Part shown: piece after piece, positions 1 through 64,000 of the stretch | How the letters are laid out: each line of letters begins with the position of its first letter | Position numbering within the stretch: the first letter of the stretch is position 1 | Assembly (NCBI RefSeq): GCF_000145035.1 | Contig: NC_014387.1 | Location: 876,276 to 940,275, forward strand | DNA: 64,000 bases | From: Butyrivibrio proteoclasticus B316 | Lineage (GTDB): Bacteria > Bacillota > Clostridia > Lachnospirales > Lachnospiraceae | Direction: 5' to 3' | The notes under the pieces: model-generated | The model's database searches: none | What the model was told of the DNA's origin: nothing | The model's input: the letters and a program-made list of their open reading frames with translations, nothing else | Translations under genes and position numbers: made by a program

Positions 1-137
1 TCAGCAATCTCTCTGCTACATCAGAGGAAGTTGCGGCATCTGCCCAGTCCAGTATTGAGATCAGTCAGAAGTGTGAGAGCGATATGAAGATCACCAAGGA
101 AATCCTGGATGAGATACTTGCAATCAGTAGAAGATAA
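1..137 (+). CDS. Methyl-accepting chemotaxis protein, C-terminal end (partial)
   Basis: The window opens inside a gene. The third frame is open from position 3 and encodes 44 residues before TAA at 135-137. The segment contains LSATSEEVAASAQSS, the heptad-rich pattern of the helical cytoplasmic arm of methyl-accepting chemotaxis proteins, followed by a short charged tail. In that family this region is the end of the methylation/coiled-coil helix after the CheA/CheW-binding tip. The receptor's ligand domain lies outside the window, so its signal is unknown. A hairpin with a T-run follows 25 bp downstream, consistent with the transcript end. The family call rests on a short but characteristic stretch. 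Confidence 0.7.
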   Translation, partial: SNLSATSEEVAASAQSSIEISQKCESDMKITKEILDEILAISRR

Positions 138-161
138 GAGAAAAAAGCAACGATAAATCGT

Positions 162-189
162 ATCCCCACCGGCAATGGTGGGGATTTTT
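162..189 (+). terminator. Rho-independent terminator after the chemotaxis receptor
   Basis: Perfect 9-bp stem ATCCCCACC (162-170) / GGTGGGGAT (177-185) with a six-base loop, followed by a T-run. It separates the receptor gene from the Nudix gene. Confidence 0.85.
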
Positions 190-219
190 ACTGATAAATA
201 ATTAAGGAGAATATACATA

Positions 220-714
220 ATGGCCAGAAGAGAAGGAATTACAACACTTTGCTATCTTGAACGCGGAGATGAATATCTGATGCTGCACAGGGTCAGCAAA
301 AAGAACGACATAAATAAAGATAAATGGATTGGCGTTGGAGGACATCTGGAGGACGATGAGAGCCCGGAAGAGTGTATCAAGAGAGAAATCTATGAGGAAA
401 CAGGCTATGATATTCCTCTCGAAGACCTTGAATTTCGAGCTATAATCACATTCGTTTCACAAAAAGGCGACTATGAGCTTATGAGCCTGTTTACTGCCAA
501 GGCTCCTGATACTGAGCCAAAAGATTGTGATGAAGGAAAACTTGAGTGGGTTAAAAAAGAAAACATCTATGATCTGAATCTCTGGGAAGGAGATAAGATT
601 TTTTTGCGTAAGCTAAGTGAGAGCAGGGATTTCTTTTCTCTTAAGCTTGTATATGATACAAAGGACAACCTCATAGAGGCTGTCCTTAATGGAAAAAATA
701 TATTTGATTGTTAG
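220..714 (+). CDS. Nudix hydrolase, MutT-like
   Basis: 164-residue cytoplasmic protein with a complete Nudix box (G-x5-E-x7-REUxEExGU) beginning at the glycine of GGHLEDDESPEECIKREIYE and continuing with ETGY. This motif binds the metals that hydrolyse nucleoside-diphosphate-linked substrates. The length and the LCYLERGDEYLMLHR opening strand resemble the 8-oxo-dGTP diphosphatase/MutT group, but substrate cannot be assigned from sequence. AAGGAG lies 9 bases before the ATG. The gene stands alone between a terminator and the convergent GH5 gene; its TAG stop overlaps the GH5 stop by four bases. Confidence 0.88.
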   Translation: MARREGITTLCYLERGDEYLMLHRVSKKNDINKDKWIGVGGHLEDDESPEECIKREIYEETGYDIPLEDLEFRAIITFVSQKGDYELMSLFTAKAPDTEPKDCDEGKLEWVKKENIYDLNLWEGDKIFLRKLSESRDFFSLKLVYDTKDNLIEAVLNGKNIFDC

Positions 715-2222
715 TAGAATTTGACTACAGGCTTCAATTCTCCGTTTTTTAATGCGCTATCATAGTTTTCTTTTGTAGTCTTGGCATGAGCGTTATAAAT
801 GATGATACGCAATGAGGTAGCGCCCTCCGGGATTTTAACGTTTTTACTGACAAATCCAAAATTATTGCCAAGCTTATCTACCAGACCATAGGAATCATTG
901 TAGAAATAAACAAAGTGAAATTTATGGCGCGCCATGGTCCCAGAGGCTGTAAGCTGCATGGACAGTGTGGTTGCCCCCTGAGGGATTGGAATAAATCCAT
1001 TTGCATCCTGAGCAAGGACCATGCCTCCCCAGGAATCCCACTCTTTTAAGGTACCACTTGAATCTATTCCCATATACAAATAGCTGTCAGCCCAGCTATC
1101 AAGCGCTGTTCCAGGGGCAGAATCATAAGGAACAGGATTCATTAATGCCTGGATCATATCATCTCTGGCGGTAAATTTCTTACGATTTATGATGGAGTAA
1201 TCTCCGCCGTTATCCCAGTAAACGCATTTAATTCCGCGGGCATTCGCTCTTGCAACGTAGTTTGCTGCATGAATAGCCCTAAATTCTGCTGGAGAGAACT
1301 TTCTGGTTGTTCCCCATTCTGTGATGACCATTGGAGCTCCAACTCTTTTTGCAAACTGCTGAAGTCTCGCAAAGTCCTGATCAAGATACTGATCAATTAC
1401 CTGGGAGTAGAAGTGAACAGCAGTCAGGAGCTTGCCTGGAACAACGTCCTTTGGAAGGACAAAAGATGTTAGTACGTCGTCCGAATACTGGTGGAAAAGA
1501 GTTGGAATTATCAGAAGTCTCTGGGCATTATTGCCGCCGGTACTGCGAACAGTATTTACGAATACCTGATTGAGCTGATTCATTTGAGCGGCGGCAGTCT
1601 TAGTATATGTTCTGCCTATTTTGACATTGTCTACTTCGTTAAAGGCTTCGAAAATAAGATGCCCGTCTACATCGTTAAAATAAGTTGCTATATCTGTCCA
1701 AATAGTAGTTGCTTTGGCACAAACAGAGGCAAAATCTCCTTCATCTGCACCAACATAGAACATCTTGTTGTCGTGGTGGGAATCCATGATAACATACATT
1801 CCATCAGCTATGCAGTAGTTAACCACCTCTTTTACCCTGGCAAGCCACTCCGGATGGACGTGTAACTGACCATTTGCATCGGTATAGGTGTGGTATTTCC
1901 AGTTTACAGGGACTCTTATTGTGTTAAAGCCTTTGGATCTGACAAAATCTATGAGTTCCTTGGTGACTTTGGGATTTCCCCAGATGGTTTCCTGACCCAG
2001 ATTTGCTTCTCCGGCTGTAGCCTTGTGGTGCGCATCAAGAGAATTACCAAGATTCCAGCCGGTATTCATTGAGGCCATAAAAGACTGAGCCGTAATATCT
2101 GCTGCAGAAACAGAAGAGCGCCCATTTCCTGAGGCAGCAAACCCTGTAATTCTCAGGGTGCTGATCATAATTACTACAGTGAATATGCTTAGTAAACGTC
2201 TTAAATATCTGCCTCTTGTCAT
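711..2222 (-). CDS. Secreted GH5 endoglucanase with unknown C-terminal domain
   Basis: 503 residues. An N-terminal signal peptide (basic MTRGRYLRRLL, hydrophobic core, cleavage near TGFAA) predicts export. Residues about 50-345 form a GH5 (beta/alpha)8 catalytic domain opening with MNTGWNLGNSLDA. The expected acid/base glutamate is in FEAFNEV (E196) and the nucleophile in ITEWGT (E302). The family hydrolyses beta-1,4-glucans and related hemicelluloses; the NLGNSLDA opening suggests a GH5_4-like cellulase, which is an inference. Residues about 370-503 form an extra beta-rich domain that I cannot name; it may be a binding module. AAGGAG precedes the start. The 5' region contains four 29-bp tandem repeats. 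No cell-wall anchor is visible. Confidence 0.88.
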   Translation of the reverse strand: MTRGRYLRRLLSIFTVVIMISTLRITGFAASGNGRSSVSAADITAQSFMASMNTGWNLGNSLDAHHKATAGEANLGQETIWGNPKVTKELIDFVRSKGFNTIRVPVNWKYHTYTDANGQLHVHPEWLARVKEVVNYCIADGMYVIMDSHHDNKMFYVGADEGDFASVCAKATTIWTDIATYFNDVDGHLIFEAFNEVDNVKIGRTYTKTAAAQMNQLNQVFVNTVRSTGGNNAQRLLIIPTLFHQYSDDVLTSFVLPKDVVPGKLLTAVHFYSQVIDQYLDQDFARLQQFAKRVGAPMVITEWGTTRKFSPAEFRAIHAANYVARANARGIKCVYWDNGGDYSIINRKKFTARDDMIQALMNPVPYDSAPGTALDSWADSYLYMGIDSSGTLKEWDSWGGMVLAQDANGFIPIPQGATTLSMQLTASGTMARHKFHFVYFYNDSYGLVDKLGNNFGFVSKNVKIPEGATSLRIIIYNAHAKTTKENYDSALKNGELKPVVKFY

Positions 2223-2255
2223 GCAAGCACTCCTTATAAATACCTATGATATAGG

Positions 2256-2371
2256 CATCTAAAATATCTATTATCTTATACAAACATCTAAAATATCTAT
2301 TATCTTATACAAACATCTAAAATATCTACTATCTTATGTAAACATCTAAAATATCCATGATATAAGCATCT
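2256..2371. repeat. 29-bp tandem repeat in the GH5 upstream region
   Basis: CATCTAAAATATCTATTATC-type units begin at 2256, 2285, 2314 and 2343, an exact 29-bp spacing, with a diverged partial unit at 2367. The array lies 35-150 bp upstream of the GH5 start, on the side where its promoter must be. Units abut without spacers, so this is not CRISPR. Confidence 0.85.
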
Positions 2372-2429
2372 AATTGTATTAGAACATTTGAAAAAAGAAA
2401 TTATAGGACAGATTATTGTTTAATTATAT

Positions 2430-2476
2430 CATGACTTCTTGCGGATAAGAGCGGAAATAGCCTGCAAGAAGTCATG
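2430..2476. repeat. Intergenic hairpin, copy A of a dispersed repeat
   Basis: Perfect 13-bp inverted repeat CATGACTTCTTGC (2430-2442) / GCAAGAAGTCATG (2464-2476) with a 21-base loop, between the GH13 stop and the GH5 upstream region. It may end the GH13 transcript, but no T-run follows on the minus strand. A related sequence occurs at 24551. Confidence 0.75.
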
Positions 2477-2503
2477 GGTTTTGTATGAACGAGAGGCCAG
2501 TGA

Positions 2504-4090
2504 TCAATCAACAAGCTTATATATTGCAAAAGACTGTGCATCTGTAACAAGAGTATTTCCATCAACTTTACTATTGCCGATGGCATAAATTTGTTTAAGA
2601 TCGCACTGTTTACCTGAGTTGTCATTTGTTTTCACAAAAGCCTCTGCAGGAAGAGCGGTGGAATCTCTTTTTTCTGAAGGGTTTATGGCGATTAGAAGGT
2701 TTCCACGTCTGTAAACAAAAGGAAATTCCTCTTTTTCCGCATAAATAACAGAGAATGTACTGTCAGCTTTCAGGTCATCATACTCGTGTCTAAGTGCAGT
2801 AAGTGCCTTAACTGTGTTATAAAGTGAGTCAGGATCCTTGGCCTGATCTTCTACGGTTGGTGCATCTTCAGAAGGATCAACAGGAAGATAGAGCTTGTCC
2901 TGATCTGCTTCTGAGAATCCCTTGTTTTTGCTGTTATCCCACTGCATTGGAGTTCTGGAACCGGTTCTGGTATAGCCGCCTTCCTTGGTAGGAATATCAA
3001 GGTATCTCATTCCGATTTCATCACCATAGTAAATGAAAGGAACACCCGGAAGAGTCAGGAAAAGAGCCCACGCAAGCTTAAGCTCGTCGTAGTCAAGTGT
3101 CAGGCGCGCTCTTGGCGTATCGTGGTTACAGGTGATAAAGCTGATGTACCCGTCAGTCTTGGTGGCATCGTATTTTGGCAGATAATCAAGGAGAAATCTC
3201 ATGATATCGCCGTTTCCGTCTTTTTTGAGAAAAGAGTGATCGCCTCCCGGAGTTTCATTGTCGCGGATCAGAGTATTGTAGCCGTTTCCGTGGTGATCAA
3301 GATAAAAGTCAGCATGGAAACCGTTTTTAAGTGACTGAACAGGATTACTCCACTCTGAGATTATAGCTGCTTCAGGGTAATCTTTATCCAGCATCTTGCG
3401 GATATTCTGCCAGATTTTACCTGTAGCTGATTTGTTCTCATCATCCTCTTTTACCAGTGAATCAGCCATATCTACGCGGAAACCGTCACATCCGTGATCA
3501 AGCCAGAAGCGCATAACATCCTTGAGAGCTTCTCTTGTTGCGATACATGCCGGGTGGTCAGGTGGAAGCTGCCAGTCCTCAGTCCTGTTCAAAAAGCCAT
3601 AGTTAAGGGCAGGCTGGCTCTTAAAGAAGTTCAGCATATAGCAGCCGTTTCTGTCAGCTTCGCCGCCAATATAAGGGTGGCCTGCAATTCCCTGAATCCA
3701 GCTGTGTGTCCACACATAGCGGTCTGAGAATTCGTTAGGCTCAGCCTTTTTACTTTCTTTGAACCATTCGTGCTCTTCAGATGTATGGCCGGGAACCAGA
3801 TCAAGAAGTACGTGGATTCCCTTGTCATGGGCAATCAAAAAGAGCCTGTACAGATCTTCATTTGTTCCGTATCTTGGAGCAACCTTCTTGTAATCGCGTA
3901 CGTCGTAGCCTGCATCCTTGAAAGGTGAATCATAGCAGGGATTGATCCAGAGCGCGTTACAACCAAGATCCTTTATATAATCAAGTTTTTCGATTATTCC
4001 GTTGATGTCACCGATACCATCTCCATTGGTATCCCTGAATGTTTGTGGATAAATCTCATAAAATACTGCGTCTTTGAGCCAACTTGGCAT
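2504..4090 (-). CDS. GH13 alpha-glucosidase/amylase family protein, cytoplasmic
   Basis: 528 residues from the ATG at 4090, chosen because AGGAGG lies 7 bases upstream; an in-frame ATG 13 codons earlier has no such site. There is no signal peptide, so it acts inside the cell. The N-terminus (WLKDAVFYEIYPQTFRDTNG) and conserved regions are typical of GH13. The nucleophile aspartate is in GFRVDMAD (D207), the acid/base glutamate in IISEWSNP (E246), and the third aspartate in CNHDTPRA (D324). The family cleaves or transfers alpha-glucosidic bonds in malto- or isomalto-oligosaccharides; the exact specificity is not readable. A LacI-type operator and a promoter lie upstream, suggesting sugar-responsive control. 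Confidence 0.9.
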   Translation of the reverse strand: MPSWLKDAVFYEIYPQTFRDTNGDGIGDINGIIEKLDYIKDLGCNALWINPCYDSPFKDAGYDVRDYKKVAPRYGTNEDLYRLFLIAHDKGIHVLLDLVPGHTSEEHEWFKESKKAEPNEFSDRYVWTHSWIQGIAGHPYIGGEADRNGCYMLNFFKSQPALNYGFLNRTEDWQLPPDHPACIATREALKDVMRFWLDHGCDGFRVDMADSLVKEDDENKSATGKIWQNIRKMLDKDYPEAAIISEWSNPVQSLKNGFHADFYLDHHGNGYNTLIRDNETPGGDHSFLKKDGNGDIMRFLLDYLPKYDATKTDGYISFITCNHDTPRARLTLDYDELKLAWALFLTLPGVPFIYYGDEIGMRYLDIPTKEGGYTRTGSRTPMQWDNSKNKGFSEADQDKLYLPVDPSEDAPTVEDQAKDPDSLYNTVKALTALRHEYDDLKADSTFSVIYAEKEEFPFVYRRGNLLIAINPSEKRDSTALPAEAFVKTNDNSGKQCDLKQIYAIGNSKVDGNTLVTDAQSFAIYKLVD

Positions 4091-4149
4091 AATAAACCTC
4101 CTGAATGGATAAGTGTAATTTCGTTTCAATTTAATCGAATCATACTAAT

Positions 4150-4178
4150 ATTGTATGGCTAAAAAGGTACAACTGCAA
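4150..4178 (-). promoter_or_regulatory. Candidate sigma-A promoter of the GH13 gene
   Basis: On the minus strand TTGCAG (4178-4173) and TACAAT (4155-4150) are separated by 17 bp, about 60 bp upstream of the GH13 start. The -10 matches the consensus in five of six positions; the -35 is weak. Confidence 0.45.
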
Positions 4179-4218
4179 ATGAATTAGTTTACAGGCCCAA
4201 ACAAGACAGTATGGCTTC

Positions 4219-4230
4219 GGAAACGTTTCC
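4219..4230. promoter_or_regulatory. LacI/GalR-family or CcpA-type operator
   Basis: Perfect 12-bp palindrome GGAAACGTTTCC with the central CG typical of LacI-family sites. Read as a cre site, CGGAAACGTTTCCA matches all fixed consensus positions except the first. It lies about 40 bp upstream of the GH13 -35 box, in the 325-bp divergent gap with the YwlG-like gene. Nothing else was recognised in that gap. Confidence 0.6.
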
Positions 4231-4415
4231 ATTATACATGCAAACCCGGAAACTGTACAGTAGCCATTATATGTGTTAACGTATATGATATAGGCGTCAA
4301 AAGTCAAAATCCGTATATTCTTGCATGTAAAGCATTATGACTTTATGACCCGAACAAATATGAGGAATAAGCAATTTACGCAGCAAATTAGCGGTAGTAG
4401 GAGTATCAAAAGGAC

Positions 4416-4979
4416 ATGGACTTTTCAGAGATAACAAATCAGAGCAGACAGGCTGTAAAAGAAATTCTTGAGGCAGCAAAATTACGCAAAGGGGCAATCT
4501 TTGTAGTAGGTTGTTCTTCGAGTGAAATCTTGGGTGATCAGATAGGAACAGCAACAAATCTTGATTCAGCAAACGCAGTATATGACGGTATTATTCCGGT
4601 GTGCCGTGAAAATGGTATCCTCGTGGCAGCGCAGTGCTGTGAGCATTTAAACCGTGCTCTTGTAGTAGAAAGAGAAACCATGGAGAAATATGGCTTTGAG
4701 CAGGTCAATGCAATCCCACAGCCCAATCATGCAGGAGGAGCCTTTGCAACAGTGTGCTATGAGAGATTTGATGATCCTGTTCTTGTAGAGGACATCGGAC
4801 AGAAAGCCGAAGCCGGCATAGACATTGGCGGAACCATGATCGGAATGCACATGCACAGCGTTGTAGTTCCCCTCAGAATATCACTTCGTAAAATCGGCGC
4901 AGCCCCAATCATATGTGCCCGTCACAGGCCCAAGTACGTAGGCGGTCAGAGAGCCATCTACGACGAATCCCTCATGTAA
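4416..4979 (+). CDS. YwlG-like conserved protein (DUF436/TIGR01440 family)
   Basis: 187 residues, the usual length for this family. It begins with a helix and the strand AIFVVGCSSSEILGDQIGT, and ends with conserved blocks including GIDIGGTMIGMHMHSVVVPL and ARHRPKYVGGQRA. Members are widespread in Firmicutes, often near glyA or upp, but I know of no established biochemical function. No signal peptide or membrane segment is seen, so it should be cytoplasmic. AAAGGA lies just before the ATG. It is divergent from the GH13 gene. About 130 bp without a clear terminator separate it from the ZTP riboswitch. Confidence 0.8.
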   Translation: MDFSEITNQSRQAVKEILEAAKLRKGAIFVVGCSSSEILGDQIGTATNLDSANAVYDGIIPVCRENGILVAAQCCEHLNRALVVERETMEKYGFEQVNAIPQPNHAGGAFATVCYERFDDPVLVEDIGQKAEAGIDIGGTMIGMHMHSVVVPLRISLRKIGAAPIICARHRPKYVGGQRAIYDESLM

Positions 4980-5119
4980 CTGTCATCCCGCCCCAGGATC
5001 CTTCACTCACAAAGGCGCGAAAATACCTCTTTGCGAATCGCATTCGTCTCTGATGAGGAGGGGCGAGGTGTAAAGATGGGGTTGATTTTTGGGGGAGAAT
5101 ATTGTAAGTTATAGATGTC

Positions 5120-5194
5120 CATACAACTGGCGGATGAGTGGGTAACCACATGGGAGTATGGATAATAATATTGAATGTCGACCGCCTGGGCAAC
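5120..5194 (+). promoter_or_regulatory. ZTP (pfl-type) riboswitch
   Basis: The sequence matches the pfl/ZTP aptamer: ACTGGCGGA near 5126, a small hairpin GTGG-GTAA-CCAC (5138-5149), GGGAG at 5152-5156, a variable linker, and the diagnostic CGACCGCCTGGGCA at 5179-5192. GGCGG (5129-5133) can pair with CCGCC (5182-5186). ZTP riboswitches sense ZMP/ZTP, which accumulate when 10-formyl-tetrahydrofolate is short, and switch on purine and one-carbon genes. The two genes downstream act exactly at the ZMP (AICAR) step, which strongly supports the call. Confidence 0.92.
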
Positions 5195-5226
5195 CGCTTT
5201 TAGAGGTTTGCTCAGGCGGTTTTTTT
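5181..5226 (+). terminator. Riboswitch-controlled intrinsic terminator
   Basis: ACCGCCTGGGCAACC (5181-5195) pairs with GGTTTGCTCAGGCGGT (5205-5220) and a run of seven T follows. The left arm is the 3' conserved half of the ZTP aptamer, so ligand binding should prevent termination (an ON switch). A second small inverted repeat, GAATCGAG/CTCGATTC (5273-5296), lies between this terminator and the ribosome binding site; its role is unclear. Confidence 0.9.
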
Positions 5227-5313
5227 GTTGCACTAAGGACATGGAGCACGAAGTGCGGAATGTCTGTGTGCAGAATCGAGCAGGCATACTCGATTCGTGT
5301 TAAGGAGGTTAAA

Positions 5314-6021
5314 ATGCAGGAATTAACAGCAGAAATCAGCAGTACAACTTACCCGGGCAGAGGAATTGTAATTGGAACTACTACTGATGGTAAATATGCA
5401 GCTTGCGCATATTTTATCATGGGAAGAAGTGAGAATTCCCGCAACAGAGTATTTGTAGAAGATGGAGAGGGCATCCGCACTCAGGCTTTTGATCCATCCA
5501 AGATGGAAGATCCAAGCCTCATCATCTATGCACCTGTAAGAGTACTTGGACATTCAACAATCGTTACAAATGGAGATCAGACAGATACAATTTATGAGCT
5601 TATGGAGAAGGGCCAGACTTTCGAGCAGTCTCTTAGAACAAGAGAATTTGAGCCTGATGCTCCAAATTACACACCTAGAATATCAGGTATCATGAACATT
5701 GAAGACGGCAAATACGACTTTGCCATGTCAATTTTAAAGAGCAACCATGGTGACCCATCATCATGTCAGCGCTTCACTTACACATACGAAAATCCTAAGG
5801 CCGGTGAGGGCTACTTCATCCACACCTACATGGGCGACGGAAATCCACTTCCAAGCTATGAGGGAGAGCCTACTCTTGTTAATATCGAGGGAGATATCGA
5901 CACATTTACCAATAATGTTTGGAATGCACTCAACGCAGATAACAAGGTATCTCTTTTCACAAGATATATTGAGATTGCTACAGGCAAGTATGAGAGCAGA
6001 ATTATCAACAAGAATAACTAA
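5314..6021 (+). CDS. purO: IMP cyclohydrolase, PurO-type
   Basis: 235 residues from the ATG at 5314, set by AAGGAGG 6 bases upstream; longer in-frame starts would lie inside the riboswitch. The sequence resembles the IMP_cyclohyd family (archaeal PurO-type): an early PGRGIVIGTT motif, the segment YFIMGRSENSRNRVF, and FAMSILKSNHGDPSSCQRF. It is unrelated to the N-terminal domain of bacterial PurH. The inferred reaction is closure of FAICAR to IMP, the last step of purine synthesis. It is followed after 51 bp by the AICAR transformylase, so the two genes together replace bifunctional PurH. Expression should depend on the ZTP riboswitch. Confidence 0.88.
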   Translation: MQELTAEISSTTYPGRGIVIGTTTDGKYAACAYFIMGRSENSRNRVFVEDGEGIRTQAFDPSKMEDPSLIIYAPVRVLGHSTIVTNGDQTDTIYELMEKGQTFEQSLRTREFEPDAPNYTPRISGIMNIEDGKYDFAMSILKSNHGDPSSCQRFTYTYENPKAGEGYFIHTYMGDGNPLPSYEGEPTLVNIEGDIDTFTNNVWNALNADNKVSLFTRYIEIATGKYESRIINKNN

Positions 6022-6072
6022 GGCAAAGATACCAAAATACTGATCATGATTTTATATAATAAGGAGACAGGT

Positions 6073-7251
6073 ATGAACGAGATACAGTTAAAATATGGTT
6101 GCAACCCTAATCAGAAGCCTTCAAGAGTGTACATGGAGGACGGCTCAGATCTTCCTATCGAAGTATTAAACGGAAGACCAGGATACATCAATCTTTTGGA
6201 TGCACTCAACGGATGGCAGCTTGTTTCAGAGCTCAAGAAGGCTACAGGACTTCCTGCCGCTACATCTTTTAAACACGTATCACCTGCAGGCGCTGCTGTA
6301 GGTCTTCCGCTTACAGATATTGAGAAGAAAATCTACTGGGTAGAGGATCTTGGAGAACTCAGCCCTCTTGCTAATGCTTATGCCAGAGCCCGTGGCGCAG
6401 ACAGAATGTCCTCATTTGGCGACTTTATTTCACTTTCTGATGTCTGCGATGCTGATACAGCAAGACTTGTTAAAAGAGAAGTCTCAGACGGAATCATAGC
6501 TCCCGGCTATACAGATGAGGCACTTGAAATTCTAAAGGCCAAGAAAAACGGCAATTACGCTGTGATCAAGATAGATGAAAACTATGTTCCTGCAGCTATC
6601 GAGAAGAAGCAGGTATTTGGAATTACCTTTGAACAGGGTCACAACTTCATCGAGATCACAGATGAGATGTTTGATAACATCGTTACAGATAACAAGGAAC
6701 TTCCTGATTCAGCCAAGATTGACCTCAAGATTGCCCTTATCACACTTAAGTACACACAGTCCAACTCTGTTTGCTACGTTAAGGGCGGACAGGCAATTGG
6801 TATCGGCGCAGGTCAGCAGAGCCGTATCCACTGCACAAGACTTGCAGGCTCCAAGGCAGATAACTGGTTCCTCAGACAGGCTCCACAGGTTCTCGATCTC
6901 CCATTCCTTGACAGCATCAAGAGACCAGACAGAGATAACGCTATCGACCTCTACATCGGCGCAGATTACATGGATGTACTTGCTGATGGTAAGTGGGAGC
7001 ACATCTTCAAGGAAAAACCACCTGTTTTCACAGAGGCTGAAAAGAGAGCTTGGCTTGATAAAAACACTGATGTAGCCCTTGGATCAGATGCTTTCTTCCC
7101 ATTTGGCGATAACATCGAAAGAGCTTATAAGAGCGGTGTTAAATATGTTGTTCAGCCGGGCGGATCAGTTCGTGACGATAACGTTATTGAAGCTGCCAAC
7201 AGCCACAACATGGTAATGGCATTCAACGGCCTCAGACTTTTCCACCACTGA
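6073..7251 (+). CDS. purH: Stand-alone AICAR transformylase (PurH C-terminal domain)
   Basis: 392 residues from the ATG at 6073 (AAGGAG 6 bases upstream). The protein covers only the AICAR formyltransferase part of PurH. Landmarks are LKYGCNPNQKPS, the transformylase signature SFKHVSPAGAAVG, YTQSNSVCYVKGGQAIGIGA, and the C-terminal VQPGGSVRDDNVIEAA and MAFNGLRLFHH. It transfers a formyl group from 10-formyl-tetrahydrofolate to AICAR (ZMP). The usual N-terminal MGS-like cyclohydrolase domain is absent and its job is assigned to the upstream PurO-type gene. Both are cytoplasmic and share the ZTP riboswitch, whose ligand derives from this enzyme's substrate. A terminator follows. Confidence 0.93.
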   Translation: MNEIQLKYGCNPNQKPSRVYMEDGSDLPIEVLNGRPGYINLLDALNGWQLVSELKKATGLPAATSFKHVSPAGAAVGLPLTDIEKKIYWVEDLGELSPLANAYARARGADRMSSFGDFISLSDVCDADTARLVKREVSDGIIAPGYTDEALEILKAKKNGNYAVIKIDENYVPAAIEKKQVFGITFEQGHNFIEITDEMFDNIVTDNKELPDSAKIDLKIALITLKYTQSNSVCYVKGGQAIGIGAGQQSRIHCTRLAGSKADNWFLRQAPQVLDLPFLDSIKRPDRDNAIDLYIGADYMDVLADGKWEHIFKEKPPVFTEAEKRAWLDKNTDVALGSDAFFPFGDNIERAYKSGVKYVVQPGGSVRDDNVIEAANSHNMVMAFNGLRLFHH

Positions 7252-7291
7252 TTGCTTATTAGAAAGAAATATTTACTACATACAAATTTGG

Positions 7292-7320
7292 GTCGTCTCA
7301 GTATTGGGACGACTCTTTTT
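7292..7320 (+). terminator. Rho-independent terminator after the purine operon
   Basis: Stem GTCGTCTCA (7292-7300) / TGGGACGAC (7305-7313), one G-T wobble, loop of four, then a T-run to 7320. Confidence 0.85.
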
Positions 7321-7393
7321 ATAAGTGCGCAGTATTCATTCATTAAAACTTATGTCTATATCTTAAATAAGGATAAAGATTGCCAAAATTAAG

Positions 7394-7431
7394 ATTATTA
7401 ATGATTGGTACATGGTATAATCATTAATAAT
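7394..7431 (+). promoter_or_regulatory. Promoter with embedded 13-bp palindrome upstream of the EAL gene
   Basis: ATTATTAATGATT (7394-7406) and AATCATTAATAAT (7419-7431) are perfect inverted repeats 12 bp apart. A consensus TATAAT with an extended TGG (7413-7421) overlaps the right arm. A protein bound here would cover the -10, suggesting repression. No convincing -35 is seen. Transcription from this box would begin near 7428, favouring the ATG at 7457 over that at 7430. Confidence 0.55.
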
Positions 7432-7456
7432 GTCTATGAGACATGTAGGAGATTTT

Positions 7457-9598
7457 ATGGATGAGTTGAGCAAGGCTTTTCAAACGCAGAAAGATGACTA
7501 TGACGACCTGACAGGGCTACTCAATCTAAACGGAATATTAAGATGTGTCAACGAATCTAAAAACAAGGGAGATAGCATCTATTCTGTAATAATCTATCTT
7601 AATGTGATGAATTTCAAGGCTTTCAATCAGCAATATGGCTTTGCTGGTGGAAACGAGTTTCTTAAGGGACTTTCTGATGAAATTCAGCACATTTTTAGCG
7701 ATGAAATGATTGCAAGAACAAGTGGCGATCATTATATCATTCTGTCCAAATCCAATGACAAAGAAAAGATAATACAAAAAATAGATAAAATTCAGGAAGC
7801 TGCCAGAAAATATGAGCGCGGTCTCAAAATGCGCGTCAAAGCAGGAATATATCTGTCTGACGGTAGTGAGACTGATCCTGTTTTCATGATAGACAGGGCT
7901 AAGATTGCCTGCGACGACATAATAAGAGTTTATGATAGAGACTACAATATCTACGACGATGAACTGAAAAAGAAAAATGAACTAAGGCAGTATGTGATCG
8001 ACAATTTTGAAGATGCCTTTAAGGAGCATTATTTTAAAGTTTACTATCAAAAAGAAGTAAGAGCACTTACTGGAAAAGTATGTGGCTACGAGGCCCTTGC
8101 CAGATGGATAGATCCTATTTATGGAATGATTTCCCCGGGAGTATTTGTTGAAGTATTAGAGGAAGTTCACCTGATCCACAAGCTTGATCTGTATATCATT
8201 GAGCAGGTGTGTGCTGATCTAAAGAGCGACATTGAGTTCGGAATGGCTCTGGAACCTGTATCTGTCAATCTTTCACGTCTTGATTTTGAACTGTGTGATA
8301 TCAAGGCTGAGATAGATAAATGCAGGGAAAAATATGAAATCCCTACAAAGCTTTTGAATATAGAAATTACTGAAAGCGCCATTGCTTCCGGAGAAAGCTT
8401 TCTGGGAGATCAGATAAAGAGATTTCGTGACAGCGGCTATCAGGTCTGGATGGATGATTTCGGTTCAGGCTACAGCTCTCTTAATAACCTCAAGATTTAT
8501 GAGTTTGATGTTCTCAAGATAGACATGGACTTTCTGAGAACCTTTGATACCAATAAAAAGACACAGGTCATAATTGCGACCATAATAAACATGGCTAAAG
8601 AACTCGATATCCATACGCTTGCAGAAGGTGTTGAGACTAAGGAGCAGTATGAGTTCCTAAGGCGAATAGGCTGCGAAAAGATGCAGGGGTATCTGTTTGG
8701 AAAACCAAAGCCTTTAGAAGAATTTGTAAGACCTGACGATTTTTCTTTTGACAACTGTGAAGATATAAGATATGCGGATTATTACCACGATATAGGAGAA
8801 ATCAATTTCCTTGGCAGTACTCCTCTTCGAGACAAGAACATGGAGGTTTATAACAACCTTCCTATTACGATCATGGAACTTGAAGATGAAAGGATCAGTT
8901 TTTTATATGCCAATAAAGCATACCATGAATTCCTGAATTCTGTTTCCGTTAAAGACATTGAAACAGCAAATTCCAGAGCTTACAGGCTTGATCTTCCGGA
9001 AAACAGGAAAATGTTGGAGGTTTTAAAAAGCGCTGAAAAGAGTGAGAACCACAGGAGCGAATCGAGCATTATCTTAAATGGGAACGTAGTAATAGCCAAG
9101 GTTAGATTTATTGCGAGACAGGGTAATAGAGCTGCTTTTACAGTTGTTCCAAGAAATCTTTCTCTTGAAGGAAATGAGAAGAAACTTGCTGACAGTATTC
9201 ACGTTGCAATGGCACACGTTTTTAACCAGTATTTCAGAGTTGATCTGTATGATGAAGACGGCACTGTAGAAAACCTGTACCTTAACAGTGAACAGCTGCC
9301 TGTTGCAGATAATGAGTCTAATGCTGCCAAAGCAGTTGCCAAGTATGCAGATTTGTATCTTTACCCGGAAGACAGAGAACGCTTTAAGAAATTTTATGAC
9401 ATTTCAACTGTGAGGGAAAGAGTTGAGAAGTCATCTTCTGATTATATTGTTGATTATTATCATTCTGCATTATCCGGTGATGAGGGAAGAATGCAGATGT
9501 ACATGATTCTTCCTTTCTATTATAATGACAGGTGGAAGTATATTTCGTGCTGCAGATATGCTGATGAAATCAGAGACCAGACAATTCGTGGGGAATGA
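7457..9598 (+). CDS. EAL-domain c-di-GMP phosphodiesterase with degenerate GGDEF
   Basis: 713 residues from the ATG at 7457, preceded by TAGGAG; the ATG at 7430 has no such site and lies at the predicted transcript start. Residues 1-165 are a GGDEF fold starting at DDLTGLLN, but the signature is SGDHY, so cyclase activity is unlikely. Residues about 190-430 are an EAL domain with GYEALARW, NIEITES, DDFGSGYSSL, KIDMDF and AEGVET intact, so hydrolysis of c-di-GMP to pGpG is expected. The remaining 280 residues are a PAS-like sensory region that I cannot define further. No membrane segment is seen. The addB gene follows after 61 bp. Confidence 0.88.
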   Translation: MDELSKAFQTQKDDYDDLTGLLNLNGILRCVNESKNKGDSIYSVIIYLNVMNFKAFNQQYGFAGGNEFLKGLSDEIQHIFSDEMIARTSGDHYIILSKSNDKEKIIQKIDKIQEAARKYERGLKMRVKAGIYLSDGSETDPVFMIDRAKIACDDIIRVYDRDYNIYDDELKKKNELRQYVIDNFEDAFKEHYFKVYYQKEVRALTGKVCGYEALARWIDPIYGMISPGVFVEVLEEVHLIHKLDLYIIEQVCADLKSDIEFGMALEPVSVNLSRLDFELCDIKAEIDKCREKYEIPTKLLNIEITESAIASGESFLGDQIKRFRDSGYQVWMDDFGSGYSSLNNLKIYEFDVLKIDMDFLRTFDTNKKTQVIIATIINMAKELDIHTLAEGVETKEQYEFLRRIGCEKMQGYLFGKPKPLEEFVRPDDFSFDNCEDIRYADYYHDIGEINFLGSTPLRDKNMEVYNNLPITIMELEDERISFLYANKAYHEFLNSVSVKDIETANSRAYRLDLPENRKMLEVLKSAEKSENHRSESSIILNGNVVIAKVRFIARQGNRAAFTVVPRNLSLEGNEKKLADSIHVAMAHVFNQYFRVDLYDEDGTVENLYLNSEQLPVADNESNAAKAVAKYADLYLYPEDRERFKKFYDISTVRERVEKSSSDYIVDYYHSALSGDEGRMQMYMILPFYYNDRWKYISCCRYADEIRDQTIRGE

Positions 9599-9659
9599 TC
9601 GTTTGGGAAACACAAGCAGCCGGCTTATCGCTAATAATAGGTAAAAGTAGGATCGTGTA

Positions 9660-12600
9660 ATGTTAAGGTTTTGTTTTGGGGCATCTGGTGCAGGTAAGAG
9701 CACCACAGTTTATCAGGAGATCATTGACAGAAGCTTTACGGAAAAAGATAAAGACTTTCTGATCATAGTTCCTGATCAGTTTACAATGCAGACACAGAAG
9801 GATGTAGTCAGAATGCACCCTTCGCATACAATAATGAACATCGACGTACTGAGCTTTGGCCGACTTTCTCACAGAATATTTGAGGAAGTAGGTCTTAGCT
9901 CTTTTTCTGTGCTTGATGATGTGGGAAAGAGCCTTATCCTGAGGCGAGTTGCGGATATTCTCGGGGATAAGCTTCCGGTGATAGGCCCCAACATGCACAA
10001 GCCCGGATATATAGATGAGGTCAAGTCCACAATTTCTGAGTTCATGCAGTATGGAATCACTGATGATCAGCTTGCTCTTTTGGAGGAAAAGAGCGGGAAA
10101 AGAGGGGCTCTCCACAGTAAGCTCGGAGATTTAAGGCTCCTCTACTCAGAGTTCCATGAGTATATTTCCAATAAATACATAACAACAGAAGAGACACTTG
10201 ATATTTTATGTAAATCAGTTTCAAAGTCCAAACTTATCAGTAACAGCGTTATTATTTTTGACGGCTTTACCGGATTTACACCTATTCAGTACAGAGTGAT
10301 CAAGCAGCTCCTTAAATCCGCCACAGAAGTTATTGTCACTGTGACAATTGATGCCGGGGAGGATGTATACGCAAATAGCTATGAGGAGCAGGAACTCTTC
10401 ATGCTCAGTAAAAAGACAATCCGTGATCTTGAAAAGCTCGAATATGAGCTTTCACAGGAAGAAATGAAGAGTGTTGGAACACTTCCTGATTTTGCTACAT
10501 GGCGAAATATGAGAGATAGAAGCGGTGATATCAGGATAAACAGCTCACCTGTCAGAAGACTTCAGGATAACAAGGCTCTTTCTTTTCTGGAGGAAAATCT
10601 CTTTAGATATAATGCCAAAAAGTATGAGGGGGTTCCTCAGGAGCTTGAGATTTTCGAAGCTTCAACGCCTGAAGCTGAAGTGCGTCAGACTATGCTCAAG
10701 ATAACTGATGCGGTAAGATCAGGCAAATACGCCTACAGAGATATAGCAATTGTCTGCGGCTCACTTGATGAATACAGCGAGCTGATAGCGCAGACTGCGG
10801 GAAGATTCGGGATTCCCGTGTATATTGACCAGAATACGAGCCTTATGCTCAACCCATTTATTGAGTATTTGACGAGCGCCATTGGAATAGCAATTTCAGG
10901 GTATAAATATGAAGATGTTTTCCACTATATGAGAAGTGGAATGACCGCTTTTTCAAGAGAAGACACAGATATTCTTGATAACTACGTGAGAGCACTTGGA
11001 ATCAGGGGCAAAAGCCAGTGGGATGACAGATTTGCAAGGCGTATGCCAAAGAAATTCATGTCGGGCAATAAGAAAACAGATGACATGACAGAGCGCGAGC
11101 TATCTATTATGGAGAAACTTGAGAACATGAGGGTGACTATAACAGATGAGCTGTCACCTCTTTTCAGGGTCCAGAAAGCTACTGCCAAAGAGATATCTGA
11201 TGCGATTCTTGAGGTTATAGATCGAAATAACAGTAAGGCCAGACTTGATGAATATAGGGACTTCTTTATCCAAAAAGGAAATCTTAGAAAAGCCAAGGAG
11301 TTTGAACAGATTTATGATAAAGTCATAGCTCTTTTGACACAGATTGGAGAACTTATCGGCACAGATGTGCTCACTCTTCAGGAGTACAGAGATATTCTCA
11401 GTGTTGGCTTTGGCGACATCGAGGTTGGCACTATTCCACAGGATGTTGACAGGATCATTGTGGGAGATATGGAGAGAACAAGGCTCAAGGAGATAAAGAT
11501 ACTATTCTTCCTTGGAACAGTTGACGGGGCTATACCTTCAAATGCAGGCACTGGCGGTATCATCTCTGATGTTGACAGACAGTTTCTGGTTGACCTTGGT
11601 ACAGGTGTTGAGCTTGCACCGACGCCGAGGCAGCAGATGTATATCCAGAGGCTCTATCTGTACATGAACCTGACTAAGCCCACAGATAAGCTCTATTTGT
11701 CCTATGCAGAGCTTGATGGAGAAGGCAAGTCCAGAAGACCTGCTTATCTTGTACCCAAGCTAAAGCAGATGTTTCCTGAGCTTATAGTACAGCGCCCTGA
11801 GGATGGCAGCTTTGACAGCCAGAATGCAGCTTATATGGACAGTCTTATGAATGCTGCTGAGCTTATCAGGAAATATGCAATTGATGTTATAAGCGATGAG
11901 GAAAAGAGTAGTCTATATGCCCTTTTAAAGGTACTTGGAGAAAACGAGAATACAAAATCTACTCTTGAAAAAATAGAAGCTGCGGCCTTTAGACACTATG
12001 AGAATAAGCCACTTGCCAAGATGCTTGCGCTGTCACTCTATGGTGCAAGCCTTGAGAACAGTGTTTCAAGGCTTGAGACATTTGCTTCCTGTTGCTATGC
12101 ACACTTTATCAAATATGGTCTTCAGCTCGAGGAGCGTCAGGAATATGATTTCGACACATCTGACCTGGGTAATGTTTTCCATGAAGTATTAGAGAAGTAC
12201 ACCTCCGAAATAATGACCAGGAAGATTGACTGGAGAGAGCTATCCGATGAGGAGTCAGAGCAGATTTTGGGAAGAGCGCTTACGGAGTGTGTTGACCGCT
12301 ATGGAGATACTATTCTTCGCAGCACTTCCCGTAACCAGCACATGATTGACAGGATTCACAGGATTTTGACGAGGACAGTTGGAATTCTCAAGTACCAGAT
12401 CAGCAAGGGAGTCTTTAATCCTGCTTTCCTTGAGATGGACTTTAGAGAAGCCGGCAATCTTGATGAGATAAATATAACTCTTTCTGAGGATGAAAAGACC
12501 CGAATCATCGAGAAGATGAGACTTCGCGGAAGAATTGACAGAGTTGATCTGTGCGAGGACGATGACCATATTTATGTCAAGGTAATGGATTTTAAGTCAG

Positions 12601-13199
12601 GGAAAAAGAAATTCAATCTGGCTTTTCTGTACCATGGACTGCAGCTGCAGCTTGTGATGTATATGAATGTGGCAGCGGCTGTGGAAAAGAAAATATCCGG
12701 CGGCAAAGAGGTTGTTCCTGCGGCGCTTCTCTACTACCATGTGGATGATCCTATGGCTGATGGAAAGGGAGATATGCAGCCTGAGGATATTAATGAGGCT
12801 ATCAAAAAAGAGCTCAGAACGACGGGACTTGTAAGCGATAATGATGAAGTAATACAAAGACTCGATGAAGGTCTTAGCGGAAAGTCTGATGTCATCCCGG
12901 TTGAGTACAATAAGGACGGAAGCTTTTCTGTCTACTCACAGGTTATTTCAAGTGATGATTACAGCGCAGTTTCAGGCTACGTGAACAAGAAGATAAGGGA
13001 GTTTGGCACAAGAATCCTTAACGGAGATATCAAAGTTGATCCTTATGAAGGCGGTGGCCGAAATTCCTGCACCTATTGTCAGTACAAGACTATCTGCGGA
13101 TATGACGAGAAGATCCCGGGATATGCTACAAGGCAGCTTGATATGGACGAAAATAAGGCAATGGAAGCAATAAGGCTTAGTAGTCAGGCCAATGATTGA
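9660..13199 (+). CDS. addB: ATP-dependent helicase/deoxyribonuclease subunit B
   Basis: 1179 residues, normal for AddB. The N-terminus has a Walker A motif GASGAGKST (residues 7-15), the only canonical helicase-like motif expected in AddB. A RecB-type nuclease region near residue 975 contains VMDFKSGKKK and a conserved YHGLQLQLVMY. The cysteines needed for the family's 4Fe-4S cluster are present: one in the SCCYAHF segment (near 810) and three in CTYCQYKTIC (near 1136-1146). AddB pairs with AddA, encoded 62 bp downstream, to resect double-strand breaks for recombination and degrade foreign DNA. The complex is cytoplasmic. Confidence 0.95.
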   Translation: MLRFCFGASGAGKSTTVYQEIIDRSFTEKDKDFLIIVPDQFTMQTQKDVVRMHPSHTIMNIDVLSFGRLSHRIFEEVGLSSFSVLDDVGKSLILRRVADILGDKLPVIGPNMHKPGYIDEVKSTISEFMQYGITDDQLALLEEKSGKRGALHSKLGDLRLLYSEFHEYISNKYITTEETLDILCKSVSKSKLISNSVIIFDGFTGFTPIQYRVIKQLLKSATEVIVTVTIDAGEDVYANSYEEQELFMLSKKTIRDLEKLEYELSQEEMKSVGTLPDFATWRNMRDRSGDIRINSSPVRRLQDNKALSFLEENLFRYNAKKYEGVPQELEIFEASTPEAEVRQTMLKITDAVRSGKYAYRDIAIVCGSLDEYSELIAQTAGRFGIPVYIDQNTSLMLNPFIEYLTSAIGIAISGYKYEDVFHYMRSGMTAFSREDTDILDNYVRALGIRGKSQWDDRFARRMPKKFMSGNKKTDDMTERELSIMEKLENMRVTITDELSPLFRVQKATAKEISDAILEVIDRNNSKARLDEYRDFFIQKGNLRKAKEFEQIYDKVIALLTQIGELIGTDVLTLQEYRDILSVGFGDIEVGTIPQDVDRIIVGDMERTRLKEIKILFFLGTVDGAIPSNAGTGGIISDVDRQFLVDLGTGVELAPTPRQQMYIQRLYLYMNLTKPTDKLYLSYAELDGEGKSRRPAYLVPKLKQMFPELIVQRPEDGSFDSQNAAYMDSLMNAAELIRKYAIDVISDEEKSSLYALLKVLGENENTKSTLEKIEAAAFRHYENKPLAKMLALSLYGASLENSVSRLETFASCCYAHFIKYGLQLEERQEYDFDTSDLGNVFHEVLEKYTSEIMTRKIDWRELSDEESEQILGRALTECVDRYGDTILRSTSRNQHMIDRIHRILTRTVGILKYQISKGVFNPAFLEMDFREAGNLDEINITLSEDEKTRIIEKMRLRGRIDRVDLCEDDDHIYVKVMDFKSGKKKFNLAFLYHGLQLQLVMYMNVAAAVEKKISGGKEVVPAALLYYHVDDPMADGKGDMQPEDINEAIKKELRTTGLVSDNDEVIQRLDEGLSGKSDVIPVEYNKDGSFSVYSQVISSDDYSAVSGYVNKKIREFGTRILNGDIKVDPYEGGGRNSCTYCQYKTICGYDEKIPGYATRQLDMDENKAMEAIRLSSQAND

Positions 13200-13261
13200 T
13201 ATGTTTAATGAAGTTTTTTGAGGTATATAGAGACAATAATAGATAGAGATGGACATTATAT

Positions 13262-16200
13262 ATGGCAGTTGAATTTACAAAAGAACAACAGGCAGTCATT
13301 GATGCTAGAGACTGCAACATATTAGTTTCTGCGGCAGCAGGTTCAGGTAAGACCGCCGTTCTGGTAGAGAGGATCATTCAGATGATCATGGGCGGCGTTG
13401 ATATTGACCATCTTCTTGTAGTTACCTTTACCAAGGCAGCAGCTGCGCAGATGAAGGAAAAGATCACGATAGCTATCCAGAATAAGCTTGTAGAAGAGCC
13501 TGATAACAAGCATCTCCAGAGGCAGGAAACACTTATCCACAATGCTCAGATAACAACAATAGACTCTTTTTGTCAGTATGTCCTTAGGAACAATTTTAAT
13601 GTGATCGGGATCGATCCTTCCTTCAGAGTTGGTGATGACGGAGAACTGCGCCTTCTCAAGGAAGATGTCATGCAGGACATGTTGGAAGAAGAGTACGCTA
13701 AGTGCAAAGACGGAGAGAACAGCGACTTTCTCTTTTGCATGGAGTATTTCAGTACCGGCAGCAGTGACAAGAAGGTTGAGGAGTACATTTCGGAGCTGTA
13801 CAAATTTGCCATGAGTATGCCCTGGCCGGAGGACTGGATAAGAGAGAGATCCATGGACTATCACCTTGAAGGCGTTGTATTTGACGAACTTCCCTGGGTA
13901 AAGAGATGTGTGGAGAAAGCAAGAACCCAGCTTGAAGAGATGGTATCTTCTATCGAGATGTTAGAAAAGGTATGTTGCGAGAGTGATGGTCCCCACATGT
14001 ACGGAGATAACCTTGATGCTGATAAAAACAGTATTTTGGCGGCTCTTAAACAGGATACCTATGATCAGCTTTTTGACGGGCTTAGAGGGATTTCTTTTGG
14101 CAGAATATCAAGTAAAAAGGATCCTACAGTAAACCCTGATAAAAGAGAATATGTTAAAAACGAGAGAGGCAAAATTAAGGATAGAGTCAAAGATCTTGTG
14201 GAAACCTATTTTGCCCTGCCAGCAGAGACAGTTGTGGAACAGATGGCTCTTTGTGACAGAGCTGTCAGGGAACTTTGCAGACTTACTATCAGATACAAGC
14301 AGCTCTTTGATGCGAAAAAGAGAGAAAAGCAGCTGATAGACTTCCCTGATATGGAACACTTTGCCCTTCAGATACTGGTAGATCATCCTGATGAGGAAGA
14401 AGCGAAGGGGAAGACCTGCGCGGAGATCATTGAAATGTGCACGCCATCAGCGGTGGCTCTTGAATACAGGGATTATTACAGAGAAGTTTTGATTGATGAA
14501 TACCAGGATAGTAACAATGTTCAGGAGCTGATGCTGAGGTCAATCTCAGGCGATATGCCGGATAAATCAGAGCGCTTTATGGTTGGTGATGTCAAGCAGA
14601 GTATCTATAAGTTCAGGCTTGCACGTCCTGAAATCTTTATGGAAAAGCTTCATAGCTATGACAAAAACGAAAAGGCTTTAGACCGCAGAATAGACCTTCA
14701 CAAGAACTTCAGAAGCAGGAAAGAGGTTCTTGAAGCTACAAACTACATTTTTGAGAAGATCATGGGAGCTGACCTTGGAAGCGTTGACTATGATGAGGAT
14801 GCCAAGCTTGTAACAGGGGCTGACTATTACGAAGAGCCTACTTACAATGTAACTCCGGAACTTATCCTGTTTGATAAAGATAGTGATAATGAGGCTCTCT
14901 CTGACTTTGATCCCAAGGAAAAAGAGGCCCTCGTAATTGCAGAGCGTATCCATAAACTCATGGATGAAGATAAAAACCTGCGCTTTAAAGACATGGTTAT
15001 ATTACTCAGGTCTTTGTCCGGATGGGATGATGTCTTTAAAAAGGTTCTGGAAGAGCAGGGAATTCCAACTTATATTGAGTCCAAGAGTGGATATTTTGAG
15101 GCCTACGAAGTTGCGGTTATACTATATCTTTTGACAATAGTAGATAACCCAAGCCAGGATATACCACTTGTTTCTGTGATGCACTCACCGATTGGCGGCT
15201 TTACTGACGAGGAGCTTGCCAGACTCCGCGTTATGGTGAAAGAAGATGATAAAGCTTCTATCGAGGATTCTTTATACTATGGGCTTAAGGCGCTTACAAG
15301 GGAAAGTGATGAGGCTACATCTACAGGTAGGGATGTTCTTATGAATGAGGCATCTGCAGGTAAAGTGGGACTTATGGATGAGGTTGCATCTACAGGTAAA
15401 GCGGGAGCTATGAATGAGGTTGCATCTGCAGGTAGGAATGCTCTCATGGATAAACTTGTGAAGTTTATTGACTTTGTTGAGGAACTTAGAACTATCTCAA
15501 TTTATACGCCTGTTCATGAATTATTGCAGCATATTATGGACGAAACGGGCTTTGATAAGTATTGTCTGGCAATGCCTGCGGGCAATCAGCGTAAGGCCAA
15601 TCTTGATCTTTTGATGGCAAGAGCTCTTTCTTTTGAAAAGACAAGCTTTAAGGGCCTTTTCCACTTCGTGCGCTATATTGAGCACATGAAGCTTGTTGAG
15701 GTTGACTATGGCGAAGCAGGAATAATTGATGAGAATGCGGATGTTGTCAGGATCATGAGTATCCATAAGTCCAAGGGTCTGGAGTTTCCTGTTGTATTCG
15801 TGTCCGGTCTTGCCAAGGGCGTTAACCTGAGAGAAACCAAGGGCGACCTCATTGTTGATATGGATCTTGGAATTGGCGTAAAGAGTATCAATTCTGAAAT
15901 CAGAGTTAAATACGATACATTAAAGAGAATTATAATCGCAGACAAGATGAAAACTGACAGCCTTGGAGAGGAACTTAGAGTTTTATACGTTGCCCTCACA
16001 AGAGCCAAGGAAAAACTCATTATGACAGGCGCGCTTAAAAAGCCTCTTGATGCAATTACCAAGGAAGCAAGAAGACTTCCTGTGATAGCCGGAAAAGAGA
16101 AGCTTCTTCCTTATTCTCTAAGAGAGAGCGCCGGAAGCTATCTTGATCTCATACTTCCGTCGGTAGTGAGCCATCCAGGCTTTAGTAAGGGCCTTGCCGC

Positions 16201-17215
16201 GCTTGGAGTGCCTGATGAAATGTATAGAGGCTATCAGGAATCAGAGAGCCAGGTTCCGGACTTTAGTTTTGTCTTTTTATCTGATGATGAGATCGCTGCA
16301 GATATGCTAAAAGGTGATGTCATGGGAATATCAAGGCAGCAGGAGCTTTCCGATGCGGTCAAGGCCTACAGCGGAGAAGAGGCAGAGCGCCTTAGAGAGA
16401 AGTTTGAAGCTAAGTATCCATTTGAGTATTTGAAAGGTCTTTTCACCAAGACAACTGTTACCGAGCTCAAAAAGCACATGCTGGAGGAAATGGGCGAAGT
16501 CTTTACTCATAGCGCAGATTATGCAGAAGAGAGGAATGACGATATTGAGCATATCAAGAAACTTACAGGAGCTGAGCGCGGAACTGCCTACCATAGGATC
16601 ATGGAGATTCTCGACAAAGATATCTATGGAAATGAGAAGCTCATGCAGGAAGCCAGAGATATCTATGGAAACGATGAGCTCGAACAGGAATCTGGAGATA
16701 TCAGGAGCAATGAAGAGCTCATGCAGGAAGCTGAGAATATCAAGACAGAGCACCGCAAGATAGACCCGGTTTCCAAGAGGATATATGGATGGATGAAAGG
16801 TATGATCTCAAAGGGCATGATCACGGAGGAATATCTTCCAAGTATCTGGTGTCCTGATATTACAACCTTTCTTTCTACTGACCTTGGACAGAGAATGGGC
16901 ATGGCCTTTAGAAGAGGAGAGCTTGTAAGGGAGAAACCATTTATGATGGGAATTCCTGCAAGTGAGCTTGACGATAAATATCCTGAAAGCGAAACAGTGC
17001 TGATACAGGGAATTATCGATGCCTGGTTCATTGAGGATGGGCAGATAGTTCTTTTGGATTACAAGACTGACAGGGTGCAGGAAGAACAGGAACTTGTGGA
17101 TAGATATAGTATCCAGCTTGATCTGTATAAGAGAGCCCTTGAGAGCGCTACCAATATGAAGGTTAAAGAAGTTTTCATATATGCTTTCGCATTAGGAAAG
17201 GTAATTAAAATGTGA
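13262..17215 (+). CDS. addA: ATP-dependent helicase/nuclease subunit A
   Basis: 1317 residues, slightly longer than usual for AddA. It has the UvrD-family Q-motif (FTKEQQAVIDA), Walker A (AAAGSGKT, near residue 27), Walker B (LIDEYQDSN, near 410), GDVKQSIYKFRLA, and the late motif LRVLYVALTRAKEKL. The C-terminal RecB nuclease domain is complete, with GTAYHRIME and DYKTDR (near 1266). It is the 3'-5' motor and nuclease of AddAB. The extra length is explained by two in-frame tandem-repeat insertions at residues 684-730 and 1120-1158, the second directly after the nuclease-domain histidine helix. They preserve the frame and all catalytic motifs, so the enzyme is probably active. Confidence 0.95.
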   Translation: MAVEFTKEQQAVIDARDCNILVSAAAGSGKTAVLVERIIQMIMGGVDIDHLLVVTFTKAAAAQMKEKITIAIQNKLVEEPDNKHLQRQETLIHNAQITTIDSFCQYVLRNNFNVIGIDPSFRVGDDGELRLLKEDVMQDMLEEEYAKCKDGENSDFLFCMEYFSTGSSDKKVEEYISELYKFAMSMPWPEDWIRERSMDYHLEGVVFDELPWVKRCVEKARTQLEEMVSSIEMLEKVCCESDGPHMYGDNLDADKNSILAALKQDTYDQLFDGLRGISFGRISSKKDPTVNPDKREYVKNERGKIKDRVKDLVETYFALPAETVVEQMALCDRAVRELCRLTIRYKQLFDAKKREKQLIDFPDMEHFALQILVDHPDEEEAKGKTCAEIIEMCTPSAVALEYRDYYREVLIDEYQDSNNVQELMLRSISGDMPDKSERFMVGDVKQSIYKFRLARPEIFMEKLHSYDKNEKALDRRIDLHKNFRSRKEVLEATNYIFEKIMGADLGSVDYDEDAKLVTGADYYEEPTYNVTPELILFDKDSDNEALSDFDPKEKEALVIAERIHKLMDEDKNLRFKDMVILLRSLSGWDDVFKKVLEEQGIPTYIESKSGYFEAYEVAVILYLLTIVDNPSQDIPLVSVMHSPIGGFTDEELARLRVMVKEDDKASIEDSLYYGLKALTRESDEATSTGRDVLMNEASAGKVGLMDEVASTGKAGAMNEVASAGRNALMDKLVKFIDFVEELRTISIYTPVHELLQHIMDETGFDKYCLAMPAGNQRKANLDLLMARALSFEKTSFKGLFHFVRYIEHMKLVEVDYGEAGIIDENADVVRIMSIHKSKGLEFPVVFVSGLAKGVNLRETKGDLIVDMDLGIGVKSINSEIRVKYDTLKRIIIADKMKTDSLGEELRVLYVALTRAKEKLIMTGALKKPLDAITKEARRLPVIAGKEKLLPYSLRESAGSYLDLILPSVVSHPGFSKGLAALGVPDEMYRGYQESESQVPDFSFVFLSDDEIAADMLKGDVMGISRQQELSDAVKAYSGEEAERLREKFEAKYPFEYLKGLFTKTTVTELKKHMLEEMGEVFTHSADYAEERNDDIEHIKKLTGAERGTAYHRIMEILDKDIYGNEKLMQEARDIYGNDELEQESGDIRSNEELMQEAENIKTEHRKIDPVSKRIYGWMKGMISKGMITEEYLPSIWCPDITTFLSTDLGQRMGMAFRRGELVREKPFMMGIPASELDDKYPESETVLIQGIIDAWFIEDGQIVLLDYKTDRVQEEQELVDRYSIQLDLYKRALESATNMKVKEVFIYAFALGKVIKM
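15311..15451 (+). repeat. Tandem repeat inside addA, four units of about 36 bp
   Basis: Units begin GAGGCTACATCTACAGG at 15311, 15347, 15380 and 15416 and measure 36, 33, 36 and 36 bp. They encode copies of a 12-residue Ala/Gly/Ser-rich motif such as STGKAGAMNEVA. All length changes are multiples of three, so the frame is kept. Confidence 0.85.
16619..16735 (+). repeat. Second tandem repeat inside addA, three units of 39 bp
   Basis: Units start GATATCTATGGAAA at 16619, 16658 and 16697 and encode 13-residue acidic copies like DIYGNEKLMQEAR. They lie in the nuclease domain between the GTAYHRIME helix and the next conserved segment. Confidence 0.85.
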
Positions 17216-17313
17216 AAGCGATAGAATAAAAAATGGGCTCTAGTAATGGAAAAGAATTTAACGGTAATAGGCAGTTGTTCGAATTAAAAGCAGAAAAAAT
17301 AATGAATTGATTG

Positions 17314-17345
17314 AAATTACGAAAAATTACGAAAATTCGCAATTT
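17314..17345 (+). promoter_or_regulatory. Upstream motif shared with the xylanase gene (copy 1)
   Basis: An A-rich stretch with two ATTACGAAAA-like repeats ending in TTCGCAATT. The same arrangement, TTACAAA twice then TTTCGCAAT, occurs at 19222-19252 upstream of the xylanase. CGCAATT (17338-17344) is followed by AATTGCG (17357-17363) as an inverted repeat. The rest of the 250-bp gap holds a second inverted repeat, GATATCAC/GTGATATT, around 17398-17426. Function is inferred only from the shared placement. Confidence 0.4.
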
Positions 17346-17465
17346 TTATAACTACTAATTGCGCACGATATATATTATTGGTATACTTCTTTTTGGTGAT
17401 ATCACTTCTGCCGGCGCTGTGATATTGCTTAAACTGACAACTAAGTATTGTAGAAGGGGTATATT

Positions 17466-19037
17466 ATGTTCAAGAAAAAGAGTGTTTTGGTTTCGACGTT
17501 ATTAGTAGTAGCAATGTCTTTTAACATGATCTCATTCAATTCTTTTGCTGAAGAAGCGCCTGATGAGGAGTCTGAAGTAACATACGTGCTGCCAGAAGCG
17601 CCCGAAGAAGAGACGGAAGTTTTCCCTGAAGAGCCTGTTGTAGCAGAAGAATCTGCAGATCCCGGATACAAGGTTACATTTGCTCTCCTTGAAGATTGGG
17701 GAGATGGATACAATGCAGGTGTTACTATCGAGAATACGAGCGATAGGGTTATCGAAGACTGGAAACTGAGCATGGCCTATGACGCTCCAGATTTTACAAC
17801 AATCTGGAACGGCGTTGTAGAAAGCCATGAAAACGGCGTGTTTGTTATTAATAACTGCGGCTGGAATCAGGATATTCCGGTTGGCGGATCTGTATTCTTT
17901 GGATTCAGCGTTGGTGCAGCTTTTAATGGCGAACCCACTGATTTTAAAAACCTGAATGCCAAGACAGATACGCAAGAAGAAGACTACACAGTCACTTATG
18001 AAGTTATAGCAGACTGGGGGGCAGGCTTCACAGGCCAGGTAACTATCACGAACAATACTGACAAGACTATTGAGGACTGGGGACTTGAATTTGATTTTGC
18101 CAATGAAATCACACAGATATGGAACGGCATTATCGAACAGCACGAGAACGGAAGATATGTTATAAAGAATGCAGTTTACAATCAGAATATTCCGGCAGGA
18201 GAATCTGTATCTTTCGGATTCAACGTAGTTGCTCCCTGGGATAATCCCGATGTTACAGTAGATTCCTCCGCGCAGATAAATGACTATGTGCTGACCAAGT
18301 ATTCAGAAGAGGCTGAAGCACTTATTCTCGCAATCTATGGACGTGTTATACATGCTGTAAACGGATCTTCAATTGAAGGTGCTGTTGTAAGGCTTCGTGA
18401 AGGTAAAGACAATCAGGAAGGTGACTTCATTGCAGAAGCAGTCTCAACTGAAAATGGAGATGTACAGTTTGCTGTAAAGGAAGGAGATTACACTGCAGAA
18501 GTATCAATCGATGGTTTCATTACCGGATACTTTAACGTTACCGCAGTGGAGCAGGAATCAATAGAACCTGTAATAATGGCTATTTCACCGGTGCTTCCTG
18601 AAGGACAGTACAGAATAGTACTCACATGGAATCCTACTCCCAAAGATCTGGATTCGCATCTGGATATTTATGGGGAGGATGGTGGAAAGGTCGCCAGCGT
18701 TTTCTACAGTAAGAAAAAACTTAGCAGCAACGGCGAAGTTGTAGCAACTTTAGATGTTGATAATACCCGCGGATTAGGACCGGAAACTATAACTATAGAT
18801 ATCGACAACGAATATTTTAAAGGAAAAACGCTTAAGTATGTTGCCTATAACTACAGCCGCACCCCTGTGATAACAGAATCAGGAGCAACCGTCAACGTAT
18901 ACAAGGGAAGCGTTCTTGTGGACACATTTGAAGTTCCTACAAGCGGCAGCGGTAATGCATGGTATGTATTTGATATTGACGCAGATGGGGTTCATGAAGT
19001 GAACGAATTGATTCAATACAGTTACAGTAATACATAA
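17466..19037 (+). CDS. Secreted non-catalytic protein with two CBM2-like modules
   Basis: 523 residues with a signal peptide ending near SFNSFAEE, then an acidic Glu/Pro/Val linker. Two homologous modules follow at about residues 62-160 and 175-265. Both share WGxGYNA/WGAGFTG, NxSDRxIEDW, a TTIWNGV/TQIWNGI strand, an ENG turn, and FGF near the end, a CBM2-like carbohydrate-binding pattern. Residues about 290-375 resemble a carboxypeptidase regulatory-like beta-sandwich. The C-terminus (VLTWNPTPKDLDSHLDIYG onward) resembles the YfaP/DUF2135 domain. No glycosidase domain or surface anchor is visible. It probably binds plant polysaccharide outside the cell, possibly presenting the neighbouring xylanase; that role is inference. 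Confidence 0.75.
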   Translation: MFKKKSVLVSTLLVVAMSFNMISFNSFAEEAPDEESEVTYVLPEAPEEETEVFPEEPVVAEESADPGYKVTFALLEDWGDGYNAGVTIENTSDRVIEDWKLSMAYDAPDFTTIWNGVVESHENGVFVINNCGWNQDIPVGGSVFFGFSVGAAFNGEPTDFKNLNAKTDTQEEDYTVTYEVIADWGAGFTGQVTITNNTDKTIEDWGLEFDFANEITQIWNGIIEQHENGRYVIKNAVYNQNIPAGESVSFGFNVVAPWDNPDVTVDSSAQINDYVLTKYSEEAEALILAIYGRVIHAVNGSSIEGAVVRLREGKDNQEGDFIAEAVSTENGDVQFAVKEGDYTAEVSIDGFITGYFNVTAVEQESIEPVIMAISPVLPEGQYRIVLTWNPTPKDLDSHLDIYGEDGGKVASVFYSKKKLSSNGEVVATLDVDNTRGLGPETITIDIDNEYFKGKTLKYVAYNYSRTPVITESGATVNVYKGSVLVDTFEVPTSGSGNAWYVFDIDADGVHEVNELIQYSYSNT

Positions 19038-19046
19038 GACTTTAAG

Positions 19047-19080
19047 GTGGCTGTCGCACTAATGCGACAGCCACTTTTTG
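19047..19080 (+). terminator. Rho-independent terminator after the CBM protein gene
   Basis: Perfect 12-bp stem GTGGCTGTCGCA (19047-19058) / TGCGACAGCCAC (19063-19074), CTAA loop, then TTTTT. The xylanase therefore has its own promoter in the remaining part of the 315-bp gap. Confidence 0.93.
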
Positions 19081-19221
19081 TCTTAGGCATTGAGATATTT
19101 ATCGCCTTTGCTGTCTTTATTTTTTATGACACTGCCATTAATGCGAAAACTGTAGCGAAAAACCACTAGGTAATTGTACATAATATACAGTTATTTTTAT
19201 GAATATTTGTAAATTATTAAA

Positions 19222-19252
19222 ATATTACAAAAAATGTTACAAATTTCGCAAT
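19222..19252 (+). promoter_or_regulatory. Upstream motif shared with the CBM protein gene (copy 2)
   Basis: ATATTACAAAAAATGTTACA followed by AATTTCGCAAT, about 100 bp before the xylanase start, closely parallel to 17314-17345. This is a candidate binding site for a common regulator. Confidence 0.4.
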
Positions 19253-19352
19253 AAATGTGAAACAACGCGCAATTTATGGGAAGTGCAACCGTAACATTAT
19301 TGCTATGATGATGTTGCTCGAGCGAAAAAACGAATATGGAAAGGGGTCAAGT

Positions 19353-22300
19353 ATGAAAAAACGTTTAGCGGTAGCACTTTGCCTGATGCTGTTTGGGGGA
19401 GCGGTAATCGGAAATAGTGTTGACGTACAGGCGGCTAGTGTAGTAAATGGCAGCTATGTAAAAGCTGACAATGAGAACAACCCGCTTGTAACACAGAACT
19501 ACGGCGCAGACCCGGGAGTACTTGTGTATAATGACACTGTTTACGTTTACACAACAAACGACACTCAGGAGTTTGCAGGCAACAACGAAAACACTTATGG
19601 TAAGATCAACACACTTAATTGCTACTCATCCAAGGATATGGTCAACTGGACAGACCATGGCAGTTTCAAGATCGCTGGAAGTAGCGGTGCAGCAAAATGG
19701 GCATCCAATTCATGGGCACCATGTATTGCAACCAAGAAGATCAATGGTAAAGACAAGTTTTTCCTTTATTTTGCCAACAATGGCGGCGGAATCGGTGTTT
19801 TGACAGCAGATTCACCTACAGGACCTTGGTCAGATCCTATAGGAAGAGCACTTGTAAACGGCAGCACACCTGGAGCAAGTGGAGTTGTATGGATGTTTGA
19901 TCCTGCAGTACTTGTTGATTCAGACGGTACAGGCTATCTTTACTTTGGCGGCGGTGTTCCTAACGGACAGGCTGCACATCCCAAGACAGCTCGAGTTATC
20001 AAACTTGGCAGCAACATGATCTCTACATCAGGTTCTGCTGTAACAATTGATGCACCTTATCTTTTTGAGGATTCAGGCATCAACAAGATTGGAAATACCT
20101 ATTACTATTCATACTGTTCTAACTGGAATTGCGCAAACGGCTTTAATAACGCAGCTATAGAATATATGACAAGCTCAAGCCCTATGGGACCTTTCACATA
20201 TCAGGGCGAGATCATGAAGAACCCCGGAGTATTCTTCTCAGGTTCTACAGGCAATAACCACCACATGATCTTTGAGTTCAAGGGCAGCTACTACATGGCT
20301 TATCACACAAGATCTGTTGAGTCTAAGGTTATCGGTAAGAGCCTTGGCTACAGAACAACACAGATCGATAAGATCAATGTATCAGGCGGCAGGATTAGCT
20401 CACTTACACCTTCAATGTCAGGTGTTTCACAGCTTTCATATGTAAATCCTTATGAGGCTGTTCAGGCTGAGACAATGTTTACACAGAGCGGAATCGGTGT
20501 TCAGGGTAACGGCGATGGTGTTGCCTGGGTAAACAACATTTCAAATGGCGATTACACCAAGGTTAAGGGTGTTAATTTCTCCAATGGACTTGGATCTATC
20601 ACTGTTAATGTTAACAGCAGAGGTTCAGGAACAGTTCAGGTTAGAGAGAATAGCCCAAGCGGAAACCTCCTTGGAACGATCAATCTTTCTAATACAAATG
20701 GTAAAAATGCTGATTTCACAGGCACAATGAAGAATGTTTCAGGTGTCAAGAATATCTGCTTTGTATTCAACGGAAACTTTGAGTTTGATTACTGGAAGGC
20801 TCAGGCTCCAGGAGAGGCAGCAGGCGGAAATCAGGGCGGCAATGAGAATCAGGGCAATACAGGAAATCAGGGCGGCAACCAGGGTAACACAGGCAACCAG
20901 TCAAGCGACAATAAGGTTGAATGTGAGAACATGACCAGAAGTGGTCAGTATGCAGGCGTTATCAGCAGCCCATTCAATGGTGTGGCTCTTTATGCTAACA
21001 ACGATACTGTAAGCTTTGATCAGTATTTTGCTTATGATACACACAACGTAACACTTCGCGGATGCTCTAACAACAGCAACATGGCCAAGGTTGTTCTCAA
21101 GATAGGTGGAGAAGAAAAGGGAACATTCTATTATGGCGATGAGTACCCTGCAGAGTACACAATAGAGAGCGTTAAGCACGGAACCGGTGTTCAGACTGTA
21201 GAACTTACAATTACATCAGATGATGGAACATGGGATGCATATGTTGATTACCTCACATGGGGCAATGGATCAGGATCATCTCAGGGTAACACAGGCAACC
21301 AGGGTGGAAACCAGGGTAACACAGGAAATCAGGGCGGCAATCAGGGCAACACAGGAAATCAGGGACAGGTTGTAGAAGCCAACCTCCGCAATACCTATGG
21401 TGCTCAGTATGGCTACTCAGGAACATGTATCAACCTTTACCAGCTCAGAGATGCCGGACAGCTTAACTTCCTCAAGACACATTACAACAGCATCACTCTT
21501 GAGAATGAGATGAAGCCTGATGCACTTCTTGGCGGCTCTGCAAGACTTATTTCTGTAAATGATGCTAAGAGCAGAGGATATTACATCCCTGACGGATACA
21601 GCGAGCAGTATGTTCCACAGATCAACTTCAATACAGTTGATGAAGTTATGAAGATCTGCTATCAGAACGGCCTTAAGATGAGAGCTCATACACTTGTATG
21701 GCATTCACAGACACCTAGCTGGTTCTTTAGAAACGGCTATTCAGGAAATGGCGGATTTGTAAACCAGTCTACAATGGACAAGCGTCTTGAGATGTATGTC
21801 AAGACAGTTATGAACCATGTTTACAACAGCCAGTATGGCTCTGTAGTATATGCATGGGACGTAGCAAACGAAGTTATTCATGCAAACAACTCAGGTTGGG
21901 AAGCTGTTTACGGCAACAACAGAACAAATGCAACTTATGTTAAAAAAGCTTTCAACTATGCGTATGATTGCCTTGAGTACTTCAAACTTACAGATTCAGT
22001 TAAGCTCTTTTACAATGATTACAATACATACATGGAAGTTAACAATGTGATCAAGCTTGTTAACTACATCAACCAGGGTAAAAAAGTTTGCGCAGGTGTT
22101 GGTATGCAGTCTCACCTCGGAACAGGCTTCCCTTCAGTTGATTATTACACAACAGCACTTAGATCATTCTTAAATGCTGGATTTGAAGTTCAGATCACAG
22201 AGATGGATATCACCAACAAGGGTGACAGCGATATGGCAACATATGCTTACAATCTCTTCAAGAACATCAACAGCCTCAAGAAGAATGGTGGCAAGATCAC

Positions 22301-23441
22301 AAGTATCACATGGTGGGGACTTTCAGATCAGACAACATGGATTAGCAACTCAGCTCCACTTCTGTTCTCAAGACCTGGCACACCTAAGCAGGCTTATAAC
22401 AAGGTAATCCAGGCTTATACAGAGACCTTTGGTCAGCCTACAGCAGGCGGCGGATCAAATACACCAGAGATCAATCCTGATCCTTCAGGAAATCAGGGTG
22501 GAAACCAGGGCGGATCACAGGAACAGACACCTGTTGTAAATGAGAATTCAACTGCACGTATTGAAGATGGCTGGTACTATATCAAGGGTGTTCAGTCTCA
22601 GAAGTACCTCACAGTTGAGGGCAACAAGGCAGATGGTTGGAACAGTGTTATTATCAGTTCAGGATCAGGTGTAGATGGCCAGAAGTGGTATGTTTCAAAC
22701 GTATCTGATGGCTACATCACTCTTACCAGCAAGCTTGGAAATATCATGATGGACGTAGCTAATGGTGAGGATACTGATGGTGCTAATGTTGGTACATATC
22801 AGGGATATGGCGGAGATGCTCAGCAGTTTATAGTTAAGAACACTGCTAATTCCGGATATTACACAATTGGAACTAAGGCTTCAGGAGCAAGCAAGTATCT
22901 TGATTGCTACGAGAAGAAGACAGATGATGGCACAAACGTAGTTCAGTGGACATACAATGGAAATCCTAACCAGCAGTGGCAGTTTGAGAAGGTTAAGGAT
23001 GAGACAGCTCAGCCTGGCGAAGGTGGAAACACAGGAAGTGGCGAGCAGACAGATCCAAGCCAGGGTTCAGGCGAACAGGGTCAGACAGATCCAGGCCAGG
23101 GCGGACAGCAGGAAGATCCTAATCAGGGTCAGACAGATCCTACTCCTGTAGGAACAGGGCTCGAGCTTACATATTCAATCAATAGCTGGGGCTCAGGCTA
23201 TCAGGTTAGCTACAAGATCACAAACAGCACAGGCAATGCTGTTAACACATGGACTCTTAAGATTGCCAAGGATCAGCTCAATATTGATTCCAGCTGGAAT
23301 GTAAATGTTAAGACAGATGGCAATTACTATGTGATCACACCTGTAGACTGGAACAGCTACATTGCAAATGGCCAGAGTATCGAATTTGGTTCTCTTGGCG
23401 TAGGACAGGTAGGTAATTCTTTCGAGTATACACTTAACTGA
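19353..23441 (+). CDS. Bifunctional GH43-GH10 xylanase with four carbohydrate-binding modules
   Basis: 1362 residues from the ATG at 19353, just after AAAGGGG; the first 27 residues are a clear signal peptide. Domain order: GH43 (about 28-360; YGADPGVLVYNDTVYVY holds the base aspartate, WMFDPAV the second); CBM6 (365-485, NPYEAVQAE start); Gly/Asn/Gln linker; CBM36 (519-640, starting at KVECENMTRSGQYAG, a Ca-dependent xylan binder); linker; GH10 (673-1030, acid/base E840 in DVANEV, nucleophile E950 in QITEMDI); linker; ricin-type CBM13 (1065-1215, QQW repeats); linker; CBM2-like module (1270-1362). GH10 cuts the xylan backbone; GH43 enzymes remove xylose or arabinose. No anchor motif is seen, so it is probably secreted. 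Confidence 0.93.
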   Translation: MKKRLAVALCLMLFGGAVIGNSVDVQAASVVNGSYVKADNENNPLVTQNYGADPGVLVYNDTVYVYTTNDTQEFAGNNENTYGKINTLNCYSSKDMVNWTDHGSFKIAGSSGAAKWASNSWAPCIATKKINGKDKFFLYFANNGGGIGVLTADSPTGPWSDPIGRALVNGSTPGASGVVWMFDPAVLVDSDGTGYLYFGGGVPNGQAAHPKTARVIKLGSNMISTSGSAVTIDAPYLFEDSGINKIGNTYYYSYCSNWNCANGFNNAAIEYMTSSSPMGPFTYQGEIMKNPGVFFSGSTGNNHHMIFEFKGSYYMAYHTRSVESKVIGKSLGYRTTQIDKINVSGGRISSLTPSMSGVSQLSYVNPYEAVQAETMFTQSGIGVQGNGDGVAWVNNISNGDYTKVKGVNFSNGLGSITVNVNSRGSGTVQVRENSPSGNLLGTINLSNTNGKNADFTGTMKNVSGVKNICFVFNGNFEFDYWKAQAPGEAAGGNQGGNENQGNTGNQGGNQGNTGNQSSDNKVECENMTRSGQYAGVISSPFNGVALYANNDTVSFDQYFAYDTHNVTLRGCSNNSNMAKVVLKIGGEEKGTFYYGDEYPAEYTIESVKHGTGVQTVELTITSDDGTWDAYVDYLTWGNGSGSSQGNTGNQGGNQGNTGNQGGNQGNTGNQGQVVEANLRNTYGAQYGYSGTCINLYQLRDAGQLNFLKTHYNSITLENEMKPDALLGGSARLISVNDAKSRGYYIPDGYSEQYVPQINFNTVDEVMKICYQNGLKMRAHTLVWHSQTPSWFFRNGYSGNGGFVNQSTMDKRLEMYVKTVMNHVYNSQYGSVVYAWDVANEVIHANNSGWEAVYGNNRTNATYVKKAFNYAYDCLEYFKLTDSVKLFYNDYNTYMEVNNVIKLVNYINQGKKVCAGVGMQSHLGTGFPSVDYYTTALRSFLNAGFEVQITEMDITNKGDSDMATYAYNLFKNINSLKKNGGKITSITWWGLSDQTTWISNSAPLLFSRPGTPKQAYNKVIQAYTETFGQPTAGGGSNTPEINPDPSGNQGGNQGGSQEQTPVVNENSTARIEDGWYYIKGVQSQKYLTVEGNKADGWNSVIISSGSGVDGQKWYVSNVSDGYITLTSKLGNIMMDVANGEDTDGANVGTYQGYGGDAQQFIVKNTANSGYYTIGTKASGASKYLDCYEKKTDDGTNVVQWTYNGNPNQQWQFEKVKDETAQPGEGGNTGSGEQTDPSQGSGEQGQTDPGQGGQQEDPNQGQTDPTPVGTGLELTYSINSWGSGYQVSYKITNSTGNAVNTWTLKIAKDQLNIDSSWNVNVKTDGNYYVITPVDWNSYIANGQSIEFGSLGVGQVGNSFEYTLN

Positions 23442-23586
23442 TTGAAGAATCAGAACTAAAAGTATTTAAATCAAGGGATACTGAGGTTAAATATCAGAAT
23501 TAAAGATATTTAGTTAGAGGTATTAGATTTAAAAACTTAGATTAGTACATCAGTATTAAAAACATTAGAAATAAGGCATAATTTAC

Positions 23587-23620
23587 GGGCCGATGCGGTT
23601 ATGACTGCATCGGCCCTTTA
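23587..23620 (+). terminator. Terminator hairpin after the xylanase
   Basis: Perfect 10-bp stem GGGCCGATGC (23587-23596) / GCATCGGCCC (23607-23616), then TTTA. The 145 bp before it are AT-rich with nothing recognised. Confidence 0.75.
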
Positions 23621-23728
23621 TAACGTTATTGTATATTGTGGCTTGTATAGTGTTTCTGAACCTTGTTTTGCCCGAAAAAGATATTTTTTTAGAATCGGGT
23701 AAAAGACAAAAGAAGACAATAGAAGAAA

Positions 23729-24379
23729 TCATAGATACACCAGCAAAAGAGATACCGCATTAGCGCAGATATGAGCTATCACAGGGACTGAGAATCGGCG
23801 GTAAACAGCGTAGCTATATGTAATAACAAGTCCCATTATGACTGCATATACGCCTTGAACCAGATTTCCATGGTATATTCCAAATAAAAGAGCTGTAGCC
23901 CAAACAGCAATATGAGCTTGCTTTGTAAGTTGGGAGAGGTGACTAAAAATTAAACTATAACTATTGTCGTCGAATTCTTTTCTTTCTCGATATCCGTCCA
24001 CACTATCTTCAGATTCAACTGATGGTGACACGGACTCAACGTATAGAAAATCCATAAATGTATCTGTTTTCATAAGAATTTCAGGAATAGTAAAGCGATT
24101 TCTGTAGCGTTTAGGATCTTTAACCAGTAAAAGGACGAACAATATAAGATTGAATAGGACATATCTAAAGATAGCTTCCTCGAATAACGGTGAAACAAAG
24201 CAGTATTCCATCAAAGCATCAACAAGTGTTTTGTGCCCGTAAAACTGATGCTCTGCTATTTCACGATAAGAAGCGTTATCAGTAAGACCAAGCTGGTTAA
24301 AAAGAAATGTCAAAATCAGCGTACAGCCAATGCTGATCAGTATAACTTCTATGTAATTTATGATTGAAACTTTCCTCAT
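23729..24379 (-). CDS. CPBP-family intramembrane metalloprotease
   Basis: 216-residue membrane protein with about five to six hydrophobic segments. It carries all three CPBP/CAAX-protease signatures in order: EExxxR (FEEAIFRYV), FxxxH (FGIYHGN) and HxxxN (AHICAN). These residues bind the catalytic metal inside the membrane. A polar insertion of about 45 residues (SVSPSVESEDSVDG region) separates the second hydrophobic block from the rest and is unusual for the short members. Bacterial CPBP proteins are often linked to bacteriocin self-immunity or processing, but no bacteriocin gene is visible here, so the substrate is unknown. It stands alone, divergent from the cyclophilin gene. Confidence 0.82.
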   Translation of the reverse strand: MRKVSIINYIEVILISIGCTLILTFLFNQLGLTDNASYREIAEHQFYGHKTLVDALMEYCFVSPLFEEAIFRYVLFNLILFVLLLVKDPKRYRNRFTIPEILMKTDTFMDFLYVESVSPSVESEDSVDGYRERKEFDDNSYSLIFSHLSQLTKQAHIAVWATALLFGIYHGNLVQGVYAVIMGLVITYSYAVYRRFSVPVIAHICANAVSLLLVYL

Positions 24380-24479
24380 TTTAGTCAGACCTTTTCGTTT
24401 GTGTGCCCAATGAACCTACATATTAACTGAGCCCAGAATACAATATCCGGATAATTCTAGATACACTATATAATACTAT

Positions 24480-24555
24480 CATCTTACACCCAAATCAGCA
24501 TGATTAAACAGCTATGACATCTTATACCCCAATATGCATGGTTATACACCTATGA
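24480..24555. repeat. 38-bp tandem duplication upstream of the protease gene
   Basis: Two adjacent imperfect 38-bp units, 24480-24517 and 24518-24555, both beginning CATCTTA and ending CTATGA, with GCATG at matching positions. They run into repeat copy B. Confidence 0.7.
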
Positions 24556-24590
24556 CTTCTTGCGGGCAAAAGCGGAAGTAATCCGCAAAA
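24551..24590. repeat. Copy B of the ATGACTTCTTGCGG repeat
   Basis: Begins with the same 14 bases, ATGACTTCTTGCGG, as copy A at 2431, followed by AGCGGAA and a matching right side. TTGCGG can pair with CCGCAA (24582-24587). The outer stem seen in copy A is lost. Confidence 0.6.
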
Positions 24591-24620
24591 ATCCTGCTTC
24601 AAAAGAAATATCGGGTATCG

Positions 24621-24685
24621 AGAGTTACTATTCAGACAAAAATGCGCACTATACTGCGCATTTCGTGAGATAATGATTCAGTAAC
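24621..24685. repeat. Palindromic intergenic element, copy 1
   Basis: GTTACT (24624-24629) and AGTAAC (24680-24685) are inverted outer ends. Inside is a perfect 9-bp hairpin AAATGCGCA (24640-24648) / TGCGCATTT (24655-24663). Positions 24621-24680 match 31242-31301 at 53 of 60 bases. This 395-bp gap between the protease and cyclophilin genes also holds the tandem repeat, copy B and the cyclophilin promoter. Confidence 0.85.
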
Positions 24686-24734
24686 TATAGAGAAATAACA
24701 TGTGTATAACATGTGTACTGACATATCAATAACA

Positions 24735-24743
24735 TGCTATAAT
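24735..24743 (+). promoter_or_regulatory. Extended -10 promoter of the cyclophilin gene
   Basis: TGC followed by a perfect TATAAT at 24738-24743, 31 bp before the start codon. No well-spaced -35 is seen, which extended -10 promoters tolerate. Confidence 0.55.
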
Positions 24744-24774
24744 GTAAGCACTTATGTACAAGGAGGAAATTGTA

Positions 24775-25296
24775 ATGGCACAGAACCCAATAGTAACAAT
24801 AACAATGGAAAATGGAGATGTTATCAAGGCTGAGCTCTATCCTGAGATTGCGCCAAACACAGTTAACAACTTCATTTCTCTTATCAATAAGAATTTCTAT
24901 GATGGTCTTATTTTCCATCGCGTTATAAACGGATTCATGCTTCAGGGTGGAGATCCTGAGGGAACTGGAATGGGAGGCCCTGGCTATGATATCAAGGGTG
25001 AGTTCTCTTCAAACGGATTCAAGAATGATCTTAAGCACACAGAGGGTGTTCTTTCTATGGCAAGATCAATGATGCCTGATTCAGCAGGTTCACAGTTCTT
25101 TATCATGCACAAGAAGGCTCCACACCTTGATGGTGACTACGCTGCATTTGGTAAGGTTACAGAGGGAATGGAAATAGTTAATAAAATAGCTGAAGTTGAC
25201 ACTGACTGGAACGATCGCCCTGTAACACCTCAGGTTATGAAGACAGTTACTGTAGAAACATTCGGTGTTGATTATCCGGAACCTGAGAAGGCTTGA
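24775..25296 (+). CDS. Peptidyl-prolyl cis-trans isomerase, cyclophilin type
   Basis: 173 residues starting at the ATG at 24775; an in-frame ATG at 24754 would place the AAGGAGG site inside the coding region and is rejected. The cyclophilin core is complete: VNNFISLINKNFYDGLIFHRVINGFMLQ spans the catalytic arginine (FHRV), followed by QGGDPEGTGMGGPGY, MARSMMPDSAGSQFFI and the AFGKVTEGMEIV strand. The enzyme speeds proline isomerisation during folding. There is no signal peptide, so this is the cytoplasmic form. It has its own promoter and terminator and appears monocistronic. Confidence 0.95.
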   Translation: MAQNPIVTITMENGDVIKAELYPEIAPNTVNNFISLINKNFYDGLIFHRVINGFMLQGGDPEGTGMGGPGYDIKGEFSSNGFKNDLKHTEGVLSMARSMMPDSAGSQFFIMHKKAPHLDGDYAAFGKVTEGMEIVNKIAEVDTDWNDRPVTPQVMKTVTVETFGVDYPEPEKA

Positions 25297-25308
25297 TCAG
25301 TTTTATAA

Positions 25309-25352
25309 CGCATGCCGTTTTGTCGTAAGACATTTTACGGCATGCGCTTTTT
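25309..25352 (+). terminator. Terminator after the cyclophilin gene
   Basis: Stem CGCATGCCGT (25309-25318) / ACGGCATGCG (25337-25346), an inner GTC/GAC pairing in the loop, then a T-rich tail. A second GC-rich inverted repeat, GCGCGCC/GGCGCGC, follows at about 25357-25373 without a T-run. Confidence 0.85.
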
Positions 25353-25427
25353 GTTTGCGCGCCATGGGCGCGCTCTAACGAGGAAATTTCTCCGAAATTC
25401 CTAAACATTTATGGGAGAAAAGAGCTT

Positions 25428-26507
25428 ATGGCACAAATAAATGATCCAATGATCATTAACAAGACTAGAATAAAGAACCGTCTTACAATGGCGCCAACTG
25501 TTAAGTTTGACTATGCAGGAGCGGATGGTAAGGTTACGAGGAAACATATAGATCATTATAGAGAGAGGGCAGAGCACGGATGCGGCCTTATCTGTGTTGA
25601 GGCAACTGCTGTAACTCCTGATGGAAGATTTGGTAAGATTCATTTGGGATTATGGAATGACGAGCAGATAGAAGGCCACAAGGCTATCACTGAGGCCTGT
25701 CATGATAATGGAGCTGCGGTAATGATCCAGCTTAATCACACAGGAATAACGTCCAATCCTGAATGCGGAGAGGCAATAGGACCTTCAAGAGTTCCTGTAA
25801 GGGATGGAAGCTCTTTTTCAAAAGAAATGACAGTAGATGAAATCCATAAGATGCAAGACGCCTTTGTTGATGCCGCAATTAGGGCTCAGAAGGCAGGCTA
25901 TTATGGAATCCAGCTTCATGGTTGCCACGGATATCTGATAAATCAGTTTATTTCTAAAAAGACAAACCTTAGAAATGATGAGTATGGTGGAAGCATCACA
26001 AACAGAGCAAGATTTGCTGTAGAAATAATTCACAGGATAAGAGAGGCATGTGGTGAAGATTTCCTTATTTCTATCAGAACAGCAGGAATAGAGCCTGATG
26101 TGAAAACTGCAATCGAAATTGCAGAAGAATATGTTAAGGCGGGCTGCGATTATCTCCAGGTTTCAACTGGTATAGAATGGGATGATCCATCACTTAAGGA
26201 AGATGATTCCAAGCCATATAATAACATTTGTGAACTTGGCATAAGATTCCATGATCATTTCAAGGGACGAGTTCCTGTATCCTGTGTTAATGGGATATAT
26301 GAGCCTGAACTAGCCAAATATCTCGTTGAAAATGACCTTGTAGATACAGTTGATCTTGGAAAAGCCATTCTTGCTGATCCGGCGTTTTGTGAAGCAGTAT
26401 TAGAGGGACGTGAGTATGTGAAATGCCTGCAGTGTCCTAGATGCCAGTACGGACCTGGCATGCCACACAAGTGCCCGGCTGAGATGAAAAGAATAGGTCT
26501 ATTATAG
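25428..26507 (+). CDS. Old yellow enzyme-like FMN oxidoreductase with Fe-S cysteines
   Basis: 359 residues forming an OYE-type TIM barrel: NRLTMAPTVKFDYA near the start, the active-site LNHTG and LHGCHGYLINQFIS segments, and NDEYGGSITNRARF, all typical of NADH:flavin oxidoreductases. The C-terminus has CLQCPRCQYGPGMPHKC, a cysteine cluster fitting a 4Fe-4S site as in 2,4-dienoyl-CoA reductase/BaiCD-type enzymes. Those relatives carry a further FAD/NAD(P) module of about 300 residues, which is missing here, so electrons must come from elsewhere. The substrate is unknown, probably an activated alkene. It is followed closely by a small unknown gene and acylphosphatase. Confidence 0.85.
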   Translation: MAQINDPMIINKTRIKNRLTMAPTVKFDYAGADGKVTRKHIDHYRERAEHGCGLICVEATAVTPDGRFGKIHLGLWNDEQIEGHKAITEACHDNGAAVMIQLNHTGITSNPECGEAIGPSRVPVRDGSSFSKEMTVDEIHKMQDAFVDAAIRAQKAGYYGIQLHGCHGYLINQFISKKTNLRNDEYGGSITNRARFAVEIIHRIREACGEDFLISIRTAGIEPDVKTAIEIAEEYVKAGCDYLQVSTGIEWDDPSLKEDDSKPYNNICELGIRFHDHFKGRVPVSCVNGIYEPELAKYLVENDLVDTVDLGKAILADPAFCEAVLEGREYVKCLQCPRCQYGPGMPHKCPAEMKRIGLL

Positions 26508-26528
26508 ATCTGACAGATGGAGCAGATT

Positions 26529-26819
26529 ATGTATTCTAGAATTATCTTATGTATTGATGATCATGAAGATGAGACCATTAAGAAGCAGGTTGCCATGCTA
26601 AGCGAGAGGCATCATGCAGCTGTAGAGACAGCAGATGCTGATAGAGCCTTTGATATCATCACAGATGGTAAGACTGATATCCTGTTTATTTGTGATGATG
26701 AGGAATTGTTATCGAAGGCTAAGGCCAAAGGAATAGCTACAAATACCCCTTCTAAGATGAAAGAGTCCTATGCCAAAGCAATGGAGATGCTGAAAGCATT
26801 AGGAAAAGGCGGAAAGTAA
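26529..26819 (+). CDS. Small protein of unknown function
   Basis: 96 residues from the ATG at 26529, chosen because GGAG lies 6 bases upstream; an ATG four codons earlier has no such site. The sequence looks like a small alternating alpha/beta fold: strand YSRIILCIDDHED, helix, then DILFICDDEELL, helix, and a short Lys/Gly tail. No signal peptide or membrane segment. I do not recognise the family. It lies 21 bp after the oxidoreductase and 3 bp before acylphosphatase, so the three are probably co-transcribed. No function is assigned. Confidence 0.65.
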   Translation: MYSRIILCIDDHEDETIKKQVAMLSERHHAAVETADADRAFDIITDGKTDILFICDDEELLSKAKAKGIATNTPSKMKESYAKAMEMLKALGKGGK

Positions 26820-26822
26820 ATA

Positions 26823-27095
26823 ATGATAAAGAGATTCAGGCTTTGCTTTTATGGAATGGTGCAGGGAGTGGGATTCAGATACACTGCCATGCATGCAGCA
26901 AATATGTACAGGCTCACAGGATATGTAAAAAATGAATATGATGGGTCGGTAACCTGTGAAGTCCAGGGGGATGAAGATGCTATTGACAGGTTTGTGGCTA
27001 CTATCCGTAATGGGAGATTTATCGACATATCAAGTATAGACAGGACAACAATGGAAATCATAGCTGATGAACGTTCTTTTGAAGTAAGGTATTGA
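26823..27095 (+). CDS. acyP: Acylphosphatase
   Basis: 90 residues, normal for the family. The signature VQGVGFRYTA holds the catalytic arginine that binds the phosphate, and GYVKNEYDGSVTCEVQG holds the catalytic asparagine and second conserved block. The enzyme hydrolyses acyl phosphates such as acetyl- or carbamoyl-phosphate in the cytoplasm. It starts three bases after the previous stop, with GGCGGAAAG as a likely ribosome binding site, so it should be translated from the same message. Confidence 0.95.
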   Translation: MIKRFRLCFYGMVQGVGFRYTAMHAANMYRLTGYVKNEYDGSVTCEVQGDEDAIDRFVATIRNGRFIDISSIDRTTMEIIADERSFEVRY

Positions 27096-27118
27096 GTGGC
27101 ACAGAGCCACTTAATACC
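27088..27118. terminator. Hairpin between convergent acyP and the ABC transporter operon
   Basis: GGTATT-G-AGTGGC (27088-27100) pairs with GCCACT-T-AATACC (27106-27118), overlapping both stop codons. It could serve both directions, but lacks a strong T-run either way. Confidence 0.5.
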
Positions 27119-27911
27119 GTTCTGCATGTCTCATAACACTGCTCCTTGGAATTACATAAGGATCAAGTGTCTCAGGATCCTCAATTATAGAGCATTCGAG
27201 CCCGTAAATCTGTCTCATAAGATCAGTTGTTATGATATCTCTGGGAGCACCTTCTGCTATAAGTTTTCCACCTTTCATGGCAAAAATGTGATCTGCATAT
27301 CTTATAGATAAGTTGATATCGTGCAGGATTGCAACTATCGTTGTCTTCTTATATTCGTTTAATTTCTCAAGGCAATCAAGAATCTCAACCTGATAAGCAA
27401 TATCGAGATAGGTCGTTGGCTCATCAAGCAGCAGAATATCTGTATCCTGAGCAAGCACAAGAGCTATCCATACTCTCTGACGCTGGCCTCCGGAGAGAGA
27501 ATCCACCGGCTTATCGGCCAGATCCATAATGCCCATAGCTTCCATAGCCGCAGAAATAGCTTCATAATCAGCCTTGGAGAGCTGACCAAGGAAATTCTGA
27601 TATGGAAATCTTCCCCTTGATACCAGGTCAGCAACTGTAATACCGCTGGGAACAAGCGGTGACTGAGGGAGAAGTCCAATCTGTCTTGCGAGGCGGAGAG
27701 TAGGAATTTCGTAAATGGATTTGCCATCTAAGAGTACATTTCCTTGCTGCGGCCTTAAAAGTTTTGCAAAGCTCTTTAAAAGAGTTGATTTTCCACAGCC
27801 GTTAGGACCAATTATTACACTGAATTTCCCTTCAGGAATATCTATATTCAGGCCATTTATGATCGATCTGTCATCATAACCAACAGTCATGTTCTGTCCG
27901 GAAAATTTCAT
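27111..27911 (-). CDS. Iron-siderophore/heme/B12-type ABC importer, ATPase
   Basis: 266 residues with Walker A GPNGCGKST, Q-loop LLPQSP, signature LSGGQRQRVWIA, Walker B ILLLDEPTTYLD and the H-loop ILHDINLS. The sequence is the FecE/FhuC/BtuD type that powers uptake of siderophores, heme or cobalamin. Its ATG shares one base with the stop of the upstream permease (TAATG), indicating translational coupling. It is the last gene of a four-gene minus-strand operon. Confidence 0.93.
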   Translation of the reverse strand: MKFSGQNMTVGYDDRSIINGLNIDIPEGKFSVIIGPNGCGKSTLLKSFAKLLRPQQGNVLLDGKSIYEIPTLRLARQIGLLPQSPLVPSGITVADLVSRGRFPYQNFLGQLSKADYEAISAAMEAMGIMDLADKPVDSLSGGQRQRVWIALVLAQDTDILLLDEPTTYLDIAYQVEILDCLEKLNEYKKTTIVAILHDINLSIRYADHIFAMKGGKLIAEGAPRDIITTDLMRQIYGLECSIIEDPETLDPYVIPRSSVMRHAERY

Positions 27912-28993
27912 TATATCTTATCCCCCTTCCTGTTAAGACGAAGTAATAAAAATAGTAAATAAGGCGCACCAAGGATTCCGGTAATGACGCCTACGGGATA
28001 TTTGGTGCTGAAAAGGTTTTTGGAAGCAAGCTCTGCTGCGTAAACCAGAGCTGTGCCCACAAGACCTGATATCAACATGGCATTTTTGCCATTTCTTGTT
28101 ATGCCCACAGCAATTGGACCAGATAAAAAAGCTATAGATGCAATCGGCCCTGTAGCAGAAGTAGCAACAGCAGATAAAACAAGTGCGCATACCATGCAGC
28201 AGATCCTCACAAGGTTGATCGGAGAACCAAGCGTACTTGCAAACTCATCTCCAAGCTGCATGATCCTGAGGTATCTGTTACATACAAACATCAGTCCGCC
28301 GCACATAACAGTTGTGATCGCAACAGCCGGAATGTCAGAAAGAGTCACAGAGTTAAGACTTCCGCGAAGCCATCTGAGGGCAGTTCCAACGTCATATTCA
28401 GAACCTACGAGCAGCATCCAGGATATAAGAGCATTTAGAACAGCCTGCATACCAATCCCAATCAGGATCATCTTGGTTCCAAAGCCGTTTCCCTTTCCCG
28501 ATAACAGGAATATTATTGCTGTCACTGCAAGCCCCGCTATAACAGAGAAAAAAGAGGCCAAAGCGCCGCTTACTCCGATGATAAGAATGCAGAAAACAGC
28601 GGCAGCAGAAGAACCGGAGGTGATACCTATTATGTCGGGACTTGCCAGAGGATTACGCAAGAGACTCTGGAAAGTATAGCCTGCAATTCCAAAAGAAAAA
28701 CCTGCAAGCCCGCCTACAATCAGCCTTGGAAGCCTTAATGAAATGATAGTGTAAGAGGCTTTTGAAGACTGATCTATAAAAAGGGCTTTCACAACCTGAG
28801 AAATAGAATAATTGGTATTACCTATCGTCATCATCAGTATTCCCAGGACTGTTATTACAAACAGTAACGTCAGAGTACAGATGAGGTTACGATGATATGA
28901 TTTTCTATATATTTTTTTTAGTGTACTTTCGGTATTATACATATCTGATCTTTTCTTGAATTTTAAATGTGTATCAATATGAATATTGCTCAT
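27911..28993 (-). CDS. FecCD-type ABC importer permease (second)
   Basis: 360 residues with about ten membrane segments and the FecCD/BtuC hallmarks RLPRLIVGGLAGFSFGIAGY, NPLASPDIIGITSGSS and a C-terminal GVITGILGAPYLLFLL. An N-terminal cytoplasmic extension of about 35 polar residues precedes the first helix. Starts at Met1 or at MYNTEST (codon 18) both lack a good ribosome binding site, so the start is uncertain. It lies 15 bp after the first permease and should form a heterodimer with it. Confidence 0.9.
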   Translation of the reverse strand: MSNIHIDTHLKFKKRSDMYNTESTLKKIYRKSYHRNLICTLTLLFVITVLGILMMTIGNTNYSISQVVKALFIDQSSKASYTIISLRLPRLIVGGLAGFSFGIAGYTFQSLLRNPLASPDIIGITSGSSAAAVFCILIIGVSGALASFFSVIAGLAVTAIIFLLSGKGNGFGTKMILIGIGMQAVLNALISWMLLVGSEYDVGTALRWLRGSLNSVTLSDIPAVAITTVMCGGLMFVCNRYLRIMQLGDEFASTLGSPINLVRICCMVCALVLSAVATSATGPIASIAFLSGPIAVGITRNGKNAMLISGLVGTALVYAAELASKNLFSTKYPVGVITGILGAPYLLFLLLRLNRKGDKI

Positions 28994-29008
28994 ATTTACG
29001 CTATCTTT

Positions 29009-30025
29009 TTACATACCTTTAGCCTTACTTCTTGCTACAATCCAGATAAAAATAGGAGCTCCGAGAATTGCAGTAATTATGCCGACTTCCAGTTCACCGG
29101 GACGCCCCAGAACTCTTCCAATCACGTCAGATATCACCAGAAGCCCAGCCCCGCCAACAGCAGAAAAAGGAATTATAAGCCTCATATCATTATCAAGGAG
29201 CTGCCTTACAAGATGGGGGAGCATCAGCCCTACAAAGCCGACAGGTCCCGCAATTGCTGTAACGACAGCACACAGCATGACACCCGCCAGTGCAGAAAGA
29301 GCCCTTACAAGGCCTACATTAACTCCGAGAGAAACTGCCATTTCATCCCCAAGTGCCATAGCATTTAAGGATGATGCAAGAATTAGAGCCATGATTATTC
29401 CTATGATCACAAAAGGAAGTACGAGCCTGATATCATCACAGGTGGCACCGCCTATACTGCCAATCTGCCAGAATCTGAATTCTTTCATTACCTGAGAATC
29501 AGGCAGCATTATGGTGTTGACTAAAGCTCCGAGGGCAGTACTGACTGCGGCTCCTGAGAGAGCAAGCTTAAGTGAATTGGCACCGCCAAATCCATAGGAA
29601 GCAATTCCATAGACGAAAAGAGCTGTCAGTATTGCGCCTACAAAAGACAGGCCAATTAACCCAAGCCCTGAACTAATATTGAGGTAAGCAATTCCAATCA
29701 CCACCATAAGAGAAGCCCCTGTATTGACACCAAGAATACTAGGATCTGCCACAGGGTTTCTGGTTATTGCCTGCATCAGGGCACCGGATACCCCAAGCGC
29801 AGAACCAGCCAAAACACCAAAGACTGTTCTTGGTATTCTGGCGGCTATAACTGCAGCCTCAAAGGAATCGCTACCGGAATTAAAAAGGTAGCCAAGAACA
29901 TCCCCAAAGGGGATGCTCTTGCTGCCATAAGCTACTGAGCTAAGCAGCGCTACTACCACGATAACTATTTCCAAAACTGCGAATATTAAGATTTTTGATT
30001 TACTGTATTTTTGCTGCGGCATCAT
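29009..30025 (-). CDS. FecCD-type ABC importer permease (first)
   Basis: 338 residues with about ten transmembrane helices. Motifs include RIPRTVFGVLAGSALGVSGA, NPVADPSILGVNTGAS, LPHLVRQLLDNDMR and the C-terminal GIITAILGAPIFIWI. It overlaps the end of the substrate-binding protein gene by 26 bases, implying tight coupling. The paired FecCD permeases form the membrane channel of the importer. Confidence 0.92.
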   Translation of the reverse strand: MMPQQKYSKSKILIFAVLEIVIVVVALLSSVAYGSKSIPFGDVLGYLFNSGSDSFEAAVIAARIPRTVFGVLAGSALGVSGALMQAITRNPVADPSILGVNTGASLMVVIGIAYLNISSGLGLIGLSFVGAILTALFVYGIASYGFGGANSLKLALSGAAVSTALGALVNTIMLPDSQVMKEFRFWQIGSIGGATCDDIRLVLPFVIIGIIMALILASSLNAMALGDEMAVSLGVNVGLVRALSALAGVMLCAVVTAIAGPVGFVGLMLPHLVRQLLDNDMRLIIPFSAVGGAGLLVISDVIGRVLGRPGELEVGIITAILGAPIFIWIVARSKAKGM

Positions 30026-31097
30026 TTAACGCTTTCAGATAATCATCAATGCAATATGGTATAGACAGAACAGTTGGTGTGCTTGCAGCTGCAAGTACAT
30101 CGTTTGAGTCAAGAAGTACAAAAGCTCCGTTATTAACAGCAGGAATCTTGGAGAATCTTCCATCCTTCTGCATAGCTTCTACAAGTGACTCCTGACCGTA
30201 AGTGATGATGATATCAACATCATCAAGGAGATCTGCATTCTCAGCACTTACAGTTATAGAAAAAGCTGTATCATCTTCGATGAGATTAGTTACACTTTCC
30301 GATGTAACAAGGCCAAGGTCTCCAAGGAAAGCGGCTCTTGGATCATTGTTAGTATAAATATAGAAAGTTCCAAGATCATCTTCGCTGAGCCAGAAGAAAC
30401 CAACTTTTTTACCCTCAAGATCAGGGTACTCGGAAAGCTTCTCTGCGATAAGTTCCTCAGTCTCTGCTACAAGAGTTCTGCCTTCGTCTTCAAGACCAAG
30501 AGCAGAAGCGTCGTTAATTGTCTCATCCTGCCAGGTTGTTGACCAGGCAATCTCAGGATATGCTACAACAGGAGCAATCTCTGAAAGTCTGTCATATTCT
30601 TCCTGGCTAAGTCCTGAATAAGCTGCGAGGATAACGTCGGGAGCGCAATCTGCGATCGCCTCATAGTCCCATCCGTCTGTATCGTCAAAAACATTTGGCT
30701 CTGCACCAAGCTCTGTGAAAGCATTAGCTGTCCATGCAAGAAGTCCGTTCTCATCGCGTGGTCCAAAGTTTGCCTCAGAGATTCCTACAGGAACAACTCC
30801 AAGAGCAAGAGGAACATCAGGGTTACCCCATGCGATAGCTACTACGTTTTCTGGCTTTTCAGAAATAACTGTTTCGCCGAGTGCGTGTTTAATTGTCATA
30901 GGAAAAGAAGCATTGCTGTTTGAAAGTGATGTGCTGTCTGCATTAGCTTCTGGAGCAGCGCTATCAGCTGTCTCATTTGTCACTTCAAGAGCAGATGATT
31001 CCTCATTTATATTGTCAGCATTATCGGCTGAGCCGCATGCTGTAACGCCTGCTGTAAGTGCAAGCGCAGTTAGTACTGATAATAATTTTCTTTTCAT
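30000..31097 (-). CDS. Siderophore/heme-type ABC importer substrate-binding lipoprotein
   Basis: 365 residues. The N-terminus MKRKLLSVLTALALTAGVTAC is a lipoprotein signal with lipobox VTAC, followed by an acidic Ala/Asn/Ser linker that tethers it outside the membrane. The mature part is a class III (FecB/FhuD-like) binding protein, with the motif PENVVAIAWGNPDVPLALG and the long central helix typical of this class. First gene of the operon; its promoter region holds nested GTTAG/CTAAC inverted repeats. The ligand is inferred from family only. Confidence 0.92.
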   Translation of the reverse strand: MKRKLLSVLTALALTAGVTACGSADNADNINEESSALEVTNETADSAAPEANADSTSLSNSNASFPMTIKHALGETVISEKPENVVAIAWGNPDVPLALGVVPVGISEANFGPRDENGLLAWTANAFTELGAEPNVFDDTDGWDYEAIADCAPDVILAAYSGLSQEEYDRLSEIAPVVAYPEIAWSTTWQDETINDASALGLEDEGRTLVAETEELIAEKLSEYPDLEGKKVGFFWLSEDDLGTFYIYTNNDPRAAFLGDLGLVTSESVTNLIEDDTAFSITVSAENADLLDDVDIIITYGQESLVEAMQKDGRFSKIPAVNNGAFVLLDSNDVLAAASTPTVLSIPYCIDDYLKALNDAAAKIQ

Positions 31098-31122
31098 TAT
31101 GTCTCTCCTCGTTTCATAAAAT

Positions 31123-31182
31123 GCTAACTATTCGTTAGCGGAAACTAACAAGGATTGTTACACATTGCTAACAAGATGTCAA
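31123..31182 (-). promoter_or_regulatory. Promoter and operator cluster of the importer operon
   Basis: On the minus strand a perfect -35 TTGACA (31182-31177) is followed after 17 bp by AACAAT (31159-31154). The palindrome TTGTTA-N8-TAACAA (31155-31174) fills the spacer. Two further repeats, GCTAAC/GTTAGC (31123-31139) and GTTAG/CTAAC (31134-31149), overlap each other just downstream. This layout fits repression by a metal-responsive regulator such as DtxR/IdeR or Fur type; which one is inference. Confidence 0.65.
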
Positions 31183-31244
31183 GCGTATTTTGTAAAATAT
31201 TATTGCGCAAGGTGATATTTGCTGGAACGTATAGTGATATGAGC

Positions 31245-31563
31245 GTTACTGTTCAGACAGAAATGTGCACTATGCTGCACATTTCGTGAGAAAATGATTC
31301 ATATGAGCAGGCAGAAATGCTTCATATGAATTATGTTAATCATGGAGGAATTCGTATATCATATATATTGGACTAGTGTACTGACTCGTTCATCTTAAAT
31401 CAAATAATGCAGTATATGGATGTATCTACAAGGCAATTCAAAATTAAGGATTGATTAATAATTTCCTGACTATACTGTTTGCAAACGATACATAAAGAAT
31501 GTGTTACTGCAGAAAACAAAGCTTATTCAGAAGAAAGCTCTTTTTCTAAAAATGAACAGTAAC
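31245..31563. mobile_element. Candidate MITE-like element with 11-bp terminal inverted repeats
   Basis: GTTACTGTTCA (31245-31255) and TGAACAGTAAC (31553-31563) are perfect inverted repeats 319 bp apart end to end, enclosing no gene. The left end is copy 2 of the palindromic element (hairpin AAATGTGCA 31261-31269 / TGCACATTT 31276-31284). A further 10-bp inverted repeat ATTCATATGA/TCATATGAAT lies at 31297-31331. The right end is 6 bp before the likely ribosome binding site of the permease gene. No target duplication was identified. Confidence 0.5.
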
Positions 31564-31579
31564 AGGAAAGGACACAAAA

Positions 31580-33952
31580 ATGTTTTTCAGAATATTGCGA
31601 AATGATCTAAAGCGCAAGAAGATCATGAATACGGTACTCCTGCTTTTTGTGATACTCTCTGCGATGTTTGCAGCAAGTAGTGCCAACAATATGGTTTCGG
31701 TGTACGGAGGCATCGACTACTTTGCTGAGAAGGCCGGAATGTCTGACTATATAGTTCTGACCCTCAATGAAAACGGAAGCTGCCCGGCAGATGACGCCAT
31801 AAAAAGAGCTAAATCAGTTACGGATACCAAGAAAGAGGACATCATATACCTTGCCTCCAAGAACCTTAAAAAAGACGGTAAAAAATATGTGGATTTTGAA
31901 AATACCGGACTTATAACTTCAATAGAGGAACGACAACTTAATTACTTTGATGCTAATGATGAAGTGATAGAGGAAATTCCTGAGGGCCACATCTATCTGG
32001 GAGGGCTTCTTGCCGATGAATCCAGAACAACTATTGGAGATAAGGTCAGCATCGAGATTGAAGGGATATCCAAAGATTTCATTATAGACGGATATATCAA
32101 GGATGCGCTCTTTGGTTCACCCTATATGGGAAATCCAAGAGTTCTGATGAACGGTCGTGATGCAGATGAATACATGGATAAAGATGAAGTAAGGCTTTTC
32201 CATACAGGCAGCATCTATTATATTTTCACAGATGACCTCAAGGCGCTCAAGCAGGAGCTGTCTGACATTCAGGGAGCACTTCTGTCAATAGATACGTCTG
32301 TTCTCAAGATGACCTTTATGCTTGATATGGTGACTGCAGGGCTTTTGATGGTAGTCAGCATATGCCTTATCCTTATTTCTTTTGCCATGCTGTCATTCAC
32401 TATCAAATTCACGCAGGCTGAGGATTTCAGAGAAATTGGAGTTATGAAGGCAGTTGGACTAAAAGCCGGTGCCATAAGACGCCTTTATCTCATTAAATAC
32501 CTGTTTTTAGCCTGCATCGGCGCTATAATAGGCTATTTTCTGAGCATTCCTTTTGGCGATTTTCTGCTTAAGAGCGTCAGCAAAAGACTTCTCCTTGGAA
32601 ATGAGAACCATGTACTTATAGGGATTGTGAGCGCAATAGCAGTTGTGGCAATAATAGTTCTTTTTTGCTATGGATGCACAGGCAGCATCAGGAAAATGTC
32701 CCCAATTGATGCAGTGAGAAACGGGGAGACAGGAGAGAGATTCAGGAAAAAAGCTGTGATCACCCTCTCGAGGAGTAGGCTATCTTCCAATCTTTTCCTT
32801 GCACTCAACGACATTCTCAGTAAGCCCAGGCAGTATGTGAGCATGCTTGTGACATTTACAGTATGTCTTCTTTTAATAACCATGCTGGCTAATACGGCCA
32901 ACACTCTGATGAGTGATAAACTTCTCTTCCTCATGGGAACGACTGACAGTGATGTTTTCATGGCTTCTACCGAGAGAATCATGGAAACCATGGGAAGCAG
33001 GGATGAAGATACGCTCAGGAACATCATAGAGGATATTGAGGATAAGCTAAAAGAAAATAAGATGCCTGGCAAAGTCCATGTGGAGCTCATGTACAACATT
33101 CCTGTCACGTTTGATAATGAAAAAATCCAGGTCATGATGCAGCAGTGTAAGGATACTCAAACCACCGAATATGTCTACAGCAGCGGAATGGCTCCTTTAT
33201 ATGAAAACGAAGTGGCATTTACAAGGCAGATACTAGATGACCTTGGCGCGGAAATTGGCGATAAGGTTACCATGGAGATAAATGGAGAGAAAAGAGAGTA
33301 CCTCATAACAGCCACATTTTCCTCTTTTAACCAGATTGGAAAAGTCGGAAGGCTCCATCAGGATGTTCCTGTCAGGGAAATTGATGCTGTATCTGCCCAT
33401 GCTTTTCAGATAGATTTCGACGATGATCCTACAGATGAAGTTATTGAGGAGAGGATTGAGAAGTTAAAAGATATTTTTGAAACACAGGAAATATTTGACA
33501 AGGCAGAGTATGTTGACGAATCAACAAGCTCAGCGTCAACTCTAAATTACGCCAAGAATCTGGTACTTGTAATGGCAATTATAATAGCATGTCTTGTTAC
33601 AGTGCTGATGGAGAGATCCTTTATCAGCAAGGAAACGGGAGAGATAGCACTGATGAAAGCTATTGGCTTTAGGAACAGAGCGATATGTGCTCAGCACACC
33701 TTGAGATTTGCGTCTCTCATGGTCATAGCATCAGTAATCTCGGCTATAATGACAATTCCGTTTACAAGACTTGTCTGTGACAGGATATTTGCGATAATGG
33801 GCGCTATGTCCGGAATTGAGTACAAGATAGTTCCTGCAGAAGTTTTCATACTGTATCCTGCTATCCTGTCTATAGCGGTTGTGGCAGCAGCTTTTATTAC
33901 ATCCCTTTACGCCGGGACTGTTAGAGCAGATGCCCTTGGAAATATTGAGTAA
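31580..33952 (+). CDS. FtsX/MacB-type ABC transporter permease
   Basis: 790-residue membrane protein. A first helix (about 15-38) is followed by an extracellular domain (40-250), three helices (255-375), a fifth helix (about 415-435), a second extracellular domain (440-650) and three C-terminal helices (655-780). This is two FtsX units in one chain. The motif REIGVMKAVGLKAGAIRRLY is matched by EIALMKAIGFRNRAI in the second half. Such permeases work mechanically on periplasmic or extracellular substrates or lipoproteins, and do not pump small molecules through a pore. The ATPase follows and a two-component system after that, suggesting envelope stress or peptide sensing. Confidence 0.87.
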   Translation: MFFRILRNDLKRKKIMNTVLLLFVILSAMFAASSANNMVSVYGGIDYFAEKAGMSDYIVLTLNENGSCPADDAIKRAKSVTDTKKEDIIYLASKNLKKDGKKYVDFENTGLITSIEERQLNYFDANDEVIEEIPEGHIYLGGLLADESRTTIGDKVSIEIEGISKDFIIDGYIKDALFGSPYMGNPRVLMNGRDADEYMDKDEVRLFHTGSIYYIFTDDLKALKQELSDIQGALLSIDTSVLKMTFMLDMVTAGLLMVVSICLILISFAMLSFTIKFTQAEDFREIGVMKAVGLKAGAIRRLYLIKYLFLACIGAIIGYFLSIPFGDFLLKSVSKRLLLGNENHVLIGIVSAIAVVAIIVLFCYGCTGSIRKMSPIDAVRNGETGERFRKKAVITLSRSRLSSNLFLALNDILSKPRQYVSMLVTFTVCLLLITMLANTANTLMSDKLLFLMGTTDSDVFMASTERIMETMGSRDEDTLRNIIEDIEDKLKENKMPGKVHVELMYNIPVTFDNEKIQVMMQQCKDTQTTEYVYSSGMAPLYENEVAFTRQILDDLGAEIGDKVTMEINGEKREYLITATFSSFNQIGKVGRLHQDVPVREIDAVSAHAFQIDFDDDPTDEVIEERIEKLKDIFETQEIFDKAEYVDESTSSASTLNYAKNLVLVMAIIIACLVTVLMERSFISKETGEIALMKAIGFRNRAICAQHTLRFASLMVIASVISAIMTIPFTRLVCDRIFAIMGAMSGIEYKIVPAEVFILYPAILSIAVVAAAFITSLYAGTVRADALGNIE

Positions 33953-34004
33953 CAGATATCAGTAGAAATGTGAGCCATACATAGTAACAGATATCAGTAG
34001 AAAT
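33948..34004 (+). repeat. 22-bp direct repeat after the permease stop
   Basis: AGTAACAGATATCAGTAGAA plus AT occurs at 33948-33969 and 33983-34004, identical over 22 bp with a 35-bp period. The first copy contains the permease stop codon, which suggests a local duplication of the gene end. Confidence 0.85.
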
Positions 34005-34028
34005 AGGATTCAAAAATAGGAGAAAGAC

Positions 34029-34796
34029 ATGAGCAAAGTTATAGATGTTAAGGATTTGTGCAAGACCTATGTAGTTAATAAAAAACAGAATAATGTTCTT
34101 AGGAATGTAAGTTTTTCCATAGAAGATGGTGAAATGGTAGGAATCATGGGCCCTTCGGGCTCAGGTAAGTCAACCCTTTTGTACACAGTCTCCGGAATGG
34201 ACAGAATGACTGCAGGAAGTGTCTCTTTTGACGGAAAAGAGCTGTCTGACCTAAACGATAATGAGATGGCTGACGTAAGACTTGATGATATGGGATTTAT
34301 ATTTCAGCAGATGTATATGATGAAAAATCTCTCAATTCTCGATAATATAATATTACCGGCAGTTAAATCCCGCAAATGCAGGGAGAGCAGAAATGATACT
34401 GAGAAAAGAGGACGAGCTCTCATGAGAAAGCTTGGAATCGAGGAAACTGCTGATAATGATATCAATGAGGTTTCAGGTGGTCAGCTTCAGAGAGCCTGTA
34501 TCTGCAGGAGCATGATCAATAATCCCAAGGTCATATTTGCAGATGAACCGACCGGAGCGCTCAACCGCACAGCTTCTGATGAAGTTATGGATGAGATGGT
34601 TGGCCTGAACAAGGAGGGCACAACGATCATGCTGGTCACACATGATGTCAAGGTTGCGAGCAGATGCTCGAGAGTACTGTATATCGTCGATGGAAACATT
34701 CAGGGAGAGTACAAACTGGGAAACTTTGAGGGCAAAGAAAACCTGAGGGACAGGGAGAGAATGCTCAATAACTGGTTACTAGAGATGGGCTGGTAA
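34029..34796 (+). CDS. ABC transporter ATP-binding protein (LolD/MacB class)
   Basis: 255 residues with Walker A GPSGSGKST, Q-loop FIFQQMYMM, signature VSGGQLQRACICRS, Walker B VIFADEPTGALN and H-loop LVTHDVKVA. The DEPTGAL variant is characteristic of ATPases paired with FtsX-type permeases. It lies 76 bp after that permease and 7 bp before the response regulator, so permease, ATPase, regulator and kinase probably form one unit. Confidence 0.93.
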   Translation: MSKVIDVKDLCKTYVVNKKQNNVLRNVSFSIEDGEMVGIMGPSGSGKSTLLYTVSGMDRMTAGSVSFDGKELSDLNDNEMADVRLDDMGFIFQQMYMMKNLSILDNIILPAVKSRKCRESRNDTEKRGRALMRKLGIEETADNDINEVSGGQLQRACICRSMINNPKVIFADEPTGALNRTASDEVMDEMVGLNKEGTTIMLVTHDVKVASRCSRVLYIVDGNIQGEYKLGNFEGKENLRDRERMLNNWLLEMGW

Positions 34797-34803
34797 AAAA
34801 ACT

Positions 34804-35466
34804 ATGACAGATATCTTAGTGGTTGAAGATAATCAGGAACTAAGGGAAGTTCTTGTGGATTTCCTGAGAAATGAAGGTTACACCGTATCCGGAACAGGAG
34901 ATGGTGACAAGGCCCTTGCACTGTATGAAAAATATGGTGCAAGGCTTCTTGTGCTTGATATAATGCTGCCCGGCGCAAGTGGCATGAGGATTCTTGATAA
35001 AGTCAGGGAAAAATCCAACACCCCGGTTATCATGGTGAGCGCCAAGCTGGGCAAAGATGATAAGCTCAGTGCCCTAATATCCGGTGCTGATGATTATATA
35101 GAAAAACCCTATGATATAGATATCCTCATAGCCAAGATCAAGGGCATATTTAAAAGGCGCCTTGCCATTGATGAAATTACAGATGGGAACATAACGCTTG
35201 ACCTTGTCCATGAGCAGATAATAAAAGATGGCCAGGTTATTGAAGCTACCACCAAGGAATTTGAACTCTTAAAGCTCCTGATGGAGAACAAGGGGCATAC
35301 TCTTGTGAAACATTATATTTTCAGCACGATCTGGGGCTCGGACTCAGAGTCGGAGGAACAGACTCTTACAGTTCATATCAGAAGGCTCAGGGAGAAGCTG
35401 GAAGATAATCCCAAAGTTCCTGTGAGGATCATAACCGTGTGGGGGAAGGGGTACCGCTACGAATAA
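34804..35466 (+). CDS. OmpR-family response regulator
   Basis: 220 residues. The receiver domain has the acidic pair in VVEDNQE, the phosphoacceptor aspartate in LLVLDIMLPG, and the conserved lysine in YIEKPYD. The C-terminal winged-helix domain ends with TLTVHIRRLREKLEDNPKVP and TVWGKGYRYE. It should bind DNA when phosphorylated by the kinase encoded next. Targets probably include the adjacent ABC genes, an inference from co-location. Confidence 0.95.
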   Translation: MTDILVVEDNQELREVLVDFLRNEGYTVSGTGDGDKALALYEKYGARLLVLDIMLPGASGMRILDKVREKSNTPVIMVSAKLGKDDKLSALISGADDYIEKPYDIDILIAKIKGIFKRRLAIDEITDGNITLDLVHEQIIKDGQVIEATTKEFELLKLLMENKGHTLVKHYIFSTIWGSDSESEEQTLTVHIRRLREKLEDNPKVPVRIITVWGKGYRYE

Positions 35467-35506
35467 GGACAATTCTACTAATAACATTACGATAAACTAT
35501 CTTAAA

Positions 35507-36778
35507 ATGGCCATATTCTTTGTAGTCATGTTGTTTCTGATCTCGGGAATAGCTTTGTTTTGGTCTGCAAATGAGGATAAAACCTCTGCAAATCTATACA
35601 AGATAGAGATTAACAGAGTTGAGAACGAACTTAAGAATGCAGATGATCCTGACTATATCCCTGATCTTTCAAGGTATGAAACTATCTCAGGAGTGCATAG
35701 ATATGAACCCGAGGATGGTGATTCATTTTTTTCAACCGGAGACAGTTACCATATTTCAGATATTGATGGCAGACTTTACCGTATTGAGTATTCTGTTGAT
35801 CTGTCCGGAGAAAGAAAAAAAGTCTATAAAGCGGCCATTATTTCTATAGGAGCGACTATTCTTTCGCTGATTTTTTTCCTGGTTTATTTCTACATTACAA
35901 TCATCAGACATTTTAACCAAATTGCAGAATACCCTGGGCACCTATCCAAGGGAAACTTAACGCTCCCACTTTCCAAAGAGAAAAACGGAATATTTGGAGA
36001 GTTTTTATGGGGGCTTGATATGCTGAGAGAGAAGCTTGAAGAGGAAAAAAAGAAAAATCTGGAGCTTCAAAAGGAGAGAAATGTATTCCTGCTTTCTTTA
36101 TCCCACGATATTAAAACCCCTGTTTCTGCGATCAAGCTGTACAGCGCAGCACTTAAAAAGAACCTCTACAAAGAAGAGAATAAGATACAGGAAGTTGGGG
36201 AAAAAATCGAGAAAAATGCCGGAGAGATTGAAGAGTATATTTCAAAGATAATCAAATCTTCGGATGAAGACTTCCTGGATCTACGGGTACAGGATCAGGA
36301 GTTTTATTTATCAGAAGCTATCTCTCCGATAAGAGATTACTATCAGGATAAGCTGGGACCTCTTGGAACAGAATTTAGTATTGACAGTTTTACGGATATT
36401 CTGCTTCGGGGCGACAGAGACAGATTTGTTGAAGCCCTGCAGAACATCATGGAAAATGCCATTAAATATGGTGATGGAGAGTATATCAGAATGTCTTTTT
36501 GTGATGAAGAGGATGCCAGACTTATTACTGTTACTAACAGCGGCTGCACTCTTAAAGAGAGCGAAATGGAGCGTATATTTGAGAGCTTCTACAGGGGTTC
36601 CAATGTTTCAGCAAGGCCCGGAAGCGGACTTGGGTTATACATAGCCAGAAAACTCATAAACAAGATGGGAGGAGAAATCTTTGCTTCGATAGATGGAGAC
36701 CTGTTTAAGGTCACTATCGTCATGCACAAAGTCAACTACCACGCACCTAAAGGTACGTGGCTTGCGACTCCCCTGTAG
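35507..36778 (+). CDS. Sensor histidine kinase, 3' end altered by the IS element
   Basis: 423 residues: a helix right at the start, an extracellular loop of about 80 residues, a second helix near 105-130, then a kinase core with H-box LSHDIKTPVSA, N-box QNIMENAIKYGD and G-box GSGLGLYIARKL. The ATG begins inside the first helix and lacks a clear ribosome binding site. The frame is open upstream to about 35435 without an ATG, GTG or TTG, so a rare start codon is possible. The final residues (about NYHAPKGTWLATPL) are encoded by the terminal hairpin of the IS605-type element, so the native stop has been replaced, but all catalytic motifs survive. Confidence 0.88.
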   Translation: MAIFFVVMLFLISGIALFWSANEDKTSANLYKIEINRVENELKNADDPDYIPDLSRYETISGVHRYEPEDGDSFFSTGDSYHISDIDGRLYRIEYSVDLSGERKKVYKAAIISIGATILSLIFFLVYFYITIIRHFNQIAEYPGHLSKGNLTLPLSKEKNGIFGEFLWGLDMLREKLEEEKKKNLELQKERNVFLLSLSHDIKTPVSAIKLYSAALKKNLYKEENKIQEVGEKIEKNAGEIEEYISKIIKSSDEDFLDLRVQDQEFYLSEAISPIRDYYQDKLGPLGTEFSIDSFTDILLRGDRDRFVEALQNIMENAIKYGDGEYIRMSFCDEEDARLITVTNSGCTLKESEMERIFESFYRGSNVSARPGSGLGLYIARKLINKMGGEIFASIDGDLFKVTIVMHKVNYHAPKGTWLATPL

Positions 36779-36866
36779 TTCGTTTTAACAACTCCTACAT
36801 TTTGTCGGTGGAACTTCCGTGGGGTCGCATCATGGGACGGTTGACACCGCCCCTTACGACAAAGAT
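36733..36866 (-). ncRNA. Candidate omega/right-end RNA of TnpB
   Basis: TnpB nucleases use an RNA from the 3' end of tnpB through the right end of the element. In this interval CGACAAA (36857-36863) can pair with TTTGTCG (36801-36807), enclosing a stem ACCGCCCC/GGGACGGT (36834-36853). A terminal hairpin lies at 36739-36760 and AACTAC/GTAGTT (36734-36739, 36775-36780) can pair around it. The guide would come from flanking DNA below 36733. Position and structure fit; no expression evidence. Confidence 0.45.
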
Positions 36867-38006
36867 TTACTCTGCCATAACTGTATCAGGTACTTGACTA
36901 TCTTCAAGATAATTGATTCCCATACGGTACAGATTCATAGCTCCAATGCGGTCATCGTTAGACTTATAGCCACAGTTCTTACAGGTGAACAGATGTATCT
37001 TCTTGTCACGGTTAGCTTTTTCAATGTGCCCACATACAGGACAGCACTGACTTGTATAGCAAGGATTAACCTTAATAACGATAGACTGATTCTGTTTAGC
37101 CTTGTAGGAGAGTTTCTGCTCAAGGTCATAGAAAGACCAAGAAACAGACACATAGCGGTCTTTGGCTCTGACACGCTCTGTAGCATTGCGAATGCCCGAC
37201 AAATCTTCAAGGACAAAGAGTGTATGCTTCGGATTGTTCTCAACGAGTGCCTTTGATACTTGATGGTTTACATCCTGCATCCAACGGTTTTCTCGCTGAC
37301 CGATAGCTTTGAGTCTACGTCTTGATGATGGTGTCTGACGCATTTGGAGTTCCTTACGAAGTTTGACATAGCTTGCACGTTTCTGCTTGATGGCTTTACC
37401 GCTTACAAAACCAGACTTGTGCTTACTATCATAAGTGGAAGCAACAAAGTTAATACCTCTGTCGATGCCAACAACATTACAGATATCGGAGATATTGCAT
37501 TCCTCGATATCATAAGTAACGGGGATATGTAAAAAATACTTACCATGCTTGTTTACGAGTTTAGCTGTGCCAAACTTATAGATTGTATGGTCAAAATACT
37601 TAGACATACCTTCAGCAAAATAAGGAAGTTTCACACGACCATTCAGTGTATTAACCGAAAAACAACTTTGTGTAAGGGAATAATCCCTGTTCCATACAAG
37701 GTCATACTGTGGCTTCTTGAAAGATGGCTGAATCCACTCTTTCTGATTTTCAAGAATGGTCTTATATCTTGCAATGACAGTCTTAAATACGGACTGAGCC
37801 ATCTGAGATTTAAGTCCAAACTCTTCTCGGAGTGTAGAATACAAAACCTTGTTAAGTGAGAACTGCTTTAGGTCGTGAGTACGGAACACATAGTCAGATA
37901 CATAATTGCAGGCATCAGAATAAACAGACATGGTTTCATCAAGTAAAACCTTACTTTCTGTATTAACGGATATCTGTATTTTAGCCGTAACTGTCATTTG
38001 TTCCAT
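36867..38006 (-). CDS. tnpB: TnpB RNA-guided endonuclease (IS605 OrfB)
   Basis: 379 residues, full length for TnpB. The RuvC catalytic acids are all present: GIDRGIN (D182), LFVLEDLSGIR (E267) and SNDDRIGAMN (D351/D352). A zinc ribbon has CCPVCGH (C322, C325) and CKNCGY (C342, C345). In this family TnpB is a DNA nuclease guided by an RNA from the element's right end and helps retain the transposon. GAGG lies 7 bases before the ATG. It is divergent from the tnpA remnant, as in IS605. Since tnpA is broken, this copy depends on a transposase in trans to move. Confidence 0.93.
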   Translation of the reverse strand: MEQMTVTAKIQISVNTESKVLLDETMSVYSDACNYVSDYVFRTHDLKQFSLNKVLYSTLREEFGLKSQMAQSVFKTVIARYKTILENQKEWIQPSFKKPQYDLVWNRDYSLTQSCFSVNTLNGRVKLPYFAEGMSKYFDHTIYKFGTAKLVNKHGKYFLHIPVTYDIEECNISDICNVVGIDRGINFVASTYDSKHKSGFVSGKAIKQKRASYVKLRKELQMRQTPSSRRRLKAIGQRENRWMQDVNHQVSKALVENNPKHTLFVLEDLSGIRNATERVRAKDRYVSVSWSFYDLEQKLSYKAKQNQSIVIKVNPCYTSQCCPVCGHIEKANRDKKIHLFTCKNCGYKSNDDRIGAMNLYRMGINYLEDSQVPDTVMAE

Positions 38007-38087
38007 AAGTTAACCTCGTTTTTATTTCACTAACCATATGATATAATAATTTTTAGTGAAATTCAATCATCTATAGGAGATTTTAGC

Positions 38088-38276
38088 ATGGATAAATGGA
38101 TTAAAGTATCAGATAAAATGCCAAATAGCGGAGAGTTGGTCTTGGCATATCATACCTATGATGCCCCATTCCATAGTGACCAACATATCATCATTTCCCG
38201 CTTTGAATATCAAGATTACTGGATGAATGGAACAATCACACACTGGATACTGTATCCTGCGCCTCCAGAGAAATAA
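38088..38276 (+). CDS. Small DUF551-like protein
   Basis: 62 residues with an N-terminal WIKVSDKMPNSGELVLAY and C-terminal ITHWILYPAPPEK, the beginning and end signatures of DUF551, a family common in phages and mobile elements. Its function is not known. TAGGAG precedes the ATG and a TATAAT-like box lies near 38040 inside an inverted repeat ATTTCACT/AGTGAAAT. It occupies the place where the first third of tnpA should be, so it looks like a passenger or recombination product in the IS element. Confidence 0.65.
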   Translation: MDKWIKVSDKMPNSGELVLAYHTYDAPFHSDQHIIISRFEYQDYWMNGTITHWILYPAPPEK

Positions 38277-38278
38277 CG

Positions 38279-38674
38279 GTATGGATAACAGATATAATCG
38301 TCAAAATATACGATATCAGTAATTCCAAAAGGTACGGCATTATTGCTATGGAAACTGATAAAGACCATATACATTTTCTTATAAGCTACGATACTACGGA
38401 CAGAGTTTGCGACATTGTAAAACTTATTAATCAGCAGACCACATACTATCTGTGGCAAAAATATCCAAACTTTCTGTCTAAGCAGTATTGAAAGAAGAGA
38501 ATCTTTTGGTCTGACGGATACTTTGCTTGTAGCATAGGTGAAGTATCATCAGCCACCATACAGAAGTACATAGAAAGTCAAGGTCAATGGCTACGAATTT
38601 ACAAGGCTCCTCCCACCGCCCAAGGGCAGTGGGAGGAGCCTACGACAACCGAAAGGATTTTATTTATGAATTAA
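38279..38674 (+). pseudogene. tnpA: Remnant of IS200-type Y1 transposase tnpA
   Basis: The frame encodes YGIIAMETDKDHIHFLISY, with the HUH motif (HIH), the LINQQTTYYLW helix, IFWSDGYFACSIGEVS, and IQKYIESQG holding the catalytic tyrosine. Two defects are seen. About 40 N-terminal residues are missing, with no start codon in the expected place. A TGA at 38489-38491 replaces what is usually tryptophan in the QYWKK motif. The frame then runs on through the end hairpin to 38674. It is best read as a non-functional relic. Confidence 0.8.
38605..38640. other. Subterminal hairpin of the IS element, tnpA side
   Basis: GGCTCCTCCCAC (38605-38616) pairs perfectly with GTGGGAGGAGCC (38629-38640), with an inner GCCC/GGGC pairing. 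Such hairpins are the TnpA recognition structures at IS605 ends. The 195 bp after it up to the adhesin start are AT-rich and presumably hold the adhesin promoter. Confidence 0.6.
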
Positions 38675-38834
38675 TTAAAAAAACAATGAATAATAAGTGA
38701 ATAGAAAACGAAAAGTTTATTAGACCATTAGTTTTTGTGCAAATTTACGATTGCTAGGTTATATACTTTTGGATAGAATAACATCTTGCTTTAAATGAAT
38801 TGTATACAATATATTCTTTCAGAGGAGCTTAGTA

Positions 38835-41800
38835 GTGAGTAAATTTTATTTCAGAGTAATATCAATAGTGCTGGCGATGGTAATGGTGATTTCCAGCAGT
38901 AACGTAAGTACGTTGGCTTATGATCCAATTCCTGAAGATGTAGAGGAAACTGTTCAGGATCCGGAAAACAAAATCCCAAATGAAGAAATCTTAGACCCGT
39001 CCAAGACTCAAATTCCACCAGATGAATTAAATAAAGATGGTGAAGGAGAAAATCCTGATAAAAAGGGTGAAGGCAAAGTTGAAAAAGAGCCTTCTACGGG
39101 AAATGGTAATCCTCCTGTAATAGATGAGAATCTTAATAATGGTGGGAATACCCCACTTAATGAGGAAGGTAATGGACAGAAGTCTTCTGATGCAAATGGT
39201 AACCTAGACGGTAATGGACAGAAGTCTACTGACAAAAATGGCAACCCTATAGATAAAACTGGCAAAAGCGGCAGTGAAGAGGACATTCTACTCGATCAGG
39301 ATGGAAAGCCTATAACACCGGATGGAAAGCCTGTAAAGGATGGAGAAGAATCTCTCAAAGGTGAAGATAAGTCCGGCGAAAAAAATCCGGCAAAGAAAGA
39401 TACTGACGCTACACCTGTAAAAGAGCAGATGACCCTTGAAAGTGAGAGTGGAAGCGGAAATGTCAAAGTTGAAGGTAAGCTTCCACAGGGAAGTGTCCTT
39501 ACAGTAGACCCAATTTCCGATGAAAGAGCTCGCGAGCTTATCGGAAATACAGACGAAAACGTCGTATGTGCATTTGATATTACACTCTCTTTAGATAATA
39601 AGAAAATAGAGCCTGACGGAACAGTTAAGGTGACAATAGCCCCTCCTTCAGGACTTGATATAGATTCACTTCGTGGTAAGCAACTTAAGCTTATACATAT
39701 ATTAGATGATGGCAATAAGGAAGAATATGATCTTCAGATAAATTCAAACGACGAATTTGAGTTTGAAGCCGGAAGCTTTTCTCCATGGATCATTACTATA
39801 AATGGAGAAGAGAAAGAAGTTGATTATATAGAAAAAGCAGACGGTAAGACTTTTAACCAGACAATCAGAGTAAACTTCAGTGATGCCTCACTTGTAAATT
39901 CTGCTTCCAAAGTTAAACTCACCGTATTTGGAAATATATCTAAAGATAATGTGAAGAGCGGAGAAAACGTTAGTAAGGAAATGTTTTCTCTTTTATCCAT
40001 GGAATTTGGAATGACAAGTTTAACATCCAATGCCGGTGGATCATCAGCCTATGCGGACTGCACAATTACAGGAATTCCTGCATACATAATCGGCGGGACA
40101 GGTGACGTTACCAAGGGCGGAAATGGCAGCTACAGTATGCCTTCAGGCTTTTATGGTGTGATGGTTGAAACGGTAAATGGATACACACCCAAGCAGGGAA
40201 GCGGAGAAGGCGACCTTATTATTCTATCTCCGGTAAAAGATGACAATGACGCTTCCTGGAGTACCAGATTGGTAACTGTTGAAAATGATATTTTGGATCT
40301 TGTAAGTCCATCATTTAGCATAGACTGGCAGGATAACCGTAACTTTGCCGGGATGCGTCCATATTCTGACGGATCTTCTATTATGGAGGGCAAATCTTCA
40401 GAAATTGCTGGCAAAATTCTTCTCTTTTATAAAAATGGCGATTCATATATGCCTGTGGATTCTGACTCTCTTGTACTTGTGTCAGCAGGTAGTGAGAAGC
40501 CTCTTATATATTCATCATCCTTTAGCACCTGGAACGTATCATTTAGTAAGCTTCCTAAGAGTAATTCTCAGGGAACTGAATACGAATGGTATATAAAGCT
40601 AAGTGATGATTTTCTTGATGATGGAACTGACAGAAAGGCATATTATAAGGCAGCTGGTCTAAATAGCGAGGGATATCTTCCTATATCTGGAACCGGTACA
40701 TCCAAAATATCTCTTGAATTCACTGATGGTGTCAGAGGTAGCATCATTTGGAGAGCGGATACCAGAGAAATAAGCATTCCATCTATGCCAACAGGAAATA
40801 CATTATATGATACTGCCGGAATGAAGCTCTATATGAAGGCTGGAGACGATACTGCCAAAGAGGTTACGACTCCCTACATTATAAAGTGGGAAAAGACTCA
40901 GGGTGCAGATCAGGAGATCTGGAATTATGATATTTCAGGGCTTCCTCTTTATACTGCAAGAGGAGATGCCATCGTTTATTACACTGTTATAGGACAGAAT
41001 CCATATGTAATGAACATGAATGAGAATGACTCAGTATCCTATAAATTTATTTACGATAACGGTGAAGTCAGTTCAGAAACTGATAAGTGCTATTCCGGCC
41101 AGAAAATATATGCGACAGTTATGGCGGATGCAGAGTTTTCTTTTACCAAGGCATGGTATGACGGAAATGATGATGTCAGCATAGCCAGGAGAAAGACCGC
41201 TATAGAAAAGGGAATAACTCTGTATTTGTGGAGATATCCCGTAAATAAAGGCATCACCGATGGTGCACCTGTAACCAGGGACGCCAGACAATACACCTAT
41301 AAGCTCACACAGGCTGATGCCGGGGATGTAGATAATAACACTATCTCTATTACGCAGGATAATTTTGCGACAGGTCAGTCAGATACATTTCCTAAATATG
41401 ATGAGATGGGTTACAGATACATTTATTATGTGACAGAGGTGTCAAATTCTGAACTCTACAAGACTATATATCATAACGGAGATGAGGCATTTGACGGGAC
41501 CTCAACAGATAAAGCAGCTGAAAACGGTGGTCTTATATGCAATGTCAGAAGTACCAAGGTTGCCCCTTCTGTTACCAAGATATGGAAGTCTTCCTCTGTA
41601 GCAGACTATGTGGGCTCTGAGAGCACGTTCGCCCTTCAGAAAAAAGTGGATGGAAACTGGATAGATACCGACAACGAAGTTGTTCTAAAAGGCTTTTCTT
41701 CAGGCAAAAAGAAAGTCACAGGAGTGTTTGGCGTTCAGGACTTATACGACGGTCTTGGAAGAGGCTATGACCTAAGAGTAATTGAAAAGACTGTGGTTTC

Positions 41801-44800
41801 CGGAAGCAAGGTCAGCAACTGGGTTTCTGATGAGTGGACTGAGGAAAACGGAGTTTATAGTGCCGTTTTTGAGCTTGGTGAGTATACATATCAGGCTGTT
41901 TCTGAGATGAACCTAAATATGACAGATGGGTCAGAATCAGCAGAAGCTGTAGTCACTAACAAACTTTATGGAACCAAGGAGCTAACCCTTAAGAAGATAT
42001 GGGATGGTGACTGGGGAATTGGAACTTCTGAGGATAAGACAGGCAATGTAACCTTTGATATTTATCGCTCTGATAAATCGGAGGTTTACGCAACTGTCAC
42101 TATGCAGAAAGCTACTGACTCAGATAGTAAGACAGAAGGCGAAGGCAGTTTAACTATCACTGGAAGCGATAGCTTCGTAAGAGCCAAAAATGAAGAAATC
42201 TATGAGATAGAAGGAAGCGGAAGCAAGTATACATGGACATCTGCTCCTATCATAGTTCCGGCTTATGCAGAAGATGGAGAACAGTACACTTATACAATTA
42301 AGGAAAGCGTTACAACAAGCCAGAGTTTTGGAAAAGAGTACTTTATAAATGTTTCCGGCAAAAAGATCGAGCTTACTGCCAAAAACTATACAGCATCTGA
42401 CGGAAATAAGGTGAGATTTGATGTCAATAAGATCTGGAAGGATGAGGGAGATCTTTTCCAGAGAACTGATATCATGGTGGAATTTGGAACCTATGACGCT
42501 GGTGGAGAATTTAATCCTATAGATGACGAGAACGGTAAGCCCTATATTCTCTATCTGAAAGCTTCAAATAATTATTCTGAGCGCATTTGGATTGACAAAG
42601 ATAAAGCAGCCGGGATCAGTATAAGAGAGAGCCTTTATAATGAGGCAACCGGCTCTTATGACAGAGTGATGACAGATTTAAACTTTGATAGCGACCAGGT
42701 TCTTACAGGTGGCTATATAGGTGCTACTACCGGAAGTCAGGGGAATTTAAGCAGACCCGGCTATAAAGTTCAGATTACTAAGGGCGAGAACTCTTTTGCC
42801 ATTACTAATACAAGAATTGCCAAGAGAGCTTTTGAATTTATCAAAGTATGGAAGGATTCCGAAAATGCTCTTAAGCTCAGAGGAGACTTTCTGAGAGTAG
42901 CTCTTTTCAGAGAAGAAAATGGAAGCGAAAAAGAATTAGCCTATATCGATATACCTACCTACAAACCGGATGATAACAACACTCTTACAAGCGGAGATGC
43001 TCTGAAAGCTTTCTTTAGTAACAATGGAGCGTATTACCCTGCTTATGATGAAAACGGGCAGAGCTATCAGTATAGCGTCAAGGAGTATATCTGCAAGGGA
43101 ACTTATACAAGTGGCGAGCAGGTTCTTGCTGATGGAGAGGCAGAAACTGCTGCTGATTCCAATGAAGAAGTTAAGATAAATGCCACAACTGAGACAACCA
43201 CAACAGGGTATGTGGTTGATAAATTCACGGAAGATACTTCATATGAGCTTCTCGCAGCAGATGCAGCGCTTAACAGGAAGTTTGCTGAACTGCTGATTCA
43301 GGATAATTATGAATACACCAATATGGCAGCAGGACAGAGGGCAGAAGTTCCTTTCTACCTGGTATGGAATGATCCGGCAAAGAGCGATGTCAGACCTGAC
43401 GTGTATTTCACCCTTTACTACAAGGTTGGAGATGAAGGAGAGCTTAAACCTTATACCGGCGAGTACACAGAGCGTTGGGATGATGTGGAAAGCGGCAACA
43501 AGTATATCCAGAAGGCTATATTTGGAGGACTGCCTTCTGCTGATGCAAACGGAACTGTCTACAGCTACTATGTGGCACTGACTCTTAATAATGCTGCTTC
43601 CAATTACATAGTGGATAACTATACTGATGATTTTGGTATGGGCGAAAATGGATCTTTGCATGATACAGATTCACTTGAGGTTATACCTGTCAATGGAACC
43701 AATTATCTCAAGGTAAAAGATGGAGTTGAGACTAGTCAGTACACCAAAGAGAATAGCTTTGCAGTTATCGGGATCAAGGATACAATCAAGATTGAAGGAC
43801 GTAAGCTCTGGCTCGATGTTCCTGAGGGAATTACAGCTAAAAATCTTCCAAATGCATATATTTACCTGTTTAGAGAAAGTGATTATGACGACTCAAATAA
43901 GGTTCCTGATATATCAGGGGTAACTAGGCTTGAAGACAGGAAAGATGCTTATTTCCAAAAGTCAGTTCAAGAGATAGCTTCAGGTGATGGCTCTAAGTCT
44001 CCGCAGGGGCTTAATGAGGCCAAGTCTATGTTTATATTTGGTACATTCGATGAAAGCGGAAATCCTGTATATGTAGAATTCCCTAAATACGATGAAATGG
44101 GATTTTTGTACAAGTACAGTGTTCGAGAGATAATCTACAACAAGTATGAACATGAACTTCCGGCTGAGATCATGGTGCCAAGCTATTCTGACAACACAGC
44201 CGACCTTACAAATGTTTACAAGATTTCTAATTCCAGAAACAGGAGAAATTTTGAAGTTACAGTTAACTGGGAGGGTAGCAAGAAGTTTGATGCTGAGAAT
44301 GATGCCAAGGCAACTGTAAGGCTATACAGGGCAGAGCTTGATACCGATGGTAACTATGATGACGGTAATTTCGATAATGTAACCCCTAATACATCAACTG
44401 CTGTGTTCAATATGGGTGCATCAGAGCTTGTTGATGAGAAGATAATAGCCAGAAGCGACGGCGATTCATTTAAGGCTGAATGGCTTAATATGCCTATTTT
44501 TGCTCCAAGTGGTAAGCTCTATGCTTATTATGCTATTGAGATGACAGATGATATGCCGGGCTTTAGTGTGACAGCAACTGGTGATGGCAGCATTAAGACC
44601 CAGGTAAAAGCTAATAATCAGGAAGGTTTTACAGGTCTTGCTTTTGGAAATAATGGAATATACCTTAACAATGTAAATTCTGAGAATCCTGATAATAAGA
44701 AGGTTGCAACATTTACAAATACCTACAACACATTAGCTTTTGACACTATTACATTTACAGCTGAGTGGAACAGTGCATACGCATCCCTTATTCCTGACAG

Positions 44801-47800
44801 CACGGGGCTATCAAATGAGACAGATGCTGATATAACAAAGAGAGCTTTGACTTTTGAGGTTACAGCAACTGCTGCTTCTCAGGCCGGCAAAGATAATAAG
44901 AATGGTTTGACTTTTACTGAGGGAACAGATTTTACAGTTATTTCTGTTACACCTTCAAGCGACGGTCAGGGCAATAAGTGGGATTACACAATCAGGTTTA
45001 ATAGCCCTGTGCCAGTGTATTCTGCAAACGGTAATCTCTATACCTATAGCGTAAAAGAAAAACTGAATTCAGATTTTGTTAAAGCAAACTACAAAGAGGA
45101 TAAATCTGTTATTTCAGCCATTGCAAGTAATGCTGTAAGTGACCAGAACGATAGCAACCTGACACTCAATATCAGTAACAGTAGCAGTAACATCCTGAAA
45201 AATTCTCTTAAGGGAAATATAAGTGTCTCTAAGAGATGGGACGACTACAGTAATGATTATGGCATGAGAGAGGGACTTATCAGATTCAAGGTTGACTATA
45301 GAATTGGCAATAGTGGAACCTGGATGCCTTATGGAGGAGGCGATGATAACGAATCCCAAGGCACTTATCAGACCTTTTCACTTGATAAAAATGGCAGCTG
45401 GAAGACAACCATATCAAATCTTCCCGTTGCGGCCAAAGATGCTACTGACAGCTATAGAGCCGGTGATAAGTACCAGTACAGAATAAGAGAAACTCAGATA
45501 GTCACAACAGAATCTAACGAAGCAGAAGTAGTTTTAGATGTACCACTACCTGAAGCTCAGAATGCAAATGCATCCCAGAGTGTCATCTGGAAACAGAATG
45601 GAACTGGCAAAGAGGATACAGATAAGTTTGTCGATATTGTTTCTGTGGGAAACTACAAGGTTTATAACCCTACAGATATTACTGATATTTCAAGTTCAAA
45701 ATCAGTTAAGATTGTAAACCAGCTTGATTCTGACAATGCAGTAACCAAGTTAAAGGTTGAGAAAATCTGGGATGATGAGTCAGATAAATACGGACTCAGG
45801 CAGACTTCTGTAACAATCATGATCCAGAATTCCAAGGATGGTAATAACTGGACTGATGTGGCTTCAAGAGTAATTACAAGTTCATCAGCAGATCCTTCAG
45901 ATAGCAACAAGTGGGTTACAACCTTTGAAAACCTGCCTAAATACTATGGAAGTGCTACTGATAACGATAGGTATTTATACAGAGCAGTAGAAATCAATAT
46001 TGGAAAGAGCGGCATCGCTGATAGTGCAGGCACTCCAACAGGACCTGTTAGCCAGAATAATGCTTACAGAATCGGCTCATATCAGGTAGAGCATAACGTT
46101 AATACAGATGAACCGACTTTGTATGTCACAACTATCAAAAACAGTCTAATTAAGAGTGTTAACAGAATAAACGTTAACAGATACTGGAATGATGAGGAAA
46201 CATCACATTCAGGAGTAGCGATTGGTCTCTACAGCTCCAACTTTAGAAGCGGAACTGCAGCAGCGGGAGTACCTGCAAACACAGGCTCTTTAGCTAAGCT
46301 CAATTTTGACGGAAGCTCTCTTACTCTTACTGATGATGCTCCTTCAGGCACATTTACAGGACTTCCTGAGTACAATAGTGACGGAAATTCTATTGTCTAC
46401 TACATAAAAGCTACTATGCCAAGCAGTTATAAGACTCAGTATCTGTCAGCAACGGGTGACTGGCCTTCTACAGGACTTGTGCCTGTTGATGCTACTCAGC
46501 ATACAGATGCGGGTATTTCATCAGGAAACTTTTTTGTTACTGTTATGGGAACGCCATATACAAGTGCATCTGTGAAAAAAGAGTGGTCTGATAATGACAA
46601 TATATTCGGAACAAGGCCAGGAAGCGTAAATGTTAAGCTTCAGAGAAAAGAAGTGGATACTGCAGGCACAGAGTACGCAGATGTAACCTGGGCGGATATT
46701 CCTGAAAATGTAACGGCAGCAGGCAAGATAAAGAGTGGCAAGGGAAGTGAAAAGGCTATAGTAACTCTTAGCGGTTCCTGGAGCGCAAGCTTAAGCCTTC
46801 TTCCTGCCTATAAAAGAACCTACAGCAGTAAAGCAACAAAATATGAATACAGATTTGTTGAATGTGATGCAAGTGGCGAAGAGTATGAACCTGTTGGATA
46901 TAGTTCAACTCTTTTAACAGATGCTGATAATAAGACAACTATAACCAATACACTTATCACCAAGGATATCACTGTAGTTAAGGTGTGGGATGATGACAGC
47001 AATAGAAGAGGCAAAAGACCTTCCGCTATAACTCTAAGTGTAAGCGGACAGGGCAGATTTGCTGACAGAGCGGTCACCCTCAGCGAAAGCGGACTAGCTA
47101 CAGGGACAAGTGCTGACTTTGATGTAAGAGCTGCAGTAAGTGCAGATGGAAACACCTGGACTTATACCTTTGCAGGCCTTCCTAAGTATGTCTACGGCAG
47201 TGGAGTAGCTTCTTTAGCAGATATGGCTTATTCTGTTACTGAGGATATAGATGCTACCTATAATAACGGCCTTATCCTCAAGAACTATTACACTACTAAT
47301 TATGCGGCTGATGGAGATGCAACAACTATCACCAATTCTGCAGTAGATTCATTTGTTTCTCTAAGAGTCGAGAAAAACTGGGAAGATGATGATGACAAAT
47401 ATGGTCTTAGACCTGAGAAAATAACAGTTTCTATCCAAAGATCATCTGATAACGGACAGACTTGGAGTGACTTTGATACTCAGGATATTGATAATAGCTA
47501 TGTGGCAGCCGGTGATGGAAATAAGTGGTCTAAGGTATTTAATAATCTTCCCAAATATGATGGAAATGTAGAAGATAATCTTATTTTCAGATACCGCGCA
47601 ATAGAAGTTAAGGTCGGAGATGATGCTGTTATAGCAGATGATACGCAGGAAACTACTATTTACAGAGGTGGCGATTATATAGCAGAGTATGACCATAATT
47701 ATACTAATGCAGCTCTTTTTGTGACTACTATTACAAATGAGCTGGATTATGACCCATCACGCGACCTTGGAATTATCAATACAACCGAACCTGTTCAGGA

Positions 47801-48992
47801 TGAAGAAGGAAACGACATCAGGGGCGGCGAAGTTAAGACATATACAGGTAGTAAGAGCGTAAATAGTGAAGAAGATATAGATGAAGCTGATTATGTTGAT
47901 GATAGTACAGAGTTTATCCAGGATGCCATGTCTGTAGAATTCAGACCTGATGAAGAAAAAGGCTACACCTATTCTGATTCACTTACTATTAACTGGTGGA
48001 ATGACGGAGACAAATTAGCAGATGATCCTCACAGACAGTCAATCAGCGGATATCTGTACACTGACGAGGAAAGCGGCAAAAAATATCCATATGTAGGAAA
48101 GCTTAAGCTGATAAATGGCGAAATAGCCTACGAGCCTATCGATAGCGACAGTGATAGCGATGGACAAAGAACTATAGATGCTGAGTATATTGAAGCTTTT
48201 AAGGCAGCATGGTCACCTCTTTTTGAAAATGTGGACAGTTCATTTAATGTCATAACTATCCTGCAGGGATCTGTTGTTATTACCCTTGCAAGCGAAGCTA
48301 GTAAAATGCCACTTAGAACCCTTGTTGAGGTACAGTTCGTGCCTGTAGTACAGCCGGAAGACCCTGTAATTAACCTGCCACCGTTCAATATTCCAATTCC
48401 GAATCCGCAGGGTAATACAAATCTTCCATCTTTTGGAAATGGAAACACTCCTACACCTGGAAATAATGTACCGGGAAGTTTTCCTGTCCCTGGAAATGGA
48501 AATACGCCAACACCGGGAACTGGTAACACAACGACTCCAGAAACAGGTAATATTACAACTCCTACAACTGGAAGCGGTAGTACTCCAACATCTGGAAATA
48601 CGACACCTGGAAGTGATAATGGTAGTGCAAGTACTCCGTCACCAGAAAATGACAATAACAACTCTACTTCACAGGAAAGCATAGATACATCCGTAACAAC
48701 GCCTGTATCAGATTCTGAGAGTGGAAATACAGATGCTACAACACAGGTAAATGAAGCTCCTCAGGATGACCAAAACGGTAGCGCGTTAGCTTCTGGCAAT
48801 GCTCAGAGTAATGATGAGAGTAATGCTCAGAATAATGACCAAAGTAACGACGCAGCTCATAAGGGAGTTCGAACAGGAGATGATACTCCATTAACACTCC
48901 TTGTAGTAGTTCTGGTAATTCTGATTCTTGCCTTTATAGCTGTCTATGTTATTTACAGGAAAAATAAGGGCAGAAAAGATAAGATGATATGA
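38835..48992 (+). CDS. Giant cell-wall-anchored protein with about 15 CnaB-type repeats
   Basis: 3385 residues from a GTG at 38835, supported by AGAGGAG upstream. A signal peptide (to about residue 29) is followed by a 170-residue acidic Asn/Gly/Lys/Asp-rich segment and a 500-residue region I cannot classify. From about residue 765 to 2980 come some 15 CnaB-like modules. Each opens with a strand of the type VEKIWDD, often followed by YGLRP, and ends with YxVxE and a TN motif. Those Lys, Glu and Asn positions fit intramolecular isopeptide bonds. A unique domain (about 2990-3150), a Thr/Pro/Gly/Asn wall-spanning linker and a sorting signal (VRTGDD, hydrophobic helix, RKNKGRK) follow. It is probably an adhesin linked by the neighbouring sortase. 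Confidence 0.88.
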   Translation: MSKFYFRVISIVLAMVMVISSSNVSTLAYDPIPEDVEETVQDPENKIPNEEILDPSKTQIPPDELNKDGEGENPDKKGEGKVEKEPSTGNGNPPVIDENLNNGGNTPLNEEGNGQKSSDANGNLDGNGQKSTDKNGNPIDKTGKSGSEEDILLDQDGKPITPDGKPVKDGEESLKGEDKSGEKNPAKKDTDATPVKEQMTLESESGSGNVKVEGKLPQGSVLTVDPISDERARELIGNTDENVVCAFDITLSLDNKKIEPDGTVKVTIAPPSGLDIDSLRGKQLKLIHILDDGNKEEYDLQINSNDEFEFEAGSFSPWIITINGEEKEVDYIEKADGKTFNQTIRVNFSDASLVNSASKVKLTVFGNISKDNVKSGENVSKEMFSLLSMEFGMTSLTSNAGGSSAYADCTITGIPAYIIGGTGDVTKGGNGSYSMPSGFYGVMVETVNGYTPKQGSGEGDLIILSPVKDDNDASWSTRLVTVENDILDLVSPSFSIDWQDNRNFAGMRPYSDGSSIMEGKSSEIAGKILLFYKNGDSYMPVDSDSLVLVSAGSEKPLIYSSSFSTWNVSFSKLPKSNSQGTEYEWYIKLSDDFLDDGTDRKAYYKAAGLNSEGYLPISGTGTSKISLEFTDGVRGSIIWRADTREISIPSMPTGNTLYDTAGMKLYMKAGDDTAKEVTTPYIIKWEKTQGADQEIWNYDISGLPLYTARGDAIVYYTVIGQNPYVMNMNENDSVSYKFIYDNGEVSSETDKCYSGQKIYATVMADAEFSFTKAWYDGNDDVSIARRKTAIEKGITLYLWRYPVNKGITDGAPVTRDARQYTYKLTQADAGDVDNNTISITQDNFATGQSDTFPKYDEMGYRYIYYVTEVSNSELYKTIYHNGDEAFDGTSTDKAAENGGLICNVRSTKVAPSVTKIWKSSSVADYVGSESTFALQKKVDGNWIDTDNEVVLKGFSSGKKKVTGVFGVQDLYDGLGRGYDLRVIEKTVVSGSKVSNWVSDEWTEENGVYSAVFELGEYTYQAVSEMNLNMTDGSESAEAVVTNKLYGTKELTLKKIWDGDWGIGTSEDKTGNVTFDIYRSDKSEVYATVTMQKATDSDSKTEGEGSLTITGSDSFVRAKNEEIYEIEGSGSKYTWTSAPIIVPAYAEDGEQYTYTIKESVTTSQSFGKEYFINVSGKKIELTAKNYTASDGNKVRFDVNKIWKDEGDLFQRTDIMVEFGTYDAGGEFNPIDDENGKPYILYLKASNNYSERIWIDKDKAAGISIRESLYNEATGSYDRVMTDLNFDSDQVLTGGYIGATTGSQGNLSRPGYKVQITKGENSFAITNTRIAKRAFEFIKVWKDSENALKLRGDFLRVALFREENGSEKELAYIDIPTYKPDDNNTLTSGDALKAFFSNNGAYYPAYDENGQSYQYSVKEYICKGTYTSGEQVLADGEAETAADSNEEVKINATTETTTTGYVVDKFTEDTSYELLAADAALNRKFAELLIQDNYEYTNMAAGQRAEVPFYLVWNDPAKSDVRPDVYFTLYYKVGDEGELKPYTGEYTERWDDVESGNKYIQKAIFGGLPSADANGTVYSYYVALTLNNAASNYIVDNYTDDFGMGENGSLHDTDSLEVIPVNGTNYLKVKDGVETSQYTKENSFAVIGIKDTIKIEGRKLWLDVPEGITAKNLPNAYIYLFRESDYDDSNKVPDISGVTRLEDRKDAYFQKSVQEIASGDGSKSPQGLNEAKSMFIFGTFDESGNPVYVEFPKYDEMGFLYKYSVREIIYNKYEHELPAEIMVPSYSDNTADLTNVYKISNSRNRRNFEVTVNWEGSKKFDAENDAKATVRLYRAELDTDGNYDDGNFDNVTPNTSTAVFNMGASELVDEKIIARSDGDSFKAEWLNMPIFAPSGKLYAYYAIEMTDDMPGFSVTATGDGSIKTQVKANNQEGFTGLAFGNNGIYLNNVNSENPDNKKVATFTNTYNTLAFDTITFTAEWNSAYASLIPDSTGLSNETDADITKRALTFEVTATAASQAGKDNKNGLTFTEGTDFTVISVTPSSDGQGNKWDYTIRFNSPVPVYSANGNLYTYSVKEKLNSDFVKANYKEDKSVISAIASNAVSDQNDSNLTLNISNSSSNILKNSLKGNISVSKRWDDYSNDYGMREGLIRFKVDYRIGNSGTWMPYGGGDDNESQGTYQTFSLDKNGSWKTTISNLPVAAKDATDSYRAGDKYQYRIRETQIVTTESNEAEVVLDVPLPEAQNANASQSVIWKQNGTGKEDTDKFVDIVSVGNYKVYNPTDITDISSSKSVKIVNQLDSDNAVTKLKVEKIWDDESDKYGLRQTSVTIMIQNSKDGNNWTDVASRVITSSSADPSDSNKWVTTFENLPKYYGSATDNDRYLYRAVEINIGKSGIADSAGTPTGPVSQNNAYRIGSYQVEHNVNTDEPTLYVTTIKNSLIKSVNRINVNRYWNDEETSHSGVAIGLYSSNFRSGTAAAGVPANTGSLAKLNFDGSSLTLTDDAPSGTFTGLPEYNSDGNSIVYYIKATMPSSYKTQYLSATGDWPSTGLVPVDATQHTDAGISSGNFFVTVMGTPYTSASVKKEWSDNDNIFGTRPGSVNVKLQRKEVDTAGTEYADVTWADIPENVTAAGKIKSGKGSEKAIVTLSGSWSASLSLLPAYKRTYSSKATKYEYRFVECDASGEEYEPVGYSSTLLTDADNKTTITNTLITKDITVVKVWDDDSNRRGKRPSAITLSVSGQGRFADRAVTLSESGLATGTSADFDVRAAVSADGNTWTYTFAGLPKYVYGSGVASLADMAYSVTEDIDATYNNGLILKNYYTTNYAADGDATTITNSAVDSFVSLRVEKNWEDDDDKYGLRPEKITVSIQRSSDNGQTWSDFDTQDIDNSYVAAGDGNKWSKVFNNLPKYDGNVEDNLIFRYRAIEVKVGDDAVIADDTQETTIYRGGDYIAEYDHNYTNAALFVTTITNELDYDPSRDLGIINTTEPVQDEEGNDIRGGEVKTYTGSKSVNSEEDIDEADYVDDSTEFIQDAMSVEFRPDEEKGYTYSDSLTINWWNDGDKLADDPHRQSISGYLYTDEESGKKYPYVGKLKLINGEIAYEPIDSDSDSDGQRTIDAEYIEAFKAAWSPLFENVDSSFNVITILQGSVVITLASEASKMPLRTLVEVQFVPVVQPEDPVINLPPFNIPIPNPQGNTNLPSFGNGNTPTPGNNVPGSFPVPGNGNTPTPGTGNTTTPETGNITTPTTGSGSTPTSGNTTPGSDNGSASTPSPENDNNNSTSQESIDTSVTTPVSDSESGNTDATTQVNEAPQDDQNGSALASGNAQSNDESNAQNNDQSNDAAHKGVRTGDDTPLTLLVVVLVILILAFIAVYVIYRKNKGRKDKMI

Positions 48993-49040
48993 GTAGATAT
49001 AGAACATGTCAGTGATGCAAGACAATAATGAGAATAAAGC

Positions 49041-49907
49041 ATGAAAAATGATCTTATTAAAGAGAAAATTTTAAAGATAATACTGGCACTTCTGGGGATT
49101 GGAATCCTTGTTGTCGGCGGAGCTATTGCGGCCATCATGGCAGGCTATGCCTCTGATCAGAAGGATAATCAGCATATCAGAGATCTTGCCTATAAAAAAG
49201 ATCTTTCTGGTGCGCAAAGCGGCATTGCCCCTAAAAGAGCAGGTTCTGATGGGAATTTAAGTGCCGAAAATAGTGATTCCTCAAGAATTATGGAAGAGAC
49301 AGTAATTGACTTTAATGTGCTCAATACTATCAATAAGGACACCGCAGGCTGGATAACAGCCTGCGGTGAAAACATTGATGGACCTGTAGTTCAAACAGAT
49401 AATAATGACTATTATCTGGAGCACCGCTTTGATGGAAGTAATGGAAGTGTGGGATGCTTTTTTGCAGATGCAAATGGTGGACCGGCATTTGTAAGCCCTC
49501 TGACCATAATTTACGGCCACAACAGGAAAGATGGAAGTATGTTCCATCCCCTATTAGAATACAAAAACCCGGACTACTATCATAAGAACCCTGAATTTAC
49601 TATAGATACACCTGAGGGCAGAATACACTATGCAGTTTTCTCAGCCTACTACGGCGACTACGAAGACATCTTCGATGACACACTATTCGATGCCCTTACA
49701 AATAACGACCAGACTTCCCTCCAGGCCCTATTCAACCAGTCCCTCGATAAATCAATCCTAAACCTTACTCCTGCAGAAACCCAAGCCCTCCAGGCCCTCT
49801 TTTCCCAGGCTCTAGGCACCAATACAGCCCAGCTAGTCATGCTCTCAACCTGCGAATACTCAGGAAGCGACAACAGAATGGTAGTCCTCGGCCTCGCCGC
49901 CTACTAA
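49041..49907 (+). CDS. srtB: Class B sortase
   Basis: 288 residues: a membrane anchor (about 10-35), a flexible stalk and a sortase fold beginning near FNVLNTINKDTAGWI. The catalytic triad is visible: His160 in IIYGHNRKDGSMF, Cys271 in LSTCEYSG and Arg279 in DNRMVVLG. The sequence pattern is class B. It cleaves a sorting signal and joins the protein to peptidoglycan or a pilin-type acceptor. It lies 48 bp after the giant CnaB protein and is probably dedicated to it. An Ala/Gln/Leu-rich insertion (about 220-260) precedes the active cysteine. Confidence 0.92.
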   Translation: MKNDLIKEKILKIILALLGIGILVVGGAIAAIMAGYASDQKDNQHIRDLAYKKDLSGAQSGIAPKRAGSDGNLSAENSDSSRIMEETVIDFNVLNTINKDTAGWITACGENIDGPVVQTDNNDYYLEHRFDGSNGSVGCFFADANGGPAFVSPLTIIYGHNRKDGSMFHPLLEYKNPDYYHKNPEFTIDTPEGRIHYAVFSAYYGDYEDIFDDTLFDALTNNDQTSLQALFNQSLDKSILNLTPAETQALQALFSQALGTNTAQLVMLSTCEYSGSDNRMVVLGLAAY

Positions 49908-49913
49908 CCCCTG

Positions 49914-50606
49914 CCACTCACAGTTTGCAGTAGCCCCTGCCTTCCCGGGGCAAGGTGGCCTTCGCTCATTCTGGAAGTTTTTTTCCTCGGCTCCTGTCCG
50001 GGTATTCATTGGTTCATGGATGGCATCAAAGAATCCCTCGGTTCAAAACTCGCCTCCGGCAGCACTGGCGCAGCAGCCATTTTCCCATGCGAGTCTGAGA
50101 TGGCAAATGCGATTTTCTAATGTTTCCATAGCATTTTTTCACGATGCATGCGAAGCACTGTCTGAAGCAGGACGGAAATTATGTTTTTTATTATGAAAAT
50201 GACATAGCTCGCTTTGCGAGCGTATTAAAAAGAGGCGGAACCGTCTTCTCCAAGCTTGCTTGGAAGAACGATTCCGTCTCTTTTTATAGATGCTACGCAT
50301 CATATGTCATTTTCATTTAGTAGATATTCTGTCCGTCCTGCAAGTTTTGCTGAGCATGCATCAATAAAAGAAAAAATGCGGAAACATCTGAGAAAATCTG
50401 CATTTGTCAGTGACGAGCAGGGGGAATGGTGCAAGCAAAAGCTGCCCGGAGGCTCAGACATGTTGAACCGAAGCGGGATTCTTAATATGCCATCCATGAA
50501 CCTAATGAATATAGCAGGACATACACAGAACTCAAAAATACTTCCATGAATGTCGCTTGGCTCCTTGCCCTGGGAAGGCAGGTATTTATCCGGAAACTGT
50601 GAGGGC
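49914..50606. repeat. Roughly 690-bp near-palindrome with structured apex
   Basis: The left arm (49914-50205) and right arm (50304-50606) are diverged inverted copies. Perfect matching blocks include CCTGCCTTCCC near the outside, GGTTCATGGATGGCAT (50011-50026 / 50487-50502), GCAGGACGGA (50167-50176 / 50332-50341) and ATGAAAATGACAT (50193-50205 / 50304-50316). The 98-bp apex holds hairpins GCTCGC/GCGAGC, an AGAGGCGGAA.../...TTCCGTCTCT stem ending in a T-run, and GATGC/GCATC. This explains nearly all of the 725-bp gap between sortase and HD-GYP genes. Short ORFs in it follow from the symmetry and are not called as genes. Confidence 0.85.
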
Positions 50607-50632
50607 TACCTTAGAGCTGCGGCAAGGGAGGA

Positions 50633-53080
50633 TCATTTTTCGCGCATGGTGTAGTTTTCGTCGTGGTCGATGAGGCCGAGCATGATTCCTGCGAAGAGGG
50701 GATCGAACTGGGTGCCGATTCCTTTGGCGATTTCTTCGCGGACCTTGGCCTGGGGCATGACACCACGATAACTACGGGTGCTGGTCATGGCGTCGTAGGC
50801 ATCTGCAACTGCGATGATACGGGCTTCTTCGGGTATTTCTGCTCCGGCAAGGCCGTCGGGATATCCGGTGCCGTCATAGCGCTCATGATGCCACCTTGCA
50901 CCTATGGAGAGCCGCGGGTTTTCTTTGATACTCTCTAATATTTTGCCACCTATTACAGGATGAGTTTTGATCATTTCGTATTCTTCGTCAGTTAGTTTAC
51001 CTTGCTTGTTTATGACACTATCGGGGACACCAATCTTACCTACATCATGGAGAAGTCCCATCATGTACAGCTCATTTTGCTCACCTTCGGAGTAACCCAG
51101 CTGCTCAGCAATCATTTTGGTGTACCTCGCAACTCTCGAGGAATGACCGTTAGTGTAAGCATCTTTGGCATCAATTGCCTCTGCCAGTGCACTTACCACC
51201 TCCATGTTCAGCTCTGCAACCTTCTTGTTATTGTGCTGCTCAATCTTGTAACCAAAGTAATAGAAGAACAGGATCAGAACGAAAATAATAATGGATATCA
51301 GAATATTAACTGCAAGCTGCGAATGAACACTTTCAAGGAGCTCTGCGTTGTTGACAGCAATGATCACAACCCATTTTTCCATGATGGCATGTACAAAAAG
51401 AGTACTCTGCTTGCCATCAATAACTGTATCAAACTGTCCCTTACCAAAACCTATGATATTGTTCTCAAAAATATCCCGGCTCATACTGCCGCGCTTTGTA
51501 ATATCCTTGTGAGCAACCACGAATCCATCCTGATCAAGCACCATTCCATACCCTTTTCCGGCAACACTTATCTGCTCTGCGATTTCCTGAATGTGATTGA
51601 CCTTAACATCAAGGCATACAACATCATGCAAGTGCTCGGACGGACCAGAAGCTTCTCTTCCAAAGCTTTTGGCAAAAGTAATGACTATATCTCCGGTCTG
51701 GGCGTCAAGATAAGGAGATACAATTGCAATCTCACCATTAGCTGCAATTGCAGTCTTATACCAGTCTCTTTCCTCAGGGTTATACCCCTTTGGCGGGATC
51801 CATCCGGACCCATCCATGAAGACTCCGTTAACATAGGCATAGATACCCGTAAAGTTCTCATCAAACTGATGGGACTGTATTTTGGTCTGGTCAGTTATAT
51901 ATTTGTAAATATCTTCTGTTGACGCGCCGCTTTGATCCATCAGCTCTACTGTATCTGCGACAACTCGAAGAGTAGTCTTGGCAACAGAAATGTAATTCTC
52001 AAGCTCTGCAGCTGTAGACTTGACTACGTCCTTGGCATCTTCATTGATCTCAGTGACAGACGCATTATATAGAAGCCTTGTGTTATAGACAACTACAAAT
52101 AGCATTAGAGAAAAGGTGATGATGATCGTAAAGATAAAGCTGAAGCGGCTTCGCCTTGCAGAGTCCATATCAAGCTTCTTGTTCCTGACTTTGGCGTAGT
52201 GATGGTCTATCACATATACCAGGAGCAGGACCAGAAGAGATAATGACACGGAGATGACAAACAGCATTACAACGATCCTGTCGGAAGCCGTAGTTCCAAG
52301 CTGCATGGCGGGAAGAGTATTTTTTAATACGATAGAAAGAATATAGCCGCCAATGGATGCGCCGCAGATAAGGACAGAAACGATTGCCTGAAACAGCATC
52401 TGATATCTGAATTCAGCAAGCTCGTTTCCGGAATCAGCAGAAGTCTCTTTATTAAAGTGCTTGCCCGCAGCCCATGCAAACAGGATCATCAGTACAGAAC
52501 TGGATATAGTAAAGTAAGGATAAGGATCAGCAAAATCGTTTTCCCATGTAAAGCATGATGCAGTCCACATACCGTATTCGGAGATCAGGAACAATAAAAC
52601 AATTATTGAAAAATGAGGGAATTCCGCACCTTTTTTTCTGTTGCATACATAGTACATTATTTCCTGCATGCACAGGACCATAGTGATAGTAGTAGTTCCT
52701 ACCTGCCACAGATTGTTGAATATACCGCCGTATTGGATATACAGAGTGAACTGAATGATGTTAGTGAGAAATGGCCATAGAATGAGAGGATGGAAAAAAC
52801 ATTTGGCTTCATCTGAACGAATGCATAGAACAGCAAACACGAGAACAAAGTATCCTAAATTCCAACCAAAATAAGCCAGAAACTCAGATACTTCCGGATA
52901 CGAACCCATAACTAGAGAATATATTGTCCAGTAATAATCACTTAGAAAATCAGCAAGAAAGAAAGTTATCAGCAGCCAGTACCAACGCTTTGGGGTCTTG
53001 ATATATTTAAAAAGACATCCCAAAAGCCCCAGAATAGCAGCAAGCAGGGTTAGCACATTTTCAAAATTATCAACTACCAT
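50633..53080 (-). CDS. Membrane HD-GYP phosphodiesterase with Cache sensor
   Basis: 815 residues. The N-terminal half begins with about seven hydrophobic segments (1-210), then a further membrane pair brackets an extracellular dCache-type sensor (about 330-590) with NGVFMDGSGWIPPKGYNPEERDWYKTA-like features. The C-terminal HD-GYP domain (about 620-800) has LLHDVGKIGVPD, KTHPVIGG, WHHERYDGTGYPDG and IIAVADAYDAMTS. HD-GYP enzymes hydrolyse c-di-GMP. The double input (multi-helix region plus Cache) is unusual. GAGGATGG precedes the ATG. It ends beside the large palindrome and is divergent from the surface-glycan operon. Confidence 0.88.
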   Translation of the reverse strand: MVVDNFENVLTLLAAILGLLGCLFKYIKTPKRWYWLLITFFLADFLSDYYWTIYSLVMGSYPEVSEFLAYFGWNLGYFVLVFAVLCIRSDEAKCFFHPLILWPFLTNIIQFTLYIQYGGIFNNLWQVGTTTITMVLCMQEIMYYVCNRKKGAEFPHFSIIVLLFLISEYGMWTASCFTWENDFADPYPYFTISSSVLMILFAWAAGKHFNKETSADSGNELAEFRYQMLFQAIVSVLICGASIGGYILSIVLKNTLPAMQLGTTASDRIVVMLFVISVSLSLLVLLLVYVIDHHYAKVRNKKLDMDSARRSRFSFIFTIIITFSLMLFVVVYNTRLLYNASVTEINEDAKDVVKSTAAELENYISVAKTTLRVVADTVELMDQSGASTEDIYKYITDQTKIQSHQFDENFTGIYAYVNGVFMDGSGWIPPKGYNPEERDWYKTAIAANGEIAIVSPYLDAQTGDIVITFAKSFGREASGPSEHLHDVVCLDVKVNHIQEIAEQISVAGKGYGMVLDQDGFVVAHKDITKRGSMSRDIFENNIIGFGKGQFDTVIDGKQSTLFVHAIMEKWVVIIAVNNAELLESVHSQLAVNILISIIIFVLILFFYYFGYKIEQHNNKKVAELNMEVVSALAEAIDAKDAYTNGHSSRVARYTKMIAEQLGYSEGEQNELYMMGLLHDVGKIGVPDSVINKQGKLTDEEYEMIKTHPVIGGKILESIKENPRLSIGARWHHERYDGTGYPDGLAGAEIPEEARIIAVADAYDAMTSTRSYRGVMPQAKVREEIAKGIGTQFDPLFAGIMLGLIDHDENYTMREK

Positions 53081-53293
53081 TATGCCATCCTCATAAAAAT
53101 GTTGCTCGTTTCTATTCCATTATGTACTAAAACTGCTATTAATAATATTAAATAAAACTAAAATGTATCAGTATTTCGATAATTATTTTGACAATATGGT
53201 TTATAAATAAATTGGGTACAATCATTAAAGAAATATAAAATAACGTTTCTCTATTGAATGATATTTTGAATATCATATAATTAATTCTAGTCG

Positions 53294-53325
53294 CGGGATT
53301 TGAGTTGCCAATAATTGGTATCCCG
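53294..53325 (+). promoter_or_regulatory. Leader hairpin upstream of the surface-glycan operon
   Basis: CGGGAT (53294-53299) pairs with ATCCCG (53320-53325) and encloses CCAA-TAA-TTGG (53308-53318). It lies 40 bp before the first start codon in a 285-bp AT-rich gap. No known riboswitch class was recognised; it may stabilise the leader or bind a protein. Confidence 0.4.
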
Positions 53326-53365
53326 TAAGGTACATAACATCATTTAACGAAGGGAGACGATAATA

Positions 53366-54031
53366 ATGATAATTAAGAAAGTACTTGCGACAATGCTTGC
53401 TACTACACTTATGGCTGCTTCCGTAATAAGTGCTAGTGCAGCAACTCCGACAACAAAGTCTTCAGAGCCAGCCAAGGAAGAGGTGAAGACAGTAGAAACA
53501 AAGAGTGAGCCTCAGACAGAGGACCCATTCGAGGAAGTAGTATCAGCTACAAAGCCGGTAGTTATCGCTGGAACAACACTTAAATCAGATGTAGCTGGAG
53601 CAATTGCACTTCCTAAGACAGCAGCTATTGCTGGTGTAGTTCTCAGACAGGCTTCAAACACAATTAAGGCCGCAGCAGGACTTGCTTCTAATGAAGCTCC
53701 ATATGTTAAAGCATATGAGATTACAGCTAAGAAGAGCCCGGCAGCTTACGCATCATTCAATGCAGCAGCTGCAGCAGCAGGCGCAACAGTTCTTGACGCT
53801 GTTAATATCGACCTTGGTAAGATGGCAGGCGGTAAGTTCAGCGATCTTCCAGCAGGCGTAACAGTTCCTACAACAATCGCTGTTAAGAACGCTGGTGGCA
53901 GAACTCTTGCAGTAGTTAAGGTTCTTCCTGGTGGAGCAACAGAAATCCTTCAGGATACAGATGACAACCCTAACACTGTTACATTCCCTATTACAGGTGG
54001 ACTTGCTGCATATGCAGTTATCGCTTACTAA
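53366..54031 (+). CDS. Secreted alanine-rich protein of unknown function
   Basis: 221 residues with a clear signal peptide (MIIKKVLATMLATTLMAASV, cleavage after ASA), an acidic Lys/Glu/Thr linker to about 60, and a mature domain rich in Ala, Val and Thr. The segment YASFNAAAAAAGATVLDAVN and the closing GGLAAYAVIAY are distinctive. I do not recognise the family. It has no membrane or wall anchor. GAAGGGAG precedes the ATG. It ends 3 bp before a GT-C-like membrane enzyme and begins the seven-gene operon, so it may be a substrate, carrier or export partner of that pathway. The low-complexity, uniform codon choice suggests high expression. Confidence 0.75.
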   Translation: MIIKKVLATMLATTLMAASVISASAATPTTKSSEPAKEEVKTVETKSEPQTEDPFEEVVSATKPVVIAGTTLKSDVAGAIALPKTAAIAGVVLRQASNTIKAAAGLASNEAPYVKAYEITAKKSPAAYASFNAAAAAAGATVLDAVNIDLGKMAGGKFSDLPAGVTVPTTIAVKNAGGRTLAVVKVLPGGATEILQDTDDNPNTVTFPITGGLAAYAVIAY

Positions 54032-54034
54032 TTA

Positions 54035-55852
54035 ATGGATAATAAGAGTTTAGATAGAAGTAAGGAGCAGTCCCACAAAGACTGCTTCTTGCTTTTAAAA
54101 AATAACATATTTTTACTTTTGGGGATGAGTATAGCTGTTGCTATATGTATGTATGGAATTTTAGGTATTTTTGGGTTTTCTGCATTTCCGGACGAGTTCG
54201 GTTACTGGTCGCCGGCAGCCGCTATTCTGGGTTATGACTGGTCAGAGATAACGGGACTTGGTTCGTATTATTCTTACGGATACAGTGTTCTTTTAGTCCC
54301 GATTCTATTATTATTCCATAATGCGATAACTACATATAGAGCTGCAATCATACTCAATCTTGTGCTGCAATGTCTGTCAATGGTCTTATTGTTTCTCATA
54401 GCAAGGGAACTTTTTCCTGAGGAGAACAGAAATGTCCTTGCAATTATTGCAGCTATTGCTGCGTTATACCCCGCCTGGATGTTCTACGTCAACACAACCA
54501 TGGCGGAAGCTCTTTTGTACTTTGGTCTTATTTTATCGATTTATCTGATGTTTAGGTTTGTCAAAAAGCCTGGCGTCTTATTCGGAATTTTGTACGCAAT
54601 TTTGCTCGTCTACCTGTATATGGTTCATATGAGATGTATCGGAACCATAGCTGCAGGGCTCATTACAATCATCATCTGGGCTGTGGCCCGCACCAAAAAT
54701 CATACACGCAAAGGCTACAGGATATGGATACTGATCGCACTGGTGATAGCTCTTTTTGCAGGAACATTTCTGTTAAAAGATAAGATCATTCAGATCCTGT
54801 ACCACAGAACATCAAGCGACATCCTGAGTTGGAACGATTACTCAGGGCTGGCTTACAGAATTAAGAAGATAATAAGCCTTCAGGGCTTTACATATTTGGT
54901 AAAAGATATATGCGGAAAAGTGCTCTATTTAGGACTTGCCACCTTTGGAACAGCGTATTTTGGAATAGCGCTTTGCGTTCGAAAATTTGTCAGTTCTTTT
55001 GGCAGGATCAGGAAAAGAGAAGCTTCTTACACAGACTTTTTGTGGATATATATCTTGTTGATAATAGTTTTTCAGTTTCTGGTGGCACTTGTATATTTAA
55101 ATGGTGCTTCGGCGCCGGAAGCAGACAGACTTGATAACTTCCTTCATGGCAGATACATAGATTTTTTTATTCCGATATTATTCGTTCTGGGATTTGAAGA
55201 GATGCTCTCAGGGGAAAAGACATACCTTGGGATGGCGATAGTTCTTTTGATGTATCTGGGACTTGGATTTGTAGCTTACAGGGTAATTGCTGAAAATAAC
55301 CTGTTCATGCGAAATGCTCATGGATTTACCATGGTCGGAATGAGCTATTTTATCGAATACCCGTTTACAGATACTTTTGCCTTTTTTAGAAAAGAACTGC
55401 TATTGCAGATAGGGCTTACATTAGTCGTGGACCTGATAATTATCCTGTGCAGGCGCTTTAGGCAGAGACTTTTAGTTGCACTGTTTCTGATAATTCAGGT
55501 GTCACTTGGAGTAGTTGCCTGTACTAAGTTTATTTTCCTGAATCAGAGCTATATATATGAAGATGTGAGACTGGCGGATGTTCTAAATGACGTCACAGAC
55601 ATGTATCCGGATAAAAAGGTTGTTCATATATATGAGGGAGAAGTCCCTTATATACAGCTGGTTCAGTTCGGCAGCAGGGATACGGATATTCAGGTAGTAA
55701 ACGGAGATGAAGTTGACGTAGATATAAATGAATATCTTCGTGATGACACAATACTCATAACCTGTGAATGCCAGGACTACGCCCAACAGGTTAGAGATTA
55801 CTACGACGAAGAATGGATGCTTGGCCATTTAAGGCTATATTATAACCAATAA
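54035..55852 (+). CDS. Multi-pass membrane protein, GT-C glycosyltransferase-like
   Basis: 605 residues with about twelve transmembrane helices and a soluble C-terminal domain (about 500-605). After the first helix, an extracellular loop carries FPDEFGYWSPAAA. An acidic pair at this place is the hallmark of GT-C enzymes, which transfer sugars from polyprenyl-phosphate donors outside the membrane. The LHGRYIDFFIPILFV segment is also common in that group. Donor and acceptor are unknown; the GtrB/DPM-like enzyme encoded downstream could make the lipid-linked donor. It starts 3 bp after the secreted-protein gene. Confidence 0.75.
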   Translation: MDNKSLDRSKEQSHKDCFLLLKNNIFLLLGMSIAVAICMYGILGIFGFSAFPDEFGYWSPAAAILGYDWSEITGLGSYYSYGYSVLLVPILLLFHNAITTYRAAIILNLVLQCLSMVLLFLIARELFPEENRNVLAIIAAIAALYPAWMFYVNTTMAEALLYFGLILSIYLMFRFVKKPGVLFGILYAILLVYLYMVHMRCIGTIAAGLITIIIWAVARTKNHTRKGYRIWILIALVIALFAGTFLLKDKIIQILYHRTSSDILSWNDYSGLAYRIKKIISLQGFTYLVKDICGKVLYLGLATFGTAYFGIALCVRKFVSSFGRIRKREASYTDFLWIYILLIIVFQFLVALVYLNGASAPEADRLDNFLHGRYIDFFIPILFVLGFEEMLSGEKTYLGMAIVLLMYLGLGFVAYRVIAENNLFMRNAHGFTMVGMSYFIEYPFTDTFAFFRKELLLQIGLTLVVDLIIILCRRFRQRLLVALFLIIQVSLGVVACTKFIFLNQSYIYEDVRLADVLNDVTDMYPDKKVVHIYEGEVPYIQLVQFGSRDTDIQVVNGDEVDVDINEYLRDDTILITCECQDYAQQVRDYYDEEWMLGHLRLYYNQ

Positions 55853-55866
55853 AAAGAGGGACAATT

Positions 55867-56403
55867 ATGAGAAGAGTATTGCTAAGTTTGGCAGTTTGTA
55901 TCATCTGTTTAGTGTTAAACGCGGTTCCTGTTATGGCAGCGGCGGATGAAGGGGTATCTTTTTCCCAGGATATGCAAAGCTTTTCGGGACAGGTAATGAC
56001 TCTTTCTCAAGACACCAGAGCGTATGCAACTCCTGATGAATCAAGTACCGGAGGAAGAGCTTTTTCAAAAGGAGAGTCTGTATATGTTGTCGGTGAGACT
56101 GACGGATGGTATCAGATCTTTTATAAAGGAGAAAATCTCTATATCCCTGTCAGCAGCATTAACAGCGAAGATGCAGAGGAAGCCCAGGCCCAGGCGCAGG
56201 CTCTTGCAGAAGATGTCGAGGTGGAACTTAAGAATGCGGAGAAAAGAGATACCGTGGAAATTGAGAACGCCTGGAGAGAAGCCAGAAGCCGCAGAAATGC
56301 TACCATTTGGAGAATTGTGATCGGAGTACTTGTAGTAGTTAGTATCGTCGTTTCTGTAATAGTCGGTTTGAAGAGCAAGGAAGTTGAAAAGGATAACAAA
56401 TGA
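55867..56403 (+). CDS. SH3-like domain protein with C-terminal membrane anchor
   Basis: 178 residues: signal peptide (to about VMAAA), a bacterial SH3-like domain (about 45-100; TRAYATPDESSTGGRAF, ESVYVVGETDGWYQIFYKGENLYIP), a charged Ala/Glu/Arg helix and a C-terminal transmembrane segment (IVIGVLVVVSIVVSVIVG). It should sit outside the membrane with the SH3 facing the wall. SH3b domains usually bind peptidoglycan or act as protein adaptors. Its stop overlaps the start of the next gene (ATGA). No partner can be named beyond the operon. Confidence 0.8.
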   Translation: MRRVLLSLAVCIICLVLNAVPVMAAADEGVSFSQDMQSFSGQVMTLSQDTRAYATPDESSTGGRAFSKGESVYVVGETDGWYQIFYKGENLYIPVSSINSEDAEEAQAQAQALAEDVEVELKNAEKRDTVEIENAWREARSRRNATIWRIVIGVLVVVSIVVSVIVGLKSKEVEKDNK

Positions 56404-57392
56404 AGCTGATAATTCAGGTTCCATGTTTCAACGAAGAAGAAACCCTTAAACAGACACTTGATGATCTGCCAAAGAGTATTGAAGGGGTCGATGAAATTGA
56501 ATATCTGGTAATTAATGACGGAAGTAGTGATGAAACCACAAAAGTTGCCAAGGAGTGGGGAGTCAACTACATCGTTAACTTCACCCAGAATAAAGGACTG
56601 GCCAAGGGCTTTATGGCTGGTCTTGATGTTGCGCTTGAAAACGGCGCAGACATAATCGTCAATACTGATGCTGATAATCAGTATTGCGGCAAAGATGTGG
56701 AAAAGCTTGTAAGGCCTATTCTGGAGCAGAAGGCTGACATCGTTATCGGAGAAAGACCTATAGATGAAACCGAAGATTTTACCTGGATCAAGAAAAAACT
56801 TCAAAGGCTTGGAAGCTGGGCAGTAAGGCAGGCATCACATACAGATATACCTGATGCACCAAGCGGTTTCAGAGCTTTTTCCAGAGAAGCCGCTATGAGG
56901 ATCAATGTGGTAAATGACTATACATATACCCTTGAAACGATAGTTCAGGCAGGAAGAGAGAAAATTCCGATCATAAGTGTTCCGATTGAGACAAACTGCG
57001 CTCTTAGGCCAAGCCGCCTTGCCAAGTCAATGATGGGGTATGTACGTACATCAATGCTCACAATACTGAGGGCGTATCTGGTATATAAGCCTCTCAAGGC
57101 ATTTTTGTTCCTTTCAATATTTCCGACCATTCCGGCTATTGCCATATGGATAAGATTTCTCTATTACTTTTTTACCGCCGGAGGTGCGGGACACATCCAG
57201 TCCCTGATCTTTGCATGCACAATGCTCATCATCGGCTTTGTATGTATGATGATTGGAATTCTCGGAGATACAATTTGCGCTAACAGAAAAATCCTACAGG
57301 ACGTTCAATACCATGCAAGAAAACAGTATTACGACGGCGTCAAGATTTCTAAGCCAGATCAGAAAGAAGAATGTCGTATATATTACCGTTAA
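56400..57392 (+). CDS. GT2 glycosyltransferase, DPM/GtrB-like
   Basis: 330 residues. The catalytic domain has VPCFNEEETL, LVINDGSSDET, FTQNKGLAKGFMAGLD, NTDADNQY (metal-binding DAD) and APSGFRAFSREAA. Two C-terminal transmembrane segments follow (about 235-300). This is the layout of polyprenyl-phosphate glycosyltransferases that charge a lipid carrier with a sugar on the cytoplasmic face. It overlaps the SH3 gene upstream by ATGA. Its lipid-linked product is a plausible donor for the GT-C-like enzyme of the same operon. Confidence 0.9.
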   Translation: MKLIIQVPCFNEEETLKQTLDDLPKSIEGVDEIEYLVINDGSSDETTKVAKEWGVNYIVNFTQNKGLAKGFMAGLDVALENGADIIVNTDADNQYCGKDVEKLVRPILEQKADIVIGERPIDETEDFTWIKKKLQRLGSWAVRQASHTDIPDAPSGFRAFSREAAMRINVVNDYTYTLETIVQAGREKIPIISVPIETNCALRPSRLAKSMMGYVRTSMLTILRAYLVYKPLKAFLFLSIFPTIPAIAIWIRFLYYFFTAGGAGHIQSLIFACTMLIIGFVCMMIGILGDTICANRKILQDVQYHARKQYYDGVKISKPDQKEECRIYYR

Positions 57393-58482
57393 GAATAAAG
57401 ACTATATAAGGACCAGTCAGATCAGGCACATCCTGGAGGAAAATTCTGCCTTTTTCAGAATCTATAGTTCGGAAAAAAGTAATCCTGTTTCAAGGGCATT
57501 GGATTTAAGATGCAGGATCTCTTCTATGGATATACGCGAAGCGGATGTGGTTATCATAGGCTTTTTGCCCCAGCTTCTATTGAAAGCAGTCAAAAAGAAA
57601 ATAGCCGGGAATGATGCTTGTTATAGGAATGGTGCTGCGATTGGTGATGGATCAGATGCCTGCCATAAAACGTTTCTGGTAGCTGAGATGTTTTTGTCCC
57701 TGTATGATACTGTGATTTCTGATAGACACCTTTTTGCAGATGGCGGAGTGCTTTCCCACCTCTTGAAAAGACTTGATAAGATGACTATCGAGGCAGCAGA
57801 CCTTGTGGTTACTGATACAAAGGCAAATGCGGATTACCTGTCCCGGTTATATGACGCTGGCAGAGATAAGTTTGAAACGCTATATCTTGAGGCAGATAAA
57901 GAGATATATGGGGCGACTTATAGTAGTTCATCTCTGAATGTCTTATATTTTGGCAGCGGACTTCCGCTTCAAGGAACAGATATAGTACTGGATGCCTTTG
58001 CCATGGCTGCCGGAAAAAACGTTAGTTGTACAAATAATTGCTATGGAAATGCAGATAGTGGGATTGAGGATCACAGTCCGCGTTACATAACATGCACATA
58101 CGTCGGAAGTACCAAGGAAATTCCAAGGAAGATCCTTGATAAGGCGAGAAGCAATCCGTACATAGAGATCATCCCATGGCTTCCTCAAAACCTTCTTGCC
58201 AAAAAAATAGCCCAGGCAGATTTGTGCATAGCAGGGCATTTTAATCCAAATATTGGAAAGGCAGACAGAACAATCCCCGGAAAAGCCTATATCTATGAGG
58301 CAATGAATAAGAAAATGATACTGGGAGATACAACAGCCAATCATGAGATATTTGTGGAAGATAACAGGCATTTTTTTGTAAAACGTGGGGATCCACAGAA
58401 ACTTGCTGATGCAATAGCAGAATTTATAAAAGATAACTCTGACAATAACCAAGAGATAAGTCAAGCAGACGCCAAGCTTTAG
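57313..58482 (+). CDS. Glycosyltransferase-like protein, GT-B fold
   Basis: 389 residues from the ATG at 57313, which overlaps the previous gene by 80 bases; no strong ribosome binding site is seen, so the start is tentative. The N-terminal half has alternating strands and helices; the second half has LNVLYFGSGLPLQGTD, VLDAFAMAA, IEIIPWLPQNLLAKKIAQADLCIAGHF and IPGKAYIYEAMNKKMILGD. That is the nucleotide-sugar-binding half of a GT-B enzyme, resembling GT4. Donor and acceptor are unknown. No membrane segment is seen. Co-transcription with neighbouring GT2 genes supports a glycan role. Confidence 0.72.
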   Translation: MQENSITTASRFLSQIRKKNVVYITVKNKDYIRTSQIRHILEENSAFFRIYSSEKSNPVSRALDLRCRISSMDIREADVVIIGFLPQLLLKAVKKKIAGNDACYRNGAAIGDGSDACHKTFLVAEMFLSLYDTVISDRHLFADGGVLSHLLKRLDKMTIEAADLVVTDTKANADYLSRLYDAGRDKFETLYLEADKEIYGATYSSSSLNVLYFGSGLPLQGTDIVLDAFAMAAGKNVSCTNNCYGNADSGIEDHSPRYITCTYVGSTKEIPRKILDKARSNPYIEIIPWLPQNLLAKKIAQADLCIAGHFNPNIGKADRTIPGKAYIYEAMNKKMILGDTTANHEIFVEDNRHFFVKRGDPQKLADAIAEFIKDNSDNNQEISQADAKL

Positions 58483-58508
58483 GCATGAAAGGACAGCACA
58501 AGGCATAT

Positions 58509-59687
58509 ATGAGTGACAAAAAAGTTTCCATGATAGTACCTGTATATAATTCGGCCAGGTATCTGGCTGGATTTGTGGATAGCATCATTACTCAGACTAT
58601 GCCTCAAAGCGACTATGAAGTCATTTTCGTAGACGATGGTTCATCTGATAATAGCGGCGATATCCTTGATAAATGTGTAAGTCAATATGGCTTCATGCAG
58701 GTGATCCACCAATGGAACTCAGGTCCTGCAGCAGCCAGAAACGCAGGCCTTAAGAAGGCTACCGGAGAATACGTTGCCTTCGTTGATCCAGACGATCTGT
58801 TAACCGAAAAATATCTTGAAAGCTCCTATACTAAAGCTACTGAAACCGGAGCTGACATAGTTCTTTTTGATGCCTACAGGGAAACAAATGCTGCTCCTGC
58901 ATATATAAAAAGAGAATTGACGCCTCATGCAGATTATGCATTCTTGACAGATGATCCATCCAGTATCCGCTCTATGCAGATGCAGATACTCTATCCCTAT
59001 ATGCCCGCCCATGTCGCAGACTTAACCTTTCATAGAAATGTCCCACTGGCTGCACCCTGGGATAAACTCTATCGCAGACAATTCCTCATTGATAATGACC
59101 TCTATTTCCCAAGAGACCTTCGGGTCCTTGATGATATGTGCTTTAACTTCAGAGCCTTCGGCGCTGCCAGGACAATCTACTATTTTCCAACATTCCTCTA
59201 TCGCTATAGAGTTGGCAATTCCTCAATAACAACCAGCTACCGCACCGATAGGATTATTCAGGATAAGAAAGTCTTCGATTATCTGGAAAAAGAGATTGCG
59301 ACTATAGCTTCTATGAATGAAAAATATAATAATAAAGATAATACAGAAATCGATAATCCAGAAGATGCCAGCTTGAAGCATGTGTCAAATAATGAATTGT
59401 TGCATTTAAAGCAGTCTTTTTATGCCCGTATAATAAAGAGCTTTGCCATTGCAACCAAACTCTATTTCTTCAACCCCGGTAACCCAAAGAATCAGCAGCA
59501 AGTAAGAACAGAAATCATAGACTGCCTATCTTCAGTGCCATATAAGACAGCGCTTACAGGCATCCGCCTCCATAACCTCGAGCCCAAACTCATCGCAGTA
59601 GCCCTTGCCTGCAAACTAAGAGCAGTCGGAGCACTTAAGATGATGTACAGACTTCAGTACAATATAGCTAATTGGGGGCGTCTATGA
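58509..59687 (+). CDS. GT2 family glycosyltransferase
   Basis: 392 residues from the ATG at 58509 (AAGG 5 bases upstream); an ATG 8 codons earlier is possible. The GT-A core is complete: SMIVPVYNSARYLAGF, VIFVDDGSSDNSGDIL, NSGPAAARNAGLKKATGEYVAFVDPDD and DKLYRRQFL with VLDDMCFNFR. Such enzymes add a single sugar from a nucleotide-sugar in the cytoplasm. The C-terminal 130 residues are helical and not assigned. The stop overlaps the next start (ATGA). Confidence 0.88.
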   Translation: MSDKKVSMIVPVYNSARYLAGFVDSIITQTMPQSDYEVIFVDDGSSDNSGDILDKCVSQYGFMQVIHQWNSGPAAARNAGLKKATGEYVAFVDPDDLLTEKYLESSYTKATETGADIVLFDAYRETNAAPAYIKRELTPHADYAFLTDDPSSIRSMQMQILYPYMPAHVADLTFHRNVPLAAPWDKLYRRQFLIDNDLYFPRDLRVLDDMCFNFRAFGAARTIYYFPTFLYRYRVGNSSITTSYRTDRIIQDKKVFDYLEKEIATIASMNEKYNNKDNTEIDNPEDASLKHVSNNELLHLKQSFYARIIKSFAIATKLYFFNPGNPKNQQQVRTEIIDCLSSVPYKTALTGIRLHNLEPKLIAVALACKLRAVGALKMMYRLQYNIANWGRL

Positions 59688-61624
59688 ATCTGCAATCTAT
59701 TCTTTTTCCAAATTCTGAAATATGTGATGTCGAAGAACTGTATTTTCACAGAGATGGGGATACTCTGTTATTTGACGGATTTTTTAATCTCTTTTACCTG
59801 GAAAAACATCACAAATACTGTGATATAGCAAAGCTTGAGCTGGTCTTGGAAGTGAAGGGCTTTAGGAAACTGGTAGTGATGCATGATTCAAGCGAACTTC
59901 ATACGGAAATTCTTGAGAGCAGGCCTGTCAGCGGGCGTGAGAGAATCAGAGCCTTCAAGGAAGGACGCGAAGTTGACAGTGGTGATAGGGCGAGCGAGCT
60001 TCGAAAGGTCAGGGTAGATATTCCCTACAAGATGTGCAAAAAAGGCGTGATCTGGTTCAAACTACAGATTGATCCGCGATTTATTGAGGATGACAGCTGG
60101 ATTCTAAGAGGCAGCTATGATGGTAGTGGCAGCTTCTTGCAGAAAAAGGATAATGCTGAAAATATAGATTCTAAAGGGGAAGGCACCGATGGCGGAGGTA
60201 TTTCTGGAGATGAGAATGGAATAACAATTGGTGTAAATATCTGTACCTATAGAAGAGAAGCCTATGTTATTCGGAATATGAGATCTCTTTTACGGGCGGC
60301 AGGTAGTGAGGGCGCTGAGGAAGCTTTCAGGCATCTGCATGTATTTATCATAGATAATGGGCAGACGCTCTCTGATAACGAGGAGTTTCAAGCTGTTTTA
60401 GATTCTGCTAAGAGAATTATGGAGACAGATCCTGACACAAATGCAGACTCTGACTGCCAGGGCGAGCATAGAACAGATAGATTTATAGAAGTTATTCCTA
60501 ACGCCAACACCGGCGGAACTGGCGGGTTTAGCCGCGGAATGGTTGAGGCAATGAGGAGAAAAGAGCTTGGGCTTACGCACCTTCTGCTGATGGATGACGA
60601 TGCTGTTTTTGACCCGGAGTTGTTTGTTAGGCTATATGGTTTCCTTAGTTTTCTCAAAAAGGAATACCGCGACATCACTGTGGCAGGGGCTCTTATGAGA
60701 GAGGACTTTCCTTACATTCAGCATGCGGCCGGGGAGTGGTATGGCCAGATGAAACTCCACAATGAGTATATGATGGCAGACTTGAGGGATTATGCTACAT
60801 GCACATCAGACTGGATGACAACCTGTGAGTATCCTGATACGACTTATGGCGCCTGGTGGTGCTGTTGCTATCATATGAGCGCGATCACTGAGGATAAGCT
60901 CCCGCTTCCGCTTTTTGTACACCATGATGATATTCAGTTTGGTCTTATAAACAGTGATAAGGGGATTGTTTTCTTAAACGGAATTAATGTATGGCACCAG
61001 GGGTTCGAGCTTGTTTTCTCTGGAGTTAAGCAGTATTACAATATGCGCAATAACATAATTTCGTCATATCTTTTTGAGAAGGATTATCTTAAAAGTCATC
61101 TCAAAGCATGGACTATAAGACGATACATCGGCATGCTCATAAGTTACAGATATGCAGACTGTGATTTTATTTATCGAGGTTTGACGGACTTCTTGAGAGG
61201 AAAAGAATGGCTTCTAAACAGCAACCCTGAGGCTATCCACAAGGAGCTTATGGCTCACTACTTAGAAGTCTGTCCCTTTAGTAAGGCCGCGGCCAAAGAG
61301 ATATCAGCTTATTATGTGCCGGATAAGATGACTATAGAGATGCTGCGTGAATACTATGATCACTCCAGGTATGAGACTTCTATATTTAAAAAGATATCTT
61401 TTAACGGCTGGTTTCTGCCTGGTGATAAAAAAATGGAAGTGATTACTCCTCTTGATTCCCCATGGAAGACTTACAGGCATAAGAGGGTGATGCTCTATGA
61501 ACCCGGATCAGGAAAAGGGTGCGTTATGAGCAGGAGCAATGCGGAGTTTTTTAAGGGACTCTGGCGGATCGTCAGGATGTCTTTTGCCATAGATATGTGG
61601 AAAATAAAGGGTGCGAAATGGTAA
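59684..61624 (+). CDS. GlfT2-like galactofuranosyltransferase family protein
   Basis: 646 residues from the ATG at 59684, fixed by the ATGA overlap with the previous gene and GGGGGCG just upstream. An N-terminal beta-rich domain (1-150) precedes a GT-A core from about 175: VNICTYRRE, NANTGGTGGFSRGM, LLMDDDAVFDPELF (metal-binding acids near 303), GAWWCCCYHM and FVHHDDIQFGL. This order and the NTGGTGGFSRG motif match the GlfT2-type galactofuranosyltransferases. Polymerising galactofuranose is the family role; the sugar here is not proven and no UDP-galactopyranose mutase gene is in the window. A strong terminator follows. Confidence 0.85.
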   Translation: MNLQSILFPNSEICDVEELYFHRDGDTLLFDGFFNLFYLEKHHKYCDIAKLELVLEVKGFRKLVVMHDSSELHTEILESRPVSGRERIRAFKEGREVDSGDRASELRKVRVDIPYKMCKKGVIWFKLQIDPRFIEDDSWILRGSYDGSGSFLQKKDNAENIDSKGEGTDGGGISGDENGITIGVNICTYRREAYVIRNMRSLLRAAGSEGAEEAFRHLHVFIIDNGQTLSDNEEFQAVLDSAKRIMETDPDTNADSDCQGEHRTDRFIEVIPNANTGGTGGFSRGMVEAMRRKELGLTHLLLMDDDAVFDPELFVRLYGFLSFLKKEYRDITVAGALMREDFPYIQHAAGEWYGQMKLHNEYMMADLRDYATCTSDWMTTCEYPDTTYGAWWCCCYHMSAITEDKLPLPLFVHHDDIQFGLINSDKGIVFLNGINVWHQGFELVFSGVKQYYNMRNNIISSYLFEKDYLKSHLKAWTIRRYIGMLISYRYADCDFIYRGLTDFLRGKEWLLNSNPEAIHKELMAHYLEVCPFSKAAAKEISAYYVPDKMTIEMLREYYDHSRYETSIFKKISFNGWFLPGDKKMEVITPLDSPWKTYRHKRVMLYEPGSGKGCVMSRSNAEFFKGLWRIVRMSFAIDMWKIKGAKW

Positions 61625-61630
61625 AAAAGT

Positions 61631-61676
61631 GGCCATCTATGATACTTAAACCAAGTCATAGATGGCCTTTAAATTT
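61631..61676. terminator. Bidirectional terminator ending the glycan operon
   Basis: Perfect 12-bp stem GGCCATCTATGA (61631-61642) / TCATAGATGGCC (61656-61667). A T-rich stretch follows on the plus strand, and ACTTTTTTACC follows on the minus strand, so it can also stop the convergent small-protein gene. Confidence 0.85.
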
Positions 61677-61694
61677 GCAAATGATGATCAGATA

Positions 61695-61976
61695 TTAAAC
61701 AGCCTGCTGGTTGTTATTCTGATCAGATGACTGCTGTGCATCCTTGTTCTTTTTCTTATCAAAATGAATGATAAGAAATATGAACAGGGCACAAACAGGT
61801 GCACCAAGTATAAGACCAAGGATGAAGGAAGCGATGATGCAAGCAACGAAACCGCCAACTCCAAGACCTACCTGTTTCTTCTTGATACCCATTATAAGAG
61901 GAGCAGCTCCAAGGATAAATCCCATCATGATTGATCCAAATACAGCCCCAATTGCGTAAGCACTACTGTAATCCAT
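61695..61976 (-). CDS. Small membrane protein of unknown function
   Basis: 93 residues from the ATG at 61976, set by AAGGAGG 8 bases upstream. Longer in-frame starts reaching 62369 would include the GC-rich hairpin region and the start of the helicase gene, and are rejected. Three hydrophobic segments are visible (about 6-30, 38-57 and 58-72), rich in Gly, Ala and Ile, followed by a hydrophilic tail of Lys, Asp, Asn and Gln. The pattern (LIMGIKKKQVGLGVGGF) is familiar from small Firmicute membrane proteins, but I cannot give a function. Confidence 0.75.
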   Translation of the reverse strand: MDYSSAYAIGAVFGSIMMGFILGAAPLIMGIKKKQVGLGVGGFVACIIASFILGLILGAPVCALFIFLIIHFDKKKNKDAQQSSDQNNNQQAV

Positions 61977-62078
61977 ACAACTTAACCTCCTTAAAACAAT
62001 AGTGCTCTCATCATACACTACTTCAGACTCTATGACAAATGAAACTCTATAAATCTTCCTTCTATTCACGGATAATAC

Positions 62079-62125
62079 CTGCGCCACGAGCCGCCTGCAG
62101 GCGGCTTGGCTGCGGGGCTGCGCAG
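62079..62125. other. GC-rich structured intergenic segment
   Basis: A perfect 18-bp palindrome AGCCGCCTGCAGGCGGCT (62089-62106) is enclosed by CTGCGC (62079-62084) / GCGCAG (62120-62125). It is strikingly GC-rich compared with its flanks and lies between two divergent genes. Confidence 0.55.
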
Positions 62126-62187
62126 TGGATAGCAATATTTTACAAAAATGTGCACTAGGGCAGACGTTTTGTGGTATGGTAGATACT

Positions 62188-64000
62188 ATGACGGAAAAAG
62201 ATTTTTTGGATAAATATGGACAGAAATTAAATAATGAACAGCTTATGGCTGTGCGAACTATAGAGGGGCCGGTGTTACTACTGGCAGTGCCGGGAAGCGG
62301 CAAGACTACGGTACTTGTCAATAGGCTTGGGTACATGCTGAGTGTTAAGGGGATAGCTCCTGAGAACATTCTGACGCTGACTTATACGGTTGCAGCGACA
62401 AGGGATATGGCAAGGCGTTTTGAAGCTCTTTTTGGAAAAGAGATGGCTCAGGGCCTTGAGTTTAGGACTATTAACGGGATATGTGCCAAGATAATCAGCC
62501 ACTATGGAAGGCTTATAGGCAAGAAGTCTTTTGACCTTATCACGGATGAGAAGGTTTCGGGCAAGATACTGACTGACCTATACGTCAAGGTCTGCAGGGA
62601 ATATCCTACTGAGAGTGATATCAAGAATATCCGCACGCTCATCACCTACTGCAAGAACATGATGCTCACGGAAAAAGAGATCAGAAAGCGCGGCGAGGAT
62701 GAAGGCATAGAACTGTGGGATATGTATGACAAGTACAATGCTGAACTTAAGGCCAGAAGCCTTATGGACTATGACGATCAGATGATCTACGCCTACAGGA
62801 TGCTGAAAAGTTCACCGGATTTATTGGATTATTACAGAAAACTGTACAGATATATCTGCGTTGACGAAGCGCAGGATACCTCCAAGATCCAGCACATGAT
62901 CATTTCACTTCTTGCAGGAGAAAATGGAAATCTTTTCATGGTTGGTGACGAGGATCAGAGTATTTATGGCTTTAGGGCGGCTTATCCGGAGGCTCTTCTT
63001 AACTTTGAAAAAGAGCACAGAGGCGCCAAAGTCCTTGTCATGGATCAAAACTACAGATCAAATGCCAAGATAGTTAAGCTTGCGGATATGTTCATTCAAA
63101 AGAACTTTAACCGCCACGAGAAGCATATGCGGGCCACAAGAGACGCGGCTGCTGATATTAGTTATGTAGTTCTGGATACTAGAAAAAGACAGTACAATTA
63201 TCTTCTGGATATGGCTAAGAGCCTGGATACTGAGACTGCGGTCCTGTACAGAGATAATGAGAGTATTCTGCCGCTTGTGGATATGCTTGATCGTGAGGAT
63301 ATGCCATATAGGATCAAGAGCGCAGATATGGCCTTTTTTACCCACAGAATAGTTGTGGACGTAGTCAATATCCTAAAGTTTGCCCTAAATCCCATGGACC
63401 CTGAACTCTTCATGAAGATATATTTTAAGTTCCAGACTTATTTGAGAAAACCTGATGCAGAGCAGATGTGCCAAATGGCTGATTACAAGCATTACGGAAT
63501 TCTGGATGCAGTTGAGGATATTGAGGTTAACAAGAATACTCTTTCAAATGTCAGATCCCTTCGCACTCACTTTAGGAATATGGCGGCGGACAGCCCGGCC
63601 AAGGCTATTAACCGCATAAACAAGTACATGGGCTATGGCGATTATCTTCGTGATAACAACATGGATGACAATAAGCTTTTTATCCTTGAGATGCTGGCTC
63701 AAAATGAAGCGACAATCCAGGGATTTCTGGATAGGCTCGAGGAGCTTAGGACTATTATTACGGAAAAAGAAAATGACTATAGTGCAAAACTCATTCTTTC
63801 AACTGTCCATTCCAGTAAGGGCCTTGAGTACAGTAATGTCATTTTGATAGATGTGATAAACGGAGTTTTTCCGAGTAAGATGATCAAGAATTTTAAGACT
63901 GCTCTTCCTTCCGAGAAGCGTGACTACGAGGAAGAGAGACGAATCTTTTACGTCGGAATGACAAGAGCCAAGGATAAACTGACCATATTTAAGTATGGGG
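62188..64000 (+). CDS. UvrD/PcrA-family ATP-dependent DNA helicase (partial, 3' end beyond window)
   Basis: The frame is open from the ATG at 62188 to the window end, at least 604 residues. Motifs in order: NNEQLMAVRT (Q-motif), PGSGKTTVLVNRL (Walker A), LTYTVAATRDMARRF, YICVDEAQDTSKIQ (Walker B), FMVGDEDQSIYGFRAA, DQNYRSN, STVHSSKGLEYSNV and FYVGMTRAKDKL. This is a complete superfamily 1A 3'-5' helicase motor of the UvrD/PcrA/Rep group, distinct from the AddA encoded earlier. The C-terminal end is outside the window, so an extra nuclease or other domain cannot be excluded. The ribosome binding site is weak. Confidence 0.92.
   Translation, partial: MTEKDFLDKYGQKLNNEQLMAVRTIEGPVLLLAVPGSGKTTVLVNRLGYMLSVKGIAPENILTLTYTVAATRDMARRFEALFGKEMAQGLEFRTINGICAKIISHYGRLIGKKSFDLITDEKVSGKILTDLYVKVCREYPTESDIKNIRTLITYCKNMMLTEKEIRKRGEDEGIELWDMYDKYNAELKARSLMDYDDQMIYAYRMLKSSPDLLDYYRKLYRYICVDEAQDTSKIQHMIISLLAGENGNLFMVGDEDQSIYGFRAAYPEALLNFEKEHRGAKVLVMDQNYRSNAKIVKLADMFIQKNFNRHEKHMRATRDAAADISYVVLDTRKRQYNYLLDMAKSLDTETAVLYRDNESILPLVDMLDREDMPYRIKSADMAFFTHRIVVDVVNILKFALNPMDPELFMKIYFKFQTYLRKPDAEQMCQMADYKHYGILDAVEDIEVNKNTLSNVRSLRTHFRNMAADSPAKAINRINKYMGYGDYLRDNNMDDNKLFILEMLAQNEATIQGFLDRLEELRTIITEKENDYSAKLILSTVHSSKGLEYSNVILIDVINGVFPSKMIKNFKTALPSEKRDYEEERRIFYVGMTRAKDKLTIFKYG

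Follow-up and report, generated by a model that had tools for sequence, protein, structure and literature searches.

The question raised by this locus is what a 701-bp near-palindrome lying between two genes that converge on it could be, and why its two arms still pair. The structure occupies positions 49910-50610 of the window, the whole 64,000-nucleotide stretch of the genome of Butyrivibrio proteoclasticus B316 that was analysed. An initial annotation, based on the letters alone, had proposed an ancient inverted duplication, a large structured RNA, or a mobile palindromic element. The reading that accounts best for the evidence below, and to which we give a probability of roughly 0.7, is that the palindrome is an old, MITE-like copy of a foldback transposable element that is non-autonomous, about 700 bp long, and devoid of a transposase gene.

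The Palindrome and Its Parts

The inverted arms reported at 49914..50606 are real. That location stands, and the best boundaries are slightly wider, at 49910 and 50610, these being best estimates set by two weathered terminal inverted repeats, CCTGCCACTCACAG on the left (49910..49923, + strand) and GGTAGCCCTCACAG on the right (50597..50610, − strand), each with five mismatches (counted, for the left one, against GTTACTATTCACAG). The resulting length of 701 bp agrees with that of the copies flanked by target duplications, which measure 696-704 bp. The left arm (49910..50206, + strand) was delimited by nested inverted repeats and by the fold, and the right arm (50303..50610, + strand) by these and by the alignment of one arm to the other. 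The inverted repeats are nested on a common centre and pair 49936-49984 with 50534-50582, 50011-50026 with 50487-50502 (16 bp, perfect), 50136-50157 with 50348-50369, and 50193-50206 with 50303-50316 (14 bp, perfect), the innermost being the apex hairpin repeat, 50226-50244 with 50268-50286. Over 49929-50575, the window arms are Watson–Crick complementary in 81.7% of the ungapped aligned columns. When folded, the + strand reaches −372.5 kcal/mol versus −217.8 (sd 7.2) for 20 dinucleotide shuffles (z −21.6), and the − strand, taken as RNA, gives a z of −18.9.

The apex is indeed built of separate small hairpins, as had been proposed, and covers about 96 bp (50207-50302, + strand). Side hairpin X (GCTCGC-TTT-GCGAGC, 50207..50221, + strand) is terminator-like on the − strand according to a simple scan; the central apex hairpin (50226..50286, + strand) has an A-tract, a stem, and a T-tract on both strands and resembles, by eye, a bidirectional terminator; and side hairpin Y (GATGC-TAC-GCATC, 50289..50301, + strand) flanks it on the other side.

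The element begins 2 bp past the stop of a sortase gene (49041-49907, + strand), and the reading frame of an HD-GYP gene (50633-53080, − strand) lies 22 bp beyond its end, both names having been assigned by eye, in the initial annotation and here. Immediately upstream of the sortase-like gene, 38835-48992 codes for a repeat-rich protein of 3,385 aa, surface-type by eye, with a C-terminal tail resembling a membrane anchor. The only Rfam match in the window is a ZMP/ZTP riboswitch (RF01750, 61.4 bits) at 5113-5198.

A Dispersed Family in Butyrivibrio

The genome holding the window (4,404,886 bases in four contigs) contains 14 copies or remnants of the element. These comprise the window copy, 11 further copies (L031-L040 and L043, with the right arm broken in L034 and L035), one that is divided between L041 and L042, and a fragment, L044. 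The element is thus present, as a MITE or foldback element should be, in dispersed multiple copies that carry no transposase gene. Second copies and covariation between the arms, in the absence of which the palindrome was to be considered a chance local duplication, are both clearly present, and that explanation is rejected. The copies in this genome have two types of outer arm and one common core; L032 joins outer arms of the window type to a core that is 97% identical to that of L034, and therefore the copies recombine.

Palindromes 500 bp or more in span were found at 38 of the 51 loci examined, one of which (L110) is merely a motif hit. Within the genus, relatives occur in 14 of 79 genomes, the window's own included, eight of them strong and six weak; in five of the weak genomes the match lies inside a palindrome 240 bp or more in length, and in the sixth (G046) the matches are at contig ends. 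Of the 397 genomes sampled from the family, nine gave a match, which was convincing in the window's own genome alone; the other eight had matches of 24-42 bp at nine loci, none of which has a long palindrome. Since nine candidates per genome were scored in the genus search and two in the family search, diverged copies may have escaped, and absence outside the matched genomes is provisional. The plasmid and phage records searched contained no match to the element. An exact 24-base pattern had no match in viral contigs and was found in 14 stretches of genome_contigs, every one of them with Butyrivibrio in its title. In this analysis, then, the element is known from Butyrivibrio alone, and literature searches, judged by titles and the openings of abstracts, turned up no paper on such elements in these bacteria.

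The remark that similar short hypothetical proteins exist in related genomes holds weakly: a 97-aa ORF (50256-50549) gives seven matches, three called 'hypothetical protein' by a source and four nameless. A coding repeat was rejected given these seven matches only and the short open frames on both strands; the ORFs called within element copies are short, with a maximum of 164 aa.

Ends, Target Duplications, and an Empty Site

Evidence for mobility comes from the ends. Terminal repeats reading GTTAYTATTCAC and identical 8-bp duplications bound L036 and L038, and the same GTTAYTATTCAC repeat occurs in L092 of genome G037, where the 8-bp duplication has a one-base defect at one end and falls outside the filter on unit length and terminal repeats described below. 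The terminal inverted repeats of a MITE or foldback element are clear in these three copies; those of L080 and L091 are unlike GTTACTATTCAC, and the copies in genomes G064 and G006 mostly lack defined ends.

The filter (unit length of 690-712 bp, terminal repeats matching at 9/14 or better) was applied to 39 copies, the incomplete L034, L035, L082, L104, and L108 being left out. Exact 8/8 duplications were found in three of them (L036, L038, and L091) versus none in 34 shifted controls, and duplications of at least 7/8 in four versus a control mean of 0.32 and maximum of 1; in the remaining 35, this filter detected no duplication. The motif GTTACTATTCACAG, with up to four mismatches, is present at 20 of 80 ends versus 2.8 expected (200 shuffled motifs, maximum 10; L034, L035, L104, and L108 left out). 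By itself, the 12-base motif occurs in 69 of the 79 genus genomes and is mostly no commoner there than its backward control, so single motif hits are uninformative.

An empty site was found for L038: its orthologous places in genomes G011 and G038, the two counted here (a relative in G064 is not), are empty and carry the target once, slightly diverged. The insertion point corresponds to the loop of a terminator-like hairpin. Terminator loops were nevertheless rejected as a general target, because among 11 joined sites (four of them belonging to MITEs of 143-144 bp) a clear hairpin of this type exists for L038 alone. Around the window copy, relatives of the HD-GYP gene in four genomes have no palindrome in the stretch fetched, and only the HD-GYP side aligns there.

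A target-site duplication together with an empty site is therefore found in the family, and no duplication is left at the window copy. Because this copy has five mismatches at each end and no target duplication, it is probably old. The mobile palindromic element of the initial annotation is thus supported by the multiple copies, the terminal repeats, the 8-bp duplications of the target, and one empty site, and it is near certain that the family is mobile.

A Likely IS66-Type Mobiliser

How might an element without a transposase move? An insertion sequence of 3,204 bp in genome G012 (L126, G012:C44, spanning the whole contig) is bounded by the family's ends, which there read GTTACTATTCACAGCC, and codes for a 584-aa protein that matches DDE_Tnp_IS66 (PF03050) at 3e-17. 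It also holds an ORF with an ASCH domain and a 139-aa ORF without a Pfam match. In the palindrome-rich genome G006, an IS end that has the family's ends adjoins a transposase 97% identical to the G012 protein. The flanks of two IS ends in that genome (L129 and L130, on contigs C36 and C24) share TTCCTATCA; they may be opposite sides of a single insertion that made a 9-bp duplication.

MITEs of 143-144 bp (L131-L134, in genomes G020 and G023) end in GTTACTATTCACAG, with a mismatch in one case, and are flanked by 8-bp duplications, three exact and one of 7/8. The best-preserved copies of the element, though not all copies, share GTTACTATTCAC ends with an IS66-type insertion sequence of the genus and with these MITEs, and 8-bp duplications are common to the element and the MITEs. 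IS66 ends start GTAA, and the IS group that shares the element's ends starts GTTA.

Mobilisation by an IS66-type system is likely, judging from the ends and the length of the duplication. The element itself, unlike IS66-family insertion sequences, has no transposase. A search for the IS66 family, which gave matches in 4 of 14 control genomes, found no such gene in the window's genome, the transposase being present in G006 and G012; a candidate parent IS on contig C4 of the window's genome (G000:C4), picked up by a single motif hit, had no transposase among its ORFs by eye. Since no IS66-family gene was detected in this genome, mobilisation in trans is inferred. An IS66-like transposase supplied in this way would act on the GTTACTATTCAC(AG) ends and insert the unit with 8-bp duplications, and the inserted copies would often persist at the 3' ends of genes.

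Turnover of the Apex

The central apex hairpin stands between two different side hairpins, and which of them lies next to which arm varies within genomes. Compared with the window copy, other copies of its genome have the apex turned around with respect to the arms, and such inversion exists within five genomes (the window's own, G064, G038, G011, and G006, the last scored after turning L096 and L097). Between L036 and L038, the end segments are swapped.

In one copy of the window's genome (L218, G000:C1:2494700-2500700), 4,558 bp interrupt the 3' side of the central apex hairpin. The insert codes for a protein of 1,390 aa whose C-terminal part is a phosphorylase-superfamily domain (PF01048, 3.5e-18) and which also matches, in PADLOC, PDC-M60C (4.5e-17) and a model for an effector (1.6e-13). 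This copy thus carries a defence-like gene between its arms.

Pairing of the Arms

Covariation commonly passes as proof that an RNA structure exists. RNAalifold, run on 31 aligned copies out of 44 (13 redundant or broken ones omitted, L096 and L097 turned to make the arms agree), gave 113 pairs, of which 86 are altered on both sides and yet remain paired. In pair counting, 93.2% of the cells of the stem are paired versus 76.5% after shuffling, and the covariation score is 0.478 versus 0.178 for shuffled and 0.09-0.12 for slid versions, the slid versions keeping relatedness and the shuffles not, with the structure derived from the same sequences. The element may ultimately go back to an ancient inverted duplication, but its arms are not simply decaying.

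Is the pairing that of an RNA? A one-strand structured non-coding RNA gene, multi-copy by chance, would explain the very strong covariation and the stability of the fold, and the 113 RNAalifold pairs taken together do contain more G-U than A-C (182 versus 92). However, when the left arm was aligned to the reversed right arm in 44 copies and every mismatch was scored alike, this unbiased count gave 10,346 matches, 278 mismatches of the G-U type, 277 of the A-C type, and 1,310 others, and the 81 pairs that are at least 85% Watson–Crick contain 34 G-U and 34 A-C. The large SRP RNA (RF01854), which like the element is a long imperfect hairpin, served as a positive control: the same counting in 30 genus sequences (the best 30 of 76 places) gave 278 G-U versus 85 A-C, with 26 of the 30 above parity. 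Of the two marks of a one-strand RNA, the element therefore has the covarying pairs and lacks the preference for G-U over A-C.

There is a second counter-result. In pairwise comparisons of copies that are less than 80% identical, one-sided changes that involve G-U outnumber those that involve A-C (330 versus 185, 935 versus 396, and 1637 versus 1144), these numbers being 54 versus 54 at 80-90% identity and 18 versus 13 above 90%. It is our judgement that the unbiased count is to be trusted over the RNAalifold pairs, because RNAalifold selects G-U columns, although this choice may not explain the whole of the G-U excess. Since G-U is not in excess over A-C, unlike in the SRP RNA, the pairing is probably maintained either at the DNA level or in the RNAs of the two strands alike, and maintenance of the stem at one of these levels is supported by the wobble count and its control. 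The plain one-strand form of the structured RNA proposed earlier is therefore not supported; it is also hard to reconcile with apices and end segments that invert between copies, with target duplications and an empty site, and with the lack of any Rfam match for the element at curated thresholds, which disposes of a known RNA family as well. Such a gene is, in our opinion, quite improbable.

Nor do loops stand out. Unpaired alignment columns have a mean identity of 0.712 versus 0.763 for paired ones, so sequence conservation does not single out loops as a functional mark, and conserved unpaired runs, such as CTCAGACATG, are few.

Two other explanations of the stem are compatible with mobility, and their likelihoods need not sum to one. 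The first is transcription of both strands from the flanking genes, the element being a bidirectional terminator or insulator, or a 3' UTR hairpin; if RNAs of both strands must fold, G-U and A-C would be equally selected against. This agrees with the position of the copies: among the 43 whose neighbours on either side were scored by simple ORF calling, 18 lie between convergent genes, 21 between tandem genes, and 4 between divergent genes, and in 25 of 44 (a hand count) the 3' end of a gene is within 30 bp of the palindrome edge or overlaps it. It also agrees with six terminator-like sites in 49600-51000 versus 1.4 in shuffles, with the two-directional architecture of the central apex hairpin, and with the insertion of L038 into the loop of a terminator-like hairpin. 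However, 700 bp is far beyond what a terminator needs, termination at the apex would leave no transcript containing both arms, the central apex hairpin (50226..50286) was not called by the simple terminator scan, and divergent sites may be few because insertions into promoters get lost. The placement at gene 3' ends may reflect the removal of harmful insertions or some role of the element there. On balance, we regard a two-strand transcript as possible but doubtful.

The second explanation is that the arms are kept alike by mutational copying, that is, by template switching within a quasi-palindrome, the stem having no function. The recurrent inversion of the apex in five genomes suggests exchange between arms, and both covariation without a wobble preference and unpaired columns no more conserved than paired ones would follow. 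Unlimited copying, though, would erase the mismatches between arms that persist across genomes at many of the same alignment places, and the few conserved unpaired runs also speak against it. Moreover, the compensated share of changed pairs grows with divergence (0.25, 0.36, 0.51, and 0.60 in classes of increasing divergence, then 0.46 in the most distant one), so compensation looks stepwise rather than instantaneous, which weakens instant arm-to-arm copying as the sole cause. A functionless stem is, in sum, an unlikely but serious alternative.

In the foldback transposable element that we prefer, the ends enclose an imperfect stem of about 300 bp whose arms co-evolve in such a way that Watson–Crick pairing stays, with G-U not preferred to A-C in the unbiased count. 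This pairing would matter as DNA, in the form of a hairpin or cruciform during replication or transposition, more than as a one-strand RNA; template switching between arms is perhaps involved and could also invert the apex. More speculative still is the idea that the conserved 'product' of this mobile element is the DNA fold itself, with its imperfect stem of about 300 bp, kept across a genus by covariation that lacks a wobble preference, an inverting apex capable of taking cargo such as the 4.6-kb insert of L218, and arms that could serve as the long terminal repeats of a foldback carrier.

Comparison with Known Systems and Meaning

In Galileo of Drosophila, the arms form nearly the whole element, as they do in Butyrivibrio; Galileo differs in not being bacterial, in its larger size, and in its class of transposase. 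Most bacterial MITEs are shorter and have short terminal repeats, whereas nearly the whole 700 bp of this element is one covarying imperfect stem. The likeness to bacterial MITEs, such as MITEAba12 (PMC6382973), lies in multiple copies, terminal inverted repeats, target duplications, and the lack of a transposase gene, and the likeness to foldback elements is to those of the Galileo kind (PMC2775673).

Strong covariation without the wobble bias of RNA, as seen in the unbiased count, provides a simple test, the comparison of G-U with A-C mismatches, which would separate one-strand RNA structure from pairing at the level of DNA or of two strands. The family itself would be a natural system for studying how bacteria tolerate, move, and correct quasi-palindromes of 700 bp.
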